Source of the DNA: Byssothecium circinans | Lineage: Eukaryota; Ascomycota; Dothideomycetes; Pleosporales; Massarinaceae | Direction of reading: 5' to 3' | DNA: 64,000 nt | Assembly: GCA_010015675.1 (NCBI GenBank) | Contig: ML977022.1 | Span: 271,703 to 335,702, forward strand | Shown here: piece by piece, positions 1-64,000 of the stretch | Numbering within the stretch: the stretch's first letter is position 1 | How the letters are laid out: the number at the start of each line of letters is the position of its first letter | Program-made: the position numbers and the translations under genes | The notes under the pieces: model-generated | What the model was told of the DNA's origin: nothing | Databases searched by the model: none | Seen by the model: only the letters and a program-made list of their open reading frames with translations

Positions 1-582
1 CGTGCAGAGAACTGGAAATGCGCTAAAACGTCAGCGCCGGCTGCTATAATTGGTTGACAAGAATTTTGACCGCTGCCTTCGTACTTCCATAAATGTGTAT
101 ACTTATCATGTGCGTATGTACATGTGTACTATGAAGCTCTTACCTCTGTTTGATCGTCCATCTCCCGCAGTAGCTTTCGAACTGTGTGTATGTGGTGCCG
201 AGGCTTTAGTATGGGTATTACGTTTACAGGGGTGTATAGTGGAACAGCTTATTGTACAACTTCTGTGCAGAGACGAGTCCACCGTATTCATCATACCCTT
301 TGATTCGCGGTTGTGTTTACCTGATCTTCTTCTCTTTCATCGACTTAAATCAGCTAGTTCGCCTCAGTATTTGCTTTTCTTCTCGCCAACTCATTGTTTC
401 AAACTGCATGTGAACATAAACTAACGGTGACGTCACCATCGTCACTTTAACAAACGACACGCGTCCCGGGCTTGCTTTCTTCATATCAGCAGCGATTGAA
501 ATTCTATCATAACTCTCCGAGACTATACTCAACGCTATGGCCTTCTGACGACTCCACATCTCTCCCAACAAACGATCCCATC
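1..582. other. Intergenic, upstream of Trk gene
   Basis: No gene is recognised here. A 124-codon open frame at 50-424 has no family signature and looks like chance coding. The last part should hold the promoter and 5' UTR of the potassium transporter. No TATA box or repeat stood out. Confidence 0.5.
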
Positions 583-2636
583 ATGCCAGATACTCTAGAC
601 CCGCTTCAGAATCCCCACGAGGTGAAGGAGCACTTCCTGCAATATCTGCGAAATGAAGTCATCCAACTCAACTTCTACCGTTCTCACATGCTGTATTTCG
701 TCGTCTGCATTGCTATTTCCTCGGTCATTGTCTACGGGGACGGAATTGCAGAAGGAAAAGGGTCACAGAGTCATGCTCGGCTTAGCTACATTGACGCTTT
801 GTTTCTCTGCTGCAGTGCGATGACGACCACAGGTAGAGCCTTTCTTCTTTCACTGGAGCTCAACTGATACATGCAGGCTTAAATCCGGTAAATCTAGGCT
901 CATTAACCCATTTCCAACAAGCTGTACTCTGCGTACTACTTATCATTGGCAACATCATCTTTGTGTCGACATTCATCGTCCTGATCCGCAGGTACTACTT
1001 TCGAAAGAAGTTAGCAGATATCATCCAGGGTTCCAAGGCTGCGCGCATAGCTGTTGAAGACCTCGAACAGCACGATTCCAGTCATGATGAAAGCACCCGT
1101 GGTCTACGGCAAAGAAGAGGCGGAAACCCCACGGAAGTGCGCGATGTTAAGAAGAAACAAAAAGATAAGAAGGCTGACTTGCATTCACTAAAGAGGAGGT
1201 ACTATCATCGGTCAGGCTACGGTTTCTTCCCAGCACCATGGGAGACAGATGTCGCTCATAATTTTTTCTTTCGACTCTTTTCACGCTTTTCCAATTCGCT
1301 AAAACCGGAACACCACCACTATCTATCTTTCCAGCCGAAACTAGACCCACGTGGACGTATGCAAGGTCTCACTGAACATCAACGGCTTGAACTCGGTGGA
1401 GTCGAGTACCGGGCCCTGGAAGTCCTGCTCTACATCTTAGTTGGCTATCAACTCCTCTGGCTCATGTTCGGAGTAGCTTTTCTCGTCCCGTATTCGTACC
1501 GCCCGTCCGTGGCAAATGTGTTGCATACCTCACAACCTGGCAATCTGAATCCTGGTTGGTGGGCTTTCTATTCTGTGGTCACTGAGTTCGCGAACGGAGG
1601 ACTAAACCTACTCAACGCAAATTTCATTCCCCTTCAGTCCTTCTATTACATCCTTATTGTTTGCGGCGCTCTTTCCTTGGCCGGCCAAACGCAGTTCCCG
1701 ATCTTTCTACGCCTGATCATTTGGACGATGGAAAAGGCTTGTCCGTCACAATCTCGGTTGAGGCATACACTCGGATTCCTCCTACATCATCCACGTCGCT
1801 GTTTCATCTACCTCTTCCCGAGTAAAGAGACGTGGTATCTGCTAGCGATACAGATGGCCATAGATCTGACAGCTTGGATTCTATTCGAGATTTTAAACAT
1901 CGGCATGCCGGATGTTGAGGCTATACCACCTGGCTCTAGAACTATAAACGGCCTCTTTCAAGCTACTGGTCTGCGCACCAGCGGCGCATATATTATCGCA
2001 TTCAGCTCCCTGGCTCCGGCACTCTTAGTGGCATATCTAGTCATCATGTACATTTCGAGTTTCCCCATTGTCATGGCCCTTCGAAGAACGAACACGTACG
2101 AGGAGCGCTCTATCGGCCTTGATCGGGACGATTCTGTTGGTGGCGGCCTCGGGCAGCACCTCAGATGGCAGCTGGCATATGATATGTGGTTCCAACTACT
2201 GGCCTGGTTCCTTATCTGCATTGTCGAACGCGGCAAGATCACCTCCTCGGCACCAGGCTTCTCCATCTTCAGCATCATGTTTGAAGTAACTTCAGCGTAC
2301 GGTACTGTGGGTTTAAGCACAGGTGTACCTTACGACCAATATAGTTTAAGCGGCGCTTTTGGTACCCTGAGCAAAGTCATCATGCTTTTTGTCATGATTA
2401 GAGGTCGCCATCGGGGGTTGCCGCTTGCGATTGACAGGAGTATCCTTCTGCCTGGAGAGGAACTCATGCATCGGATGGACAAGGAGTACGAGGAAAAAGG
2501 AACTTTCGATGAGAGTGAGGAAGAGGAATTAGAGGAGGACATCACACAGAGCGGCCAGAAGCAGGCTGAAAGAGGAGAGAACGTCGAAGCACAGGATCCA
2601 GAAGGTTCCGCCGAAGCGTGCAGAGCCCACCAGTAG
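583..2636 (+). CDS. Trk-family potassium transporter, two exons
   Basis: A plasma-membrane K+ uptake protein of the Trk/HKT superfamily. Exons are 583-832 and 877-2636; the 44-bp intron splits a Gly codon (ACA G|GC), giving 669 residues. The four pore-loop glycines characteristic of the family are visible: SAMTTTGLNP near residue 84, TEFANGGLN near 322, FQATGLRTSG near 447 and SAYGTVGLSTG near 556. Long hydrophobic segments separate them. A basic, hydrophilic cytosolic insert (about residues 120-190) follows the first membrane pair, as in fungal Trk1 proteins, but it is much shorter than in yeast. The C-terminal tail is Glu-rich. The start at 583 is the first ATG in frame and keeps a plausible cytosolic N-terminus. 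Family membership is certain from the pore loops; the K+ versus Na+ preference is inferred. The downstream neighbour is on the opposite strand, so the two genes end tail to tail. Confidence 0.93.
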
Positions 2637-3149
2637 CATCATCTGAACAGTGCATATATTCGACGGATGGGCAACCGTACCAATTTTGTGTGTTACAACC
2701 ACGTTATCGCGTATGAGGGAAAGCTAAGTCGCGTAAACTAAAAATGCACGCAATCTTCGCTGGCTGGGGGATCTCGCCCAACATTACAGCTGTAAAGATG
2801 CTACATAGACTCGTGATAGATTAAATTTGGAACGAATGTGGCCGTTCATTCTGCATACTTGACTACTCATCCAACGCGCAAGAGCTCCATGATGGCAGAC
2901 CTCGGTCTGAGGGCATAGAAGTTGCGATATGGCTCACTCCTAATTCTGCATGGCCTTTCGAATCCGCTAAACCAATGCGAACGGAAGGTAACGTCGTATA
3001 TGTGCGGGTTTCAGCATTAAATTTAAATTATGAAGTCATGTATTATGCTCACTCGCACTGTGTAGCGCTTCTAGGATGTTCATGGAGAACGCCGCCTCAG
3101 AGCAGATTTCATACTGAGACCTTGAGATCGTCCTGTCATTTTCATGTCA
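2637..3149. other. Intergenic, between convergent gene ends
   Basis: About 510 bp between the 3' ends of the Trk gene and the alpha/beta hydrolase. It should contain both 3' UTRs and polyadenylation signals. I see no gene, repeat or RNA in it. Confidence 0.5.
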
Positions 3150-4082
3150 CTAACGGGTACTCAACCATCTAGCCAACTCAATCCCAAGTTGTGCCGGCTG
3201 ATCATACATAACTAAATGCCCCGCCTTTTCAACAACAACCACCTCCTCGGCCCCCAACGCCTCCCCCAACCGATACGCATCCTCCGCTTTGATCCACCTA
3301 TCCTCCTTCCCCCAAATAATCTTTACCGGCACCACTTTGCCAACCTCAGCGTATCGTCCCTCGACCGCTTCCGTACTTCTCGAACCAGCCTGGCACATTT
3401 GGCGAATAAACCCCTTCTTCCCGACCTTCGGGTCTCGCAGCCAAGGCTCCTTCAATGTCCACATGTCCTCTTTCGAAAGATCATGGAACGCTGCATTGCG
3501 GATATAACTCTCCATGATACCTTCAAACGCCATATCTGGAAGCTCTTCAAAAGTCTTGGGATTCTCTGCCATGGCTTTGAATAGGTCTTGTCCAAATGGT
3601 CCTATAGCTACGACGTCTATCAGGCAAAGACTTTGGAACTGGCATCCGTGCAATAAGTACGCTCTCAAACTCATCAGGCCCGCGTGATCATGCGCAATGA
3701 CATGTGGCTTCACGCCTGCTCCCCATTCTTTCTCCCACGTCCTGTACAGCGCGACGAAAACTTCTGTTTGACGCGCTAGGTCAGCATCGAGTTCGGTGAC
3801 TTTAGTTGGAGGGTTGAAGGTCGTGCCAGGAAGCAGTTCTTCGAGGGGTGAATCGCCGAAGCCGGCGTTGTCGGAGAGGTAAACGCGGTATTGGCGGGAG
3901 AGGGCGAGGGCGTAGGGGACCCAGCAACGCGAGGACCAGGGCGTGCCGTGGATGAAGATTAGGGGTGGTGACAAGGGGTCGCCTAATGATGTCCATTTGA
4001 TGGTGTAACTGTGAGTGCTGTTTTGGTAATTGAAGGTTTGCGTTAGGGCGGTTGGATCGCTGGTGATGGTTCGTATGGGCAT
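3150..4082 (-). CDS. Alpha/beta hydrolase, haloalkane dehalogenase/epoxide hydrolase-like
   Basis: A single-exon 310-residue alpha/beta-hydrolase. The oxyanion-hole motif FIHGTPWS lies at residues 43-50. The nucleophile elbow reads AHDHAG with Asp132 where lipases and esterases have Ser; Asp is the nucleophile in haloalkane dehalogenases, fluoroacetate dehalogenases and epoxide hydrolases. The remaining catalytic residues are likely Asp261 in WGKEDRW and His289 in KAGHLVMYD. The usual dehalogenase elbow is xDWGG, so DHAG is a variant. No signal peptide is seen, so it should be cytosolic. Substrate is unknown. The upstream 400 bp contain two CACGTGAC sites. The fold is sure; the dehalogenase-type chemistry is inferred from the Asp nucleophile. 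Confidence 0.85.
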   Translation of the reverse strand: MPIRTITSDPTALTQTFNYQNSTHSYTIKWTSLGDPLSPPLIFIHGTPWSSRCWVPYALALSRQYRVYLSDNAGFGDSPLEELLPGTTFNPPTKVTELDADLARQTEVFVALYRTWEKEWGAGVKPHVIAHDHAGLMSLRAYLLHGCQFQSLCLIDVVAIGPFGQDLFKAMAENPKTFEELPDMAFEGIMESYIRNAAFHDLSKEDMWTLKEPWLRDPKVGKKGFIRQMCQAGSRSTEAVEGRYAEVGKVVPVKIIWGKEDRWIKAEDAYRLGEALGAEEVVVVEKAGHLVMYDQPAQLGIELARWLSTR

Positions 4083-4577
4083 TGTGGCGTAGGAAAAAGG
4101 ACAGCGATGTACCGGCTTGGTGATAGACAGAATATGTAATGAATTAGAAGAAGGCGGGACTCATGATTTACTTATAGTTCTATTTCGAAAATGAAATGGT
4201 GGTGTCTCACGTGACTTTATACAAGCGCGAAGCACCATACGTCATTGCTGACGGGTTTCGTTGATTCGTCACTTTGAATGCGTGAATATTATTTGCGGTA
4301 ATTGATGCGCACCCAATATGTATTTCACCCTTCAGACCATGTTCTTTAAGTAACGAATTGGAGGAATTATTTGCGCCTTACAATGGCTGACTTTCAAAAT
4401 TGTCCACGTCATGTGCTCGGCAATTTGGTGCCCGACAGCTTATTATTGATTGGTCAAAGCCGCAATGTTTGGGGCACGTGACTTGAATAGTTCCAAGGTC
4501 CCAAGATACTGAAAGTTGCCCTTTGTATATGAAATCCGTCCTACTTTACATTATCCCTATTATTCCGATCTGATCCC
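4083..4577. other. Intergenic, promoter side of hydrolase gene
   Basis: A 495-bp region holding the hydrolase promoter and the 3' UTR of the TLDc gene, both on the minus strand. Apart from the CACGTGAC sites listed separately and an ATTGG (inverted CCAAT) near 4448, nothing is recognised. Confidence 0.5.
4207..4482. promoter_or_regulatory. Two CACGTGAC E-box-like sites
   Basis: CACGTG hexamers followed by AC occur at 4208-4213 and 4475-4480 upstream of the hydrolase start. The first is part of the palindrome TCACGTGA. CACGTG is the core site of bHLH factors such as Cbf1/Pho4-type regulators and SREBP-like proteins. A regulatory role here is inferred only from position and repetition. Confidence 0.35.
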
Positions 4578-6199
4578 CTAGTTATTACAAGGATTGAAGT
4601 CTCCCCACAATTCCATCTCATCAATTGCCAGATCCACGCTAAAGTCACCCCTCCAATTGGTTACTTCATAGACACCCTCGCCTTCCGCATCTTTGATCGA
4701 ATGAGAGAACCTAGCCTTCTTCATCGATGCATCCAACGACAAACAAGCTCCTCCATTTTCCGAGCCGAAGACAATGCGCTCTTCAGAGACTATCCATGTC
4801 GGTTTCCCTATTTTCCCTCTAAACACGTCTTGAACCGGGCTCAGTTGGAACAAAAGCGACTTCGCCCAAGTTGGCACTTCCCTTTCCTGAATCTGCGCCA
4901 GATCCTCGGGATCTGGAACGTGGGCGCCGAAGATGTAGCTCTCGCCCCCGGCATCCTTGCCGGAAATGAGCAAAATCACCGATTCGGGGATGGATTTCAT
5001 TGCGGCTTGCAAACTGTCGGGAGATGTCCAGGGGTTAGCAGCGGACAAGGCTTCGACGTCTACACCCCCAGATCCGGAAAGTAAACTGTTCAGTTGCGCC
5101 CATTGCGGAAGGCTGAGGATGCTTGAATTGGATAGATATGGCGGTGACTGGTTGACCGTCTGATTGTCACCCTGATCGAAGATGGTCATGGAGAGCAATC
5201 GAAAGAGTGATTCCAGGATCTCGGGCTGTACAGGCTATGAGCTCATTAATTTAAAGAACAAGGATATAGAGGACTTACCACGATCTTCTTAACCACAAAA
5301 TCAAACATCGGCCACGTTATCCCGTTCACCTCTGGTGACTGACAGAATGCATTTACAACTGAGCGTGCAGCAGGTTGAAGCTCGTCGGTGTATTGAAGTG
5401 TCCCGGCTTCAAAATTGACCGCCAGCAACAGCATGACGAAATCTTCCATTCGCTTCCTGGGGATCGAGAGGTCGCGAACGCGCACTTCGTCGTTGTGTAA
5501 CTGTTTCCCCAGCTCGCGGAACTTCTCACGCTCTATGTCTGCTATAGGTGGACCGAATCCGGGCTGTGTATTGAAAAGCACGTCAAGGACATCGTGGTAC
5601 ATCTCGTCGCCGTCATCATCGTAGTTGGGCTTTGCATAGTCCTCGCACATTTCCTCCCCGTACGCGAATGTCGTTGCATTTTCGAATACTTGGGTGATGG
5701 TAGTATCAAGATCAAGGGGAAGGTCTTTTCCCTCGAGACCTGTTGCGAGACTCTGGAAGATGATGCGGCGATGATCAGCTGGTGTTCGTGGGCGCCCGTA
5801 CTCTGAGACTTCGAATACTCTGCGGGGTTGTAGAAACCATAGAAGGGCTCGTTGAAGGCCTGGAAAGGTGAGGGTTGTTGGGATTGATAGTGACGTGGTG
5901 AAAGGCGCGACGCTTGCATAGCAGAGGCTTCGAAATAATATCATAAGACCTCCTTCGAGTTGTGGGGCGACGTGCGCTTTTTGCTGCATGAAAGCAATGA
6001 ACCGGGCTTCGTGTACGATGGATTGCTCGTCGCTCATGCTGTCGAAGTTTTGCCGCATAGCGATCTGGTCGGCCTTGTTTGGGTTGGAGTAATTGCTGAT
6101 TTCTTTATGCAGCCGCTCTAGGACGAGGTCTGGCTTCATGAGACCATAGGCAACCCATGCATTGACTTTCTCCTCTGCGTACGGTTCTTCCTCACACAT
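4578..6199 (-). CDS. TLDc-domain protein, RTC5-like
   Basis: Two exons, 5279-6199 and 4578-5225, joined in phase 0 across a 53-bp intron with donor GTAAGT; an alternative acceptor would start exon 2 at 5234. The protein has about 522 residues. The C-terminal third has TLDc traits: a predicted strand with YIFGAHVPDP, FLF-like LLFQLSP, and the ending FSVDLAIDEMELWGDF, which resembles the closing F..x.x.E.WGF strand of TLDc. The helical N-terminal part, with I.WP.FD before the junction, resembles Rtc5-type proteins. In yeast Rtc5 acts on V-ATPase disassembly. The start chosen is the first ATG in the frame (6199). The open frame continues upstream to an acceptor-like TCTTAG at about 6271, so a further 5' exon is possible, though I found no ATG-bearing exon. 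The TLDc call is moderately sure, the RTC5 call weaker. Confidence 0.55.
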
Positions 6200-7529
6200 G
6201 GTTTCGATTTTGTTGAGTAGGTTGATGAAAGACGATCGTGATGAAAGCGAGTGATTGTTGGCTGTCAAACTAAGAGGGATATTTAAGCGAGGAAACGACG
6301 AACAAGGGTCTGCTCAGTGATTCCTGGGTAAGTCCGGGGAACAAGAGGAAGTAGAGAGTCTAAGACCCACGGCACAGCTGTAAGACACCCGGACTTGGAG
6401 GTCGGGCGTTGGTTTTACCCCTCCGTCTATTACCGAAGGCGCAGCTTGCGGCGAGTCCCTCCTAAGGTATGTCCTTTTTTTTGATCAGCTGGCAAATGTA
6501 AGCATGCGCCGCTGGCGGGCTTAGGCGCACGTGGCGCACATGACTATATAATGTGAGGTTTGAAAGCCTCTACGGGCCATACTGTTTCCGCAGTACTATT
6601 ACTCATGTTATTTTCATATGTAACAGGGCCTTGCCAAATTTTATAATGAATACCTCCTCGACTTGGTTGTAATGTGAAGATACACTGGTTACCAAACCAA
6701 GAACTGACTGTTGCTTGTTTTATAAGTACAGTAATAGTGTAAAAAATAATAATAACTCATCTTATCCGTTTACCCAGCCCAGGGTATGAAAAGTCTCGCC
6801 GCAAGACTGCGTTTGGAGCACCACGATGGAGATTTCCCGTCAGAACCCCGGAGCCAGTAGCTAGCAGTATTACCTGGAGGAGGGGTTGGCTACGTATTTT
6901 TGACCGAGGACATCTATAGCTTCAATGGCTGGGCCGGATGTTACGTTCTTTGTGTACATGTTTTTCATAAATAAACTAGAATTAATGTTTGCAATTTTTC
7001 TCCAACACGTAATATTCAAACCCAAGATTAAAAGAAGGAAAGCTAGTCAGCTTTGACTAGAGCTCTAAATCTCGCTCAGAGAAAAGGTAAATTACGAGAG
7101 TAACAAAAACCCCGAATGAGAATTGTATTTCCCAAATTAGGCGGCTACATACAATGGAATGCAGTTACGGCACAGCAAAAAGGAACGAAATTGTTCAGGG
7201 CATATCGGACGAATAATTACGCCGAGGAATTTCCTTGACTATATTCTCGACTTTGTTCCGAGACACTTCCAATATAGTTGATACTTCGCGTGTAGAGGTG
7301 CAGGTTTCGAAGGCCGTAGAGCAAAGTGGCTTGCTCCATAAGGGCCCTTCACTACGCCCCTTCATCCTGCAATAGCATAAATGGACAGCTGTCCTGAGCT
7401 CTGAAGGTATCGTTCCCATCTCTTCTCTGTCTTCTTCATCAAAGCAGTTGTTACCACTTCTCCCACTGAGTCTTGATATTCATCATTCTTGATACATTCC
7501 TCTTGAAAACATTTCAAGTTTCCGACACC
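6200..7529. other. Intergenic, 1.3 kb without recognised gene
   Basis: Contains the promoter side of the TLDc gene, then AT-richer DNA from about 6600 to 7150, then the promoter of the secreted-protein gene. Antisense open frames at 7195-7610 have no recognisable features. No repeat boundaries were found, although mixed base composition is compatible with old transposon debris. Confidence 0.4.
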
Positions 7530-7819
7530 ATGAGATTTTCCACGATCCTTTCCACGCTTCTTGCATCCCTTGCCATAGGTGTAGGCGCAAACCCTGTTCC
7601 ATTCGATCAAACTGTTTCACTCGTTTCCCGCGCCGATGAAAAATCTGCACTATATACTGCAGCTGAAAAAGCTGTTGGTGGACCTCTGGTATCTAATATT
7701 TCCTGGCACTATCTGGCACGAGCTTTACTAACCTTTGTATCTTTCTAGGACCCCACTAAAGACTACGCTTTCGAGTTGAGGTGGGACCTTGGCCATGATC
7801 CGACCGACACGAAGAAATC

Positions 7820-7855
7820 TGTCAGGACCTAGCTCTACGCCACTAGGCCATGCCA
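7820..7855 (+). repeat. Left terminal inverted repeat
   Basis: The 36 bases beginning TGTCAGGACCTAGCTC are the exact reverse complement of 8230-8265. AAATC precedes it directly. Confidence 0.9.
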
Positions 7856-8229
7856 ACCAAAAAGGTGCGAATAATCTACAACTAGATTATTCTGGCGTAG
7901 AATAGTATATATACGTATCCCGCAGGTACAGCGTACCCCGCAGATACGATCAGTCAGCGCGCTAGACGCCACACCTGACATTATCCCCCTTCTACAGAGC
8001 GCTCGCCCCGAGCGCTACACTAGGACAGGGCGGATTATATATACTAGACCCTCCAGCAGCTACAACGTCGCGTTCGGGCACTCTCAGAGGCCAAGGCCGA
8101 GGCTACCCCGCTTACGCTCGTTTTGGCTATCACAAGCCAGCTACATGCTGAGCTGATCTTTTTGCGTAGGCAGGTCGAGACGGCAAATCGAACCCACGCC
8201 TCACGCAGACCAATAGTTGTAGATTATTA

Positions 8230-8265
8230 TGGCATGGCCTAGTGGCGTAGAGCTAGGTCCTGACA
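8230..8265 (-). repeat. Right terminal inverted repeat
   Basis: The 36 bases ending GAGCTAGGTCCTGACA mirror the left repeat perfectly and are followed by the second AAATC copy at 8266-8270. Confidence 0.9.
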
Positions 8266-8652
8266 AAATCAGACCCCAAGCTCAACGAACTTCGCCAGAG
8301 AGTGGGATATGACCATGTCGCCGTCCTCGTCGGCAAAGCTACGGCAGCGCCTATCAAAGGAGGCAAGAATAAAGGATCGCAAAAACGGACGTTCAATGGA
8401 CACTTTGTGGATCTAGTAGCCTATGGTGCAAAGAACGATAAAGCGAGGCTTCACGGCCCGACTGACGTGACGGATGCGCGTGGCATTTGGGATTACCAGT
8501 CGCTCAAATTCATCAAGCAGACCACCAAGGGTTCGAAGACGGCTCTGAAGAAGTCTGGAGAAGACTACTTCAAGCAGGCTAACAAGGTTGTTTACAACAC
8601 TGTTGACAACAGCTGTGTTAGCTTCAAGGACTATGTGGTAGGAAAGTTGTAA

Positions 8653-9700
8653 GTGCAGTGCTGTATCAGAGGGCTAGTATTGCTTTATAGAGTATATAGC
8701 AGGGAAACTGTCTGCCTCTTCATACTCAATTACTGCAATGCTAGGCTTTGTTCCCAGCCTGGGGTGGCGGACAAATGCGAGCGATGGGTCTTCCGGAGCT
8801 GGACTTCCAGCAATTTTCCTTGGACGGTTATTTACCCTACAATAGACTCTTTTCTTTTTAGGTTTAGAAGTATTACTGGATGGAGTGGCGTCAAATGTAT
8901 GTTTTCGAGAAGTCACCACGATGCAAGGCCATTCCACAAACGTGAATAACAAGATAGAACTAACATAAACCTTAGGACGATACTAAGGCTTTTCTGTATA
9001 GGTTTATGAATAGATCACAGTATGTGGCTAAGAGGCATCTTGTCTTCCTATAGGATTTATCATCGAGGGGAGTGTCGTCATGTGCAGGCATACGTATCTG
9101 AGAACCGTTATTCGGATTTTATATTGCACATAAACACCACCTAGCCACTGCCTCAATCTAGTTCCCCGTCTCTAGACTATATATTCTGATGGCGTCGGTT
9201 TTCATTAGCCCATTGGCGATCCATGCACTTATTCTTGCTTGTGTGTATTCTTCCTCGTCAGCCATGGCTCGGTCATGATTGGGAAGTTTATCAGTATAAA
9301 GCGATTGCGACAAGGTGTGAGCGAATTCAACAGTAGGTACTTGAAGACATCAAAAACTGAAATAAGTTATAGCAAGCCTCAAGGTAAGCCTACGACATAG
9401 CCCCAAGAAGTTCCAGTCTTGTCGTAAATGTGCCTCCATACGGAAATAGCACATACCTTACCAACCTCCGCTAGATGCTTACACTAGTATATAAAACATG
9501 CATTGCTGTAGAAGCCTGTCTCTGTAGGCTGTTGACTTTATAATTATTATTTCAGCAACATGTTCTTATTTTATCCCTCCCACCTTGGTCTTCATTGCAA
9601 CATCATTTTTATTCTCTACTGCAGAAAAGTATTATCTCACAGAGCGCCTTCAACAACTGTCGAGCTACCATACCTTCGTTTAGCAATAGGTTTAACTACT
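8653..9700. other. Intergenic, between the two secreted-protein copies
   Basis: One kilobase of AT-rich sequence with no recognised gene. Open frames at 8653-8952 on both strands lack any family signal. A TATA-like box at 9488-9496 precedes the decayed copy. Confidence 0.45.
9488..9496 (+). promoter_or_regulatory. TATA-like box before decayed paralog
   Basis: TATATAAAA lies about 205 bp before the position where the paralog's start codon would be. It may be a leftover promoter of the pseudogene. Position and sequence are the only evidence. Confidence 0.35.
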
Positions 9701-10358
9701 ACGAAGTGCTCGATCATTCTCTCCGCGCTCCTCGTATCCCTTGCACCTAACGTAGGCGCATACCCGACCACCGGTCCCAACGCAGTTGATCAGGCCGTAC
9801 GAGCTGCTCCTGTCAAATTCCCCGCGAAGACCACATCGAACAACACCCAGATTACCAAAGTACCCACGAAAATCACATTATATAACGAAACCATCAAAGC
9901 CGCTGGAAAAGATCCCAAGAAAGACGAATATCACGTCTTCGAACTCCACTAGAACCTAGACGCCTTGGACGACAAACATCAGAGTCCCAAACTCGCCGCT
10001 TTTTGTAAAGAGAAAGGATACGATGAAGTTACGGTACTCGTCAGCGCAGTCACCGAGAAAACGACCAGGCCTTCGTCTAATCGCGTAATTGAGGCGTGCG
10101 ACTTCAAAGGCGAATACGTCCACATGTCAAAAGAAAGCAGTAGGGAAGATGATGGGAAGCACTGTCACGGCGGCTTTGGACATGGACCTTACAACACAAA
10201 TCAAAACGGCTGTTAAACCAGCGGGTGGAGAGGGTCCTTATAAGAAAGTTTTGGAGAAGTTAGGTACTCAGTACTTAGCTCAACCTAGAAAGGATGTTTC
10301 TAGTATTGCTAGGAACAATGTTTTCGACTCTAGAGATTATGTGTATGCTGGGTTGTGA
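9701..10358 (+). pseudogene. Decayed paralog of the secreted-protein gene
   Basis: This copy aligns with the gene at 7530-8652 from the signal peptide (TKCSIILSALLVSLAPNVGA) to the C-terminus (FDSRDYVYAGL against VSFKDYVVGKL). At least three lesions are visible. The start codon position holds ACG (9701-9703). A TAG at 9950-9952 stands where the paralog has a Trp codon (ELH-stop-NLD against ELRWDLG). A frame change before 10216 moves the C-terminal part into the next frame. The intron of the first copy is absent at the equivalent place, between the AAGK and DPKKD segments. The start change (T to C) is not a RIP-type mutation, whereas TGG to TAG would be. It could also be an active gene with unusual structure, but I find no splicing that removes the stop. 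Confidence 0.72.
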
Positions 10359-10955
10359 AGAGTCACCTGAGACCTTGAACCGGTAAGTTGGATATGACTA
10401 CCACCATCCTAAAGGGATCCTACCTTCTTAAAGCAACTTATTAACAGCCTTCTTCAAATTAAAAACTATGTACAGCTTATTATTTACTTGTTTATAAGGT
10501 GTACACATGGAGGAATTAAGCTTGAGGAAGGGACGACGGAGTTACCCTCTGTTCTGGGAAGGCACGATCACCGTAAGCTTGAGGCACTCTTTATATCATG
10601 TGAGGAAACGAGGAATCCGAGATATTGTTTGTTAAATGGAATGGAGTCTGCGTCTACGCATCACAGCATTCATCGCATCATCCGTTGTAGAAACATCGCA
10701 GCCGATATTTCCCGTACCTTCCCCCAATAACTAAACCACGTATCCAGACCTTCGTCATGCGCGCAACTAATACAGAGGTCGAGACACCGTAGCCAGCACA
10801 CGGTCAGCTTCATCCTATCCACATCCGGGTTCACGATCCAACACGAGCTTCCTCACACCTCTCTAGTTACCCGTGAGCTCAACTTGACCAACAATCTCAA
10901 CCCTCACAAAACGGCTCCTGCACTCTCGTAACACAATCAAAAGCTCACAACTACA
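10359..10955. other. Intergenic, 0.6 kb
   Basis: Nothing recognised. The segment nearest 10955 is rich in CA and pyrimidines, as expected for the promoter and 5' UTR of the following gene. Confidence 0.45.
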
Positions 10956-11757
10956 ATGTTCAAACACACCTCATCCACACCCATCCCACCTTCCGACATT
11001 CCCGCAGCCCTCACCGCCACCGCCTTCGCAGGCATCGCATGGTACATCGCGCTCGAGCTCAACATCCGCCTCCTCTTCAACTTCACCCGCATCAGCCTCT
11101 ACTTCTGGAGCGTCTTGCTCTGTTCCTGGGGAATCACCCTGAATAATCTGGCCATCACTCTGTATGATTTTGGAGTCTGGACGCGGTATTTCGCTGTGGT
11201 GTTTATCGCGCTTACGTGGGCGCTGTATGTGGTGTCGCAGTCGCTGATTTTGTACTCGAGGCTGGAGATGGTAGTGAGGAATCGGAGTACTGTGGGATGG
11301 GTGCTGAAGATGGTGGTGTGCACTTCGGTGGTTTTTGGGGCGGGGACGGTGGGGTTTGGGTGTGTTGCGGTATGTTTAACGGTTCCGCGCTGAGATCTCT
11401 TTTTGACCTTGTGCTCCTTCTTCTACTCCTCTTCTTCTTTCCTTGTTGGCATTGCGTCACTTGGACTGACACTATCCAAAGCGCTATCCTACCTTCTACG
11501 ACCGCCTTGAATCCCTCAACCTCATCTGGGACAAAGTCCAACTTGCCGCCTTCTTCCTCCAAGAAACCCTCATCTCGCTTCTCTACATCTACGAAACACA
11601 CCGCTGCCTCCGCGAACGAACGCTTTTGATTCCGAGCTTCATATGCTCTCGTTCACAGACTTCTCTGCTTCAACAACTTATCTACGTCAATGTCTTCATT
11701 ATCTGCCTTGATTGCTGTATGTTGGCTTTGAGCTATGCGGGCTTCTTCTCACTGTAG
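10956..11757 (+). CDS. DUF7703-type fungal membrane protein, prematurely stopped
   Basis: Exons 10956-11369 and 11482-11757, phase 0, with a 112-bp intron (GTATGT, branch GACTGAC, acceptor AAAG), give 229 residues. The order of hydrophobic segments matches DUF7703-type fungal integral membrane proteins: LYFWSVLLCSWGI, then SLILYSRLEMVVRN, then FFLQETLISLLYIYET, then LLQQLIYVNVFIICLDC. Function in the family is unknown. The frame stops with TAG at 11755-11757 inside the last membrane segment, and downstream codons in the same frame (HYRVAVYAVKLRAEFMILN) carry the family's usual Y.VKL..EF ending. The stop most likely replaced a CAG, so the protein lacks its last roughly 25 or more residues. It could be a recent pseudogene or a tolerated truncation. 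The exon structure is well supported; the functional state is open. Confidence 0.68.
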
Positions 11758-11973
11758 GGCCATTATAGAGTCGCGGTTTATGCGGTGAAGTTGCGGGCGG
11801 AGTTTATGATCTTGAATCAGCTTCAGGCGTAGTTGAAAGTGGGATCGAGGGCGAGGACGGAGTTTGCGGTAGAGGGAGGGGTCAAGGGTGGTATAGGTGC
11901 GGTGAAAATGGTTAGGCGGTGTGATGGGTCTCAGAGTCAAGAGAGTGGAGAGGCGGAGACGAATATGAAGTAA
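11758..11973 (+). pseudogene. Untranslated C-terminal remnant of DUF7703 gene
   Basis: Same frame as the preceding exon. It encodes the conserved family ending up to a second TAG at 11830-11832, then an open Gly/Glu-rich stretch to TAA at 11971-11973. It lies after the nonsense codon at 11755 and would be read only by readthrough or in strains lacking the stop. Confidence 0.55.
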
Positions 11974-12280
11974 CAGCTTCCCGCTTCGCGCGGAGACTGA
12001 GATTGATATAGAAGAAGGGTAAGGGAACCGACACCTCGCGTGGTAGGTAGTGAGACGTCACATTGGACTTAGATGGGCAAGGGCTCGGCAAACAAACTGT
12101 TCGAAACCCATGAATAAGGAGGGTTTGAAAATGAGACGAGAAGAAGCAAGAATAAATTCGACCACCAAATAAACATGGAATTCTACAGGAGCATGCAAAG
12201 AGCTACTTCCATCACCATGGTAAATAAGTAATATCCTTCAACACCCATCCCCTCTCCCATCGACCCTGCCCATCCCACAC

Positions 12281-12549
12281 TTAAAAGCAGCACACACAAG
12301 TCTCCACACCGGGGAAGCTCGGAGGAGGAATCTTGCACCAATGCTAAAAAAACAAGAACATTCGCAATCAGCAATCCATTCACATCCACACAAATTCCAC
12401 ATCCACCCATTCGAGGAGTACCTCAGGAAACTTACAGGTGCCTCAGGCGGGCAGCTCGGCGGGCAAGCAGCCCTAGCCTCGATCTCCACCGGCGCGGCGG
12501 AGACGAGGAGGGGAAGCACAGCGGCGAGGATGAGAGCGAAAGCGCGCAT
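12281..12549 (-). CDS. 58-residue secreted Cys-rich peptide, two exons
   Basis: Exon 1 (12436-12549) encodes a signal peptide (MRAFALILAAVLPLLVSAAP) followed by a short acidic spacer and ACPPSCPPEAP. A 92-bp intron (GTAAGT; pyrimidine-rich end TTTTTTTAG) leads in phase 0 to exon 2 (12281-12343), which encodes HWCKIPPPSFPGVETCVCCF and TAA. The mature part of roughly 35-40 residues has six cysteines (C..xC, C, C, CC), enough for three disulfides, and is Pro-rich. I do not recognise the family. Small secreted Cys-rich proteins in plant-associated fungi include apoplastic effectors and antimicrobial peptides; no function can be assigned here. An unspliced frame would run on without a sensible end, which supports the intron. 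Upstream ATGs in the same open frame were rejected because the signal peptide begins at 12549. Confidence 0.75.
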
Positions 12550-13409
12550 TTTGGTTTGTTTGGGAGGGTGTTGGTAATAAACGAAGATGTGTGTTGGTAT
12601 GTAGCGAATGACTTGTAGCGTAATACTTGTTCGAGAGAAGGACAGTGAATCAAAAGCGATACCCACCATCTCCCCCAGAAAACTCACCACCTTATATACC
12701 CATCCCCACAACCTCCCTCGCGCGATAAAAAAACTCCCCCTTTCTCCAAATGTGCCTACCACTCTCATCCCATCCTGATTTGTAACACAATGTAAGATGG
12801 ACGCAAAACTATTAACCTCAAGGTTTTGTTTTATGTAGAAGCGCTGTTGGGATCGCTCAGGGGACTTCCTTATGGGGGTATAAGGAGGGAGGTATCTCGC
12901 GCGATAGCGAACCGTGGAAGGGTGGAGGTTGCGAATGCCTGGAAGAGGTTTGGTGGCTGTGCGTGCATTAACGGCGTTTGGTGTGGGGTTCGGGCGAGTG
13001 GTGTCGGAGGTGTAGGGTTCATGCCCGTGGCTGGGGGATGTGCGGAGTTGGAGTGGAGATGAAATGATACCCAGTACATTTCGATAATTCGAGTTTTGGG
13101 TGAACAGTGAAAATATTGTTTAGTAACCTGCCTAAATTCCTTACAATGTCTTGACAGTCGATTGTAGCGGTCGCGCTTGTTTCGCAAAATAAACAGTAGA
13201 ACGTGTCCTGTCTGATTTTCAAAATTGTATATAATTACAGATTGCTTCTTCATATCTAATTATCTAATATTACATTCATGATCATTATGCTGCATTTCGC
13301 CCGCTCCACACAACCCATTTCCCTTCTTTTACTATCTTACCCCATCCCATCCCATCCCACACCTAGGTATCCCTTACCCCCCATCTCAGCCCCCTTTTCG
13401 ACCTCACAT
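12550..13409. other. Intergenic, 0.86 kb
   Basis: Promoter of the Cys-rich peptide gene (12550 onward, minus strand) and the 3' UTR of the NTase-like gene. It contains C-rich simple sequence near 13340-13400 (CCCATC repeats). No gene is seen. Confidence 0.45.
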
Positions 13410-16400
13410 CTACGTGAAATCATACACCGTCTCCGCATCTGCATCCCGATCCTTAACCACATACCTATCAACATCCACCCTGCCGTGCCCATGACCACCC
13501 CCAAATTTCCCATACCCTTGTCCATAGCTCGGCAAGTCCAGCTGGTACTCCATAGCCAACTTCACCGAATCGTGCGATGAGGTCGATGCATGCGTGTCGG
13601 AGGAGATGTTGCGTTGATGGGAGGGCATAAATTCTCCGGGTTGGAATTGCGGTTGCTCGTACGTTTCTATGGCCCGTTGGCTGGCTTGGGGTTGGGAGTG
13701 TGATTGGGTGGCGTGGCTTCGAAGGCTGGCGTTGTGATAATGTTGATGTTGGATTTGGTGCTGTTGGTTGTTTTGTTGCGGGTGTAGGTGTGGATTGTTT
13801 TGTGGCGGGAGTTGGTTGTTTTGTTGTTGGTGTTGTTGGTGAGTGTACGTAGCGTATGCCGCGCCTCCTACCACACCAGCCCCTACAACGACGACGCGCT
13901 CTTGATGCCCTTGATGCGAATCCTGTTCTGTGAGAGCGATGGCGGGCGGCGGAGTCGGCGGGTTCGCCCCTAGGGGATTCGGAAGAAGGTGGCGGGGGAT
14001 TGGATTCTTCTGCAGGGGTTGTACTGCCGGTCCGGCTCGGAGGATGTCTGGTGGCGGCGCGTGCGTGGGTGCTTGTTGCTGCTGAGGCTTCGATAGAGGA
14101 GGGTTGTGGAGTTGTGGAGGAGAAGCACGGTGAAAAGGAGTTGGATTGTTCGAAAGAGCGGCAACGTGTGCAGGAGATGACGCGTGCGCAGATAATGGTT
14201 GAGAAGGCGGCGGAGATTGCATGAAAATTGGGTGCACAGGAGCCTGAGAATGCGTGAGATCTGGGCCATGATGGGTAGGAGGCGCAGTGTGCAAATTCGA
14301 ATTGCCATTCGCATTCGGGGGGGATGGCTGTTGCGAGGGAGCCGGCGCAGTGACGGGTTCCTTCAATGGAACGGCAGGAGCAGAGTACGCTCTATACATC
14401 GAGATTCGGTTCGGATTAGGCATGTACTTTTTCACTTCGGGCGCCAATGATGCTTGAGGATGTAGATGTGGTTGTTGCTGTGTAGGAGGCGTATTTGACA
14501 CTGAATTACTCGGTGAGCGGCGCTTGCCAGGCCCACCGATGGTCAGACTGGAAGGAAGCGGAGCCGAGGGGTCGGGTTGTGTTGGCAGCTTTGGTGGCAG
14601 AGCGTCAGGCTGCGGTTGTAGCTGAGGTTGCGCTTGAGGTTGTATTTGGATCTGCAGTTGAGGCGGTTGTTGGTGTTTCTCGGCTGGCGGGCTGACCGGA
14701 GAGTCTTCGTACCTCTTGTGGGGTGCCGCATGGCTCGAAGACAGTGGTGGGCTTACTGCCATATGAGCTAGGTGATGGGCCTGATCTTTCATCAAACCAG
14801 CGCCATCTGCTTCAGCTGGAAGTTCTGCGATAAAGGTAGTGTAGATAGGATTCGAAGGTGCAGTGGTAGCCTGAGGGGTGCCCGCATCGAGTTCAAAAAC
14901 GAAACTCGTTGCTGCAGTAAACTGTGTGTTTTTTGGGCCTATAGTAGCTGTAAGTTGACCGTTATTCGCGTGGGTTCTTGGTGGTAGTGGAGGAGCACAC
15001 AGCTCCTCGGGTCGTGGTGGTAGTGGAGGGGTGTATTGGCCTTCGGCTCCTACGACTCTGAGTCCCTTTGCTGGTGCTGGACCTGATTGATCACCAAGTG
15101 GTGGTGCTTGCTTGCTAGTAGTATGTAGAGGATGTGGATATGCATTATGCGACGAATGCATCTGAGATGGGTGATGACTGTTCCGTACGGGCTGCCTCGG
15201 TATACTTTGATTGGGGATGAACTGAGAAACTTCTTGTGGTGAATCTCTCCGTTTATGAGGCGGCGTCGATCCGAATGCAGGTAAGAGACCAGCCGGTGGC
15301 GATCCTTGTGGTGGATCTCGTGGCATAGCAGGAGCCGTTTCACCGTGAGCGAAAACAGGAATATTTCCTGAAGGTTGTCCGACCGCCATTGCTGGCAAAG
15401 ACTTCTGCGGTCGTATGCCTTTAGGCTGGCCCGAGGTTGGGGATGGTGCATTGTGGACGACCTGCGGCTTCACGACCTGCGCCACATGCGCAACATTCTG
15501 CACGCCAACTATATGTGCCCGGTACGATGGATTTGCTCCAGGTTTCTGGGTCTCTCGCATATCCATGGATTTTGGCCTGGCATTTGCACCTATTTCCGGA
15601 CTAACATCTCTACTAGCACTCGGAGTATTTGGTGCGCTGTTCGGTGTTCGATATCTCGATCGAATGTCTCTCTTTGCGCTCGATGGCTGGGGAGCACGTT
15701 GATGTTGCGGAGGCGCCACATTCTGCGAAGTTGGAGGATTTGCCGGACCTGCTGGTCGAGACTTTGATTTCCCTGGTAGTGGTGGGGTCAGGAAGTTGGA
15801 CTGTCGGTCCATGGCAGTGTTGAGTGCAGGAGTCGACTTGTGAGAAGGGATTTGCGGTCGCGCCAGTGGTTGTGGTTGGGACGAAGAAGCACCTCGACGA
15901 CCTTGCGGTGGTGCAGGAGTAAGAGACATTGAAGGCGGTGGGTCCTTGCCGAGGAGGACGTTATAGCATAACCGCTGATCTTCTGGCGACAGTCTTGAGA
16001 AAAGTCCAGTCCCTAGGAACTTCTCTTGCACTTCTCGAACGTTCAGTTGCCCGCGAACAGCTCCAATCTCTTTCCCGTAATTGCGACACAGAAACACAAG
16101 ATCTTTCCTCGCATCCCAAACCACTTCTGAGGTTTTGCAAAAGTGTAGCGATGTTTTGACTAGGTAGAGCATATTAAGGCCTCTGAAATTGATCGCTTGT
16201 CCATCCTGATTCAGTCGTAGCATTACTTGACTGTTTCGTAAGACGTCGTTCGGTGGAGATCCGTGAGACCCTAATAACCATCAGACATAGCACAAGATAT
16301 AGGGGAAGAGGACTACGTACCTGGAGGAACCAAGTCTACCTCAACATCTACATTTTCCGTACAGCTAACATCCTTGTATTTCGGGCCGGTCGAGACGAGA

Positions 16401-16764
16401 AGCTTCGAAGGGAAGAGAGGATTCATGCCCTTTTGCATCCGTATCCTGTTTTTGTCAATGTACGATTCGTATTGTAGAACTGTTTTCCTTACCGTCGGTC
16501 TGATTCGAGCTTCATCTTAATGCGTGAAAACTCTCTATCATCATACACGATGTGGATGTCCGGCATGTCGCGGCTCGACCCTAAACACATCATCGCCAAC
16601 CCGCCCATCACCGCCCAGTTGATCTTTTTTCCTTCGAGAACATTTCGAATGTGGTTCGCCGCGACTAGAAAGTTTGCTCTCGGAGGGGATTTGTATGCGC
16701 TGCCCTGCTTTTTCTTCCAGCTGGTGAAGTCGGCAGCATCGAAATGTTTCCAGTTCTCCCCCAT
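13410..16764 (-). CDS. Nucleotidyltransferase-like domain fused to long Q/P-rich disordered tail
   Basis: Three exons (16493-16764, 16321-16445, 13410-16270) with introns of 47 and 50 bp give a continuous 1,085-residue frame. Residues 31-75 look like the start of a MNT/PolB-type nucleotidyltransferase fold: a helix, then INWAVMGGLAMMCLGSSRD and PDIHIVYD. The canonical pattern is GG..-GS.R.T-DIDI. Here the first Asp is kept (D69), but the second acidic position is His71, so metal binding may be impaired. Residues about 100-200 continue as an ordered domain (VDLVPPG, LNMLYLVKTSLHFC). From about residue 220 the protein is low-complexity, rich in Pro, Gln, Ser and His, with Gln-rich tracts near the C-terminus. 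Fungal genomes contain many NTase-fold orphans with similar N-termini; the very long tail is unusual. Role unknown. Confidence 0.72.
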
Positions 16765-17784
16765 GTTATCTACCAGTGCCGAAAATATTCGTTATCGAGA
16801 GAACGTGTGAGAGGGATACATGAGCAAGGTTACTCGAGGCGAGAGAGGAAGCAGTATTGAGTAAAGAGTGGTCAACGCGGTCGCCAACTAGTACTTGAGG
16901 GCTGACAATCGCGTCAAAAGAACCCGCAGCTGCGCCATAGGTCTGTGACTCCGAAGCGTTGATTAGGTCCCCTCTAGAGGTCAGCACTGCGGTAAGACTC
17001 AGCTCGGGCCAAGCCACAACTGCCTCTCAACCAGATTTCTCCTAGCAACTACTCGAAGAAGGCATGTTGATTAGGCAGTGAAAAATCTGCTATACCATGT
17101 CGAGACGTTGAAGTCGAATGTGGCGGTAGCTGAAAGGGCGGCGTAGTGCTGCTACCAAGACACTGTCATTTGTGTGCAGTAAACAGCGTACGACCTAGCG
17201 CCCGAGATAGGAAAGGCGACGCACGAGACAGGATTTAGGTTGGCATTGTTGGATTTGATTGGTGAAGAATCGCCTCCTGAGGCTGAGATGTTTATTCTTA
17301 GCACGCAAAACGTCCCAGAGTTGTGGTTTGAGCTGGGGCTGGCTGAACATATGAGTAAGCCAGCTCCGGAAGCCAAGTCGGCACACGACAAGCATTTAGT
17401 CTCACATATCCCCAACCCTCTTCCTCCTGATGCAGTTGGGAAGTTACCATAGTCGCATATATTTGACGTTTATGGCATTGAGAGGTTGCAAATGGGCACT
17501 GATGGTGCATAGTTAGGAGGTTCCGGTGAACCGGTCGCGATTTCGGTAGCACGCTATTTACCGGCAAGACGTAAGCAACCGTGAGTCTGTGCACCGAACT
17601 CCGGGCAGCTTGCACACCAACGTTGGCCGAACTGTTGTGTTGCAGATCAGGTTTTTGATTTGAAGTCTGATCACATTGGCCCCCACAAAGTAACAGTAAC
17701 GCCTGCCATTTGCCTCCATTACAAGGGCGGTATTGCGTCGTCTTTGGCCATGACTTGATGCCGTCAGCATCAAATTATTGAGGC
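16765..17784. other. Intergenic, 1.0 kb
   Basis: Upstream of the NTase-like gene and downstream of the microprotein gene. Open frames of 60-105 codons on both strands (for example 17152-17615 minus) have no recognisable signature. A GGTTCCGGTGAACCGG inverted repeat near 17519-17534 may form a hairpin. Nothing else is seen. Confidence 0.4.
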
Positions 17785-18164
17785 TCAGATGCCGCCGCCT
17801 ATGAGCGAAACAGTCAGCCTCGTCTCGTCTGCCTTCATCTGAATCAGGACCGGCAACTGGGGAGCCACATGTGTGGCTGGGCGTGTGCAACGGCCCGCCC
17901 GAGTGTGTATGCGGAGGTTATCATACCTGAGCGATCAACAGATACACTATAGTCTCCGCTAGCTCTTTCTCTCCGCTTCTCTGCCAGCGTTCGTGTTTTG
18001 ACGATCCCATACCCTCCACCGAGCGATAACAGAGAGAAGAGGGCAAGGTTACGAGGACTGAGTATGGCAGAGTCAGCACAGCTCACTGGTACTCAGGCAG
18101 CAGAAAGCAGCAAGGAGCTTCTCAGAGGGCGAAAAGCTTACGTAAAGAGTCTTGAGTAAGCCAT
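17785..18164 (-). CDS. 55-residue single-pass membrane microprotein, three exons
   Basis: Exons 18142-18164 (23 nt), 17927-18057 and 17785-17798 (14 nt) join without frame loss. They encode a protein starting MAYSRLFTPRNLALFSLLSLGGG and ending DYSVSVDRSGGGI. The middle is one hydrophobic segment (NLALFSLLSLGGGYGIV) followed by a basic stretch. I recall short fungal proteins with the same RNLALF...GGGY core and a terminal SGGGI, probably mitochondrial or ER membrane proteins of unknown function; this is memory, not a search. The terminal match across a 128-bp intron is the main support for the 14-nt last exon. The gene is divergent from ESF1, with 298 bp between start codons. Confidence 0.75.
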
Positions 18165-18462
18165 TGAGTCGATTTGCAATAAGCAGGTGATGTGAGAGAG
18201 CTTAATGAATCCGATAAATGTTCGTATCGGTATCTGGGAGCGGTGACGAGAAGAAGTGTTGAGCAACTCCACCTCACACGACACTTTCCCCTCTCACCCT
18301 CTGTGACGCACGAATTCTGGATCCGCAGCACACGAGTCATGCTATCGATAAGCGTCTTGGCGATTCTGGCAGAAAAGCCTCACCGCCTTCCCATGGCCAA
18401 AATTTACGCGCAGAAGGAATGACACCAGACGCACACCTCGGCCCAACAACTCCACCGTCGCA
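18165..18462. promoter_or_regulatory. Bidirectional promoter, microprotein / ESF1
   Basis: A 298-bp space between two divergent start codons, so both core promoters must overlap or lie side by side. No TATA box is obvious. It should also carry both 5' UTRs. Confidence 0.55.
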
Positions 18463-20550
18463 ATGCCGCTCCCGAAACGCCCGAAAATTGCGTCGAGCTC
18501 GCAGAAGTCGCGCATCAAGGACGACCGCTTCGCGAGCTTCGAGACCGACCCCAAGTTCCGGCTGCCCTCGAAGAAACAGGCAAAAACGAAACTCGACCCA
18601 CGCTTCTCACGGCTGCGCACCGACCCGGACTTCCAAAACAAAGCTCCTGTAGATCGATATGGAAGGCGCATTTTCGGGGAAGAAGTCAAGAAGAATCTGG
18701 GACGTCTATACGGTTCTGACCAAGAGGACAGTGACGACGCGGAGCTCAATACGGAAAAGGCCCAACGGAGAGACAAGGCGGTGCGAAAAGAACTGGCGAA
18801 GGCACAATCGCGTGGACTAGATCCGATTCGCGATGGTGGTCTATCCTCATCTTCTGAAGAAAGCTCTGATGAGGAGGAGGAAGAGGTGGAGGTGGAGGAC
18901 CAAGCAGAGCTGGCTGGTGACGACGACCAAGTGCCAACGGGAGATGTGACGGCACGCCTCGCCGCGGTGAACATGGACTGGGACAACATACGCGCGACAG
19001 ACATCATGGCTGTCGCCCATTCCTTCTTGCCAGCCGATGGGCGGATACGCAACGTCATCATATACCCGAGCGAATTTGGTCTTGAGCGACTGCAGCGCGA
19101 AGAGCTTGAAGGCCCGCCTCGAGAAATCTTCGCAAATTCGTCAAACTCAAAAGAGAAGGACATTACCGGTATCGACGAGCTTGCAGGGAGTGATTCAGAC
19201 GACGGGGATCAGGCCAACGATGACCTAGATAAGGAAGAGGGCGAAGATTTCGACTCGAAAGCATTACGTACCTACCAGCTGGATCGCCTGCGCTACTACT
19301 ACGCCGTTATCGAATGCTCCTCACCAAACGCCGCCAAGTCAATATATGACAACCTGGACGGCCGCGAGTATCTTTCTAGCTCCAACTTCTTTGATCTCCG
19401 CTTCGTCCCAGACGACGTAGAATTTGACGCCGAACCCCACGACCAGTGCGAAGACCTTCCAAAAGAGTACAAGCCGAACGAGTTCATCACTGGCGCTCTA
19501 TCGCACTCCAAGGTCAAACTGACCTGGGACGCCGACGACACCACACGTAAGGAGGCACAAAAGCGCGCATTTACTCGAAAGGAAATCGACGAGAACGAGC
19601 TTCAAGCATACCTTGGAAACGAATCAGATTCATCCGAAGATGAAGCTGAAACCACCAAAGCCGACAAAGCAGCAAGCCTACGTGCGGCACTAGGCCTAGG
19701 CCCATCTGGAAAGTCCTCACAGCCCAAAGTGAAGTCCTCGTCAAAGCGTGATCGCGACTTTCAAAAACCCGACGGCGAAATGGAGGTCACCTTCACATCT
19801 GGTCTCTCTACTGGAAACACAGGCTCCGTCTTCGAAAATGAGCCTGAAGAAAACACGCTCGAAAAGTACGTTAGGAGGCAGAAAGAACGCAAAGAGAAGC
19901 GCAAGCAACGGCACAACGCCATAAAAGAAGGCCGCGATCCTGGGGCCGTAGAGGAAGCTGCGACAATCGTTGGGGCGCAGGACGACGAGGACCCATGGAA
20001 CGACCCCTTCTTCGCCTCCGACCCCGAAACCGAAAAGGCCATCGAAGCGAAATCCAAAAAATCAAAGAAAGCCAAGAAGCGCGAAGAGCGCGAAAAAGCC
20101 GACACAGAAGCAGCAGCTGAGCGCGCCAACCTCGAACTCCTGATGGTCGATGACGATCAGGAGTCCAAAGTCCGTCACTTCGACATGAACGAAGTCCTGA
20201 AAGCCGAGAAAGCAAAGAAGAAGAAAAAGAAAGGCAAGAAGGGGGGGAAGGATGTTGCCGCGGCTATGGAAGATGACTTCAAGATGGATACAGAGGATCC
20301 TAGATTTGCGAAGTTGTATGAGAGTCATGAGTTTGCTATCGATCCGACAAATCCGCGGTTTAAGGGAACGGCGGGCATGAAGGCGCTGTTGGAGGAGGGT
20401 AGGAAGAAGAGGAAGAGAGTGGAGGGCGAGGGAGACGGGGGTGAGGTGGGTGAGAAGAGGAAGAGTAAGAAGGAGAGGGTGGAGGTGGATGGGGAGGATA
20501 GTTTGAGTAAGCTGGCGGCGAGGGTTAAGGCGAAAAGTAAGAAGCATTGA
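18463..20550 (+). CDS. ESF1: Pre-rRNA processing protein Esf1
   Basis: A single exon of 695 residues. Esf1 is a nucleolar factor of the 18S rRNA processing machinery (SSU processome) that assists 40S maturation. Visible family blocks: N-terminal DPRFSRLRTDPDF, the central VNMDWDNIRATDIMAVAHSFLP and IYPSEFGLERLQREE, the YQLDRLRYYYAVIECSS block, and the C-terminal NUC153-type DPRFAKLYESHEFAIDPTNPRFKGT around residues 610-640. Long acidic (Ser/Glu/Asp) and basic Lys-rich stretches alternate, as usual for nucleolar proteins. Length agrees with fungal Esf1. The start is the first ATG after the divergent promoter. The identification is sure. Confidence 0.95.
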   Translation: MPLPKRPKIASSSQKSRIKDDRFASFETDPKFRLPSKKQAKTKLDPRFSRLRTDPDFQNKAPVDRYGRRIFGEEVKKNLGRLYGSDQEDSDDAELNTEKAQRRDKAVRKELAKAQSRGLDPIRDGGLSSSSEESSDEEEEEVEVEDQAELAGDDDQVPTGDVTARLAAVNMDWDNIRATDIMAVAHSFLPADGRIRNVIIYPSEFGLERLQREELEGPPREIFANSSNSKEKDITGIDELAGSDSDDGDQANDDLDKEEGEDFDSKALRTYQLDRLRYYYAVIECSSPNAAKSIYDNLDGREYLSSSNFFDLRFVPDDVEFDAEPHDQCEDLPKEYKPNEFITGALSHSKVKLTWDADDTTRKEAQKRAFTRKEIDENELQAYLGNESDSSEDEAETTKADKAASLRAALGLGPSGKSSQPKVKSSSKRDRDFQKPDGEMEVTFTSGLSTGNTGSVFENEPEENTLEKYVRRQKERKEKRKQRHNAIKEGRDPGAVEEAATIVGAQDDEDPWNDPFFASDPETEKAIEAKSKKSKKAKKREEREKADTEAAAERANLELLMVDDDQESKVRHFDMNEVLKAEKAKKKKKKGKKGGKDVAAAMEDDFKMDTEDPRFAKLYESHEFAIDPTNPRFKGTAGMKALLEEGRKKRKRVEGEGDGGEVGEKRKSKKERVEVDGEDSLSKLAARVKAKSKKH

Positions 20551-22701
20551 AGATACCCAAAGATGGAGAAGGGGCGTGGGTAGTGAAGATGTAGTTCAGG
20601 AAAAGAGATCCTATTGTGCAGTGTGTTAAACCTCCCACCTTGAACGCGATTTCATTCGTCAAGACTGTTACACTCATCTTTTTCAAAAGAAAGACCTGTT
20701 ACCCCTTAAATATGTTCACGTCTACATCTACATCCCCGGGAAATCAAACTGCAAATGCATAATCCCACATCTGCCCCGTGATGTCCATACTAAGCAAATA
20801 CCGTAGACTATCTGATCCCGCACTATTTACGAATAAAAGATTGAATTTGTCAATTTCAATTCATGTTACGTCAATCATATTGACCGCATGTTCGCAGTCC
20901 TCATAACCAAATAAGAGCTCATAACCCTCTCCGCAGCCTTCCTCTACAATAAAAAGCATAGGCCATCTATACGCGCCCCTTTCCTTCCCCTGATTTGTTT
21001 CGTTTCACTTTGTCCGATCTCTGATACACACAGCCTCGAATCGATATCAGCACAGCCCGCTCACCATCACGTGACGCAGCCGCGCGCTTACAGTGATACA
21101 AGGCTCCGTATTTTACATTTCCGTACGTGGGTAAAAGTGTCACAAAACTGCAGTGGAGCCACATGGATTGTAGAGGCTTGTCAGCACCCCCTAGCTCTTC
21201 GAGCATGTCGGTTATACCGGTAATTATACGAAACCTGCATGTGCAGACCCAGGAGGCTAAGCCCCTACTTTCGAGGGCCGGACATGCTACCTCGGGTAGG
21301 AAAGGAATGGTATGGGTTTAGGGTTAACGCCCGATCTATTCGCCTGTCCCTAATGCGTTTAAGATGGTGGATACTGTAACAGTTGGTCGGGAATGGGTAG
21401 ATGCGATGTGATGTTTAGGGAGTTGGGATTGTTTAAATACTGAAGCGAACGAAGTGCTTGGGATGCCGCCGGTCCGTCCAAACGAGCGTTGGGTGTTGAT
21501 CATCAATGATTCTAAATCACAAATGTCTTTGAAGAAGGTAGTCAAAATGGAGAGTTACTATTTGTGCCGTGATTATCAAGGCACTAGATCTTCCTCATGG
21601 GCGGGCAAGGAGCTTCGGGCATCAGGAACGCACTCCATGCCCGTTCATCTAAAGTTGTGAAATTCTGCATTGAGGAAATGGCTGGCCTGATCTGAATTCC
21701 CGTGGATTCGCTTTTCTCCGCGTCGCTCCCGCCGTCTCCGCCCTCTCTTGGAGTCGCTTCATGATGGGGCGAATGCGCCAAACTTGCTTTGTGTTAAGCT
21801 CACCGTATTCTACCCGTTTATCCCGATTTTCTACTATCTGAAAGACTTTGGATATATTCAGCAGTAGCGCGCACGTTTGCAACTTGGGAACCAACAAGCC
21901 TCGCAAGCTATCAACTGGTCGCACTCTCTGTCACTGTCTCGTCTATACGTCGAGTTCACACGGTGGTCTTCAACTTCACTGCTCGGGCTCAGAAAGAACC
22001 CCGATAATTCAGTGATACACACCACACCGGGTTTTTGTTAAATACGCTAGCGTATGTTATACGAAAGAGGCCATGATGCGCACCGAGAATTTCCGAGAAT
22101 GGACAAAGAAAAGGTGGGGATCGGATTTAGACTGCGGGAAGGAAATAAGTACGATTGGGTGACCTTCTTTGGGGGTTGGAAGAACTTGGAGGGACGAATG
22201 GCAGGGATAGCATTCCCTCTAAAGTTGGTGTTTTAGAATAGCGACAAGCATCTCAAGACTCTAAAAAAGAAGGGGCGGTACATTGTATTATATTTACTAT
22301 GCAACAACACACGTCGGTGTTTAGGATAGCAAGCTTCCCCGGCGTGCATTTAACTGTGACGACCTAGTTGGAGCACAGACGGCGGGCTGTTATGGCGGTG
22401 GGGGCCACTATCCAAACCGATTCGCAGGGTGGTACGGCAGAGAGAGAACTCCGAGGATCCGGACAACAGAAATAGGAGAACTTGGAGGCTGAATCACGAT
22501 GATCTGCTTGCTCGTTCAGGAACCACAATTGATCCCCACATTAGTTCCGTCGGCCTGCAAGGACGAATTTTACGACTCGGAGATATCTGTCCAGCTCTGG
22601 GAGCAGACCCATTGAGAACATGTTAGTCTCTGGTGTTTGAAACGAATCTGGGACTAGAAGTGGCGCAGCTAGTGAATGGGAAACTACCAGTATCAATTGA
22701 C
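20551..22701. other. Intergenic, 2.15 kb without recognised gene
   Basis: Between the 3' ends of ESF1 and the polygalacturonase gene, which are convergent. It holds several open frames of 60-90 codons with no signature. A lone GTTTAGGGTTAA near 21317-21328 resembles one and a half telomere units but is too short to mean anything. No RNA gene or repeat boundary was found. Confidence 0.4.
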
Positions 22702-24035
22702 TTAACATCCAGAGCCAACAAGGCCCTCTACACCTCCAGGTGCAATGTACCTGCAAGTTCCGTTTACATTTTCCGTCCCATTCACGCCGTTTGTGAGATG
22801 TATGTTCTCAAACTCGATGTCGAAACAAGGATTGGCGTTGCTGCAACTGACACTTCCCTTTGTACTCTTCTTATTCAGATAGCCGGTGAAGTTGACGAAA
22901 GAGATGCCACTAACGAGCATTTTGCTCGTCCCAGAGAAGCTCCCGTTATTCCCGTTGTCCTGCGTGATGGTGGGCGGTGCGTCGGCGCCCTGGACTCTGA
23001 AGTTGCTGAGCGTGATATTCGTGACGTTACCCCAGCCGCCACCGCGTGGTTGTCCTGCGCTTTCGTAATTAGATTGTGGCACTGGAACGCCGATCCACGT
23101 CTTGATGTATGCGCAGTTGCGCATATCCTCGTTATACCGAACTACGTCAACATTGTCGACCACAACGTTCTCAACTGATGAATCCTCAAGGTACTGTCCA
23201 AGCGACCCGATAGCAATGCCATTGCCACCATGACAGTACACATTCTTCACCGTAATATCGCATGACCTCGGTTTGATCGCAATACAATCATCGCCCCCCT
23301 GATACCATAGCCCATCCAAGGAAATATTTTTTGCATCCATGGTATCGAACCCATCAGTGTTCTGCACCCAGTTCTCTCCGTACGGCGCCTGCGTTGCAGT
23401 CGCATTGACTTTGATATTGTTGAATGCCATGTTCGTCCCGTTCATGATATTCAAGGCCCAGAGTTGGGGGTCTTTGATGTGGAAATTGGAGACGCTGACG
23501 TCGGATACGTTCCAGAAGACGAATGGCATTGGGCGACCTACTTGTGTGTCACCGGCTTCGGTGTTGTACCATACATCGCCGTTGCCTTGGATGTGGATTT
23601 TCGAGGTGCTGTGACCTTCAATATGGATTCCTGTACCGCTGAAAATGAAGCCTGCGCGATGATTTTGAAAGGGGATTAAGTAGGAGTTATTTCTCCAGTA
23701 GGCAAGGTCGTCAGAAAACTGATCTGAAGTCAGCTGGGGTTAACGCTATCATCTTGCGATAATCATACCGTCCACTGGCCCTGCCAGTCAATTTCAACAT
23801 CGTTGACTACTGGGTTGAAGCGTTGGGCAAGCCAGTACTCTTGGTTCTCAGGGAAGATAACGCGGCCGCCATTCCCGCATTCTGAAAATGCATGAAGGAT
23901 GTTTGGAACATCATCTTTTTGGTCTCCTTGCGCATAAACGGTGCATGTAGTTCTTCCACGATCAAAGCCTTTGCGTACCAGCGGACTGGCGAGGACAAAA
24001 GGCAGTATCAACGATAGCCGCAGTATGCGAAGCAT
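22702..24035 (-). CDS. Exo-polygalacturonase, glycoside hydrolase family 28
   Basis: Exons 23769-24035 and 22702-23718, phase 0, with a 50-bp intron, give 427 residues. A signal peptide (MLRILRLSLILPFVLASPLV) directs secretion. The enzyme should release galacturonic acid from the non-reducing ends of pectic homogalacturonan. GH28 motifs are present: NTDGFDTMDA, then QGGDDCIAIKP, then CHGGNGIAIGSLGQY, then AYIKTWIG. The catalytic Asp residues are the Asp of NTDGFD and the two of GGDD. GGDD in place of the endo-type QDD, together with QNTDGFDTMD, is typical of fungal exo-enzymes. Endo-type enzymes read G.GHG and RIK where this one has HGGNG and YIK. The start at 24035 was chosen because the signal peptide begins there; 15 codons of open frame lie upstream. 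Many N-glycosylation sequons are present. Confidence 0.9.
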
Positions 24036-24494
24036 ACTGAATGTAGAGAAAAGACGGTGAAGCTGGTACGTATTGAACAAACTTCAACAAAATAGTAGAA
24101 AAGTCGACAAGATATATTCGGATACTATGAGCGAATTCATCGACCTGCAGGGCCTACCCAGCACATCTCTGCGTCAGTATCTCAATCATTCGTTCCGATT
24201 GCTGGATTCATTCGCTCCGCCGTGATAACTGAGTGATCGACAACCGTCTTTGTGGGGCAGCCATTCATCCAGCCATTCATCTATTATTGCTTCTCACTAC
24301 TTCTCAAGCAGTTCATTTAGACGTGCGCGATGGGGTGCTTGAATTCCCCACGAAAGCTTGATGTAATGGAAGCACTTCGGATGAAAGGCCTTTCGAAGCT
24401 TAATTTTAGCGCCTTGGCGTGATGACATCTCGCGTTTCTCTGCATCATCCGTTCAATCATCGATCAAGAGCGCGATACTACAACCTCCATCGAC
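24036..24494. promoter_or_regulatory. Divergent promoter, polygalacturonase / thioredoxin-like
   Basis: A 459-bp head-to-head space. One GTGGGG at 24251-24256 fits the SYGGRG consensus for the carbon catabolite repressor CreA, which commonly controls pectinase genes; a single site is weak evidence. No TATA box is clear. Confidence 0.35.
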
Positions 24495-25095
24495 ATGATC
24501 ACTCGGCCAGTATTCCCACGCACTTTTAAATTGCAGGTACCACATGCTGCAGCTCGACGAACCCTTTTCACCGGCTCCTCTACGCGCCTAAATGAGACCC
24601 GCGTCTTCGATAATATTCGCCAGCCCAGTGATCTGCATACACTCACGCTTCTCTCTGCAACAAACAACCGACCCTTGGTCACCTTATGGAGCACTAGTTG
24701 GTGCTCGACCTGTCAAGCGGTGAAGCCGTTAGTGAAGGGATTGATCGAGGATGAACGCGTTGGGGAGGCAGAGGGGGGGTTGGCATTCGCGGAAGTTGAA
24801 CTAGACAGTACTCTCATCGGCGACCTGGGGGTGCAGTACATGGTGCGCGCTTGTTTACTCTTTCACTTGGTTGGTAGTCAAAGAAAAGATACTAACAGGG
24901 CTTATTTAGATCACATCAATGCCAACATTGCTCGCCTTCAGCAGACAGGAAGCGCAGTTTGATACCAAACTTGTCAAGCCTGATCTCATGAAGAATAAGG
25001 ATTATCTGAGAGAGTGGCTGTTGAACGAGGCGAGAAGAGGAGGTCGAGTTGGTGGTGGCGGTGGAAGTCTTCTGGGAGGTTTGTTTGGTCGTTGA
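24495..25095 (+). CDS. Thioredoxin-like protein, probably mitochondrial
   Basis: Exons 24495-24842 and 24910-25095, phase 0; the 67-bp intron has the branch site ACTAAC close to its TTTAG end. The protein has 177 residues. The N-terminus is Arg/Ser-rich and lacks acidic residues in its first 33, compatible with mitochondrial import. The thioredoxin fold shows LVTLWSTSWCSTCQAVKPL with a WCSTC active site (Cys70 and Cys73) where thioredoxin has WCGPC, and the later MITSMPTLLAFSR supplies the cis-Pro element. The C-terminus is Gly-rich (GGRVGGGGGSLLGG). The donor is GTGCGC, a weak site; I chose it because only it restores the conserved MPT segment in frame. Redox function is likely, substrate unknown. 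It ends 109 bp from the convergent end of the giant gene. Confidence 0.82.
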
Positions 25096-25204
25096 GAAGC
25101 GTTAGGCAGAATACGTTGAGTGAGTCCAATACAGAAATAACATTATACAATTCAAGAAACCCGTAACCTCAACCGTAAGAGAATTACATAAGGAGATGTA
25201 CATG

Positions 25205-28200
25205 TTATAACAAGAAAGCCACCTTCGCACCAAGATCCGGTACATCGTTCAAAAAGTCGAGTCCTCCATCGCCGTCATCACACCAATCAACCATCTCAAC
25301 ATCCTCGCTCTCATAATCCCATTCATTAGCATCTTCGAATGCTCTGTGTTGCTCCTGGCTGCCAGGACCCCTGTCATCGTCTTTGAATTGCCATGGACGC
25401 TCCTTGCTAATAGTAAAATCAACATTATTCCCATGATCGTAGGGGACCTCTGTTGGTGAAAGTGATGCCAGTCTCGCATCATCTTCCCCATGAAAGATAT
25501 CGTGTACCCATTGAGCTAGAGTACTTTGTCCCTCCTGCCTTACTGTTGCTATGAATCGTCTGTCCAATGGCACGCCATCGACTTTCGTCTCGACGGTAAG
25601 CTCCCAACAGAAGAGCCAAGCTACAAGTGTCCTCCAGTCCAGAACACCACCTACTGCAAGCTGAATTAAGCCAAGGAATTCACTGTACATCTTTTTCTTT
25701 AGAGAGTGACCTGTATCTTCTGCCAGTCTGCCGACGTTGGGTTGAGGTGTTAAGCCTAGTGCAAGGATCCAGGCATTCATGATGGTATGAAGTCCACAGG
25801 TCCAATCTCCAGCTTGCGCGAGAACCGTGACTTCACGTGGGTCTTTCGAAAATTTTACTTGTGTATCGCCCTCGTCGTTTCTGTGCTTGGCCCAGCTCGT
25901 GTTGCGTGCGAGTTGTTGGGTTTGGTTCAATAAAGTCGTCCTATGCAGATGCCTGAGATGGTGCGGAGCACTGTCAAGGAAGTAAACACGGAACTCTGTA
26001 CCTTCTTCACACTTTTCCTCTTGTAGTACCGTGAGGAAGGTGTGTATACGACCTTTGTTGTCAAAAACCCGGGGCAAAAGCCAGCATCTTCTGGGCCTCG
26101 AGGCGATGATGTCCATACCCGAATCCGAGGAATTACGGGATGCAAGTGCCATTTGGAGGGCGATGTCCTTTGCGAGCGTAAACCCGCCCGCAAATGGTGA
26201 GTCACTTCGAGCCTTCTTGTAGGTTTCGTGCTGGAGCTGATCGATGGCCTGTACCACCGAGGCTATGCCCTCCACCACACGGTCCTGATCCCAATGTTCT
26301 CCACTCTTTACCCATTGGTCTCCCTTACTCAACTGTAGTTGCTTTTGATTATTGAAGAGATGATTCAACCTTTTCACCATCCCGGAGGCGAATATACACG
26401 GATGTTCGTTGCTTCTTGCGTCATTCTCCGGCCGTTCCCACTGAATGTGTTGTTGAAAGCTTCTCAATAATGCCCGCCGCGAGTCCTCTGACTGTTTTTC
26501 CATAGTCTCGTCGATCTTTGAGATGAAATCATCGTATTCGGCCTTGACAGTATTGCTACTGTCGTCGAAGTCGTGTAAAGTAGAATCAATCTGTGATTTG
26601 ATTTCGCCCCTGTCAGCATTCAAGTCGAGTCTCCCCAAACTGGCGAGTAAAGGAGCATCTTTAGTCCTCGTATTGAAATCCCAGTCATCACTCGCACGCT
26701 TCTCGTTATGAAAGAAACCGCTTTCTCTGAGGGTAAGTCTGTTTTGGTCTGAGGCGAATGGCGTCAAACCAGTGGGCGGGGTGAACTGCTCCATATCCTT
26801 CAATACGGCGATTTCGTCTTCCAAGTCGACTTCATTCATGAGTCTTTGGGTGGATGTAAACCTCCTTGACATATCAACATCCTGTCCGCGTCCAACAAAT
26901 CCGTAACATCGCAGGAAAGCAGTTATCATATCGAGATCCGCAGCACCGACACGAGCCAGGTGAATGACATCCAAGGCGTCCCGGAAAAGTTGGCTTGATC
27001 GAACGGTCCAATTTTCTCGAAAGTCCATATTCGGTTCTAGGCCAAGAGCAAGAGCCCAGCCGTTGAAGATAACATGATATCCGCAAGTCCAGTTTGTACT
27101 TTGCATGGCACATGGGATCCACTTAGCAGCAGATGGTATCGGCGGGTTTGTCGAGTCAGGATTATTCAATTTCGTGATCAATCGAATGGCTATCTGGTAC
27201 AGCGTCTGACGGTGTTCTCGTGTGTAATGGTATGATCGCGAATCCACGATGGAGATGGTTGGTACTTTTTGGTCATCATATTGGATGACTATAAGTACAG
27301 CGTGATTGAAATAAACGATTGGCACGAGAAGAGGACGGCCGTTGCCGGAGACGCCGTTAAGAAGATGAGACGACTCGTCTGTCCAATCAGCACAAGCCTG
27401 GACTGCAGTCATCGTAACGTGACTGAAGCCCTCACGTCCATTTCCATTTTTGGTGATGGCTAGTGTTAGTGATGCAATGGCTAGCACGATTTCATCGAGT
27501 CGGAGGTACAGCGTTTGCTCCATAGAGACTTCGAGTGGTGGTGCCCTGATCGTCTTTAAGTCCTTCGCCACTTTCTGATCTTGCAATTTAGAGTCGATTG
27601 CCTGTCTGAGCTTTTGGCATGGCTCATTTCTTAAAGAGTGTGAAAGGTCAACTTTGGAGCTTTTTGCGGAGTCATTGTCGTCGCCTTTGTCGCCACTGCC
27701 TGAGGGTCCCTTGCCCTCGAACGTCCATTTCCCGTTGTTGAAATGCACATTGTTCGATCGAAAATAGGGAAATACCTTGGTAGACACGTTTTCAAGCAGC
27801 TCCGATTCTCGTTCGCGTATTATCGTGAGTCTGTCCTCTAGCGTTGCACTGCCTGATTGCCTGAACGTGGTTGAGAATCGTCGGTCGGCCGGCACTTCCC
27901 CCACCATCTTTTCTTGAACGAGGTCATGACAATTCAACCACGCGAACAGTGACCTCCAATCCAACACTCCCGCGATGGCTAGTCTGAGAACTTCTGCCAA
28001 TTCTAGGTAGGCCTGAGCACTCATCGGGGTTTTTGAAGGTGTGAGACCTAACGCGAGGATCCAAGCGTTCATAAGAGCATTCCAACCGGACTGCCAAACT
28101 CCTTTTGCTTCCTTCGGCACTTGTACTATGTACGGTTCCATACAGTAGTCGGGAGCTGTGTTGCTCGAACCTCGGAGGCGATGCTGGGACCATCCCAATG

Positions 28201-31200
28201 ACGAAACAATCTTCTTGGTCTGTTCAAAGAGAACATTGCGGTGTTTCTTGAGATGCTTTGGCCTGCTATCGAGGAAATAGACAGAAAATTCTGCCTTACC
28301 ATCTTTCAACTCCTCTTGCACAACTACGAGAAAGATATGTGGGTGTTCATTGCCACCGAAGGCTCTAGGCATGAGCCAGCACCTCCCAGGTCTCGAGGAA
28401 ATACCGCGTGTCTCCACTTTACCATTTTCAACAGCGCGAGCTGTTGCAAGCGTAAAGCCTCGAGCAAAAAGACGGTCTGGGTCTCCGTTATCAGCTACTT
28501 GGAGCTGATCAATGGCCTCGAGAACTGATGCAACGCCAGCCATCAACCTTTCCATAGACAAGTCAGTGCCCGCATGAACTTTTACGTAAGGCTCGACATG
28601 TTTTTGCATCAGGAGGGCTTTGTACTTTTCGTAGGAGCGGTTCCAGAAATTGCAGGAGGATTGGTTGATTTCATTCTCGAGCCGCTTGTCCTGAGATTTG
28701 TCATGCAATTGCATATAACCTTGATACTTTTGTATCATCGCTTCCGGGTCGCTCTCCCAGGATTCCCCGATTGTCGCCAAAAATCCCTTATAGAATTTGT
28801 GGGCTCCAGTCTCATCAGGGATGTTACATTTTCTTATGCTGGTAACAAAGCGTGTGTTGCCGAAATTGACGTTGTTGGTGTGATCATACGGTCGTTCAGA
28901 TCTGGGTAATGTACCCAGAGGGATCTCAAACTGATCGTAAATGTTCTCCAACCTAGTCGCCATTGCAATATCCCCAGCGTCCTGAGACCCTTTTTGTCTT
29001 AGTGACGATTCGAACCGGCGATTTTCTGGCACATTATCCATAGTTCTTTCTGCAGTGACCTGATTGCAGAAGAACCATGCGACCAGGGTCTTCCAGTCCA
29101 AGGCACCAGCTATTGCTAGCTGCAAGATGGACATGAACGAGCCAAAGCGGCTAGATAAATCGAAGTTTCGGTTAGGAGTCAAGCCCATTGCAAGGATCCA
29201 GGCGTTCAAGATGGTATGGTAGCCGCACCTCCATCCATTGTCTTGTTGCGCCACACTTACTATACGTAGATCTTCGGTGAAAGTTACATCTCCATCAATA
29301 CCTCCGTTACGATGGGTTGACCATCCAAGATCGGCAGCTGCCTTTCGTATTCGCTGGAAAAGAGCGGACGGGACGTCTTGTAAATAAGTCTCCAAGCTAT
29401 CGAGGATAGAGGCGGTAAACACTGTTTGTTCGTCCTCGGTAACCTCTTCCTGTACCACTGCTAGGAAGATGTGGGTTCTTCCGTCACCTTTGGTTTTCTG
29501 CCCAGCAATATCATCCTCCGTCTCGTCCCCTCCTCGCAGTCCTCGCAACACACCTCGCCCGACCGTTATAGGCATAAGCCAGCATCGCCGTGGTCTTGAT
29601 ACAACCGCGTTTTCTGGAAGTGACGTACTCCTGCTTATACCCATCGCAATGTTATAAGATGATGCGAGTGCAAAACCACCGGCGAAAACTTCCGAATCCA
29701 GGTGGGAATTCGCTTGATGTGTGTCAATTGCTTCAATGACTGATGCTATTCCAAGTGTTACATTCCAATCATCAACGTATTCCTCTTCTGGTGGAAATTG
29801 GAAAGGTGGAGAAAATGTTGTCTTCTTCGCTAAATCGTCGTAAACCTTCATCCTTTGTGCCAAGAAGTCACAAGGCCTGTTGTCAATGTACATCTGGTCA
29901 GACTCTTTCTTCGCAGCGTCTTTTACACCTAGAACTTCATGAACGCCCTTTGTCACCTCTAGTAAGTCAGGATTTATAGGATTGCCATTGGCCCCTTCAT
30001 TGCCTTCCACCTCGTCGAGAGGTTGATCCCGAGCTTTCCATGCGGCTTCAATTTCCTCTACAGTGGAATCTGGATCGAGTCGTCCTAAGCGAGCAAGCTC
30101 TAAAGCCTGATCTTTGACGGCTTGCTCTTCCCAATCATCACTTTTGAACGCGGAATTGTGTCGCTGGCCTTGACCCTCGAATCGAATTCTCGTAGCTTCC
30201 AAATCGATGGTGGTCTGTGGGTTTTGGCGCCAAAATTCGTTCTCGTCGCTGAAGCTTCTCTGGAGTACGTGCCCTCGGTCTCTGTCTGTGGAAAACTTCT
30301 GAGTTTTGTCGAGCTTTCTCTTGGGGTCTGCGGGTGATAGAACAAAGCGGTAACACTCGAGGAATTTGGCGAGAAATTTGCTGTTCGCTTCACCTTGTTG
30401 AGTGATGTATATTGCTTGTACGAGGTCCTGGAAGAATTGACCTTCTAAATCCCAGCTTTGGAAAAACTTAGTGTTGACTGTGAGACCAAATGCTTTTGCC
30501 CAGGCATTCATTATGACATGGTATCCGCTTGTCCAACCCTCGCTTTGTATCGCACATGGATACCACGTAGCGTAAGGCGGTACCGCATCGTCTGTTGAGG
30601 AGGAATGTACGTGTTGCCACCACTTAGCCTTCTTATATAGACTGACTGCTGCTTGGTAGACTTTTTGACGCTCTGCTGGAGTCTGGCTGTACGGCCTTGA
30701 GTCCATGACGGAGATTGTCGGATCGTTGCTCTCGTTGTACTGGATTACAATGAGCACCATATGATTCTTGCTATCATTCTTGATCTCGTACGGTACAATC
30801 AAAGGCCTTCCGGGGCGGAGAACAGACGCAAATGTCTCCCTTTTTGCTATCCAGCGTCTGAAGGCTTCCGGTAGGAGCACACCATATCCTCTGGGTTTCT
30901 CCTCATTTTCAGAGATAGACAGAGTCACCGTTGTAATGATCCTCAAGAGATCCGCTGCTGGCAGGCCTGAACCGTGCTTGGCTTTTTGGTTGATTTGTGC
31001 TCGTTGGTCCTCCGTCTGGTTTTTCCTAAACTTCCTTATGCGATCGTGAACGTATTTGCAGGCCTCTTTTCGCAGTTCTTCTGCCTTTACCGCTCCCATT
31101 TTTGCCTCTCTCTCTTTGGCCTCTCTTGCTTTTCTGGGCTTTTCCTCTTCAGTCGTTGCCTTAGCTCTTTCATTCATGAGCACAGCGAGTTCGTCAACAT

Positions 31201-34200
31201 GCAGCTTCGAGATACGAGTTCCCGTCCCCGCATAATGCTGTACCAATCTGGGTAGTGACTCTGAGTCAATCTGTTCGTCAGACCAAGTGTCGGTTGGAAA
31301 AAGCGTTCTGTGCTTCATGCCTCCCTCAACAGGAATTGACCGAATGATTTCGTTTGTCCGTGGGGTATTATTCCCAGGCAACCGGGCAAGTTTCTCGATA
31401 TCTCTGTCCAGCTGACTCTCACTTAAGACCAAGTCAAAGCGATTACCACGCCGGACTTGGATCTCATCGCTTATAAATGCTTGACTATCATCGGGGTTAC
31501 GATTGTCAACAAACCCCATGCAGGCTAGAAAAGACCATATTAATCTCCAGTCAGCATAGCCCTTACTGACTGCGCGAATTACTTTCCGGCATGACCTGAA
31601 GGTCTTGTGTTTTGACTTGAAGAAAGGATTGACTGGTAGCCCTAGTGCAATCGCCCATGCAGTCATAATAGTGTAGTATCCTGTCTGCCATGGCATTGCG
31701 GCTTCCACTTTTGTGATCCAATTTGCTTGCAGGTCGGGTTTGAAATTGCCATCTAAGTAATCAAGTTGGCCCTTATTGCACAGCATGCCCTTTACATCGT
31801 TGTATACTTCGCAGCGTAGTTTGGGTCTCGAGAGCCAGGGCGCTGAATCAAAGACAGCTATTGAAACACGGCTGGTGTCTGGTGACTGAACGACGACAAG
31901 AAAACTGTGGCCATTAACCGTATAAGGCAGCAGCATTGGTTGAGCACCAAACAATGCAACATCTCTCTTGCTGGCGGCCAGAGATTTTAGGGTGTCGAAT
32001 GTCATAACTCCGAAGCATTCTTGCGGTTCTTGTTTGTGGTCGACAGCTTGGATGACGGCGGCGACGCTCCTGAAAATGGTTTTCTCATCGAGTTCCTGAC
32101 TTGCAGATGTGTCTTTCCCCATTAGCTTTTTCATTTTTGGTTGTTCAAGCGTGTCTCGGAGGTAGGCGCAGGCCGGGTTGATAACCTGAGATTTCGTCTT
32201 TTGACTCCCATCTTCATTTTCCGAGTCACTAGTATCCGAGACTCGTATCACGGATGAACTATCCGACTCTTCCCCACTCGGCTCTCCTTCGTTCGACCAT
32301 CTATCATTTTCTCGCCTCAGCTCTCCAGTAAACAGTACCATTGTCCCGTTATCAAGCTTCTCCGGCGCTAAGGCATTGCCCCTTCTCCCCTTCCAAGCCT
32401 GCATTAATATGTTTTCTCTTTCTTCAAACTTTCTCGCTTCCGCAGCGGTAGCTTGGAACCTTCTGTCATCTTCAGGTACATCCACGCCGATCGCCACGAT
32501 GTTCCAGCACTTCAAGAAAGCGAATATCAGTTTCCAGTCTAAAGCGAGGTTGATGGCGAAGAGATTGGCGATTACATCAAATTGTTCCCTAAAATACTCC
32601 TCATTCTCGGTGGCCAACTTGAACCCAGGGTTCAGCGCTAGACCCAATGCCAATGCCCAAGCGGAAAGAACCATAAGCCGGAAGCTAATCTCGATATCGT
32701 CGTGGCGAGGCACTCCGGCGACCCAGAGGGAGTGGTCCCCGTCCGGGAATTTTCCGAAATCTGCATCGATCTTGTTTAGCCAGTCGTGAGCTTCCACGAA
32801 GTTCTTTGCTTTCTTGCGCACCGAGCGTCGTTGTCTTTTCTTGGAGTCGGCTGTGGGGTGTATGATGTGCAGGCTAATCTCCCTTTTCTTTGATAGCTGT
32901 ATGATGGCAAGGTGTGTGTCCTCAGCAGGGAGCAAAACTGGACGGCCGGGTAGGAACAATCTATCACCCAATGGCGTAGCAAAGCCAGCCATGTTGGGGT
33001 TATTTTCTTTGTTCAGATTGTGATTGTTGATAGCTCTTGGGACGAGTTGGACGAGGAATGTTATAAAGCCTGAAGCTTGGATGCGGTCCTCATAAGCTTC
33101 CTTATTTGACATGACTATTGGCCTGAGCTTTGCAAGACGTAGGCGCAAGTATCTAGAAAATATATCAGCAAAAGAAATCGTAGAAGTTGATAGTGTCAAA
33201 ACTTACAGGCAAAAGTCGGAAGTCTTTTCCAATACAGTAGTACGGTCAATAAACCCGTCACCCTGTGCCAGCTGTTCTAACTGTTGCCGTGCTGCTTCCT
33301 GCTTCTCTTTCTTCTTCTTATCTGCTTCAGCTTTCGCCCTCACAGCCTCCTCTTTCTTCTCCTTCTTCTGATTAGCTGCCTGTATCTCCTTCTTTCTTGC
33401 TTCATCTACCGTATTCTTCTCAGCCGCCTCTTCTGCTTTCTTCCTCCTCTCTCTCTCTTCTTTTGCAAGTTTCTGATCAATCTTTTCTTTTTGGCCTGCT
33501 TCATACTCTGTAAGTCTCTTATCAATGGCCTCTTTCCTCCCCACTTCATACTCCTTTATCCTTGTTTGAGCGTCTCTTTCAAATTTCTTTTGCAACTGTC
33601 CCCTAATTTCTGCCTCAGACTTTCCTGCAAAGACTTTCTTCACGGTCTCTGGGTCGAAGGCTTCAATTGGCTGCTGCTGCTCAGTACCAACGGGTCCCCT
33701 ATCCGTCGACCATATAGTTGAAATGTTTTCCGTGTTCTGAGAATTATGCCGTGCTTTTCTCTCAACATCGTCAAGAACAAAGGTGCGCTCGTCCAAGCTC
33801 CTTGTGAGCTCAGTAGTGCCACCTTGCCAAAAGAAAATAGGCTGTGAGAGGAGCTCGATCGTGGCGAAGGAGGGCAAGGGGCCGATGAACAGCTCGTCCG
33901 TATCACCAACATTGCGGAACGTAGAGGCGTTGACAGTGACAGATGTATGAACTGGAACGACGACGAAATAGCGTAAGCCTGCGTCGTCGGCTCCTTGGAT
34001 AGGACGAAGGTCTATACTGGCAGCTTCAGATTCTTCATTGGATTTGCCACGATTCCGCGCGTTGGTGCTAAATCGCAACTGTTAGCTTTGGCGACTTGCC
34101 TTGATCTACCAGAGTGACTAAATACTTACACTTTAAACGTATGATTGCCCATCACGGAGAAAGGGCGAGGGACACCATTAGATGCCACGACAGCACACTC

Positions 34201-34722
34201 CACTTCAGCCACTCCCTCCACGAACTCATCCCCATCTTGCGCAAATGCTCTTACAAAATGATGATACGCAAAGTCCCCCAAGTCTCTGTTTGACTCTCTC
34301 TCAATGCGTCCAAATAATTCTCGAAAAGCATCTGAGGCGCCGATGCTATCTAAATCATTGGAAGGCTTTGGATTCTTTCGCGTTACTCGCGCACCCGTAT
34401 TGAGTACTTTAGGCCGCCCAGGTGGAACCACTGGCGACCGAATAATTGCTGTTTCGAGGGATGCAGTCTGCAAATTGTGAAGCTCTCCCCATGGACGGTT
34501 AAAGAGGGCTTGAGTGAAGCTATCGACTGTGGAGGGTACTCCAGCACTGCCACGAGAGGGTTGGGCGGGAAAGACCCATTGGATATCCAGTCTATCTTCA
34601 ACTGGGATTCCGCCGTCACTTGGGGATTCGGAAACTGTGCTTTTTGTCTTTGGCTTCTTCGGGTCCTTGCCTCCTCCTTGTTTCGTCGCTTTGCGTTTGG
34701 TTCCAGCCTTCTTTGGCGGCAT
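25205..34722 (-). CDS. Giant 3,133-residue protein with seven tandem Ulp1-like protease modules
   Basis: Exons 34130-34722, 33207-34067 and 25205-33152 (one 7.9-kb exon) join in frame across introns of 62 and 54 bp. Residues 4-27 are Lys-rich like a nuclear localisation signal. Residues 354-473 form a Lys/Glu coiled coil. From about residue 540 follow seven copies of one module. The clearest copies contain a G.ASV..AID helix, a strand ending in His (HAVLIVIQY or HTFLTVLQEE), a strand ending in Asp-Ser (ISIVDSR), then Q-x5-C in W[TR]CGYH.I.N.W..A.GL, then a closing LDWR.L.AWL.C and VP.DRRF. The order His, Asp, Gln, Cys and the Gln-to-Cys distance of six are those of Ulp1/SENP-type clan CE (C48) cysteine proteases. 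Modules 4, 6 and 7 keep all four residues. SUMO or ubiquitin-like proteolysis is the natural guess, but no substrate is known. The intact frame argues that the gene is used. Confidence 0.85.
25547..26285 (-). repeat. Giant protein module 7, type B, complete tetrad
   Basis: RIHTFLTVLQEE, VYFLDSAPHH and LAQAGDWTCGLHTIMNAW supply all four residues (Cys codon 25796-25798, about residue 2937). After it comes an acidic C-terminal tail. Confidence 0.82.
26849..27505 (-). repeat. Giant protein module 6, type A, complete tetrad
   Basis: NHAVLIVIQYD, ISIVDSRSY and AMQSTNWTCGYHVIFNGW supply all four residues (Cys codon 27083-27085, about residue 2508). Confidence 0.82.
27857..28553 (-). repeat. Giant protein module 5, type B, inactive
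   Basis: PHIFLVVVQEE and VYFLDSRPKH keep His and Asp, but the nucleophile is Ser in VWQSGWN (codon 28087-28089, about residue 2173) and the preceding Gln is Ala. Confidence 0.78.
28992..29766 (-). repeat. Giant protein module 4, type B, complete tetrad
   Basis: THIFLAVVQEE, ASILDSLE and AQQDNGWRCGYHTILNAW supply His, Asp, Gln and Cys (Cys codon 29225-29227, about residue 1794). Confidence 0.8.
30271..30952 (-). repeat. Giant protein module 3, type A, Cys to Ser
   Basis: His (NHMVLIVIQY), Asp (ISVMDSRPY) and Gln (CAIQSEGWTSG) are in place; the nucleophile is Ser (codon 30527-30529, about residue 1360). Confidence 0.78.
31460..32080 (-). repeat. Giant protein module 2, type A, inactive
   Basis: His in GHSFLVVVQ and Asp in IAVFDSAPW are kept, but the nucleophile position is Thr (WQTGYY; codon at 31682-31684, about residue 975) and the Gln six residues before it is Ala. 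Confidence 0.75.
32438..32960 (-). repeat. Giant protein module 1, degenerate
   Basis: Recognisable by the AWALALGL helix near 32645-32680 and the closing LDWKLIFAFLKCW...VPEDDRRF block. Where other modules have Q-x5-C it reads DIEISFRLMV, so neither Gln nor Cys is present. His is kept in DTHLAIIQ, near residue 563. Confidence 0.65.
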
Positions 34723-35520
34723 CGTCGCACCTACTAAGATATAAGCAAGTTCAGGGACGAATTCTTACCGTTTCAATCGAGAAGCATAGAACAGCACACG
34801 AAATTCAAAAAAAAATTGTAATTGGTGAAAGGGCATGAGTGTTGACCGTGAATACGCAGGGCAGTATCTTCGGCTGGAGTAATTCGCTTTGTTGCGATGC
34901 ATGGACAACGAAGCGTGCCGGAAACGGAACCTGGGAAGCAAGCGTGAAAAGCGAACGTCAACATCATATTTCCAAAGGGCAAAAGTACAAAACAACATCT
35001 CGTGCTAAAGAAAGAAAATGTATAATAATCCGCAAACGTCGATGGCGTCCGGTGAGGCTTGTATAGGCTTGGCTCTACCACGATGGCCACATGGTGTAGT
35101 GCTCCCTTCATCCTCTTCCAAGACTTCTATTACTGACAGCTTCAGTCCTACCAACTTTTAGGGCTGGCGCTTCCCTCGGGTGTAATTGTTCGATGCCTTA
35201 TAGAAAGGCTGCATCGTCCAATCTCATTCCGGTTCGGAAGCTCCGAGTGTCTTGGCAGACACGCTGGAATGTCACCAAACGGGACATTCCTATGACGGCA
35301 ATCCATCCGCTCTTATCCGTCCTGTCGGGGCCTTGCAGAGAAACCGAAGTTTGGGGCATGTTCCCTCTGTGTCGTATTTGATAGTAACATCGTGTTCTGG
35401 GACAGAGGCGCAGCAAGTCCGCGACGTTTCTCCCCGCATTGGCAGTTCAGTGTATTCAGAGGCTCTCGATTACGTCCGGATCGTTAATGGTTGTAGGTTC
35501 TCTCGGCGTCGCGCACATCT
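34723..35520. other. Intergenic, 0.8 kb, promoter side of giant gene
   Basis: Holds the promoter and 5' UTR of the giant gene and the 3' UTR of the bZIP gene, both on the minus strand. Open frames here are short and without signature. No repeat was found. Confidence 0.45.
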
Positions 35521-36485
35521 TCATCCCCTTTGCGAGCTTGTGTATCTATCCATCGCATTGAACACTCCTGAGTGACGGTTCATCTCGTAGCTCTGACCTG
35601 GCACACGATAACACATTGGATTAATGAATCCAGAACCGAAGTCTGACCTCATTGTTCGTATAATAGTCGCAGCGTCCTCACACGATGATGTGGTCGCGAT
35701 GTATTGACTTGCAGGCTCGGTCACGTATTGCGCTTCGGTGGAGTATGACCAAGCTCTGTTATTGAATGATGATTGATCGTACATCGTGTATTGTTGGTAC
35801 TCTTCGCTCTTGATCTCAGGTGTGGGTGGCATCGGCGAGTTGTAATATGGCGAGCCTTGACACCCAGGCGGTGTGTCCATGCTTGACACAATCGAGTGAG
35901 GGCTCGGAGGGTCGTTAGTTGCGAGCGGAGCATTCGAGCGTGGCGCTGGGATAACGAGTGGGGGCACTGACGGCAAGTGCGAAGCATTCAGCCCAGCGAG
36001 CGACGAGTGTCGACTAGATGGTGAGTTAGTACACAATAGCCCATCGCACGCGATTCTACGATCGAGCATCGCACTGAGTGATGGTGCTGCAGATATGTGA
36101 TCGTATGAACGGTCACTCGCACCGCCCATGGCAGCAACGATTTCGTTATCGGACACTCCTCGTTCGTGTAAGATGGACCGTAGCTTTCTGTTCTCGTCGA
36201 GGACTCTGCGAGCGGCATTTTGGATCTCGGCGGAGGCTTCGATGCCCATTTGTTCGCAGTTGCGTAGCTTTGTTTCCAACTCGTTGAGATACTCTTTCCT
36301 TCGTGCTCGCGATCTTCCTAGGTAGACGTTAGCCTAACTCAGCCTGAAGAAATGGCAAAGGTTTCTGAGCATGACTCACGCTGGTTGTCTCGAATCCGAG
36401 CTAAGTTCTGTGTTTTCTGAACCACCAGTCAGACGCTTGTCTCCGATAATACGAGAGATTGTGCGCTTGCCTTGGAATCACTCAT
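35521..36485 (-). CDS. bZIP transcription factor
   Basis: Three exons: 36471-36485 (15 nt, MSDSK), 36380-36416 and 35521-36317, giving 282 residues. The spliced N-terminus places a canonical basic region at residues 9-28 (NLARIRDNQRRSRARRKEYL, with Asn16 and Arg24 in the N-x7-R signature), followed by a leucine-zipper-like helix and ENRKLRSILHERGVSDNEI. The remainder is Ser/Pro-rich with a typical activation-region composition. A nuclear DNA-binding regulator is sure; its targets are unknown. The first intron starts with GC (AAG|GCAAGC) and ends CAG, a GC-AG intron; no GT donor gives an ATG-led frame as neatly. An upstream exon ending before GTATGA at about 36480 is an alternative. The FAR-17a gene is divergent from it, 714 bp away. 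Confidence 0.85.
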
Positions 36486-37199
36486 ACCGAAGGGTCCCGG
36501 TCCAGTGGACGAAAGTGAAAAGTGGGGAGTGAGTTGATTAGTAGGAGGTCGCGAAGACTAAGAAACCAACTGCGGAACCTTGAGTACTAGAAGATGGTAG
36601 TTGTCAAAGTACAAGACGTTGGAGCTCGTTGCTATCATGCCAGCGGTGCGGTCATAGTGGCTACATATTTGCTCCGGGCGATCTCGAAGGATGTAGCGAC
36701 CAGGTCAGTTAGGGAAATGGACGCCTCAGACATTTGCAACTTGCAGGGGCTCTGAAGGCGTCAGTGAGCCTTACTCGCTCCCTCCTTTGTCTGAGCAACC
36801 CCGACCCCGTCCTTGTCCCCCGTCCGAGTAGACGCGGGAGCAGAACGGGGGGTTCGTGCATGGGAGCGTAGACAGTTTCTTCTAGTGCCGGCGCTACGAC
36901 TCTGACAAATCCTGTTTTTATGATGTTTTGAAACGTTTTGAAAAGTTAGCGTGAGAGTTAAGCGCGGTCATGTGTCGCCCCAAATCGGACGTGCACATGC
37001 CGACGGCGTTTCAGCTCGGAGATTTGCTGCCAGACTCAACACCAAGGCAAGCAATGCGTTGGCGTTGCTGCGCCGTGAGACAAACGCCGCCTTACGCTAA
37101 GCCTCTCGCCCTTGGAAACGAAACACCTGTCTACAAGAGCTCGCAAATGCCGTCTGTACCCACACGATCGCACCTCCATCGATAACCAATACCAAAACC
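36486..37199. promoter_or_regulatory. Divergent promoter, bZIP / FAR-17a-like
   Basis: A 714-bp head-to-head intergenic region. A 71-codon frame at 36970-37185 has no signature. No clear TATA or other element was found. Confidence 0.4.
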
Positions 37200-38085
37200 A
37201 TGGTTATCTTCAACCGCTCAGCTCCGCGAGCTGAATTCGACCCGACATACCGATTTACGACTTCGTGGATTCTCCCTACATCTGTGCTCTTTTTCATTCG
37301 GGCAGCGCTGTCGATATACGCTTTCACAACACTTTTCTTTATTCTGGCCTGGCATGGCACTCACAACAACCTTCTCGAAGCGAGACAGTCGTTCTCCTAC
37401 TTCACGGTATTGACGTATTGGGGGCTTGCATTCTACTATGGTTTCGCCGCACTTCACACCGGTAGCTACTGGCGGACTGGCACACCTCTGCTCGCCCGAT
37501 GGCCAAAGTTTCTCCAGGTGTCACATAGCTTGTTCTACTCCACCATTGTCATATATCCCTTCATTGTAACCGGTAGGTACCTTTGAATCGCTGTCGCAAG
37601 ACCGTGCTGACTTGACCATGTTAGTCGTCTTCTGGGCTCTCCTCGCGCCTGAAAATGGCTTCCCCTCCATTTTCGCAACGTGGTCCAACACCTCGCAACA
37701 CGCCATGAATTCGGCGTACGCGCTCTTCGAAATCATAATCCCTCGAACCGAACCGCTGCCATTCCTCCACCTCATAGCCGTCATCATCATCCTAGCAATG
37801 TACCTAGGTCTGGCGTATGTCACACATATTACCCAAGGCTTCTATACATACGACTTCCTCAACCTGCAGACAAACTCCTCAGGGAAAGTTGCGGCATACA
37901 TTGTTGGGATTTTGGCAGCGGCGGTCATCATCTTCCTCATCGTGAGGTACCTGATAATGCTCCGCGTGTGGGTGACGGAAAAGAAGATGGGCAAGATGGG
38001 TAAATTCTCAGCTCGGCGTCCAGGACGAGTAAGGATGGATGAAGAAGAAGGAAAGTACCCAATGTACACTGTGACAGCAAGGTAG
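37200..38085 (+). CDS. FAR-17a/AIG1-like membrane protein
   Basis: Exons 37200-37572 and 37625-38085, phase 1, with a 52-bp intron whose acceptor is GTTAG, give 277 residues. Six or so hydrophobic segments are visible. The start (FDPTYRFTTSWILPTS) and the central STIVIYPFIVT-VVFWALLAP region, together with SNTSQHAMNSAYALFEII and MYLGLAYVTHITQGFYTYDFL, match the fungal FAR-17a/AIG1 family. His in QHAMN and the later HITQGFYTYDFL segment correspond to the Thr/His catalytic positions proposed for AIG1/ADTRP hydrolases of fatty-acid esters of hydroxy fatty acids. Hydrolase function is known for the human members and only inferred here. The C-terminus is basic and ends in the cytosol or lumen (side not determined). 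Confidence 0.82.
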
Positions 38086-41040
38086 TGCGTCTTGTGTCAT
38101 CTTATTCTACATTGATCACCCTTGTTTTTTTACTGTTACTCATGTGCTTTGGATACCCACCCCCACGTTAATAACAATGCGCTAAATTTCCCGTGTTCTC
38201 TACTTGCTCCCTCACGTTTTTCTTGGATACTACATTCCGATCCTTTGCCACTATCCCGTCACTGCCCGTCCCTTTTTCTGCGTGTCTGCGAGCAAACCTC
38301 CGACGTTTGAGCGTGAAGGACGCAATGGCCATTGGCCCCTAGGTAACCAGCCACCCACACGGGAGATGCGTGTGTGCGCCAGGCTACTGTTTGATCCTTG
38401 TGAAAATGGCCACGCCTTTTGCAACATCTTATGATTGCTTGCTTTTCCTTTCTTGCTGCTGCAGCTGCAGTCCTGCACACCAACCAGGAACCACCATTTC
38501 TCATCAATGATCGACGACCTCGAAAGGCCCCTGGTTTCCTCCATAATAGACTCGGGGTGTACTAGGAAACGCCACGAATCGTTGCAAAGCCCCCTCGAGC
38601 GTTATGCCCCCATTGGTACGAGGCGTATTCTCACGGCGGTGTGAGTTCCGCGTCTCTTTCGCCTACGGATACATCATTTACCACATTGTGGCTGTCGGCT
38701 GATGAAGTGGGTGGCAGATGCATGGTCGTAACGGCTCAGATCATTGGGCTATTATCCGCTCTGTTCAAGCCTACTTCTTGGTAGGAAGATTCGAATCAGT
38801 ACAAGAAGCGCACGGTGCGTATAGAAGCTTAGCGACTGACTCTATCTTTGTCTACGTATAACGGTTTTCCAGGCTCAAGACAGACGCCGCACACCGTAAT
38901 CGCTTCCTTGGGACTCAGTTCGAGTGTCGCAGCCCAGGGTTTCCTTGCACTGTCTAGAATGCGTAAACTTCACTAGCTCCCTTCGAAAGAAATGAGAGCT
39001 GAGAGTCATGTGTCAGGACTGCAGAATGTAGTCAGAGATAGAGTTTATGCGTCGCCCACCACGCTGAATACCAACTGCGCGATTTTTGTCCATTCCCACG
39101 AGGCATACGTACTTTTACAATCAGAGCTTCTATATTAAACAAAAGCCTTTCTCCGATTGTCAACGCAGAGCTGTCTTGTCACCGAAATTCTTTCACGCCC
39201 AGAACCTTTGGTTACAAGGTTCTGTTTAGTGACGACCCTCTTGATACTGAAACGCGACAATGGTGAGGAAGTCTGCCCGAGCACTGCCCCTCGAGAGCTG
39301 TGCTCCGATCTTCGCGATCGTATCTCTTGATGGCAGTGCATTGAAAGCCTTCAATGCAGCCAAGTACTCATGCCTGCTGGTTATCCCCTGTCCCTATCCC
39401 ACAATTACGCCGTACCTTACCATCCCAAGGACGTCTTCTGCATCCGCTATAGACGATTACAATATTTCTGTACCTATTCCTTACTCCTAGCCCCCAAATA
39501 CATGACTTAAATTAGTATCAACTTTGCTACCAGTTGACAGCTTAGTCTTTAGGTCCACCACCCTCCTGCGGGCTTGGCTTACCAACCTAGGTAAATGTCC
39601 ATGCGTGTTCCCGCCTTTCTGTTCGGATCGTCGAAGGTATACCCACTCCGATGGCGACAGCTCCCCACAAACCACTCTAGTTTGACATCGGGCATCTACC
39701 CTTGCGATGCTTGAAGATTGGGCAAGCCAATGTACCCCTCGCAGTGGGCTGTGTGTTGGTAAAGGGCTTTGAAACGCTTTCTTAGGCTGTTTCATGTGTA
39801 CTGCCCACGTATACTTTGCCAAAATAACACCAATACCGTTTCGAGAGGTACCATAGTATGCAAGCGGGGATCCACAACGTTAAGAAAAAGGAAATAAAAC
39901 ATACATTGTCATGCACTTGTATATAGTAGCATACACCACGAGAAGAGCATACGAACTCCCATCTAACGCAGCATTCTCAAGATCTTAACGTCAGTATCAT
40001 ACGCACTTTGCACTCTCATATCCATCCATCCTTTTCCGGTTAGCTCCATTCTCTATTTCAAGGTTCCGTGAGTAACTCTTCCCCTGGTTTCAGCTTCAGT
40101 AGTCTTCTCGCAGGATACGCGGGGTTTGGTGGCCTGAATCACAACGTCGCCGACTTCTTCTACACTAAAACCACTGAATTCTTCGGACAGCGTAGGGACA
40201 GTCCTCGACGGCCCCCACCTATGCTTCTTCGCCCTAGAATAACCGGTGAATTTTTAAAGCATCATACGGAGGTATTACTAGGTTACATGGATCCAGAATA
40301 CTTTCTATCTACTTATGCCACTTGAATTCAAAAAAAACTGTAGGGTCCTCGGGATCCCCGAAATATCACCCCATACGGCAGGTAGGCAATGGCAGGGCTT
40401 TCAAGCGGAGATTTTCAATGTCCTGCGCATAGAAGACCTCGGGATTGTCGTTCACGTGAATTTCTTACTTCGATTTATAGGCAGCTGCAGTAAAATTACG
40501 GAAAAGGGGTAGAGGTATGAAGGTGGCTGGGATACCGGATCTGTGTCGAACGCGGTTTGAAGTTGCGGACGTGGGGTTTGGCTGCAGGATGCAATGATGG
40601 GGGTGGTTGGTTGGTCCGGCGACAGATGGAGGCCAATGGGTGGATATGACGTCGTTTATATTCGGGCTTGCATAGCGTGGAGTGAATCAAATGCGAATCA
40701 ACGGGGTTTGTCGTCAAACGTATGCGGGTGGTGTTTGATCGGTGTGATGAAAACGGTAACAACAAGGGCCCTAAATGGACTTTGTCGTGTCTACACAGCC
40801 CTTAAGCTGTTTACGTATTGTCCAACAATGACGATTGGTTCTACCACCATGAGTTTTATTCTTGGATTGATCCACAAGGCGGCTCTGGCACATTTCATTC
40901 ACAGGTTTCTTATCGATAACAGTTCAGTAAAGTACATATACCGGTAGCCGAGGCAACGACTAGTACACCAATATCCACACATTTCAAAGCTCAGCGATAC
41001 ATCAACAATTCACTACACAAAACGATTCTCCGACGCCAGT
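38086..41040. other. Intergenic, 2.95 kb without recognised gene
   Basis: No family or splice-joined gene could be found. The open frame at 40068-40325 begins with GTG, not ATG, and its 85 codons have no signature. An antisense frame at 39487-39822 is equally unconvincing. CTGCAGCTGCAG near 38459 is a short palindrome. The last 150 bp carry the promoter of the TFC7-like gene. Confidence 0.4.
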
Positions 41041-42397
41041 ATGATAGAGGTGATCTACATAATACGACATGCCGTACGTCTCACTACCCGTCAAAAACCC
41101 CGCCTCCCACCAGTACCCAATACCCAGCCCCATACGCCGTCAACGTTGCAACCCTGCAACGCACATGCATTGTTACATCCACTCCCTCTCCATCCTTCAA
41201 ATCCTCCTTCGAAGCCATCTGAAACTAACACAACAGTGCGGCGCAGTTCCGCGCCAATTGGGTAGTCAATGCACAAACCGGCGAATACACAGCGTCAACA
41301 CGGACACCAACGGGCATCCCGACAGACCCGCCACTTGCGGCGAAAGGTGTCGAGCAATCCAAGGAGCTCGCCGCACATCTGTGTCAACTTGATCCCCCCA
41401 TCGAGAGGGTATATTCGAGTCCTTTTTATCGATGTTTGCAGACGCTGAAGCCGACTACGGAGCGCTTGTTTAGAGAGGGGAAGGCAGGTGGGAAAATTAA
41501 GATCGATAGGGGAATTGGGTACGTATGCTCATGACTCTATCCAAAATGATAGTCTCGGAGTATGGAAGAGTTGGTTTGGTGATGATGTGGAAGTCTGGTA
41601 GTGTTTTGGGGAGATGTACGGAACTTTGCTAACGCTGTGATTGTAGTGAATTCTTCGGCCGTGCCTCTTTTACCCATCCAGAACCGCCAACTCTCGCACT
41701 CCTAGCCGCTCACTTCACCAACCTAGACCAAGACTATCAATCTCTCCATATCCCCGCGCCAAAGGGCGAACTAATCGTCGAGCTACACGAGCGTGTCAAC
41801 CGTGCAATCACCCGCATCATTAACGACCTCGATAACGACCCCGAGCAGCCAAAGACCGTACTCATTTGCACGCATGCAGCGACCATGATCGCGCTTGGCC
41901 GCGTGCTCACAGGAAACATGCCCGAAGATCCCGATGAGGATGACTTCCAGTGCTACACCGCTTCACTGTCGAAGTTTGTGAGGAAGAGCGACGACGCTCA
42001 GAAGGGAGTTGTGGGGAATTGGGAGTGTGAGCTCAATTCCGAGACGAATTATTTGTCTGGAGGTGCGGAAAGAGGATGGTGAGTTATCCATATTTACTAC
42101 TCGCGTTATGGTGTGCCTTCCCTTATACTTGGTTCCCAGGATCTTCGCGGAGCATAGGGTCGACGAGCTGGATGCAGAGTTCGAGAAGTCTGGATGGTCG
42201 CTACCCGAAGGGGTTTCCTTCATGTCTTTCATCAATTCTTAGACCGACAAGACTTGTACACCTTCATCGACTTCCATTCTCCTTGACCGAGAGCTATATG
42301 ACTAATGTGCCTGCTCTATAGGAAGTTCAACGGCGAGGAGAGCTTTATTGCATTTCCCGACGCCCAGCTTGATGATAAGGAGTCGGCAAAGTTATGA
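41041..42397 (+). CDS. Histidine-phosphatase family protein, TFC7-like
   Basis: Exons 41041-41073, 41247-41518, 41647-42078 and 42322-42397 give 270 residues. Exon 1 encodes only MIEVIYIIRHA. After the 173-bp intron the protein continues FRANW and later TPTGIPTDPPLAAKGVEQSKELA and ERVYSSPFYRCLQT. This is the pattern of phosphoglycerate-mutase-like proteins related to yeast Tfc7 (RHG-RSNW, then D.PLAEHG, then ASPF.R..QT). Tfc7/tau55 is part of RNA polymerase III factor TFIIIC. The catalytic-type His of RHA and of CTHAATM are present, but the usual Gly of RHG is Ala. The 42078 junction plus exon 4 yields GWKFNGEESF, as expected for the family ending. A second acceptor at about 42139 would give another C-terminus of about 33 residues. 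Paralogs without TFIIIC function are common in fungi. Confidence 0.78.
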
Positions 42398-43069
42398 GAG
42401 ATAGGAGGCTATGAGGCTTTTCCGTGTAAATTCAGGTGCGGCAGGCACTTGACCAGCGAGGAAAGAGATCCTCATCATTTTGTACCCAGGTACTTCACCA
42501 TTTCCATCTTATATCAGTCAAGTCCATTCGTCACTGTCTGACAAGGCTACACAGATCTCTTCGATCAACTAGACCAGACACCCTACAGACTTTCAGTATT
42601 ATGCATTCTCATTCAAGGTCAATCTGTGCTCATCTTCAGATCATGTGGTGTCGATTTGCTGCGCCTTTGTCTGCTCTCCTTCCTTAGAATTACAATCTGC
42701 ATAATTGCCCTCCATAGTGATCACTCACCCCAGATGAATGTTGCAGACCATCGAGAGCAGCAATATTTGCGAAGCTTTCAGCGATAAATACAAATCCAAG
42801 ATGCAAGCATAATTCCGTAGGAACTGCATAAAAGCGAGCACTGAATTAATATTGTAGGAGCCATCGTTATTCATCGTAGTACCAAGTGGACCTTCCCCCC
42901 GGAAATAAAGTCGAAGGTTTGGCGGTTCGCCAGACAGATTGTGATTACCGATGCTCCAACTTCGACCTTAAAACTACACGAATTCCCCGCGTCGAAGCCT
43001 AGTAACTTTAGAAAAACCCAGTTGTTCATCATCCGAAGACCTGACAATCATTGCGATTACGACGTCAAA
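42398..43069. other. Intergenic, 0.67 kb
   Basis: 3' UTR of the TFC7-like gene and promoter of the tautomerase gene. Nothing else is recognised. Part of it, at 42941-43069, is open upstream of the tautomerase ATG but is led only by a GTG. Confidence 0.45.
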
Positions 43070-43679
43070 ATGCCACACTATGAAATCTTCCACACAACGC
43101 CCCTCGCCCGCTCCCAACGCACTCAACTCGCCTCTGCAATCACAAATCTGTACTGCACCACATTCTCCGCCCCCTCAATCTTTGTGAATATCACATTCCA
43201 CTACTACGACGCGGAGAAGGCGGAGGAAAAGGGACATGTAAAGACTTCGTTCGTCGGTGGGGAAGAAGTACGTCACATCACATGATCCAAACATCACGCC
43301 CTATCAACTCAACGTCTCCGTCCTCATTAACAGCCTCATCCTAACCATCCCCAAGGTCAAGCACACAAATTCCATATCCGCGCACCTCCGGCCCCGCGAG
43401 AACTCGCGACCCAAATACCTCGACATCATCAATTCCCTCTCCAATCTCTGGAACGACATCGTGAAGCCCGAGGAACCAGGTTGGCTGTTCGATCCGAAAG
43501 CGCTTGATAAGGTCTTTATTATGGGGGATATTGATGCTGGGGTGGAGCAGGGATTTGTTCTACCGGTTGCGGGACCAGATGGGGATGGCAAGTGGCTGGA
43601 GGACAATATGGAGGCTTTTAAGAGGAGGGCGGATGCTGGGGATGAGAGTATGAGGAGGTTGGTGGAAGATGTGGGGTAG
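43070..43679 (+). CDS. Tautomerase, cis-CaaD-like
   Basis: Exons 43070-43267 and 43356-43679, phase 0; the 88-bp intron has the branch site CCTAACC and ends CCCAAG. The protein has 173 residues. After removal of Met the N-terminus is Pro (MPHYEIFHTTPL), the catalytic base of the tautomerase superfamily. The sequence continues with RTQLASAITNLYCTTFSAPSIFV, typical of fungal proteins with a cis-3-chloroacrylic acid dehalogenase-like fold. Later segments are ISAHLRPRENS, in the region that carries the substrate-binding Arg residues in cis-CaaD, and WNDIVKPEEPGWLFDPKALDKVFIMGDI. Reaction unknown; many fungal relatives have no demonstrated substrate. The N-terminal Pro decided the start codon over an upstream in-frame extension. 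Confidence 0.85.
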
Positions 43680-43985
43680 GTAGGAAGGTAAGAGAGAGGT
43701 TGGTTAGTTGGGGGGATAAGTTGCTCCTTCTGCTTCTATTTACACCCTCAACACGTGCTAAGCACATTGCCCAGGTGCGTCTCGATAACACCAGACGCTG
43801 CATTTTCTCGCGCATTTTTGGGCCGAACCTCACGCAGCCATTCCCCACCTACCGTTCTCCCCTCACCATTCGCCTCAAGTCCTGGCAATGCCATTCCTAA
43901 CCGCATGTTCATATTTTGCCTCTTGCGTCCCTCTCGATCACGACACTCCCGTATCGTGTCATAGCCCATGCCTGCACCATGGGTC
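43680..43985. other. Intergenic, 0.3 kb
   Basis: Short space between the tautomerase stop and the next start. Nothing recognised. Confidence 0.5.
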
Positions 43986-45239
43986 ATGTTCGATAGCACG
44001 GCTATCTACGATGGGGACTGTGCAAAAGGAGCAGAACCGGATATTGCTGGCGTTGGCGTACCTGCACCTTTCTTCTCTCCCCCGTTCTCACTCTCTTCAA
44101 ATGGTCCTATGGTATACTGACAGGGTATTGTTGTGCATAGGTAGTCATATCGTTCGTCACCGCCAGCGTCATGACGACCACAGCCTCGATACTTGCTATG
44201 CTTCTCGACCAAGCCTTCGACACCAAAGGCCAATTCACGTTCCATGCACCTATTCGATATATACGAGAGAGGTTTCTGGATACCGAGTGGAAGAAGAATT
44301 ATGCGTGGAGGCCGTTTTTGGATCCGTTGATTATTGGGTTGGGGGACCAGCAATTGATCACGGGATATGCTGTGTTGTTGAGTGGATGGATAAAGGTGCA
44401 TTTCCATCTCTGCTTCCTCATAGTTTGCTCAACCACTATTACTGAGCGGAAAGCTGACCGGTGGTGCTGAGTTACAGGTCGCGCAAAACTCGTTCGAAGT
44501 TCAAGGCGCGCATTTCGTCCTAATCCTCTATATCTGCGCCCTATCCTCTTCCTCACACCTCGCCGCCCTAATCACCCTGCGCAAGTACTTCCGGCGCTAC
44601 AAACTCATCGCAAAGATCCGCATCACCTTCGTCGTCATCTTCGCGCTTTTCCTCTTCGCCTCCATGGTGGCAGCCATCAGCATGCCGGAAACCAGCTACA
44701 CAAATGACGAGGGAATTATTGAACATCAGATGCGTGTCCAACGCTTGTCGTTCCTAGTCCCAATGATCTTCATGCTGATCGGCTTCTCCACCGCTTTGGT
44801 CACGACTTTATACATACCGCACCATGCAAGTCTTTCAGTGTCTCCTCGACGGACGGACTCAGGGGCTTCGCATTATTTTCACTTCCCGTCTCATCCTCGA
44901 CGTCGGCTATCCGCCACTGAACACGTCACCATCCCCGCAAAACGCAGCCTCAAGCTCCTTGTGCTGATCTTCCTCAATCCACTCATCTCGTTCATCATCC
45001 AAATCATACTCGCAACCCTGTCGGTTATTCTGGTTCTGAGTCAGAAGTTCTCGATTCCTGAGGAACCGGAGAAATGGTGTGGATTGATGGGGGATGGGGA
45101 GAATGGTTGGGGGTTCGGACAGACGTTGAGTGTGGTTATGTTGCTTCTGCCAACGATGAGTGCGGGACAGGCGTATCTGGAGGGACGGCAGCATATTAGA
45201 GAGGGGCGCGGAGGTGATCATGGATCCAAGACGCCGTAG
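43986..45239 (+). CDS. Multi-pass fungal membrane protein, unknown function
   Basis: Exons 43986-44057, 44141-44395 and 44478-45239, all phase 0, give 362 residues. The first exon encodes an acidic extracellular-type start with Cys (YDGDCAKGAEPDIAGVG), and exon 2 continues VVISFVTASVMTTTASILA. This PDIAGVG-VV.SF join is common in a large group of fungal integral membrane proteins of unknown function, and it supports the unusual donor (GGC|GTACCT). Seven or so hydrophobic segments follow, with SSSSHLAALITLRKYFRRY and the ending WGFGQTLSVVMLLLPTMSAGQAYLEG, also typical of that group. A Ser/His/Arg-rich loop (about residues 220-260) may be a cytosolic insert. No catalytic motif is seen. Confidence 0.78.
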
Positions 45240-45473
45240 ACGTTGAAGTTGAAGTTGTGTGGGTAATTGGTATACCTCATGTCTAGTCAATCCGGTCTTT
45301 TTACGACTCTGTGATTCAGGGTATATCATGCGCAATGCGTTGGGTGGTATCCTATCTTCTTCTCACTTCCCCTTGAACTCAACCCCAGAGGGGGATTATC
45401 GGAACGTTTACGCTCTCGGAAGAGTCCTCGCTGGAAATGCCTATTTCATCATCAAGACTTCCCCCGCACTCCT

Positions 45474-46042
45474 TCACCCCTCCTTCACCCCTTCGCCTTT
45501 CTCTCCTTCCTCCTCCTGCCCATGCATCGCCTCCGCAAACCCAACCCACTCCCTCATGCCCCTAACAAACGCATCCTTCTCTTCATCCACCGTCTCCGCA
45601 TGTCCCCAAACGACCACCTCGTCGAACTCCCCCAGCACCTCCACTACCTTGACTTCTTCACGCAGATCCTCGTCCTCGTCTTCTCTTTCTTCCCCGTCTG
45701 CCTGGTCTTGGGGATGTATATGCGATTGGGTCTGGGATTGAGGAAGCAGGTTGTCGGTGATGTGGACTACGGCACCGGTGTGGGTAGAGGGGAGTGCGAC
45801 GGTGGTACCGTGGAGATGGCGGCCGCGGAGGTAGACGTGCGATGTTCCTACACAAATATTTTAGACGTGCGCATTTCTCCAATTTAGTATGGAGAGATAG
45901 CGTATAACTTACCCTTATCGTCTTTCGTGGGCCGGAAGAAGCGCTCTGTGGAGTTTATGGGGCCGTTGTGGTTTATGCGTGCGGGGAGGAGGTTTGGGGT
46001 GCTTTTCTGCGGTTTGGAGGTGGGGGGTTGGATGGATAGCAT
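45474..46042 (-). CDS. rnh203: Ribonuclease H2 subunit C
   Basis: Exons 45913-46042 and 45474-45847, phase 1, with a 65-bp intron (GTAAGT, TGTGTAG), give 167 residues. RNase H2 removes ribonucleotides misincorporated into DNA; the C subunit is non-catalytic and forms the platform with subunit B. Family traits are NLLPARINHNGPI near the start, ERFFRPTKDDKG, then across the intron YLRGRHLHGTTVALPSTHTGAVV, and finally FDEVVVWGHAE, AFVRGMREWVGFAEAMHG. The acidic linker in the middle is variable in the family. The gene lies antisense to a meaningless plus-strand open frame and is not visible as a single long ORF. The call rests on the ordered match to the fungal RNase H2C pattern. Confidence 0.85.
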
Positions 46043-47128
46043 TGTGCTTTTCTCTGTGTCTGTTCCGGATTATGGAATAAAGGTTTTGCTTGGGTCTGAA
46101 AGGGTGAATTGATAATGGCGTATTCGTTGGCGCGTCGTGAGATGTTGGGTGACGCGTAGACGCGTTGGGTGAATAGAGTGATGCACGGACTCTGTCGCTT
46201 AACTCCGCATTTGCTGTACATATGTATCGCCGAGAAGCTCATCCTTCTCCTAGCGCACGACCAACAAACGTTGCCAACGTCTAACTAAACTTTCGATTTA
46301 GATGCTTATCTTCTATTACGAGTCGTCTTCTAGTTAATAATTCGCAGGCCAGGAGGTTTTCTTCTCCTCTCTTGGATGGGATATTCGGTGTCATTTTCCA
46401 GCCAACATACACTCGTCAGCCCGCAAGCCTCACTGCCGAACACCAGCACCAGCACCGGCAGGTTTCCATTCTCGCCAGGAACTTAATTCAAGTGCCGGCC
46501 AGCCTGGACAGTTTGACGCCAAACTCGTTCCTCCGGAATAGGCCGAGCCGAAACAATGACAAAGGCATCCCCTTGCATAAGCTCGCCCTGCACCCTGCAT
46601 GACAGCTACCCCTCGCTAAGGAGCTCACAGCACGCACTGCATGCATCGTCAGAACAAGCTGACAGCAAAGTATCTTTCCTCCACACAAACAGCCCGGATC
46701 CCGAGAAATCCAGTGCGGAATGACGCTTGCATCAAAGTCCCTGGTTTGGCCACATGAAAGAGAGCGGTGCTGGAGGAACCGCCGCCCGCTCCAGACAGCA
46801 GCGGTTCAAAACGTCATAGAATGTCTTAAAGCGGCAAAGTACCCTCGTCGATTCTGCACCTCAAACAAAATGCCACACGCCATGGGGAAGAAGTGGAAGT
46901 TTCTGCGTGGCCTTGCTTGCCGTCGGCTTTTGGTCGTTCCGAGGCCATTCGTGCGAAGTAATAATGGCGTTGATGTCGCCGCGTGTTAGGGCGGGTGTCA
47001 CTTTTGTGTTTTTTGTCTCTTTCGCATTCGGAACCAAAGTCTTTCACGGTACTCAGCTTTGCCATTGAAGGTTGTGACCAGTCTTTTGCTTCCTGTACGA
47101 GGTTGAGCAACAAAACACTCCTGGACTC
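46043..47128. promoter_or_regulatory. Divergent upstream region, RNase H2C / CFA-synthase-like
   Basis: 1.1 kb between two divergent starts. Short open frames on both strands (46372-46989) have no signature. It contains a CAGCACCAGCACCGGCAGG stretch near 46443. No promoter motif stands out. Confidence 0.4.
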
Positions 47129-48630
47129 ATGGCGATATTGAGCTCGATAACTAGACCTGTAGCGACTGTCTGGAATACTGTTACTTCGCAAGCTTGGGAG
47201 CCGCTGGTGTCGTTGTGCAGAAACGGGACCATTGCCCAATTGCAAAATATCAAGGTTGGGAAGCTCGCTTTGTACGACACGAACTTGAGTAAAGCTTCAC
47301 TGGTGTTTGGAAATGAGGAAGACGGCGCTCCAGTAGCTGTGCTCAGCGTCCACGATGATAAATTTTGGGTCCGGTTGGCATTGTTTGCGGACATGGTACG
47401 TCTCACAATACACGAGTTAGAACTATCCGAGCATGGTCAGAGAGGTGGACAAAAAGCTTACAGCTGGTAGGGCTTTGCGGAAAGTTTTATGTTGGGCGAA
47501 GTTTCGTCTCCAGACCTCACAAAATTCTTTGAGGTCAGTTCAGAAGCATTCCCCCAACAGTTCCCTAACATTATCAGCTCTTCATCTTAAACCGAAACCA
47601 CCTCTCCAACGGCTCGACCCTCACCTCCATTATCTCCACCACCCTTGCCGGCCTCGTCCGCGGTAGCAACAACCTCAAAAATGCGCGCCTAAACATCATG
47701 GCACACTACGACATCTCTAACGACATGTTCGCCGCATTCATGTCGCCAGACATGACATACTCATGCCCAATCTGGCTCCCAAAATCCGACCCCCAGCACC
47801 TCACAGAAACCCTCGAGGAAGCACAAATGCGAAAACTAGATCGCTTCATAGACAACACGCACCTCAAACCCAGCGACCACCTCTTAGAAATCGGCACAGG
47901 CTGGGGCAGCCTAGCCATCCGCGCCGTCCAACGAACCAACTGCCGCGTAACCTCCGTAACCCTCTCGCTCGAGCAAAAAGAACTCGCCGAACAACGAATA
48001 CGCTCCGCGGGTCTATCCTCTAAAATAAAAGTCCTCCTCTGCGATTACCGCGACCTGCAAGTGCCCCCCGAAGGCCCCTACGATAAGCTCATCAGCATCG
48101 AAATGCTCGAAGCCGTCGGCAGGGAATACATGGAAGAATACTTCCGCTGCATCCACAGACTGCTCAAACCCGAGGGCGCCATCGCGGCGTTCCAATGCAT
48201 CACCATGCCCGAAGCGCGCTACGATGCTTACGCCAACTCGGACGATTTCATCCGCAGATACATCTTCCCCGGCGGCCACCTGCCCACCGTGACCCAGCTC
48301 GTCTCGTCCATAGCCACCGGCTCCGCGGGCGCCCTCGTCGTCGACAACATCGAGAATATCGGGCCGCACTACGCGAAAGCGCTGCGGTTGTGGCGGACGG
48401 AGTTTTTGGACAATTGGGAAGGACGTATCAAGCCGATGTTGGTGAGGGAGCAGAAGGGGAAGGGCCTGGAGAAGGGTCTGGATGAAGAGAGCGCAGAGGT
48501 TTTCCGCAGGAAGTGGGAGTATTATTTTAGGTATAGTGAGGCGGGGTTTGTGACGAAGACTTTGGGGGATGTTATTCTTACTGTGGGGAGGGAGGGCGCG
48601 GTGCAGATGTTGGAGGATGTGCCGTTGTGA
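47129..48630 (+). CDS. Cyclopropane-fatty-acyl-phospholipid synthase family methyltransferase
   Basis: Exons 47129-47395, 47471-47533 (63 nt) and 47578-48630, all phase 0, give 460 residues. The enzyme should transfer a methylene or methyl group from S-adenosylmethionine to unsaturated acyl chains of lipids. The SAM-binding motif HLLEIGTGWGSLAIRA is at about residues 211-226. Typical family segments are MAHYDISNDMFAAFMSPDMTYSCP, MLEAVGREYMEEYF and AFQCITMPEARYD, and the C-terminal helical part (WEYYFRYSEAGF) is also characteristic. The N-terminal region (GFAESFMLGEVSSPDLTKFFE, carried on the small middle exon) is found in fungal and bacterial CFA synthases. No membrane segment is obvious. The exact lipid product is not predictable. 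Confidence 0.9.
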
Positions 48631-49511
48631 TGATTTTTAGCGTTTTTGCTGGCGGTTTTTTTTTGTTGTGTTTGGGTAGATGGGTTTGTTTGGGAGATGG
48701 TGCCGCTAGAGCGCGTGTGTAGATGGGTAAGGTGGTGAGGGTGTGGGGAAGAGAGGTAGTGTGTGATTGAATGCTCCTTGAGGCATGCTGGATGGTGATG
48801 CTATTGTATATCCCCATCACTATTTATATCAAAGTTGCGCGGAATAACAGTCCCATCGCCCTCCTCTGTTCAGTCGGCTCCTTTCCTGGCTTCCTGGCCC
48901 AAAAGCATATTCTCCAGGGGCTATCCATCGACCCATTTCACTGCCATGTTCGAACAAAACGCTCTCCCTCTCTTCACCAAACATGATGCGACCCATAATA
49001 ACCTCCTCATACTTCCCCTTCCTTCCTCACCTTAGCGTGCTGTCTGCGATCTCCTTCACTTCGCACCGGTACCTGTCGTATCGATTGATGTGGATGGCGT
49101 AACAGCGGAATGCGAGTCTATTCGGAATTCGGAAGCGGGGAATAAAGTCCAGTCCTCGACTGTTGAACATGTGCTTTCAAGCCCGGCGAGGACGACAAGG
49201 GGACGGGCGAAGGACGTGTAGCGCTGGAGATAGGGCTGGATGGATGAGGGGTCGATGCTGATTCGGGTAATTGATGCGCTTGCGCTGCTTCTTCCAGCCG
49301 CGATTCTGGTTTGAGGATAGAACCCGAGGATGCGACTGTAGAGGGTCGGAGGTCGAGAAAGGATTCCGCCTTGTCGATGAGGATATCAGTAGGCGGAGAA
49401 GCTTTGCAGAAAGGCTGGAGTAATATATTGACACGAGCACGAATAGGATAGCAGTTAAAGGGGTCGGAGACAAGATCTAATATGGAGATGATCAGCATAG
49501 GTGAAAAGAAC
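48631..49511. other. Intergenic, 0.88 kb, convergent gene ends
   Basis: Between the stop codons of the CFA-synthase-like gene and the Clr2-like gene. A minus-strand frame at 49118-49555 overlaps the Clr2 end and looks like a chance frame. Nothing else is recognised. Confidence 0.45.
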
Positions 49512-51419
49512 TCAGCCAAAGTTGAAATCTTGACCAAACGGCATGCCCGCATCATCTGCTCCGTCCAGGTTCATAAACGTGTCGAATGTGAAGTCCGTTT
49601 CACCTGTCAGGTCGATAGGCTCCGGGGCCCTCATGGGTGGTGGTGGCTGGGCGGTCTTGTTCGGTTGCTCAGGGGGCGGTTCCAATCCATCGACAAGCTG
49701 CAGATTCTTGGGGACTGCGTTGCCGAATGCGTCGAGGCGACGGTCACAAGGAGTGCCGGCGAATTTGCCTTGACCTGTAGCGTCGCCTCGCGCATTCATC
49801 CAGATGCCGTTACCGCCTTCGCCTTTCTGGACGGCTGCCTTGAAGTAATCTTCGAAGAGGATGCTGGATTCGTACCAGCGGCCTTTGACTTCTGAGATGT
49901 CGATGGTGGCACCAACGCTTACGAGATCCCAGTAGGCTATAGTGCCCGTGTTGGGTATGAGGATGCGGTTCCGCCAATTGATGTCCTCCCGCATTCGTAC
50001 GGGTATCTGGTTGTTCGTGGGGGGCTGCGGAGGAGCGTTTGGGTTTGTTACAGGCAAAGTTTTGTAAGAGTAGACGTCCCCAGTGAAATTGACCTTAGCA
50101 GGAGACCCTGGCGCTACTTTTTCGGTGATCGTGGTAACGACCATGATGTCTGTGCCGAGGGCGAGTCGTAGCCGTACTGGTTCTCCATTCCAGATCTTCT
50201 CTCCACCCAGGTATATGCCGTTGTATTGTCGATACTCCATACCCCCAACTGCGTTGGACTTGATGCGCTCAAACAATGTGTATGTGATGTCGACTGCCTT
50301 TGCTGCCAGGATGGAAGCGTCGACATCGGGTATACCGTCGCCATAGCGGCCAGCCAGCAGATCAGCCCAAGGAGCGCTATTGTAGGTCGTATGGGGATTC
50401 TGCTGGAGCCATGCATACGTGCACGATGGAGCTGACCAGGCGAGCCATGGCTTGATCTGATCCGTGACAAGCTCTTGAGCGGGAGAATCGAAGGGGTGCG
50501 AGAGGGGTTGCACGAGATATATGTGTGTCTTGTTGTCCTTGGTCCAACGGCGGGCCACGAGTCCCAAGCCCCAGGCAGCTTTGGTTGGCCTAAAGAACCA
50601 CACCACCTCTCCAGTGCGCGCCATCCACTTGCCATATCGGGCGTCCATTCCTTGTTCTTCGTGGCGAATCGGGGGCAGGTCTGTGGGTACCTTTCGCTCT
50701 GGCGCCCTGATCTGTGTGCTTACGTTAGGGTTTGGGGTCGCGGGTTTGACGTTGGGGCTCTGGGCGGTGGGCGTGCCGGCGCTCTGTCGGCGGATAGGCA
50801 TAGGCATAGGCATCTGCTGCACGGTTGGGCTGCGGCCCACGGGGGTATTTTCTTTCCTCATGAATGTCTCCGACTTGGGCTCTACTTTGAACGGTGGCGG
50901 TGGGGCAGTTTTCTCAGCCTCGAGCTGCAGAGGGGAGCATATTCGGCAGGTGCAGTTCTGGTAGTCGCTGGTTTCGTCGGTGGAGAGCCATAGCAGGTGT
51001 GGGAAGAACTCGATGGGGCTGCGGAAGCGCTTCTTCGGGCCTTTGGGGTATCCGTATAGGTAGGCATCTTGTCTGTCGCCGGGATTGCTCTTTCCTTTCG
51101 ACTTGATGTGCTCGTAGAGGTGGTAGCCGTCGGGGAACTCGTGGAGGATGCATTGATTCCACTTGTCTTCGTGGGCCTTTCCGCCCACCTCGCGGAGCAG
51201 CATGCCACCTAGCTTCTTCCGCCATTCGATATGCTTGGGGTCGTCTTTCTCAATCTTGCGGTAGTAGTCGGATATGCCTTGCTTGTTCGGCCCGTTGTTG
51301 AGCTGCTCTTCGGTCGGCCCATTGCGTATGACGTTGCCTTTCTGGTTGACCACCGGCTGACCATCGGATTTGCAGGCGAATATGGGGTAGAAGGCAGTGA
51401 GGGGCTGCGACAGGGACAT
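49512..51419 (-). CDS. clr2: Clr2-like transcriptional silencing protein
   Basis: A single exon of 635 residues. In fission yeast Clr2 is a subunit of SHREC, the Snf2/HDAC repressor complex of heterochromatin. The N-terminal Clr2 domain is visible in HEFPDGYHLYEHIKSKG, then DAYLYGYPKGPKKRFRSPIEFFPHL and LWLSTDETSDYQNCTCRICS. The second, Clr2_transil-type domain runs from RTGEVVWFFRPT through GLVARRW and HIYLVQPLSHP to the C-terminal region with WNGEPVRLRLALG. The two parts are joined by a Pro/Ser-rich linker. The open frame continues 16 codons upstream, but its first codon there is TTG; the ATG at 51419 is the natural start. The gene is head-to-head with a SNF2-PHD remodeler. Confidence 0.88.
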   Translation of the reverse strand: MSLSQPLTAFYPIFACKSDGQPVVNQKGNVIRNGPTEEQLNNGPNKQGISDYYRKIEKDDPKHIEWRKKLGGMLLREVGGKAHEDKWNQCILHEFPDGYHLYEHIKSKGKSNPGDRQDAYLYGYPKGPKKRFRSPIEFFPHLLWLSTDETSDYQNCTCRICSPLQLEAEKTAPPPPFKVEPKSETFMRKENTPVGRSPTVQQMPMPMPIRRQSAGTPTAQSPNVKPATPNPNVSTQIRAPERKVPTDLPPIRHEEQGMDARYGKWMARTGEVVWFFRPTKAAWGLGLVARRWTKDNKTHIYLVQPLSHPFDSPAQELVTDQIKPWLAWSAPSCTYAWLQQNPHTTYNSAPWADLLAGRYGDGIPDVDASILAAKAVDITYTLFERIKSNAVGGMEYRQYNGIYLGGEKIWNGEPVRLRLALGTDIMVVTTITEKVAPGSPAKVNFTGDVYSYKTLPVTNPNAPPQPPTNNQIPVRMREDINWRNRILIPNTGTIAYWDLVSVGATIDISEVKGRWYESSILFEDYFKAAVQKGEGGNGIWMNARGDATGQGKFAGTPCDRRLDAFGNAVPKNLQLVDGLEPPPEQPNKTAQPPPPMRAPEPIDLTGETDFTFDTFMNLDGADDAGMPFGQDFNFG

Positions 51420-51903
51420 GGCGGGTGGGGCGCGTGGTTGGAGAAGTTCAGGTGGTGGTGGAAGCAATCAATTATCATTTACCAGAGAGACTGAGAGTCG
51501 CGTCGGAGTTACGAGGCTTATCGATAAGCTTGTCGCCGACGCCGCGCGACCTCCGATCGCGACTTCTCACTTCTGAGCAGAAATTGGAAGCGACGCGTTC
51601 GTCACCAAGTCTCCGGGGTCATTTTGCAACCCTCCTCACCACAACGTGTATTTTGTTGTTCTATACACCTCCATCTCCGCCACTCCCTATACCATGGCTC
51701 GAAAGACCTAATTGCCGCGGTCACTCTCATCTTCACCCTCACCTTCACTCTCGATATGCCGCTACTCCTTGGTTTCATCCTCATCCTCACCCTCACCTCG
51801 ATGTGAGGTATATAGATCGCCCGTTGCAATCCTGCCTCACCCGTTCCCTGCCCTGCTGTCTCTTACCATTCTCTTCCTATAGTGCCGCACAAGAGACTCC
51901 ACT
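51420..51903. promoter_or_regulatory. Bidirectional promoter, Clr2-like / SNF2-PHD
   Basis: 484 bp separate two divergent chromatin genes. The half next to the SNF2 gene is pyrimidine-rich, typical of fungal promoters and 5' UTRs. Co-regulation of the pair is inferred. Confidence 0.5.
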
Positions 51904-54900
51904 ATGGACGAGCGACCTCGCTTCAAACTCGGCTCGCCCATCCCCAGTACACCGCCGAAGAAGCGCGGAGGAGCATATGAGAGTCTCCTTGCACTTTTTG
52001 GATCCATGAGCTCGGCGACATCGGCGACGAAAGCCCGGCGCGAATCGTCCCTTACTGAGGCAAAGCCAACACAGCCGGTGGACAAACCGACGGAAAGCAA
52101 ACAGACAGTGCGTCTAGACAACCGACCGAACCGCGCTCCCTTAATTCGATCGCGGAGCCCTAGTGCAGAATCCTCTACCACAAAATCATCTCTCGCTCAC
52201 GAGGGTACCGACTCTGCCGCCGACAACACCAGCAGTGAGGAATCAGAGGAATCCAGCGAAGACGAACCCGCCGCGCCTGTCCGCCGGGCTCGTACACTAC
52301 AGTCAAGACACCACCTGGGAGAGCTGAAGATGGAGGCCAGGAAGAAGGACCCCACTCCGCGCCGAAGTGCTCGCAACCGGCCATCCGACATATTAGCTTC
52401 TGATACGGTCGCGCCCACTCCTCCTCGAGCCGTGCCACGGCGCATACAACAGCCCCGGAGGCTCGGTACTGCGCGTGCCCGGCTACGTGACGATATCGCG
52501 CAGAAGACCAAGGCCAAAGCCAACAACTTTTTCGTCGCCAACCAGGACCGCTTCCTCCCGCTGCTCCCGGAACATAACTATGTGTCCCGTCTTGTCTCAA
52601 AACAGCAGGTCGGCCCCATCGTGGAGTATGAGTCGCTCAAGCAGCAGCCTGAGGGTGTGACTGCAACCATGAAGCCTTACCAGCTCGAAGGGTTGTCATT
52701 CCTGGTCCATCTGCACAACAACGGTTTCTCAGGCATTTTGGGAGACGAGATGGGTCTTGGAAAGACTCTCCAAACTTTATCCCTCTTTCAATACCTGGAA
52801 GAGAAAGACCGAGAATCTGGCACAACGTCTGAGGAGCTACGGCCGTATCTTGTTGTGTGCCCACTGAGTGTGCTCAACTCCTGGTTCGTTTCCAATCACT
52901 CAAAAAACTGAATACATACTGATGCAAAGACAGGGTCAGCGAAGCACAGAAATGGGTACCCGAGCTAAAAGTGCTTCGCTATCACGGCAACCCAAAAGAG
53001 CGGGACCGACTCAAGAGGGTTGCTCTAGGCCTTGAAGACCAGCGCGGTAACGAGACCACCCAGGCAAGGCAGCGGAAGGCATCCAAGAAAGCCGGGGTAA
53101 AGGTCACCAAGCTGCCCACTGAAGAGACATCCAACTCGTTCAAGATTGTCGTAACCACATACGAAACGTTTCAGGCGGAGAAGGCTTGGTTTGGCCACTC
53201 TTTTATTTGGCGCTATGTTGTTCTAGACGAAGGCCACAAGATCAAGAGCAGCGCCACGCAAATCTCAACCTCGCTGAAGAACGTATCTTCCGAATACCGT
53301 CTCATTCTCACCGGAACACCCCTCCAGAACAACCTCGTGGAAATGTGGGCTTTGCTAGCCTGGCTGTACCCGGACGTTTTCACCGAGAACACACAGTCCC
53401 TGTTCAAGGAGTCATTCGACCTCTCTCGGGGAAAGATCAATCGCAAGACCTTGGATGATGCCCGAAGCCTACTTGAGCTCATCATGTTACGGCGTATGAA
53501 GGATAGCCCGAGCGTTAACTTGGGTCTGCCGGAGAAAGAGGAGGTTCTTCTTTTTACCCCTCTCACGCCCCTGCAACGGCTGTGGTATACTCGTCTGCTT
53601 ACACGCATGGATGATACCGTGCTGGACGAACTCTTTGTGGATAGCAAGTCTAAAGAGAAGGCGGCTCTAGAAGAAGACAAGCATGATGAGCAACTCCAAG
53701 CGCGTCTCGAGCATCTGGAGGCCGGGGACGACGAGAAAGATGATCAGTGGGAGAAGACTGCCGAGATGATGCGACAAGCGATCAAGAAGGAGCAAGAACA
53801 GCAGGCTGCTGGACCCTCCAAGTCCGCTTGGCAGAAACTCATGAACCTCGTGATGCAGCTGCGGAAATGCTGCTCGCACCCATATCTAATCCCAGGCGCC
53901 CGGCCAGAACCCTACGCCGTTGGCCAGCATGTCATTCGGGCGTCTGGCAAGTTCATCTTGCTCGAAAAGTTGTTGAGGAACAGCATCTTCATGCAGGGTA
54001 AGAAGGTTCTCATCTTTTCTGGCTTCACCACGACTCTAGACTACTGCGAGGATCTTCTCTCGATTTTGAGCAATTTTGGGCAGGAGTTCAAGTACTTGCG
54101 CTTGGACGGTAGCTCTCAACGCGCTCGGCGTAACCTGGACATTCGCCTTTTCAACGATGCAAAGTCCGACTACAAGGTGATGCTTCTGTCCACTCGTGCT
54201 GGTGGACTGGGTATAAATTTGACCACCGCTGAGGATATCGTATTCCTCGATGAGGACTGGAATCCGCAGATCACGCTACAGGCCGAAGCCCGCGCCCACC
54301 GCATTGGGCAGTCCAAGAAGGTCACCGTCTACAAGCTTTGTACTCAGGGTACAGTAGAGGAGCAAATGATGGGCCGCATTCGCAAGAAACTCTGTAAGTA
54401 TTCCTGCGCGATACATGTCGTTTCTAGACGAAGCGTATTGACTCACATTTGCATGAGCTTTGCTGACTTGTAACAGATCTTTCGACAAAGATTACAGAAT
54501 CCATGAAGAGCGTTCATGGAGACCAAGCGTCGGCCGGGCGGGCATCACTTGAAGAAGATGCGCCGGAGATGAGCACTAATCAGCTTAAATCTTTGATTCG
54601 TCGTGGAGCTCAGACGCTTTCGCACCCCGACATTGATGTCACGGATATGCTCTCTTGGGATCTAGACAAGATGATGGAAAAGTGCCGTGACAAAGCAGCA
54701 GACCCACTGGTGAATCCAGATGTGACGGCCGCTGAGGTTGATGAGGAGAAATGGCTCTCGACCATGGAGCGTGTCGAGTGCGCAGTCCTAGATGGCAAGC
54801 GGTACCAGCGAAACCGTGGCAAGGTTGAGAAGGCTACCGATCACATCTTGCCAGAGTCGATCTCCCGACAAGATCGCCGCAAAGGGAAGAACACCACTGT

Positions 54901-56023
54901 CATGATAGACGGTTTCGCCATCAACAAGGAGTCCCTCCACTGCGGAGATTGGGAGGCCGTCCCCACTATGGCTGGAAAGGATCCCCGCCTCGCAGATGTC
55001 AAGCGTGAAAAGCGCCGCGAGTTCCAGCATGAGGGCCACTGCCTTGGCTGTTTTGATGGTGCTGACTCTGGACACTTGATTGGTTGCAAGAGCTGTCCTC
55101 GAGCCTATCATTTCGACTGTTTGGAGCCTGAGTTCCAAGAGAAGGTTAAGGGTTTTAATGGATTCTTCTGTTCACAGCATGTCTGTTGCGAGTGTGGCAA
55201 AAACACTACGGATGCAGGGGGCTTGATATACCGTTGTCGTTGGTGCCCCCGCGCTTATTGCGAGGATTGTTTGGCGACAGCAGGCACTGAAGAGCTCGTC
55301 GGCGAGAATCTCCCAGAGTTCGATATGATGGGCGAAGGTAAGTGACGTGTACCGATAATCCTTGAGAAGAATTCCGCTAACGTTCGTACAGGTACGTGAC
55401 TTACACTGACAACCCCTTGAAGGAGCTTTACTAACTTCGATATAGGGCCTACAGCTACCGGCTTCTACATCAAATGTCCCGAGTGCGTCGGCGCGGTTGC
55501 AGAGGATGAGGAGCGACTGGAGTGGATGCGAGGCATGGAATTGAGCTACAATGAGCAGCATGATGAGTGGATTAAAATGAAAGAGGAAGAACAGCGTCAG
55601 ATCGAGGAGATGCAAGACGCTGCAGCCGCTCAAGAGGTAGCCCGCCGCGAGAACAGCCTCAACGTCAACGGCAGTCGTAAGCTGCATCTACCTCAACAGC
55701 TGCTCGACGAGTTCAACTCTAAGCGTTCTATCCCTGTCATTGACCTTAGCTCTGACTTGGACGACGATTCAGGCGCGTCCCCCCCTGCGCTTACCGACAA
55801 TTCCTTCGCCACACCCATCACGGGCGAATCCGGCTTTAGCACACCGCGCCGCATGCACGACCCCTACCGACCGCCAGGATCTGGCAAGAAGCGTGCTGAC
55901 GCTGGCTTTGGCGATACGGACGGATATCGTGCTAAGAAAAGGACTAAGGTTGAGCAACATGCGTATGCATGGCAGAAGGAGGACACGGCTGATCCGTACA
56001 ATGGCTGGGCCTTCGGTAATTGA
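51904..56023 (+). CDS. SNF2-family chromatin-remodelling ATPase with PHD-type zinc finger
   Basis: Exons 51904-52883, 52934-54393, 54477-55337 and 55446-56023 join without frame loss to 1,292 residues. The Ser/Glu-rich N-terminus is followed by the ATPase: GDEMGLGKTLQ (about residue 280, motif I), LDEGHKIKS (about 423, DEGH motif II), LILTGTPLQNN (motif III), then STRAGGLGINL and AEARAHRIGQ (about 780, motif VI). Cys/His-rich segments at about 998-1085 (HCLGCFDGADSGHLIGCK, AYHFDCLEP, FFCSQHVCCECG, YRCRWCPRAYCEDC) and KCPECVG form PHD-type fingers, probably reading histone tails. The acidic and basic C-terminal tail follows. It should act in the nucleus as a remodeler; a distinct subfamily (Mit1/CHD-like, ISWI-like or other) cannot be fixed by eye. 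The third intron is a double intron, listed separately. Confidence 0.92.
55338..55445 (+). repeat. Two adjacent 54-nt introns, apparent tandem intron duplication
   Basis: The intervening sequence between exons 3 and 4 consists of 55338-55391 (GTAAGTGACG...GCTAAC...TACAG) followed without any base between by 55392-55445 (GTACGTGACT...ACTAAC...ATATAG). Both are 54 nt with their own donor, branch site and acceptor. Aligned without gaps they agree at 32 of 54 positions by my hand count, and 17 of 22 differences are transitions. Removing both, or the whole 108 nt at once, keeps the frame (GAAG|GGCCT). Confidence 0.75.
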
Positions 56024-58105
56024 GTGGCGGACCTCAGCTCGTCTTCGCAGAGAACCAACCCCGGTTGCTCGTCTCCACGATAAGAGAAAGACTATTGGGA
56101 TCACGCAGACATGGCATCACACAGCCTTTTTTTTTTTTTTTGTAGTTTATATACCCCCCTTTGACGGTCTCCTTTGGGACTGTGCCAATGGCATTAGCGG
56201 TCTCTTTTGGATTGTAGTACAGGCATGGCTGGATGGCGATGGCGATGGTGGAGAGCTAGATGGGGTCGTTGAAATGAATTCGTATTCGGACCTCGGGGTT
56301 CATGGCGCGACGTTGGTTTGTTCGACCGACTGGCTGATGGGTGTGCTTGAGTCTGCTAGGTTGAGATAGTATAGTCTCGACGGGGCCGTTGTAGGTGTGG
56401 GGAATGTGGCTCTCTGCTTGAGCTGGACAAAACGATATAGGGAAGCGAAATGTGGTAGTGGGTTTAGTTGAGGATGAGATGGGTTATGTATAATTGATAA
56501 TGTGGATGTATGATGAGTTGTTTAGTGCCTGGGGATGTGCGTCTTGTACTGTTCACGCAGGGACTAGTATTATGTGGAGGTGTTTTTGGTAGACCTTTTT
56601 TACTTTGTTCGAGGATGGTGGCTTCTTGGGAGCGATATACTGTATATCCATGAGTCCGTTGATTTGTCGGTGAAGCTCGTCAAGGAAGTGAAATATCATA
56701 TACCCAGCTTCCACGCTCCTAGCTTACAAAGGAAGAGATGGAATCTAGTACTGAGCGCATTTAAGCTACACTAATAACTATGTCATCGTACCGTGGTGTC
56801 AAGATGTATAGACTAATGATGTCATAGTACAATGACAGCCTTAAAGATACTCTCGAGATCTAGATCTTAGAACAGTGTCAAGGAGATCGCAGACGGATAT
56901 ATGTTCTACCTAAAGGCTAAGAGTGAAGGAAAAAGATCAGTTAAAATATTCAGGAAAAATGCATGAAGGAAAATCCTTTAGAACTAAGATAGCGTTGAGC
57001 ATCTTTTCTAAATAGTCATAGAGCATTGTATTGAGCGTGCTACAGCTCGGCAAAAGTTTGAGTTGTTGAGACGCACCTGGATCCGCTTGTATGAACTGTT
57101 CTCCTCCACAGGGTTTTCTTGGTCGAACGATAGGGAAAGTTCGTTATGTTCTAAAGCTTATTATCGAAGTCGTTAGACATATTAGTTAATGATACGTTTA
57201 ATAATCTATCATAGGTAATAGTTCTCTTCTAGCAAGAGCTACACTGAAAGCCCCACAGTACCGCGTGAGATTTGAACAGCTTCCAAAACGGTCAGTTTCA
57301 GGCTCTTCTCAGCAGGTGAATTTACGTAAGTATGCTGGGGAGAAGCGACAGTGATAGAATAATCGAAGTTTGCTACTGTTTCGTAGACTGACACTCTTTC
57401 TGTGTGCAGTGGCCAGCAAGCTGCTGGTTTTAGGATATCCTTGAGGTTGGAGAAACTGGTATGCCTATGAGCTCTATATGTTACACAGCGTCTTTGCACG
57501 TTGTATTTTTTGAGCGGGCCTTATGATAGTTTAGGTGATGGATTCAACACTGCAGGTAAGCAGCGTGATTGCGAAAGCATCGACACTGCGGACACTGTCA
57601 TGTTGAGACGCACCTGTGAAAAGAGAGATTGCGAGACTCCGACTAGTTTTTGTATCTGTACTTATTAGAGCTATTGAGATTTAGGATTATAGAATTACAT
57701 ATCAACGTGCAGTGTGAAGGCTGTCGCAATAGGAAAAATCTTAATAGAAAACACGATGTTAAAGATTCCTCACGAATATGATTAAAGGTTATATAATATG
57801 TAAGAGTTTATATTAAAGATTACACACTATAGTGTTTTCATTTCTCTAGTCTTCCCTTCTGCAAAAGGGTGCTATGGTTCACTTGCAGTAAGCTAACCGC
57901 TCTTGTCCATTGCATCCAACCTTGCAACGTCGTACACAGAACGCATAACCTCGTATTCTGCCCCTCCATACTTTCCGAATAATGATCATACCTAGGTAGA
58001 CTCAGATACCCCTTCAATACCATTTTCACGTTTTATCCATGATTGTATAGAATACTCCTATCTTAGCTCTATCACACATTCACACCAGCGACCATCTCCA
58101 TAAAC
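56024..58105. other. Intergenic, 2.1 kb, AT-rich in its second half
   Basis: Begins with the SNF2 gene's 3' UTR, including a run of T at 56127-56141. From about 56760 to 57840 the DNA is clearly AT-rich. A 16-bp direct repeat (TGTTGAGACGCACCTG) occurs at 57064-57079 and 57601-57616. A minus frame at 57239-57499 has no family signature. The AT-rich part may be old mutated repeat DNA. The last 100 bp is the monooxygenase promoter. Confidence 0.45.
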
Positions 58106-59863
58106 ATGAACTCCACACCCCGTCCAGTAAACGGCCAATACGACGTCCTAATCATCGGTGCGGGTCTATCCGGAGTCTACAGCCTCTACAAAATCCGCCA
58201 GCAGTTCCCCGACTGGCGCATCCGCCTCCTCGAAGCCGGCACCGACGTCGGTGGAGTATGGTACTGGAACCGATATCCCGGCTGCCAAATCGACACCGAG
58301 TCAGTATCCTACTCATTCTCCTTCGACAAGGAGCTGTTACAAGAATGGCAGTGGAAAGATACATTCGCTTTCCAACCCGACACTCAACGCTACATCCGGC
58401 GCGTGGCCGAGAAGCACGACTTGTACCGAGACATGCAGTTCAGCACGCGGGTAAAATCCGCATGGTGGGACGATAGTTCGCATGCATGGACATTTGTGGA
58501 TGAGAGGGGAGAGAAATATGTAACGAGATTCTTTGTGAGTTGTTTGGGCTTTTTGTCGAATCCGACACTGCCTGCGATACCAGGCATCCAGGACTTCGCA
58601 GGCCAAGCATTCCATACATCGCGCTGGCCCAAGGACGTAGACATCCACCGAGATTCCAAGGACAAGCGTATCGGTATCATCGGCACCGGAGCAACCGGTA
58701 TCCAATGCACAACGGCCCTCTCCAAACTCGCCGACATCAAATCCCTCACCGTCTTCCAACGCACTGCAAACTGGGCCGCACCACTACGCAACGAAACCCT
58801 CTCCCCCGAGCAAGCAGAAGAAATCAAAACCACCTACGATGACGTCTTCGCCCTCTGCGCCAAAACACCAGCGGGATTCTGCCACCAAGCCGACCTCCGA
58901 AACACCTTCGACGTAACGCCTTCCGAGCGCCTCGCCCTCTACGAGAAAACCTACTCCGAACCCGGTTTCTCAAAATGCTTTTCCCTCTTCAAAGACACGT
59001 ACAGCAACCGCGCCGCCAACGACGTCTACACGGCATTCATCGCCTCGAAGATCCGCGAGCGCGTGCACGACCCCGACGTCGCTGAAAGCCTGATACCAAA
59101 AGATCACGGCTTCGGCTGGCGCCGCGTCCCCCTCGAGAGCGGATACTACGAAGCCTTCAACCAACCCCAAGTCCACCTCGTAGATCTGAGAAAGACGCCT
59201 ATTGAGCGCATCACGAGGACTGGGATCCAGACTACAGACGGGACGGTCCATGAACTAGACGTTCTCATCTATGCGACAGGTTTCGACGCTATTACCGGCG
59301 CCTTCAACGCCATAGACTGGCACGCAAAAGATGGAAGGCCTTTAATAGCCCCCAGCCCCAGCCCTAGCTCCGGCATCGACGACAAGGCCTCTCTCCAACC
59401 CATATGGCCCGACCACCGCCCCAGCACATTCTTAGGAATCCACATCCCCTCCCTCCCTAACACCTTCGTGGTGCTGGGCCCACACCAGCCCTTCGGCAAC
59501 GCAACGCGCAGTATCGAGCGCACCGTCGGCGTCATCGCAGACTTGCTTGTCTTCTGCGCCGCGAGGGGCTACACGTACGTGGAGCCGAGGACGGAGGCGG
59601 TGGAGCGCTGGACGAGGCATGTTGTCGAGTGTAGTCGGGGGAGCTTGGCGGGGGAGGTGGATAGTTGGCAGAGTGGGGTTAATGGGAATGTAGAGGGGAA
59701 GACAAGGAGGGCGGTGGTGAGGTATGTGGGGAGTGGGCAGGAGTTTGAGAGGTGGTGTGAGGAGTGTAGGGAGGGGGAATATGGGGATTTGATCTTGAAG
59801 AAATCGGGGGAGGAGAGTGCGGGGAGGTCAAGGGGTTTAGGGAGGGGGGAGTCGAGGCTTTGA
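58106..59863 (+). CDS. Flavin-dependent Baeyer-Villiger-type monooxygenase
   Basis: A single exon of 585 residues. The enzyme should use FAD, NADPH and O2 to insert oxygen into ketones or oxidise heteroatoms. The FAD-binding Rossmann motif is VLIIGAGLSGVYSL (residues 15-28), the NADPH motif IGIIGTGATGIQCT (about 190), and the BVMO fingerprint F-x-G-x3-H-x3-W-P is present as FAGQAFHTSRWP (about 165-176). GVWYWNRYPGCQIDTES is the usual substrate-side loop (commonly RYPGARCD.ES). The GTGATG motif, YATGFDAITGAF and VVLGPHQPFGN complete the pattern. Cytosolic, no signal peptide. It is not in an obvious cluster: neighbours are AT-rich DNA upstream and low-complexity DNA downstream. Substrate unknown. 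Confidence 0.92.
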   Translation: MNSTPRPVNGQYDVLIIGAGLSGVYSLYKIRQQFPDWRIRLLEAGTDVGGVWYWNRYPGCQIDTESVSYSFSFDKELLQEWQWKDTFAFQPDTQRYIRRVAEKHDLYRDMQFSTRVKSAWWDDSSHAWTFVDERGEKYVTRFFVSCLGFLSNPTLPAIPGIQDFAGQAFHTSRWPKDVDIHRDSKDKRIGIIGTGATGIQCTTALSKLADIKSLTVFQRTANWAAPLRNETLSPEQAEEIKTTYDDVFALCAKTPAGFCHQADLRNTFDVTPSERLALYEKTYSEPGFSKCFSLFKDTYSNRAANDVYTAFIASKIRERVHDPDVAESLIPKDHGFGWRRVPLESGYYEAFNQPQVHLVDLRKTPIERITRTGIQTTDGTVHELDVLIYATGFDAITGAFNAIDWHAKDGRPLIAPSPSPSSGIDDKASLQPIWPDHRPSTFLGIHIPSLPNTFVVLGPHQPFGNATRSIERTVGVIADLLVFCAARGYTYVEPRTEAVERWTRHVVECSRGSLAGEVDSWQSGVNGNVEGKTRRAVVRYVGSGQEFERWCEECREGEYGDLILKKSGEESAGRSRGLGRGESRL

Positions 59864-62800
59864 GGACGCGGGAGGTGGGTGTGTAGTCAACTGTTGTGGA
59901 TACAAAATGGACGGATAGATGGATAGAGGCGCATTTGATATTTGGGTCCAAATCTAGAAATACTTTTCAATTTTGGGAATTGCTGCATTAAGCTTCTTCA
60001 TCAAGCATTCCTACCCTAATCCCGCCTAGTCACAAAATGCACCGATGCCCACATCGTACAACCCCAGCCGCAACTCCGATCGGTGACGCTGAGATAAGAC
60101 AGCGTGATCAAGCTTATTACAGGGACTGGAGATTGGGGATTGCGCCACAACGCAGTCTCTTTGCCGATGGCCGGTAAAGTGACTGGTGACCGGTGCAGTA
60201 GTGTGGTGTGGTAGGTAAGCGAAGCGAATACGCCTTCCACCTACATACCTTGCGGAGCACTTGAGCTAGCATTTAGCAGTTCGGACTTGGAATAAACCTG
60301 CAAGATGGCTAATCTCTCCAAAGATGCTTGAACGGCGAACCCGAGAAGAAGGGTAGAAGCACAAAGGCAAATCCTCACTGAAAGGAGGACAACGATGATC
60401 GCGGATCCAGGCAGTCTACCTTCCATAAACTCGCATCTGCGTCGTCAGAGTACGCGCCGCACATGCTCCCATCTCAAGAATCATGCGCCAGCCATACAAA
60501 CTCCCCTCGCCCAGTTCCAGAACCGCATTCCCAAATCCCCAGTTCCCAATCCCCATCCTGCCTCATCACACATACAAATTCCCTGCACAAACGGCCCACC
60601 ATCCCAATCCTTCTAGGTCTCGTTCTGCGTTCTAGCTTCTGCGGTGCTTCGATATTAAATCCTCGCTCGAAGCGGAGAAGTTTAGCGATAGGGCGTTCGT
60701 ATATGCATGTGTTCGACAGGGGGGCGTGACCTTAACGCTTACAGGGAGTTTTTAGCCCCTGGGGACTGGGAGATAGATATTGGGGTCTCGACTCCCGATT
60801 GATGGGCGGTGAGCAGATACGTAGGAGATATAAGGGATCCGATGACTTGGTGTAGAGGAGATGCATGGATGGGGATACCGGGTTCAGGCGCAGTGTGAGA
60901 AGGTGAGATATACCATGGTATGGATTAGGATCAGCATCAGCAGGGAGGTAATATTGACATTCTGTGAGGAGAATTACGTTCTTTGGTAGATTAGATTGAT
61001 GCGTTAAATGCCGATTTTATACGTGCCTTCGACAGCCTTTCTAGAAAACTCTCGAACGCTTCCCGCTTCTGTCTTCCCTTTGGCGCGCAAGCCGCCGCTA
61101 TGCGCGCATCCACGCTCTAACGAACAAACTTACGTCGCGCTCAATGTTCACAAGCCTTTTCCCCTTGACCCTATCCCATCTCAAATAACCAAAGCATAAT
61201 CTTTCCACCTTTGAACCAGTCTGCCCCTATCCCAATCTCCATCTCCCGCTACATCATAACACTAATCGCAACTCCCCTCCCTCCCCTCCCGTCTCGCATC
61301 TCGCAACTCCAAACCTCACCATCCCCAGACCCCGCAAGCCGCAAGTCGCAAACTCTCCACCATCCATCCCATCCTCCCAAAACACCTGTGGAAATGAAAG
61401 AGATACCGTATCGCACCGTACCCTACGCGAGTAATATATCTAATTCTCCACACGAACCTTAATCCCCATCACTAATATTCCTTCCATCCTTTCCATGGAA
61501 CTACGATGGAAACCACTACCGCCACCACCACGGCCCTACGCCCGCCTCGCATTTCCATTTTACCCGACCGAGCCGCCTCCTCCATTCCTTCCTCCACCGC
61601 CACCATGACCGTAAACGTACACATCACCCGCTCGCTCGCTCGCCAAAACTTCCGAGGTAACAAACCCAAATCGTGGCGGTCGCGAGTCGCGAGATTTCCG
61701 ATCCCTGCTTTCCTTTTCTTCTGATTGGCCGACCGACCGACTGGGCGGTAAAACGATGGATTTCCCATTTCGGCGGTGGGGGCGGGGGTCGATCATTAGA
61801 CTAACGAGCCACCGAGATACGATACGATACGGTGAAGGATTTTCAAAGGAGGATTTCGAAGGAAGGATCCATGGAAGGAAGAAACTCAAAAGATGGGAGT
61901 CTAGACGGCGCCAGAGCCAGGGCAAGGGCAAGGGCTTGCAAGGGATGTACTGTACAGTACAGTACAGGGGTGCTGCATATACTATGTCAGACTGTAAGCG
62001 CATATCTATCGATTTTCCACGCTAGATATCTGGATGTTCGATGTTCGTTGATATCACACCCCTTCCCCCCCACCCCCTTTCTTTCTTCGAAAGAGTGCGA
62101 TGCGCGTGCTGCGGGGTTGGGGATTTGGGAATACGATGGATGGATGGGATACGGGTACGAGGGTTTGGTGATATGATGTGCAAAGGGGGATGCAGGAGGA
62201 GGTGTCGCGGCTTGTCGTGTCGTGTCGTGTTGTGTTACATGGCGTGGCGTGGCGTGTGTAGCTGTAGCTTATACGGTCGGTACACAGTCTCTCTCTCTCT
62301 CTCTCTTACAAGGTTTCGGGGTTGGAAAAGGACAATCACGGGCGTTGGGTGTTGGGTTTGCGGTCCAGCGGTTGTGCGACGCGGACATGACCTTTGAGTA
62401 TAGCGTAGCTCCCTTCCCATTTGCTTTAGTACCTTGGCTTAGTCTCCTTATCTATCAAGAGTTTAGAGACGATTGGGATCTAGTGGAAAGGGTGGAATGT
62501 ACCATGTAGGTAAGGCGATTCAAGGTGAGCGTTTTCGTTCGCTATTGTAGACGTACGTAGCGTAGGACGTTTGTCAATTAGATCGATTCCCTTGGGAGCA
62601 TCAGGGGAGGGAAGGATGGAAAATAAAAGCTCGAATCGAATGCACAAAAGCGAAGGGCGGAAACGACGAGATATCGTTTCGATTCTTTGTGTATGCGACA
62701 ATAAACTACCCCTTCCAACTGCGGACAGACGTAAACACAGAGCCCCTTCAACGTAAACTCATAAATTGTAAGAAGCGCAATTCATCTATCTACCATGGTC

Positions 62801-63724
62801 GTGCATTCTCCGCCGTACGCTCGATGTCACGAAAGGAGGAAGTTTTAGTTCGGGGGAAGCCCCAACCCACAGCAGCCACCGTACCACAAACACCGCGTGC
62901 AATCCGTACAACCATCCGCAGACTCCATTTGCCACGCTCTCCCACCCATCACATCCCAGCCCAGCCCAGCCCCACTCCACCATTGTTTGTACCACCAGTC
63001 AGACCACGACCGCCTATACGTAGCATACACATCGTACGAGAAACCGTCCCATCACTCACCACACCGCTCAGCGCATGTGGTACAACATCGATTTCTTTTT
63101 CGTCACCCGAAAGGTCGTATTCCCTCTCGTGGTGATATGCGCTTGAGAAAATGAGTACATGGGTTCAACGATAATAGGAGGTATGGGAAGTGGGCACCCG
63201 CGGCCCGCGGCGCTGGTATTGTCGGTTGTTGTGTAAGGTGGTAAAACGGCGTGGTTCGGACGAGGTGAAGCGAGACAGGTGCGGGTACCGGGTTTTTGAC
63301 GTTCATGGCGACGCCCATGGTGCTACGGGGGCCCGGGTCCATGCTCGGGTACAGTTCAAGGTCGTACAGACCGGTGCGTGCGATGGCGGGATACTAACGT
63401 CGGGGAGTAGTCGGTGGAGCGGGTGCATAGCCTAGATGCGGGTGTATCAAAATATAGGAGTAGAAGAGGCGGTCTATGGTTGCGACGTAAAGTTGCGGTA
63501 GGTATGCACGACGAGAATGAAGACAGGCAAGCTGGGACAGAGCGAACACGAGAAACCGGCAACTGCTACACTGAGCAGGGCAAGTAAAATAACATTCGTT
63601 CGGCGAGGTAACACCGTTATCAAATTGTTCGAGTCTAAGCAGTGAGGTATTGTCGTTTGGAACGAAGAAGCAGTGAAGTGGAAATGAAATGTCGAAGGGA
63701 AGAAAACTAGGAGCGAAGAAACTT
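59864..63724. other. Gene-poor low-complexity region, 3.9 kb
   Basis: Between two convergent gene ends, with no recognisable gene. It contains many simple-sequence and polypyrimidine stretches: CATC/CTCC-rich DNA at 61230-61400, GATACGATACGATAC at 61818-61832, a 14-bp palindrome GTACTGTACAGTAC at 61947-61960, CGTGT and GGCGT repeats at 62212-62260, and CT repeats at 62288-62306. Open frames such as 62689-63135 are Pro/Thr/Arg-rich by composition alone. Confidence 0.45.
62288..62306. repeat. CT microsatellite
   Basis: About nine TC/CT dinucleotide units in a row. Potentially length-variable between strains. Confidence 0.7.
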
Positions 63725-64000
63725 CTACACAGGTGCAGGTGAATCGTCGTCGATCTGGAAGGCTCTGAGTTTGGCCTCTACAGCCTTGACCACTTCAGGG
63801 TCATACTTGCGGTCGGCTTTGGCGCGTTTAAGCCTGCACATTGTTAGTGGAGCTTTGGATGCTAAAGGTGGGGGGGCTGACGGTTTCCTAATACACTTTT
63901 CGCACTTCCCATGCCCACAGCCAGGACACTGAGACGAGCCCTCGATGAACAGATTGTGGCACTCTTCGCATTCCCAGCGCACTCTCGTTCTCGGCCTCCT
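63725..64000 (-). CDS. C-terminal part of a zinc-ribbon-like protein, start outside window
   Basis: The 5' part lies beyond 64000. The visible end encodes CEECHNLFIEGSSQCPGCGHGKCEKCIRKP, split here into CEECHNLF and CPGCGHGKCEKC: six cysteines in C-x2-C and C-x2-C-x4-C-x2-C spacing, like fungal zinc-ribbon domains. An intron is likely at 63834-63881: its end has CTAAC before GTGCAG, and joining 63882 to 63833 keeps the frame (CC|G) and yields a basic LKRAKADRKYDPEVVKAVE helix. Unspliced, the frame also stays open, with a Pro/Ala-rich stretch in place of the intron, so both readings are possible. Function unknown. Confidence 0.6.
   Translation of the reverse strand, partial: RRPRTRVRWECEECHNLFIEGSSQCPGCGHGKCEKCIRKPSAPPPLASKAPLTMCRLKRAKADRKYDPEVVKAVEAKLRAFQIDDDSPAPV

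What the first reader, a model, noticed from the sequence alone, without database searches (positions are those of the whole stretch)
25205..34722. Giant protein with seven tandem Ulp1-like cysteine protease modules
One gene encodes 3,133 residues, most of it seven copies of a roughly 340-430-residue module. Seen directly: six copies keep His and Asp at matching strand ends, all seven contain the W/xAxGL helix and five or more the LDWR.L.AWL.C / VP.DRRF closing block. Established knowledge: Ulp1/SENP (clan CE, C48) proteases use His-Asp-Gln-Cys in this order with Gln six residues before Cys. Single Ulp1 domains are common, for instance in KDZ-type fungal transposons; I know of no tandem seven-domain protein. 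Inference: a processive or multivalent SUMO/ubiquitin-like protease or reader.
Basis: partly seen in the sequence, partly recalled or inferred. Interest (0 to 1): 0.92.

Follow-up and report, generated by a model that had tools for sequence, protein, structure and literature searches.

The report
Giant fungal protein of tandem protease-like modules
This fungal gene encodes a very large protein built from seven copies of a SUMO-protease-like fold, of which only three keep the full cutting machinery; it belongs to an apparently undescribed family of fungal giants in which the last two modules are usually kept intact, the first ones are dead, and the cutting site lacks the residue that normally restricts such enzymes to SUMO or ubiquitin ends.

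The parts
34130..34722 (-). exon 1, aa 1-197 and two bases of codon 198; basic NLS-like start (MPPKKAGTKRK...KKPKTK)
   Evidence: basic clusters in the first 60 residues of 24 of 30 giants
34068..34129 (-). intron 1 (GTAAGT...TTTAG)
   Evidence: spliced protein identical to P0003
33207..34067 (-). exon 2: most of the conserved N-terminal domain (aa about 175-335) and a long charged, coiled-coil-like linker (aa about 338-468, by eye)
33153..33206 (-). intron 2 (GTAAGT...TCTAG)
25205..33152 (-). exon 3: all seven CE-fold modules in one 7.9-kb exon, stop codon included
32252..33109 (-). M1, class 1 pseudoprotease (residues at the H/D/Q/C columns: D,H,R,S)
31427..32185 (-). M2, class 2 pseudoprotease (H,D,A,T)
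30257..31084 (-). M3, class 3 copy that lost Cys (H,D,Q,S)
28922..29884 (-). M4, class 4, intact H,D,Q,C
27812..28669 (-). M5, class 4 copy that lost Gln and Cys (H,D,E,S)
26822..27634 (-). M6, class 3, intact H,D,Q,C
25472..26410 (-). M7, class 4, intact H,D,Q,C
29225..29227 (-). catalytic Cys codon of M4 (C1794; His 1712, Asp 1736, Gln 1788)
   Evidence: residue numbers; codon position worked out from the exon model
27083..27085 (-). catalytic Cys codon of M6 (C2508; His 2435, Asp 2455, Gln 2502)
   Evidence: residue numbers; codon position worked out from the exon model
25796..25798 (-). catalytic Cys codon of M7 (C2937; His 2855, Asp 2878, Gln 2931)
   Evidence: residue numbers; codon position worked out from the exon model
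24540..25032 (+). linked thioredoxin-like gene (coding blocks 24540-24845 and 24910-25032), convergent with the giant gene; its counterpart is the C-terminal end of homolog P0008
   Evidence: 72.5% and 78% identity; Pfam thioredoxin above cut-off in P0008, E 0.0017 but below cut-off for the window ORF

Best explanation
A probably nuclear, multi-module CE-clan cysteine protease. Shown: a basic NLS-like N-terminus in many members, a conserved N-terminal domain, then non-equivalent CE-fold modules in a usual order: dead ones (classes 1, 2) followed by ones kept catalytic (classes 3, 4). B. circinans has extra class 3 and 4 copies, two of which (M3, M5) lost the Cys. Inferred: the dead modules bind and position a substrate or modifier (a C-to-S Ulp1 is a known SUMO trap), and the two catalytic classes make two different cuts or act as a pair on one bound substrate. 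The missing aromatic gatekeeper predicts that the S2 pocket accepts a side chain, so the scissile site is more likely a non-Gly-Gly tail or an internal site than SUMO or ubiquitin.
For: Fold: 6dg4 Ulp1-like SUMO protease, E 8e-7, with H, D, Q and C aligned; the 50 listed rows of each are, by title or by my knowledge, CE-clan proteins. Conservation of catalysis: class 3 keeps His 28/28, Gln 26/28, Cys 25/28; class 4 His 34/36, Asp 36/36, Gln 32/36, Cys 28/36; in class 1 the His, Gln and Cys columns rank 134, 167 and 98 of 253 while core L, R and F columns are 28/28. Second alignment: M7 His 26/26, Asp 26/26, Gln 24/26, Cys 24/26; M6 His 24/24, Cys 23/25. 27 of 30 giants keep a Cys in both active classes, 30 of 30 in at least one (three truncated modules read by eye). 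Gatekeeper: of 56 modules with His and Cys, 0 have Trp and 8 any aromatic after His, against His-Trp in 2 of 2 ordinary PF02902 loci of this genome whose His could be read (L001, L002); its role: PMC7391069 passages, PMC4961225 passage. Trap precedent: PMC3216068 passages.
Against: No activity, localisation, expression or substrate data. Best sequence match is a SUMO protease and best structural matches are SENPs, which favours a UbL substrate. A DUB without the gatekeeper exists (ZUFSP, as told in PMC7391069), so its absence is not proof. The genome-wide PF02902 search did not list this gene, and no single module passes that profile's cut-off. Class 2 keeps His in 23/28 and Asp in 27/28, so residual chemistry is not excluded. 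The fragment P0001, left out of the count of 30, has Ser for Cys in its one full module. No pseudoprotease module was modelled by itself. The NLS call is by pattern and eye, without a chance control.
Confidence: 0.5

Rival explanations
1. Ordinary SUMO/NEDD8/ubiquitin isopeptidase made multivalent: active modules cut at Gly-Gly, dead modules read SUMO chains.
For: Closest sequence and fold relatives are SUMO proteases; engineered C-to-S Ulp1 traps SUMO, its conjugates and SUMO chains (PMC3216068 passages).
Against: No Trp and few aromatics (8 of 56) after the catalytic His, while 6dg4 and the genome's own L001 and L002 show His-Trp. Two of 127 aligned modules (P0004_4_303, P0007_628_922) have Trp there, neither with the Cys.
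Confidence: 0.25
2. A genetic-conflict or recognition gene (allorecognition, anti-parasite): the catalytic C-terminal half is kept as old, interchangeable haplotypes and its proteolysis triggers a response.
For: Alternaria P0009 vs P0022: 92% identity (from residue 150) up to residue 946, 32% after, at the module 2/3 border; P0009 vs metagenome protein P0018 switches at 592, at the module 1/2 border. The C-half tree rejects P0009+P0022 (p-AU 1.9e-5) although they pair in the N half (SH-aLRT 94; P0009+P0010 there p-AU 0.045). About 27% identity to P0008 against 73-78% for the linked thioredoxin. Protease HET-Q2 is a fungal precedent (PMC12881547 and PMC10197012 passages).
Against: Seen between species, not within one; paralogs with gene conversion or misassembly are not excluded; Pfam shows no cell-death or NLR domain in the three exon frames; the word searches of the two reviews found no SUMO or Ulp1.
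Confidence: 0.2
3. A pure scaffold: even the intact-looking modules bind rather than cut.
For: 4 of 7 modules here lack the Cys, as do all 28 class 1 modules.
Against: Tetrads kept in classes 3 and 4 although the proteins are only about 24-36% identical to the window's.
Confidence: 0.08
4. A CE-clan acetyltransferase rather than a protease.
Against: The best matches in both fold lists are SENPs and Ulp1-type proteases; catalytic Gln kept in 26/28 and 32/36, though I did not test whether acetyltransferases differ there.
Confidence: 0.07
5. Annotation artefact or mobile-element gene.
For: Giant size; an identical second copy on contig C70.
Against: 30 proteins with ordered classes; linked thioredoxin; C70 is identical over both tested 8-kb window ends, which indicates redundant assembly rather than transposition.
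Confidence: 0.03

Closest known systems
Ulp1/SENP SUMO proteases (MEROPS C48, Pfam PF02902), e.g. Chaetomium thermophilum 6dg4, human SENP2/SENP5, yeast Ulp1
   Same: CE fold; His-Asp-Gln-Cys order; Gln six before Cys
   Different: 3-7 tandem modules instead of one catalytic domain (single domain: established knowledge); about half of the modules dead; no conserved aromatic gatekeeper; strong divergence
RavZ-type protease without the aromatic motif (as described in PMC7391069 passages)
   Different: Legionella protein acting on ATG8; no sequence or fold link tested here
Engineered SUMO trap Ulp1(C580S)/UTAG (PMC3216068 passages; PMC9784311 abstract)
   Same: CE fold with the Cys replaced, as in classes 1 and 2 (Ser in 12 of 28 each)
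   Different: engineered and single-domain; binding by the natural dead modules untested
Multi-domain proteases with a dead repeat, e.g. carboxypeptidase D (recalled)
   Same: tandem active and inactive copies of one protease fold
   Different: different fold and clan
Fungal allorecognition proteases, e.g. HET-Q2 (PMC12881547 passages)
   Same: fungal, proteolytic; recognition genes show divergent haplotypes
   Different: HET-Q2 is a subtilisin-like serine protease that acts on a gasdermin; Pfam showed no gasdermin in the 9 neighbour ORFs scanned and none was sought further

Membership tests
Clan CE proteases | CE fold | tested here: met
Clan CE proteases | His-Asp/Asn-Gln-Cys in order | tested here: met
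   M4, M6 and M7 meet it; M1, M2, M3 and M5 do not
Peptidase C48 / Ulp1 (PF02902) | Profile score above the Pfam cut-off | tested here: inconclusive
   Window exon 3 frame 34.6 vs cut-off 20.7 bits, one stretch; none of 7 modules alone passes; gene not listed in the genome-wide search; 4 of 9 homologs scanned pass: P0012, P0013, P0019, P0025
Peptidase C48 / Ulp1 (PF02902) | Aromatic residue, usually Trp, directly after the catalytic His | tested here: not met
   Ile, Ala and Thr in M4, M6 and M7; 0 of 56 Trp, 8 of 56 aromatic
Peptidase C48 / Ulp1 (PF02902) | Cleaves SUMO, NEDD8 or ubiquitin after Gly-Gly | not testable with these tools
   needs enzymology
KDZ-type transposon Ulp1 genes | Linked transposase and dispersed copies | tested here: not met
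   Only self matches and the identical contig C70 at E<=0.01 with M7 and M6 (best 14 and 15 candidates scored); no transposase among 9 neighbour ORFs scanned
Fungal allorecognition genes | Within-species balanced polymorphism with incompatibility phenotype | not tested
   Only a between-protein mosaic seen

The most novel reading that the evidence does not exclude
A fungal protease of genetic conflict, so far known only from Pleosporales: dead CE modules capture a target, and a swappable pair of catalytic modules with an open P2 pocket cuts it. Haplotypes of that pair are older than the species that carry them, which would make it a new, CE-clan type of fungal recognition or immunity gene.
Probability: 0.18. 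Interest if true: 0.88.

Novelty: new variant of a known kind. Interest (0 to 1): 0.68.

Why it matters
CE-clan proteases are usually met as single catalytic domains (established knowledge). A family of giants in which two orthologous module classes are conserved as dead and two as active gives a natural experiment on how pseudoproteases are used beside their active kin. The loss of the Gly-Gly gatekeeper predicts a substrate class outside SUMO and ubiquitin. If the Alternaria haplotype switches prove to be within-species polymorphism, a protease-based recognition system becomes directly testable.

Tried and rejected
KDZ/transposon origin: rejected. Second genomic copy: C70 is identical over both 8-kb window ends tested and over the modules, so taken as assembly redundancy. 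Prokaryotic or viral relatives: 46 (genome contigs) and 22 and 20 (viral contigs) pattern matches, none confirmed. Viral fold library: no row at E <= 0.001; best 1.6e-3, second a putative ubiquitin-like cysteine protease of Feldmannia species virus at 3.8e-3, both probability 1.00. Single-module relatives of about 149-474 aa: none at E <= 0.001 among 5,167 candidates; this negative is weak, since P0002 (338 aa, found with M7) was not returned either. P0001 (548 aa) and P0002 are fragments. A first PDB search with the seven window modules gave only 6dg4 at 0.047 and an unrelated surfactin synthetase at 0.44. Pfam on the N-terminal exon frames: nothing at E <= 1. Literature: nine searches; I judged most papers by the listing only and saw no description of tandem Ulp1-like modules in one fungal protein; this covers only the held open-access library. 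PMC10779208 has the words 'tandem Ulp1', but for two neighbouring genes of Colletotrichum (passages). PMC11412873 lists an orthogroup named 'Ubiquitin-like protease family profile domain' (one passage); whether it is this family is unknown. Rfam on the window: nothing.

Weak points: Alternaria, P. nodorum and other near relatives make rows non-independent. The module tree is a quick ML tree with 45 of 117 inner branches open; class 2 includes P0011_m1 as drawn, while the script put it in class 4 (moved back). 132 domain hits were found; 127 with at least 130 profile positions were aligned; 7 of them (from P0002, P0030, P0032) were left out of the tree. The position tally is skewed by truncated modules in P0027, P0030 and P0032. 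Only 7,990 candidates were scored, so 30 is a floor, and restriction to Pleosporales is not shown. Order membership was looked up for five species; the other named genera are Pleosporales by recall.
Full report
THE OBSERVATION. The product is identical to database protein P0003, 'hypothetical protein CC80DRAFT_554006 [Byssothecium circinans]', so the window is taken to be from this fungus (Pleosporales). Seven modules M1-M7 are recovered by sequence alone. Six keep His, six keep Asp, all keep the AW..A.GL-type helix.

Only M4, M6 and M7 have the full His-Asp-Gln-Cys set. M3 has Ser in place of Cys, M5 has Glu and Ser for Gln and Cys, M2 has Ala and Thr, and M1 has lost all four. The giant protein is thus three potential proteases and four pseudoproteases.

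A FAMILY, NOT A SINGLETON. A full-length search gave 30 proteins (P0003, the window's own, to P0032), the weakest at E 1.4e-90. Named sources are Byssothecium, Amniculicola, Massarina, Polyplosphaeria, Massariosphaeria, Alternaria, Lophiostoma, Clohesyomyces, Ascochyta, Melanomma, Parastagonospora, Bipolaris, Paraphaeosphaeria, Paraconiothyrium, Plenodomus and Kalmusia; some entries are unnamed. Five species were looked up and all are Pleosporales; for the others this is recalled. They hold 3-7 modules, mostly four. An ML tree of 120 modules, asked to leave out the four catalytic columns, gives four classes: class 1 (28 rows, SH-aLRT 98), class 2 (28, 93), class 3 (28, 91), class 4 (36, 99). 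The common order is 1-2-3-4. B. circinans reads 1-2-3-4-4-3-4, Amniculicola 1-4-1-2-4-3-4, Massarina 1-3-4, Lophiostoma (P0011) 2-2-3-4.

SELECTION ON CATALYSIS. Cys is present in 0 of 28 class 1, 1 of 28 class 2 (P0015), 25 of 28 class 3 and 28 of 36 class 4 modules. Six of the eight class 4 losses are extra copies; the other two are P0029 and the fragment P0001. In class 3 the His column is invariant; in class 1 the His, Gln and Cys columns rank 134th, 167th and 98th of 253 by entropy while three core columns stay at 28 of 28. A separate full-length alignment agrees: M7 positions His 26/26, Asp 26/26, Gln 24/26, Cys 24/26; M6 positions His 24/24, Asp or Asn 24/24, Gln 23/25, Cys 23/25. All 30 giants keep Cys in at least one module, and 27 of 30 in both a class 3 and a class 4 module. 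The exceptions are P0011 and P0014 (no class 3 Cys) and P0029 (no class 4 Cys); the truncated modules of P0027, P0030 and P0032 were read by eye and classed by position. P0001 and P0002, fragments, are not in the 30.

THE GATEKEEPER IS MISSING. Gly-Gly-cleaving DUBs and UbL proteases have an aromatic residue directly after the catalytic His that bars side chains at P2 (PMC7391069, passages); the CE clan has a highly conserved Trp there (PMC4961225, passage). 6dg4 shows His-Trp, and so do the two ordinary PF02902 loci of this genome whose His could be read (L001, L002; in the third, L003, the stretch shown holds no His). Of 56 modules with His and Cys, none has Trp and 8 have Phe or Tyr; M4, M6 and M7 have Ile, Ala and Thr. 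So the family looks like a CE protease but fails a hallmark of the SUMO/ubiquitin-cleaving members. PMC7391069 tells of RavZ as a case without the motif whose substrate has a long side chain there, and of ZUFSP as a family without it. I therefore predict an open S2 pocket, but hold SUMO or ubiquitin cleavage at 0.25.

OTHER PARTS. A pattern for basic clusters matches the first 60 residues of 24 of 30 giants, often as MPPKRK...KKKR-like starts (no chance control). The N-terminal stretch of the window protein matches 27 of 27 other giants that have one (P0004 and P0021 start too close to their first module) by BLASTP at E <= 1e-3; the best-kept part lies near aa 175-335 (consensus GYFI.LP..T.VTVNG.TY.N...F.IGPL..FA.IELL.QPIFF). 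Pfam finds nothing in the exon frames. The convergent thioredoxin gene at 24540-25032 is 72.5-78% identical to the C-terminal end of the Massariosphaeria protein P0008, which shows conserved linkage or, in P0008, fusion or misannotation. P0008 and the window protein share only about 27%, so the giant diverges much faster than its neighbour.

MOSAIC IN ALTERNARIA. P0009 (A. novae-zelandiae) and P0022 (A. triticimaculans) are 92% identical up to residue 946 and 32% after it; the switch lies between module 2 (ends 914) and module 3 (starts 987). P0009 and metagenome protein P0018 switch at 592, between modules 1 and 2. P0022 and P0030 (A. hordeiaustralica) mostly agree in both halves (many 100-residue blocks at 85-98%) apart from stretches missing or different in P0030; P0009 and P0010 agree in the catalytic half (71-88% per block). 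In the N-half tree of 12 proteins P0009 pairs with P0022 (94; P0009+P0010 p-AU 0.045); in the C-half tree P0009 pairs with P0010 (100), P0022 joins A. alternata P0019 (100), and P0009+P0022 is rejected, p-AU 1.9e-5. The groups were named, so these p values are indicative only. Haplotype exchange, conversion between paralogs and assembly error all remain open.

MECHANISM. Shown: order and classes of modules, predicted fold of M6 and M7, conservation of two catalytic classes, loss in two others, no gatekeeper. Inferred: nuclear location; dead modules as binding arms (precedent: the C580S form of Ulp1 binds SUMO, its conjugates and SUMO chains, PMC3216068, passages); two non-equivalent cuts; a non-Gly-Gly target; a conflict role. 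Fungal recognition systems with proteases and trans-species polymorphism exist (PMC12881547, PMC10197012; passages), but word searches of those texts found no SUMO or Ulp1.

VERDICT. Real, ordered, conserved and, in the library searched, undescribed: a new variant of CE-clan protease architecture. Interest 0.68; it would rise with proof of within-species haplotypes or of a non-UbL substrate.

Noticed in passing
window 1-64000 = C46:271703-335702, and C70: Contig C70 carries sequence identical to both tested 8-kb ends of the window and to the giant gene's modules: the assembly seems to hold this region twice.
   Followed up: partly
window 7820-7980: About 160-bp dispersed repeat with at least nine further copies at 84-97% identity elsewhere in the genome, plus a short inverted piece nearby; looks like an LTR or other transposon remnant.
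   Followed up: no
window 24426-25032 (+): Thioredoxin-like gene convergent with the giant gene; in Massariosphaeria (P0008) its counterpart is annotated as the C-terminus of the giant protein.
   Followed up: partly
Alternaria and metagenome homologs P0009, P0010, P0018, P0022, P0030: Module-bounded mosaic: near-identical N-terminal parts joined to catalytic halves that are deeply diverged.
   Followed up: partly
P0007, P0012, P0004: A separate Cys-less class 4 lineage (support 98) occurs upstream of module 3 in three proteins, suggesting an older five-module form.
   Followed up: no
window 49512-51467 (-) and 52923-54473 (+): Clr2 silencing-protein gene and an SNF2/helicase gene, divergently arranged.
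   Followed up: no
window 56001-58000: G+C drops to 0.43 with GC skew 0.17 between stretches of 0.53 and 0.55 G+C.
   Followed up: no
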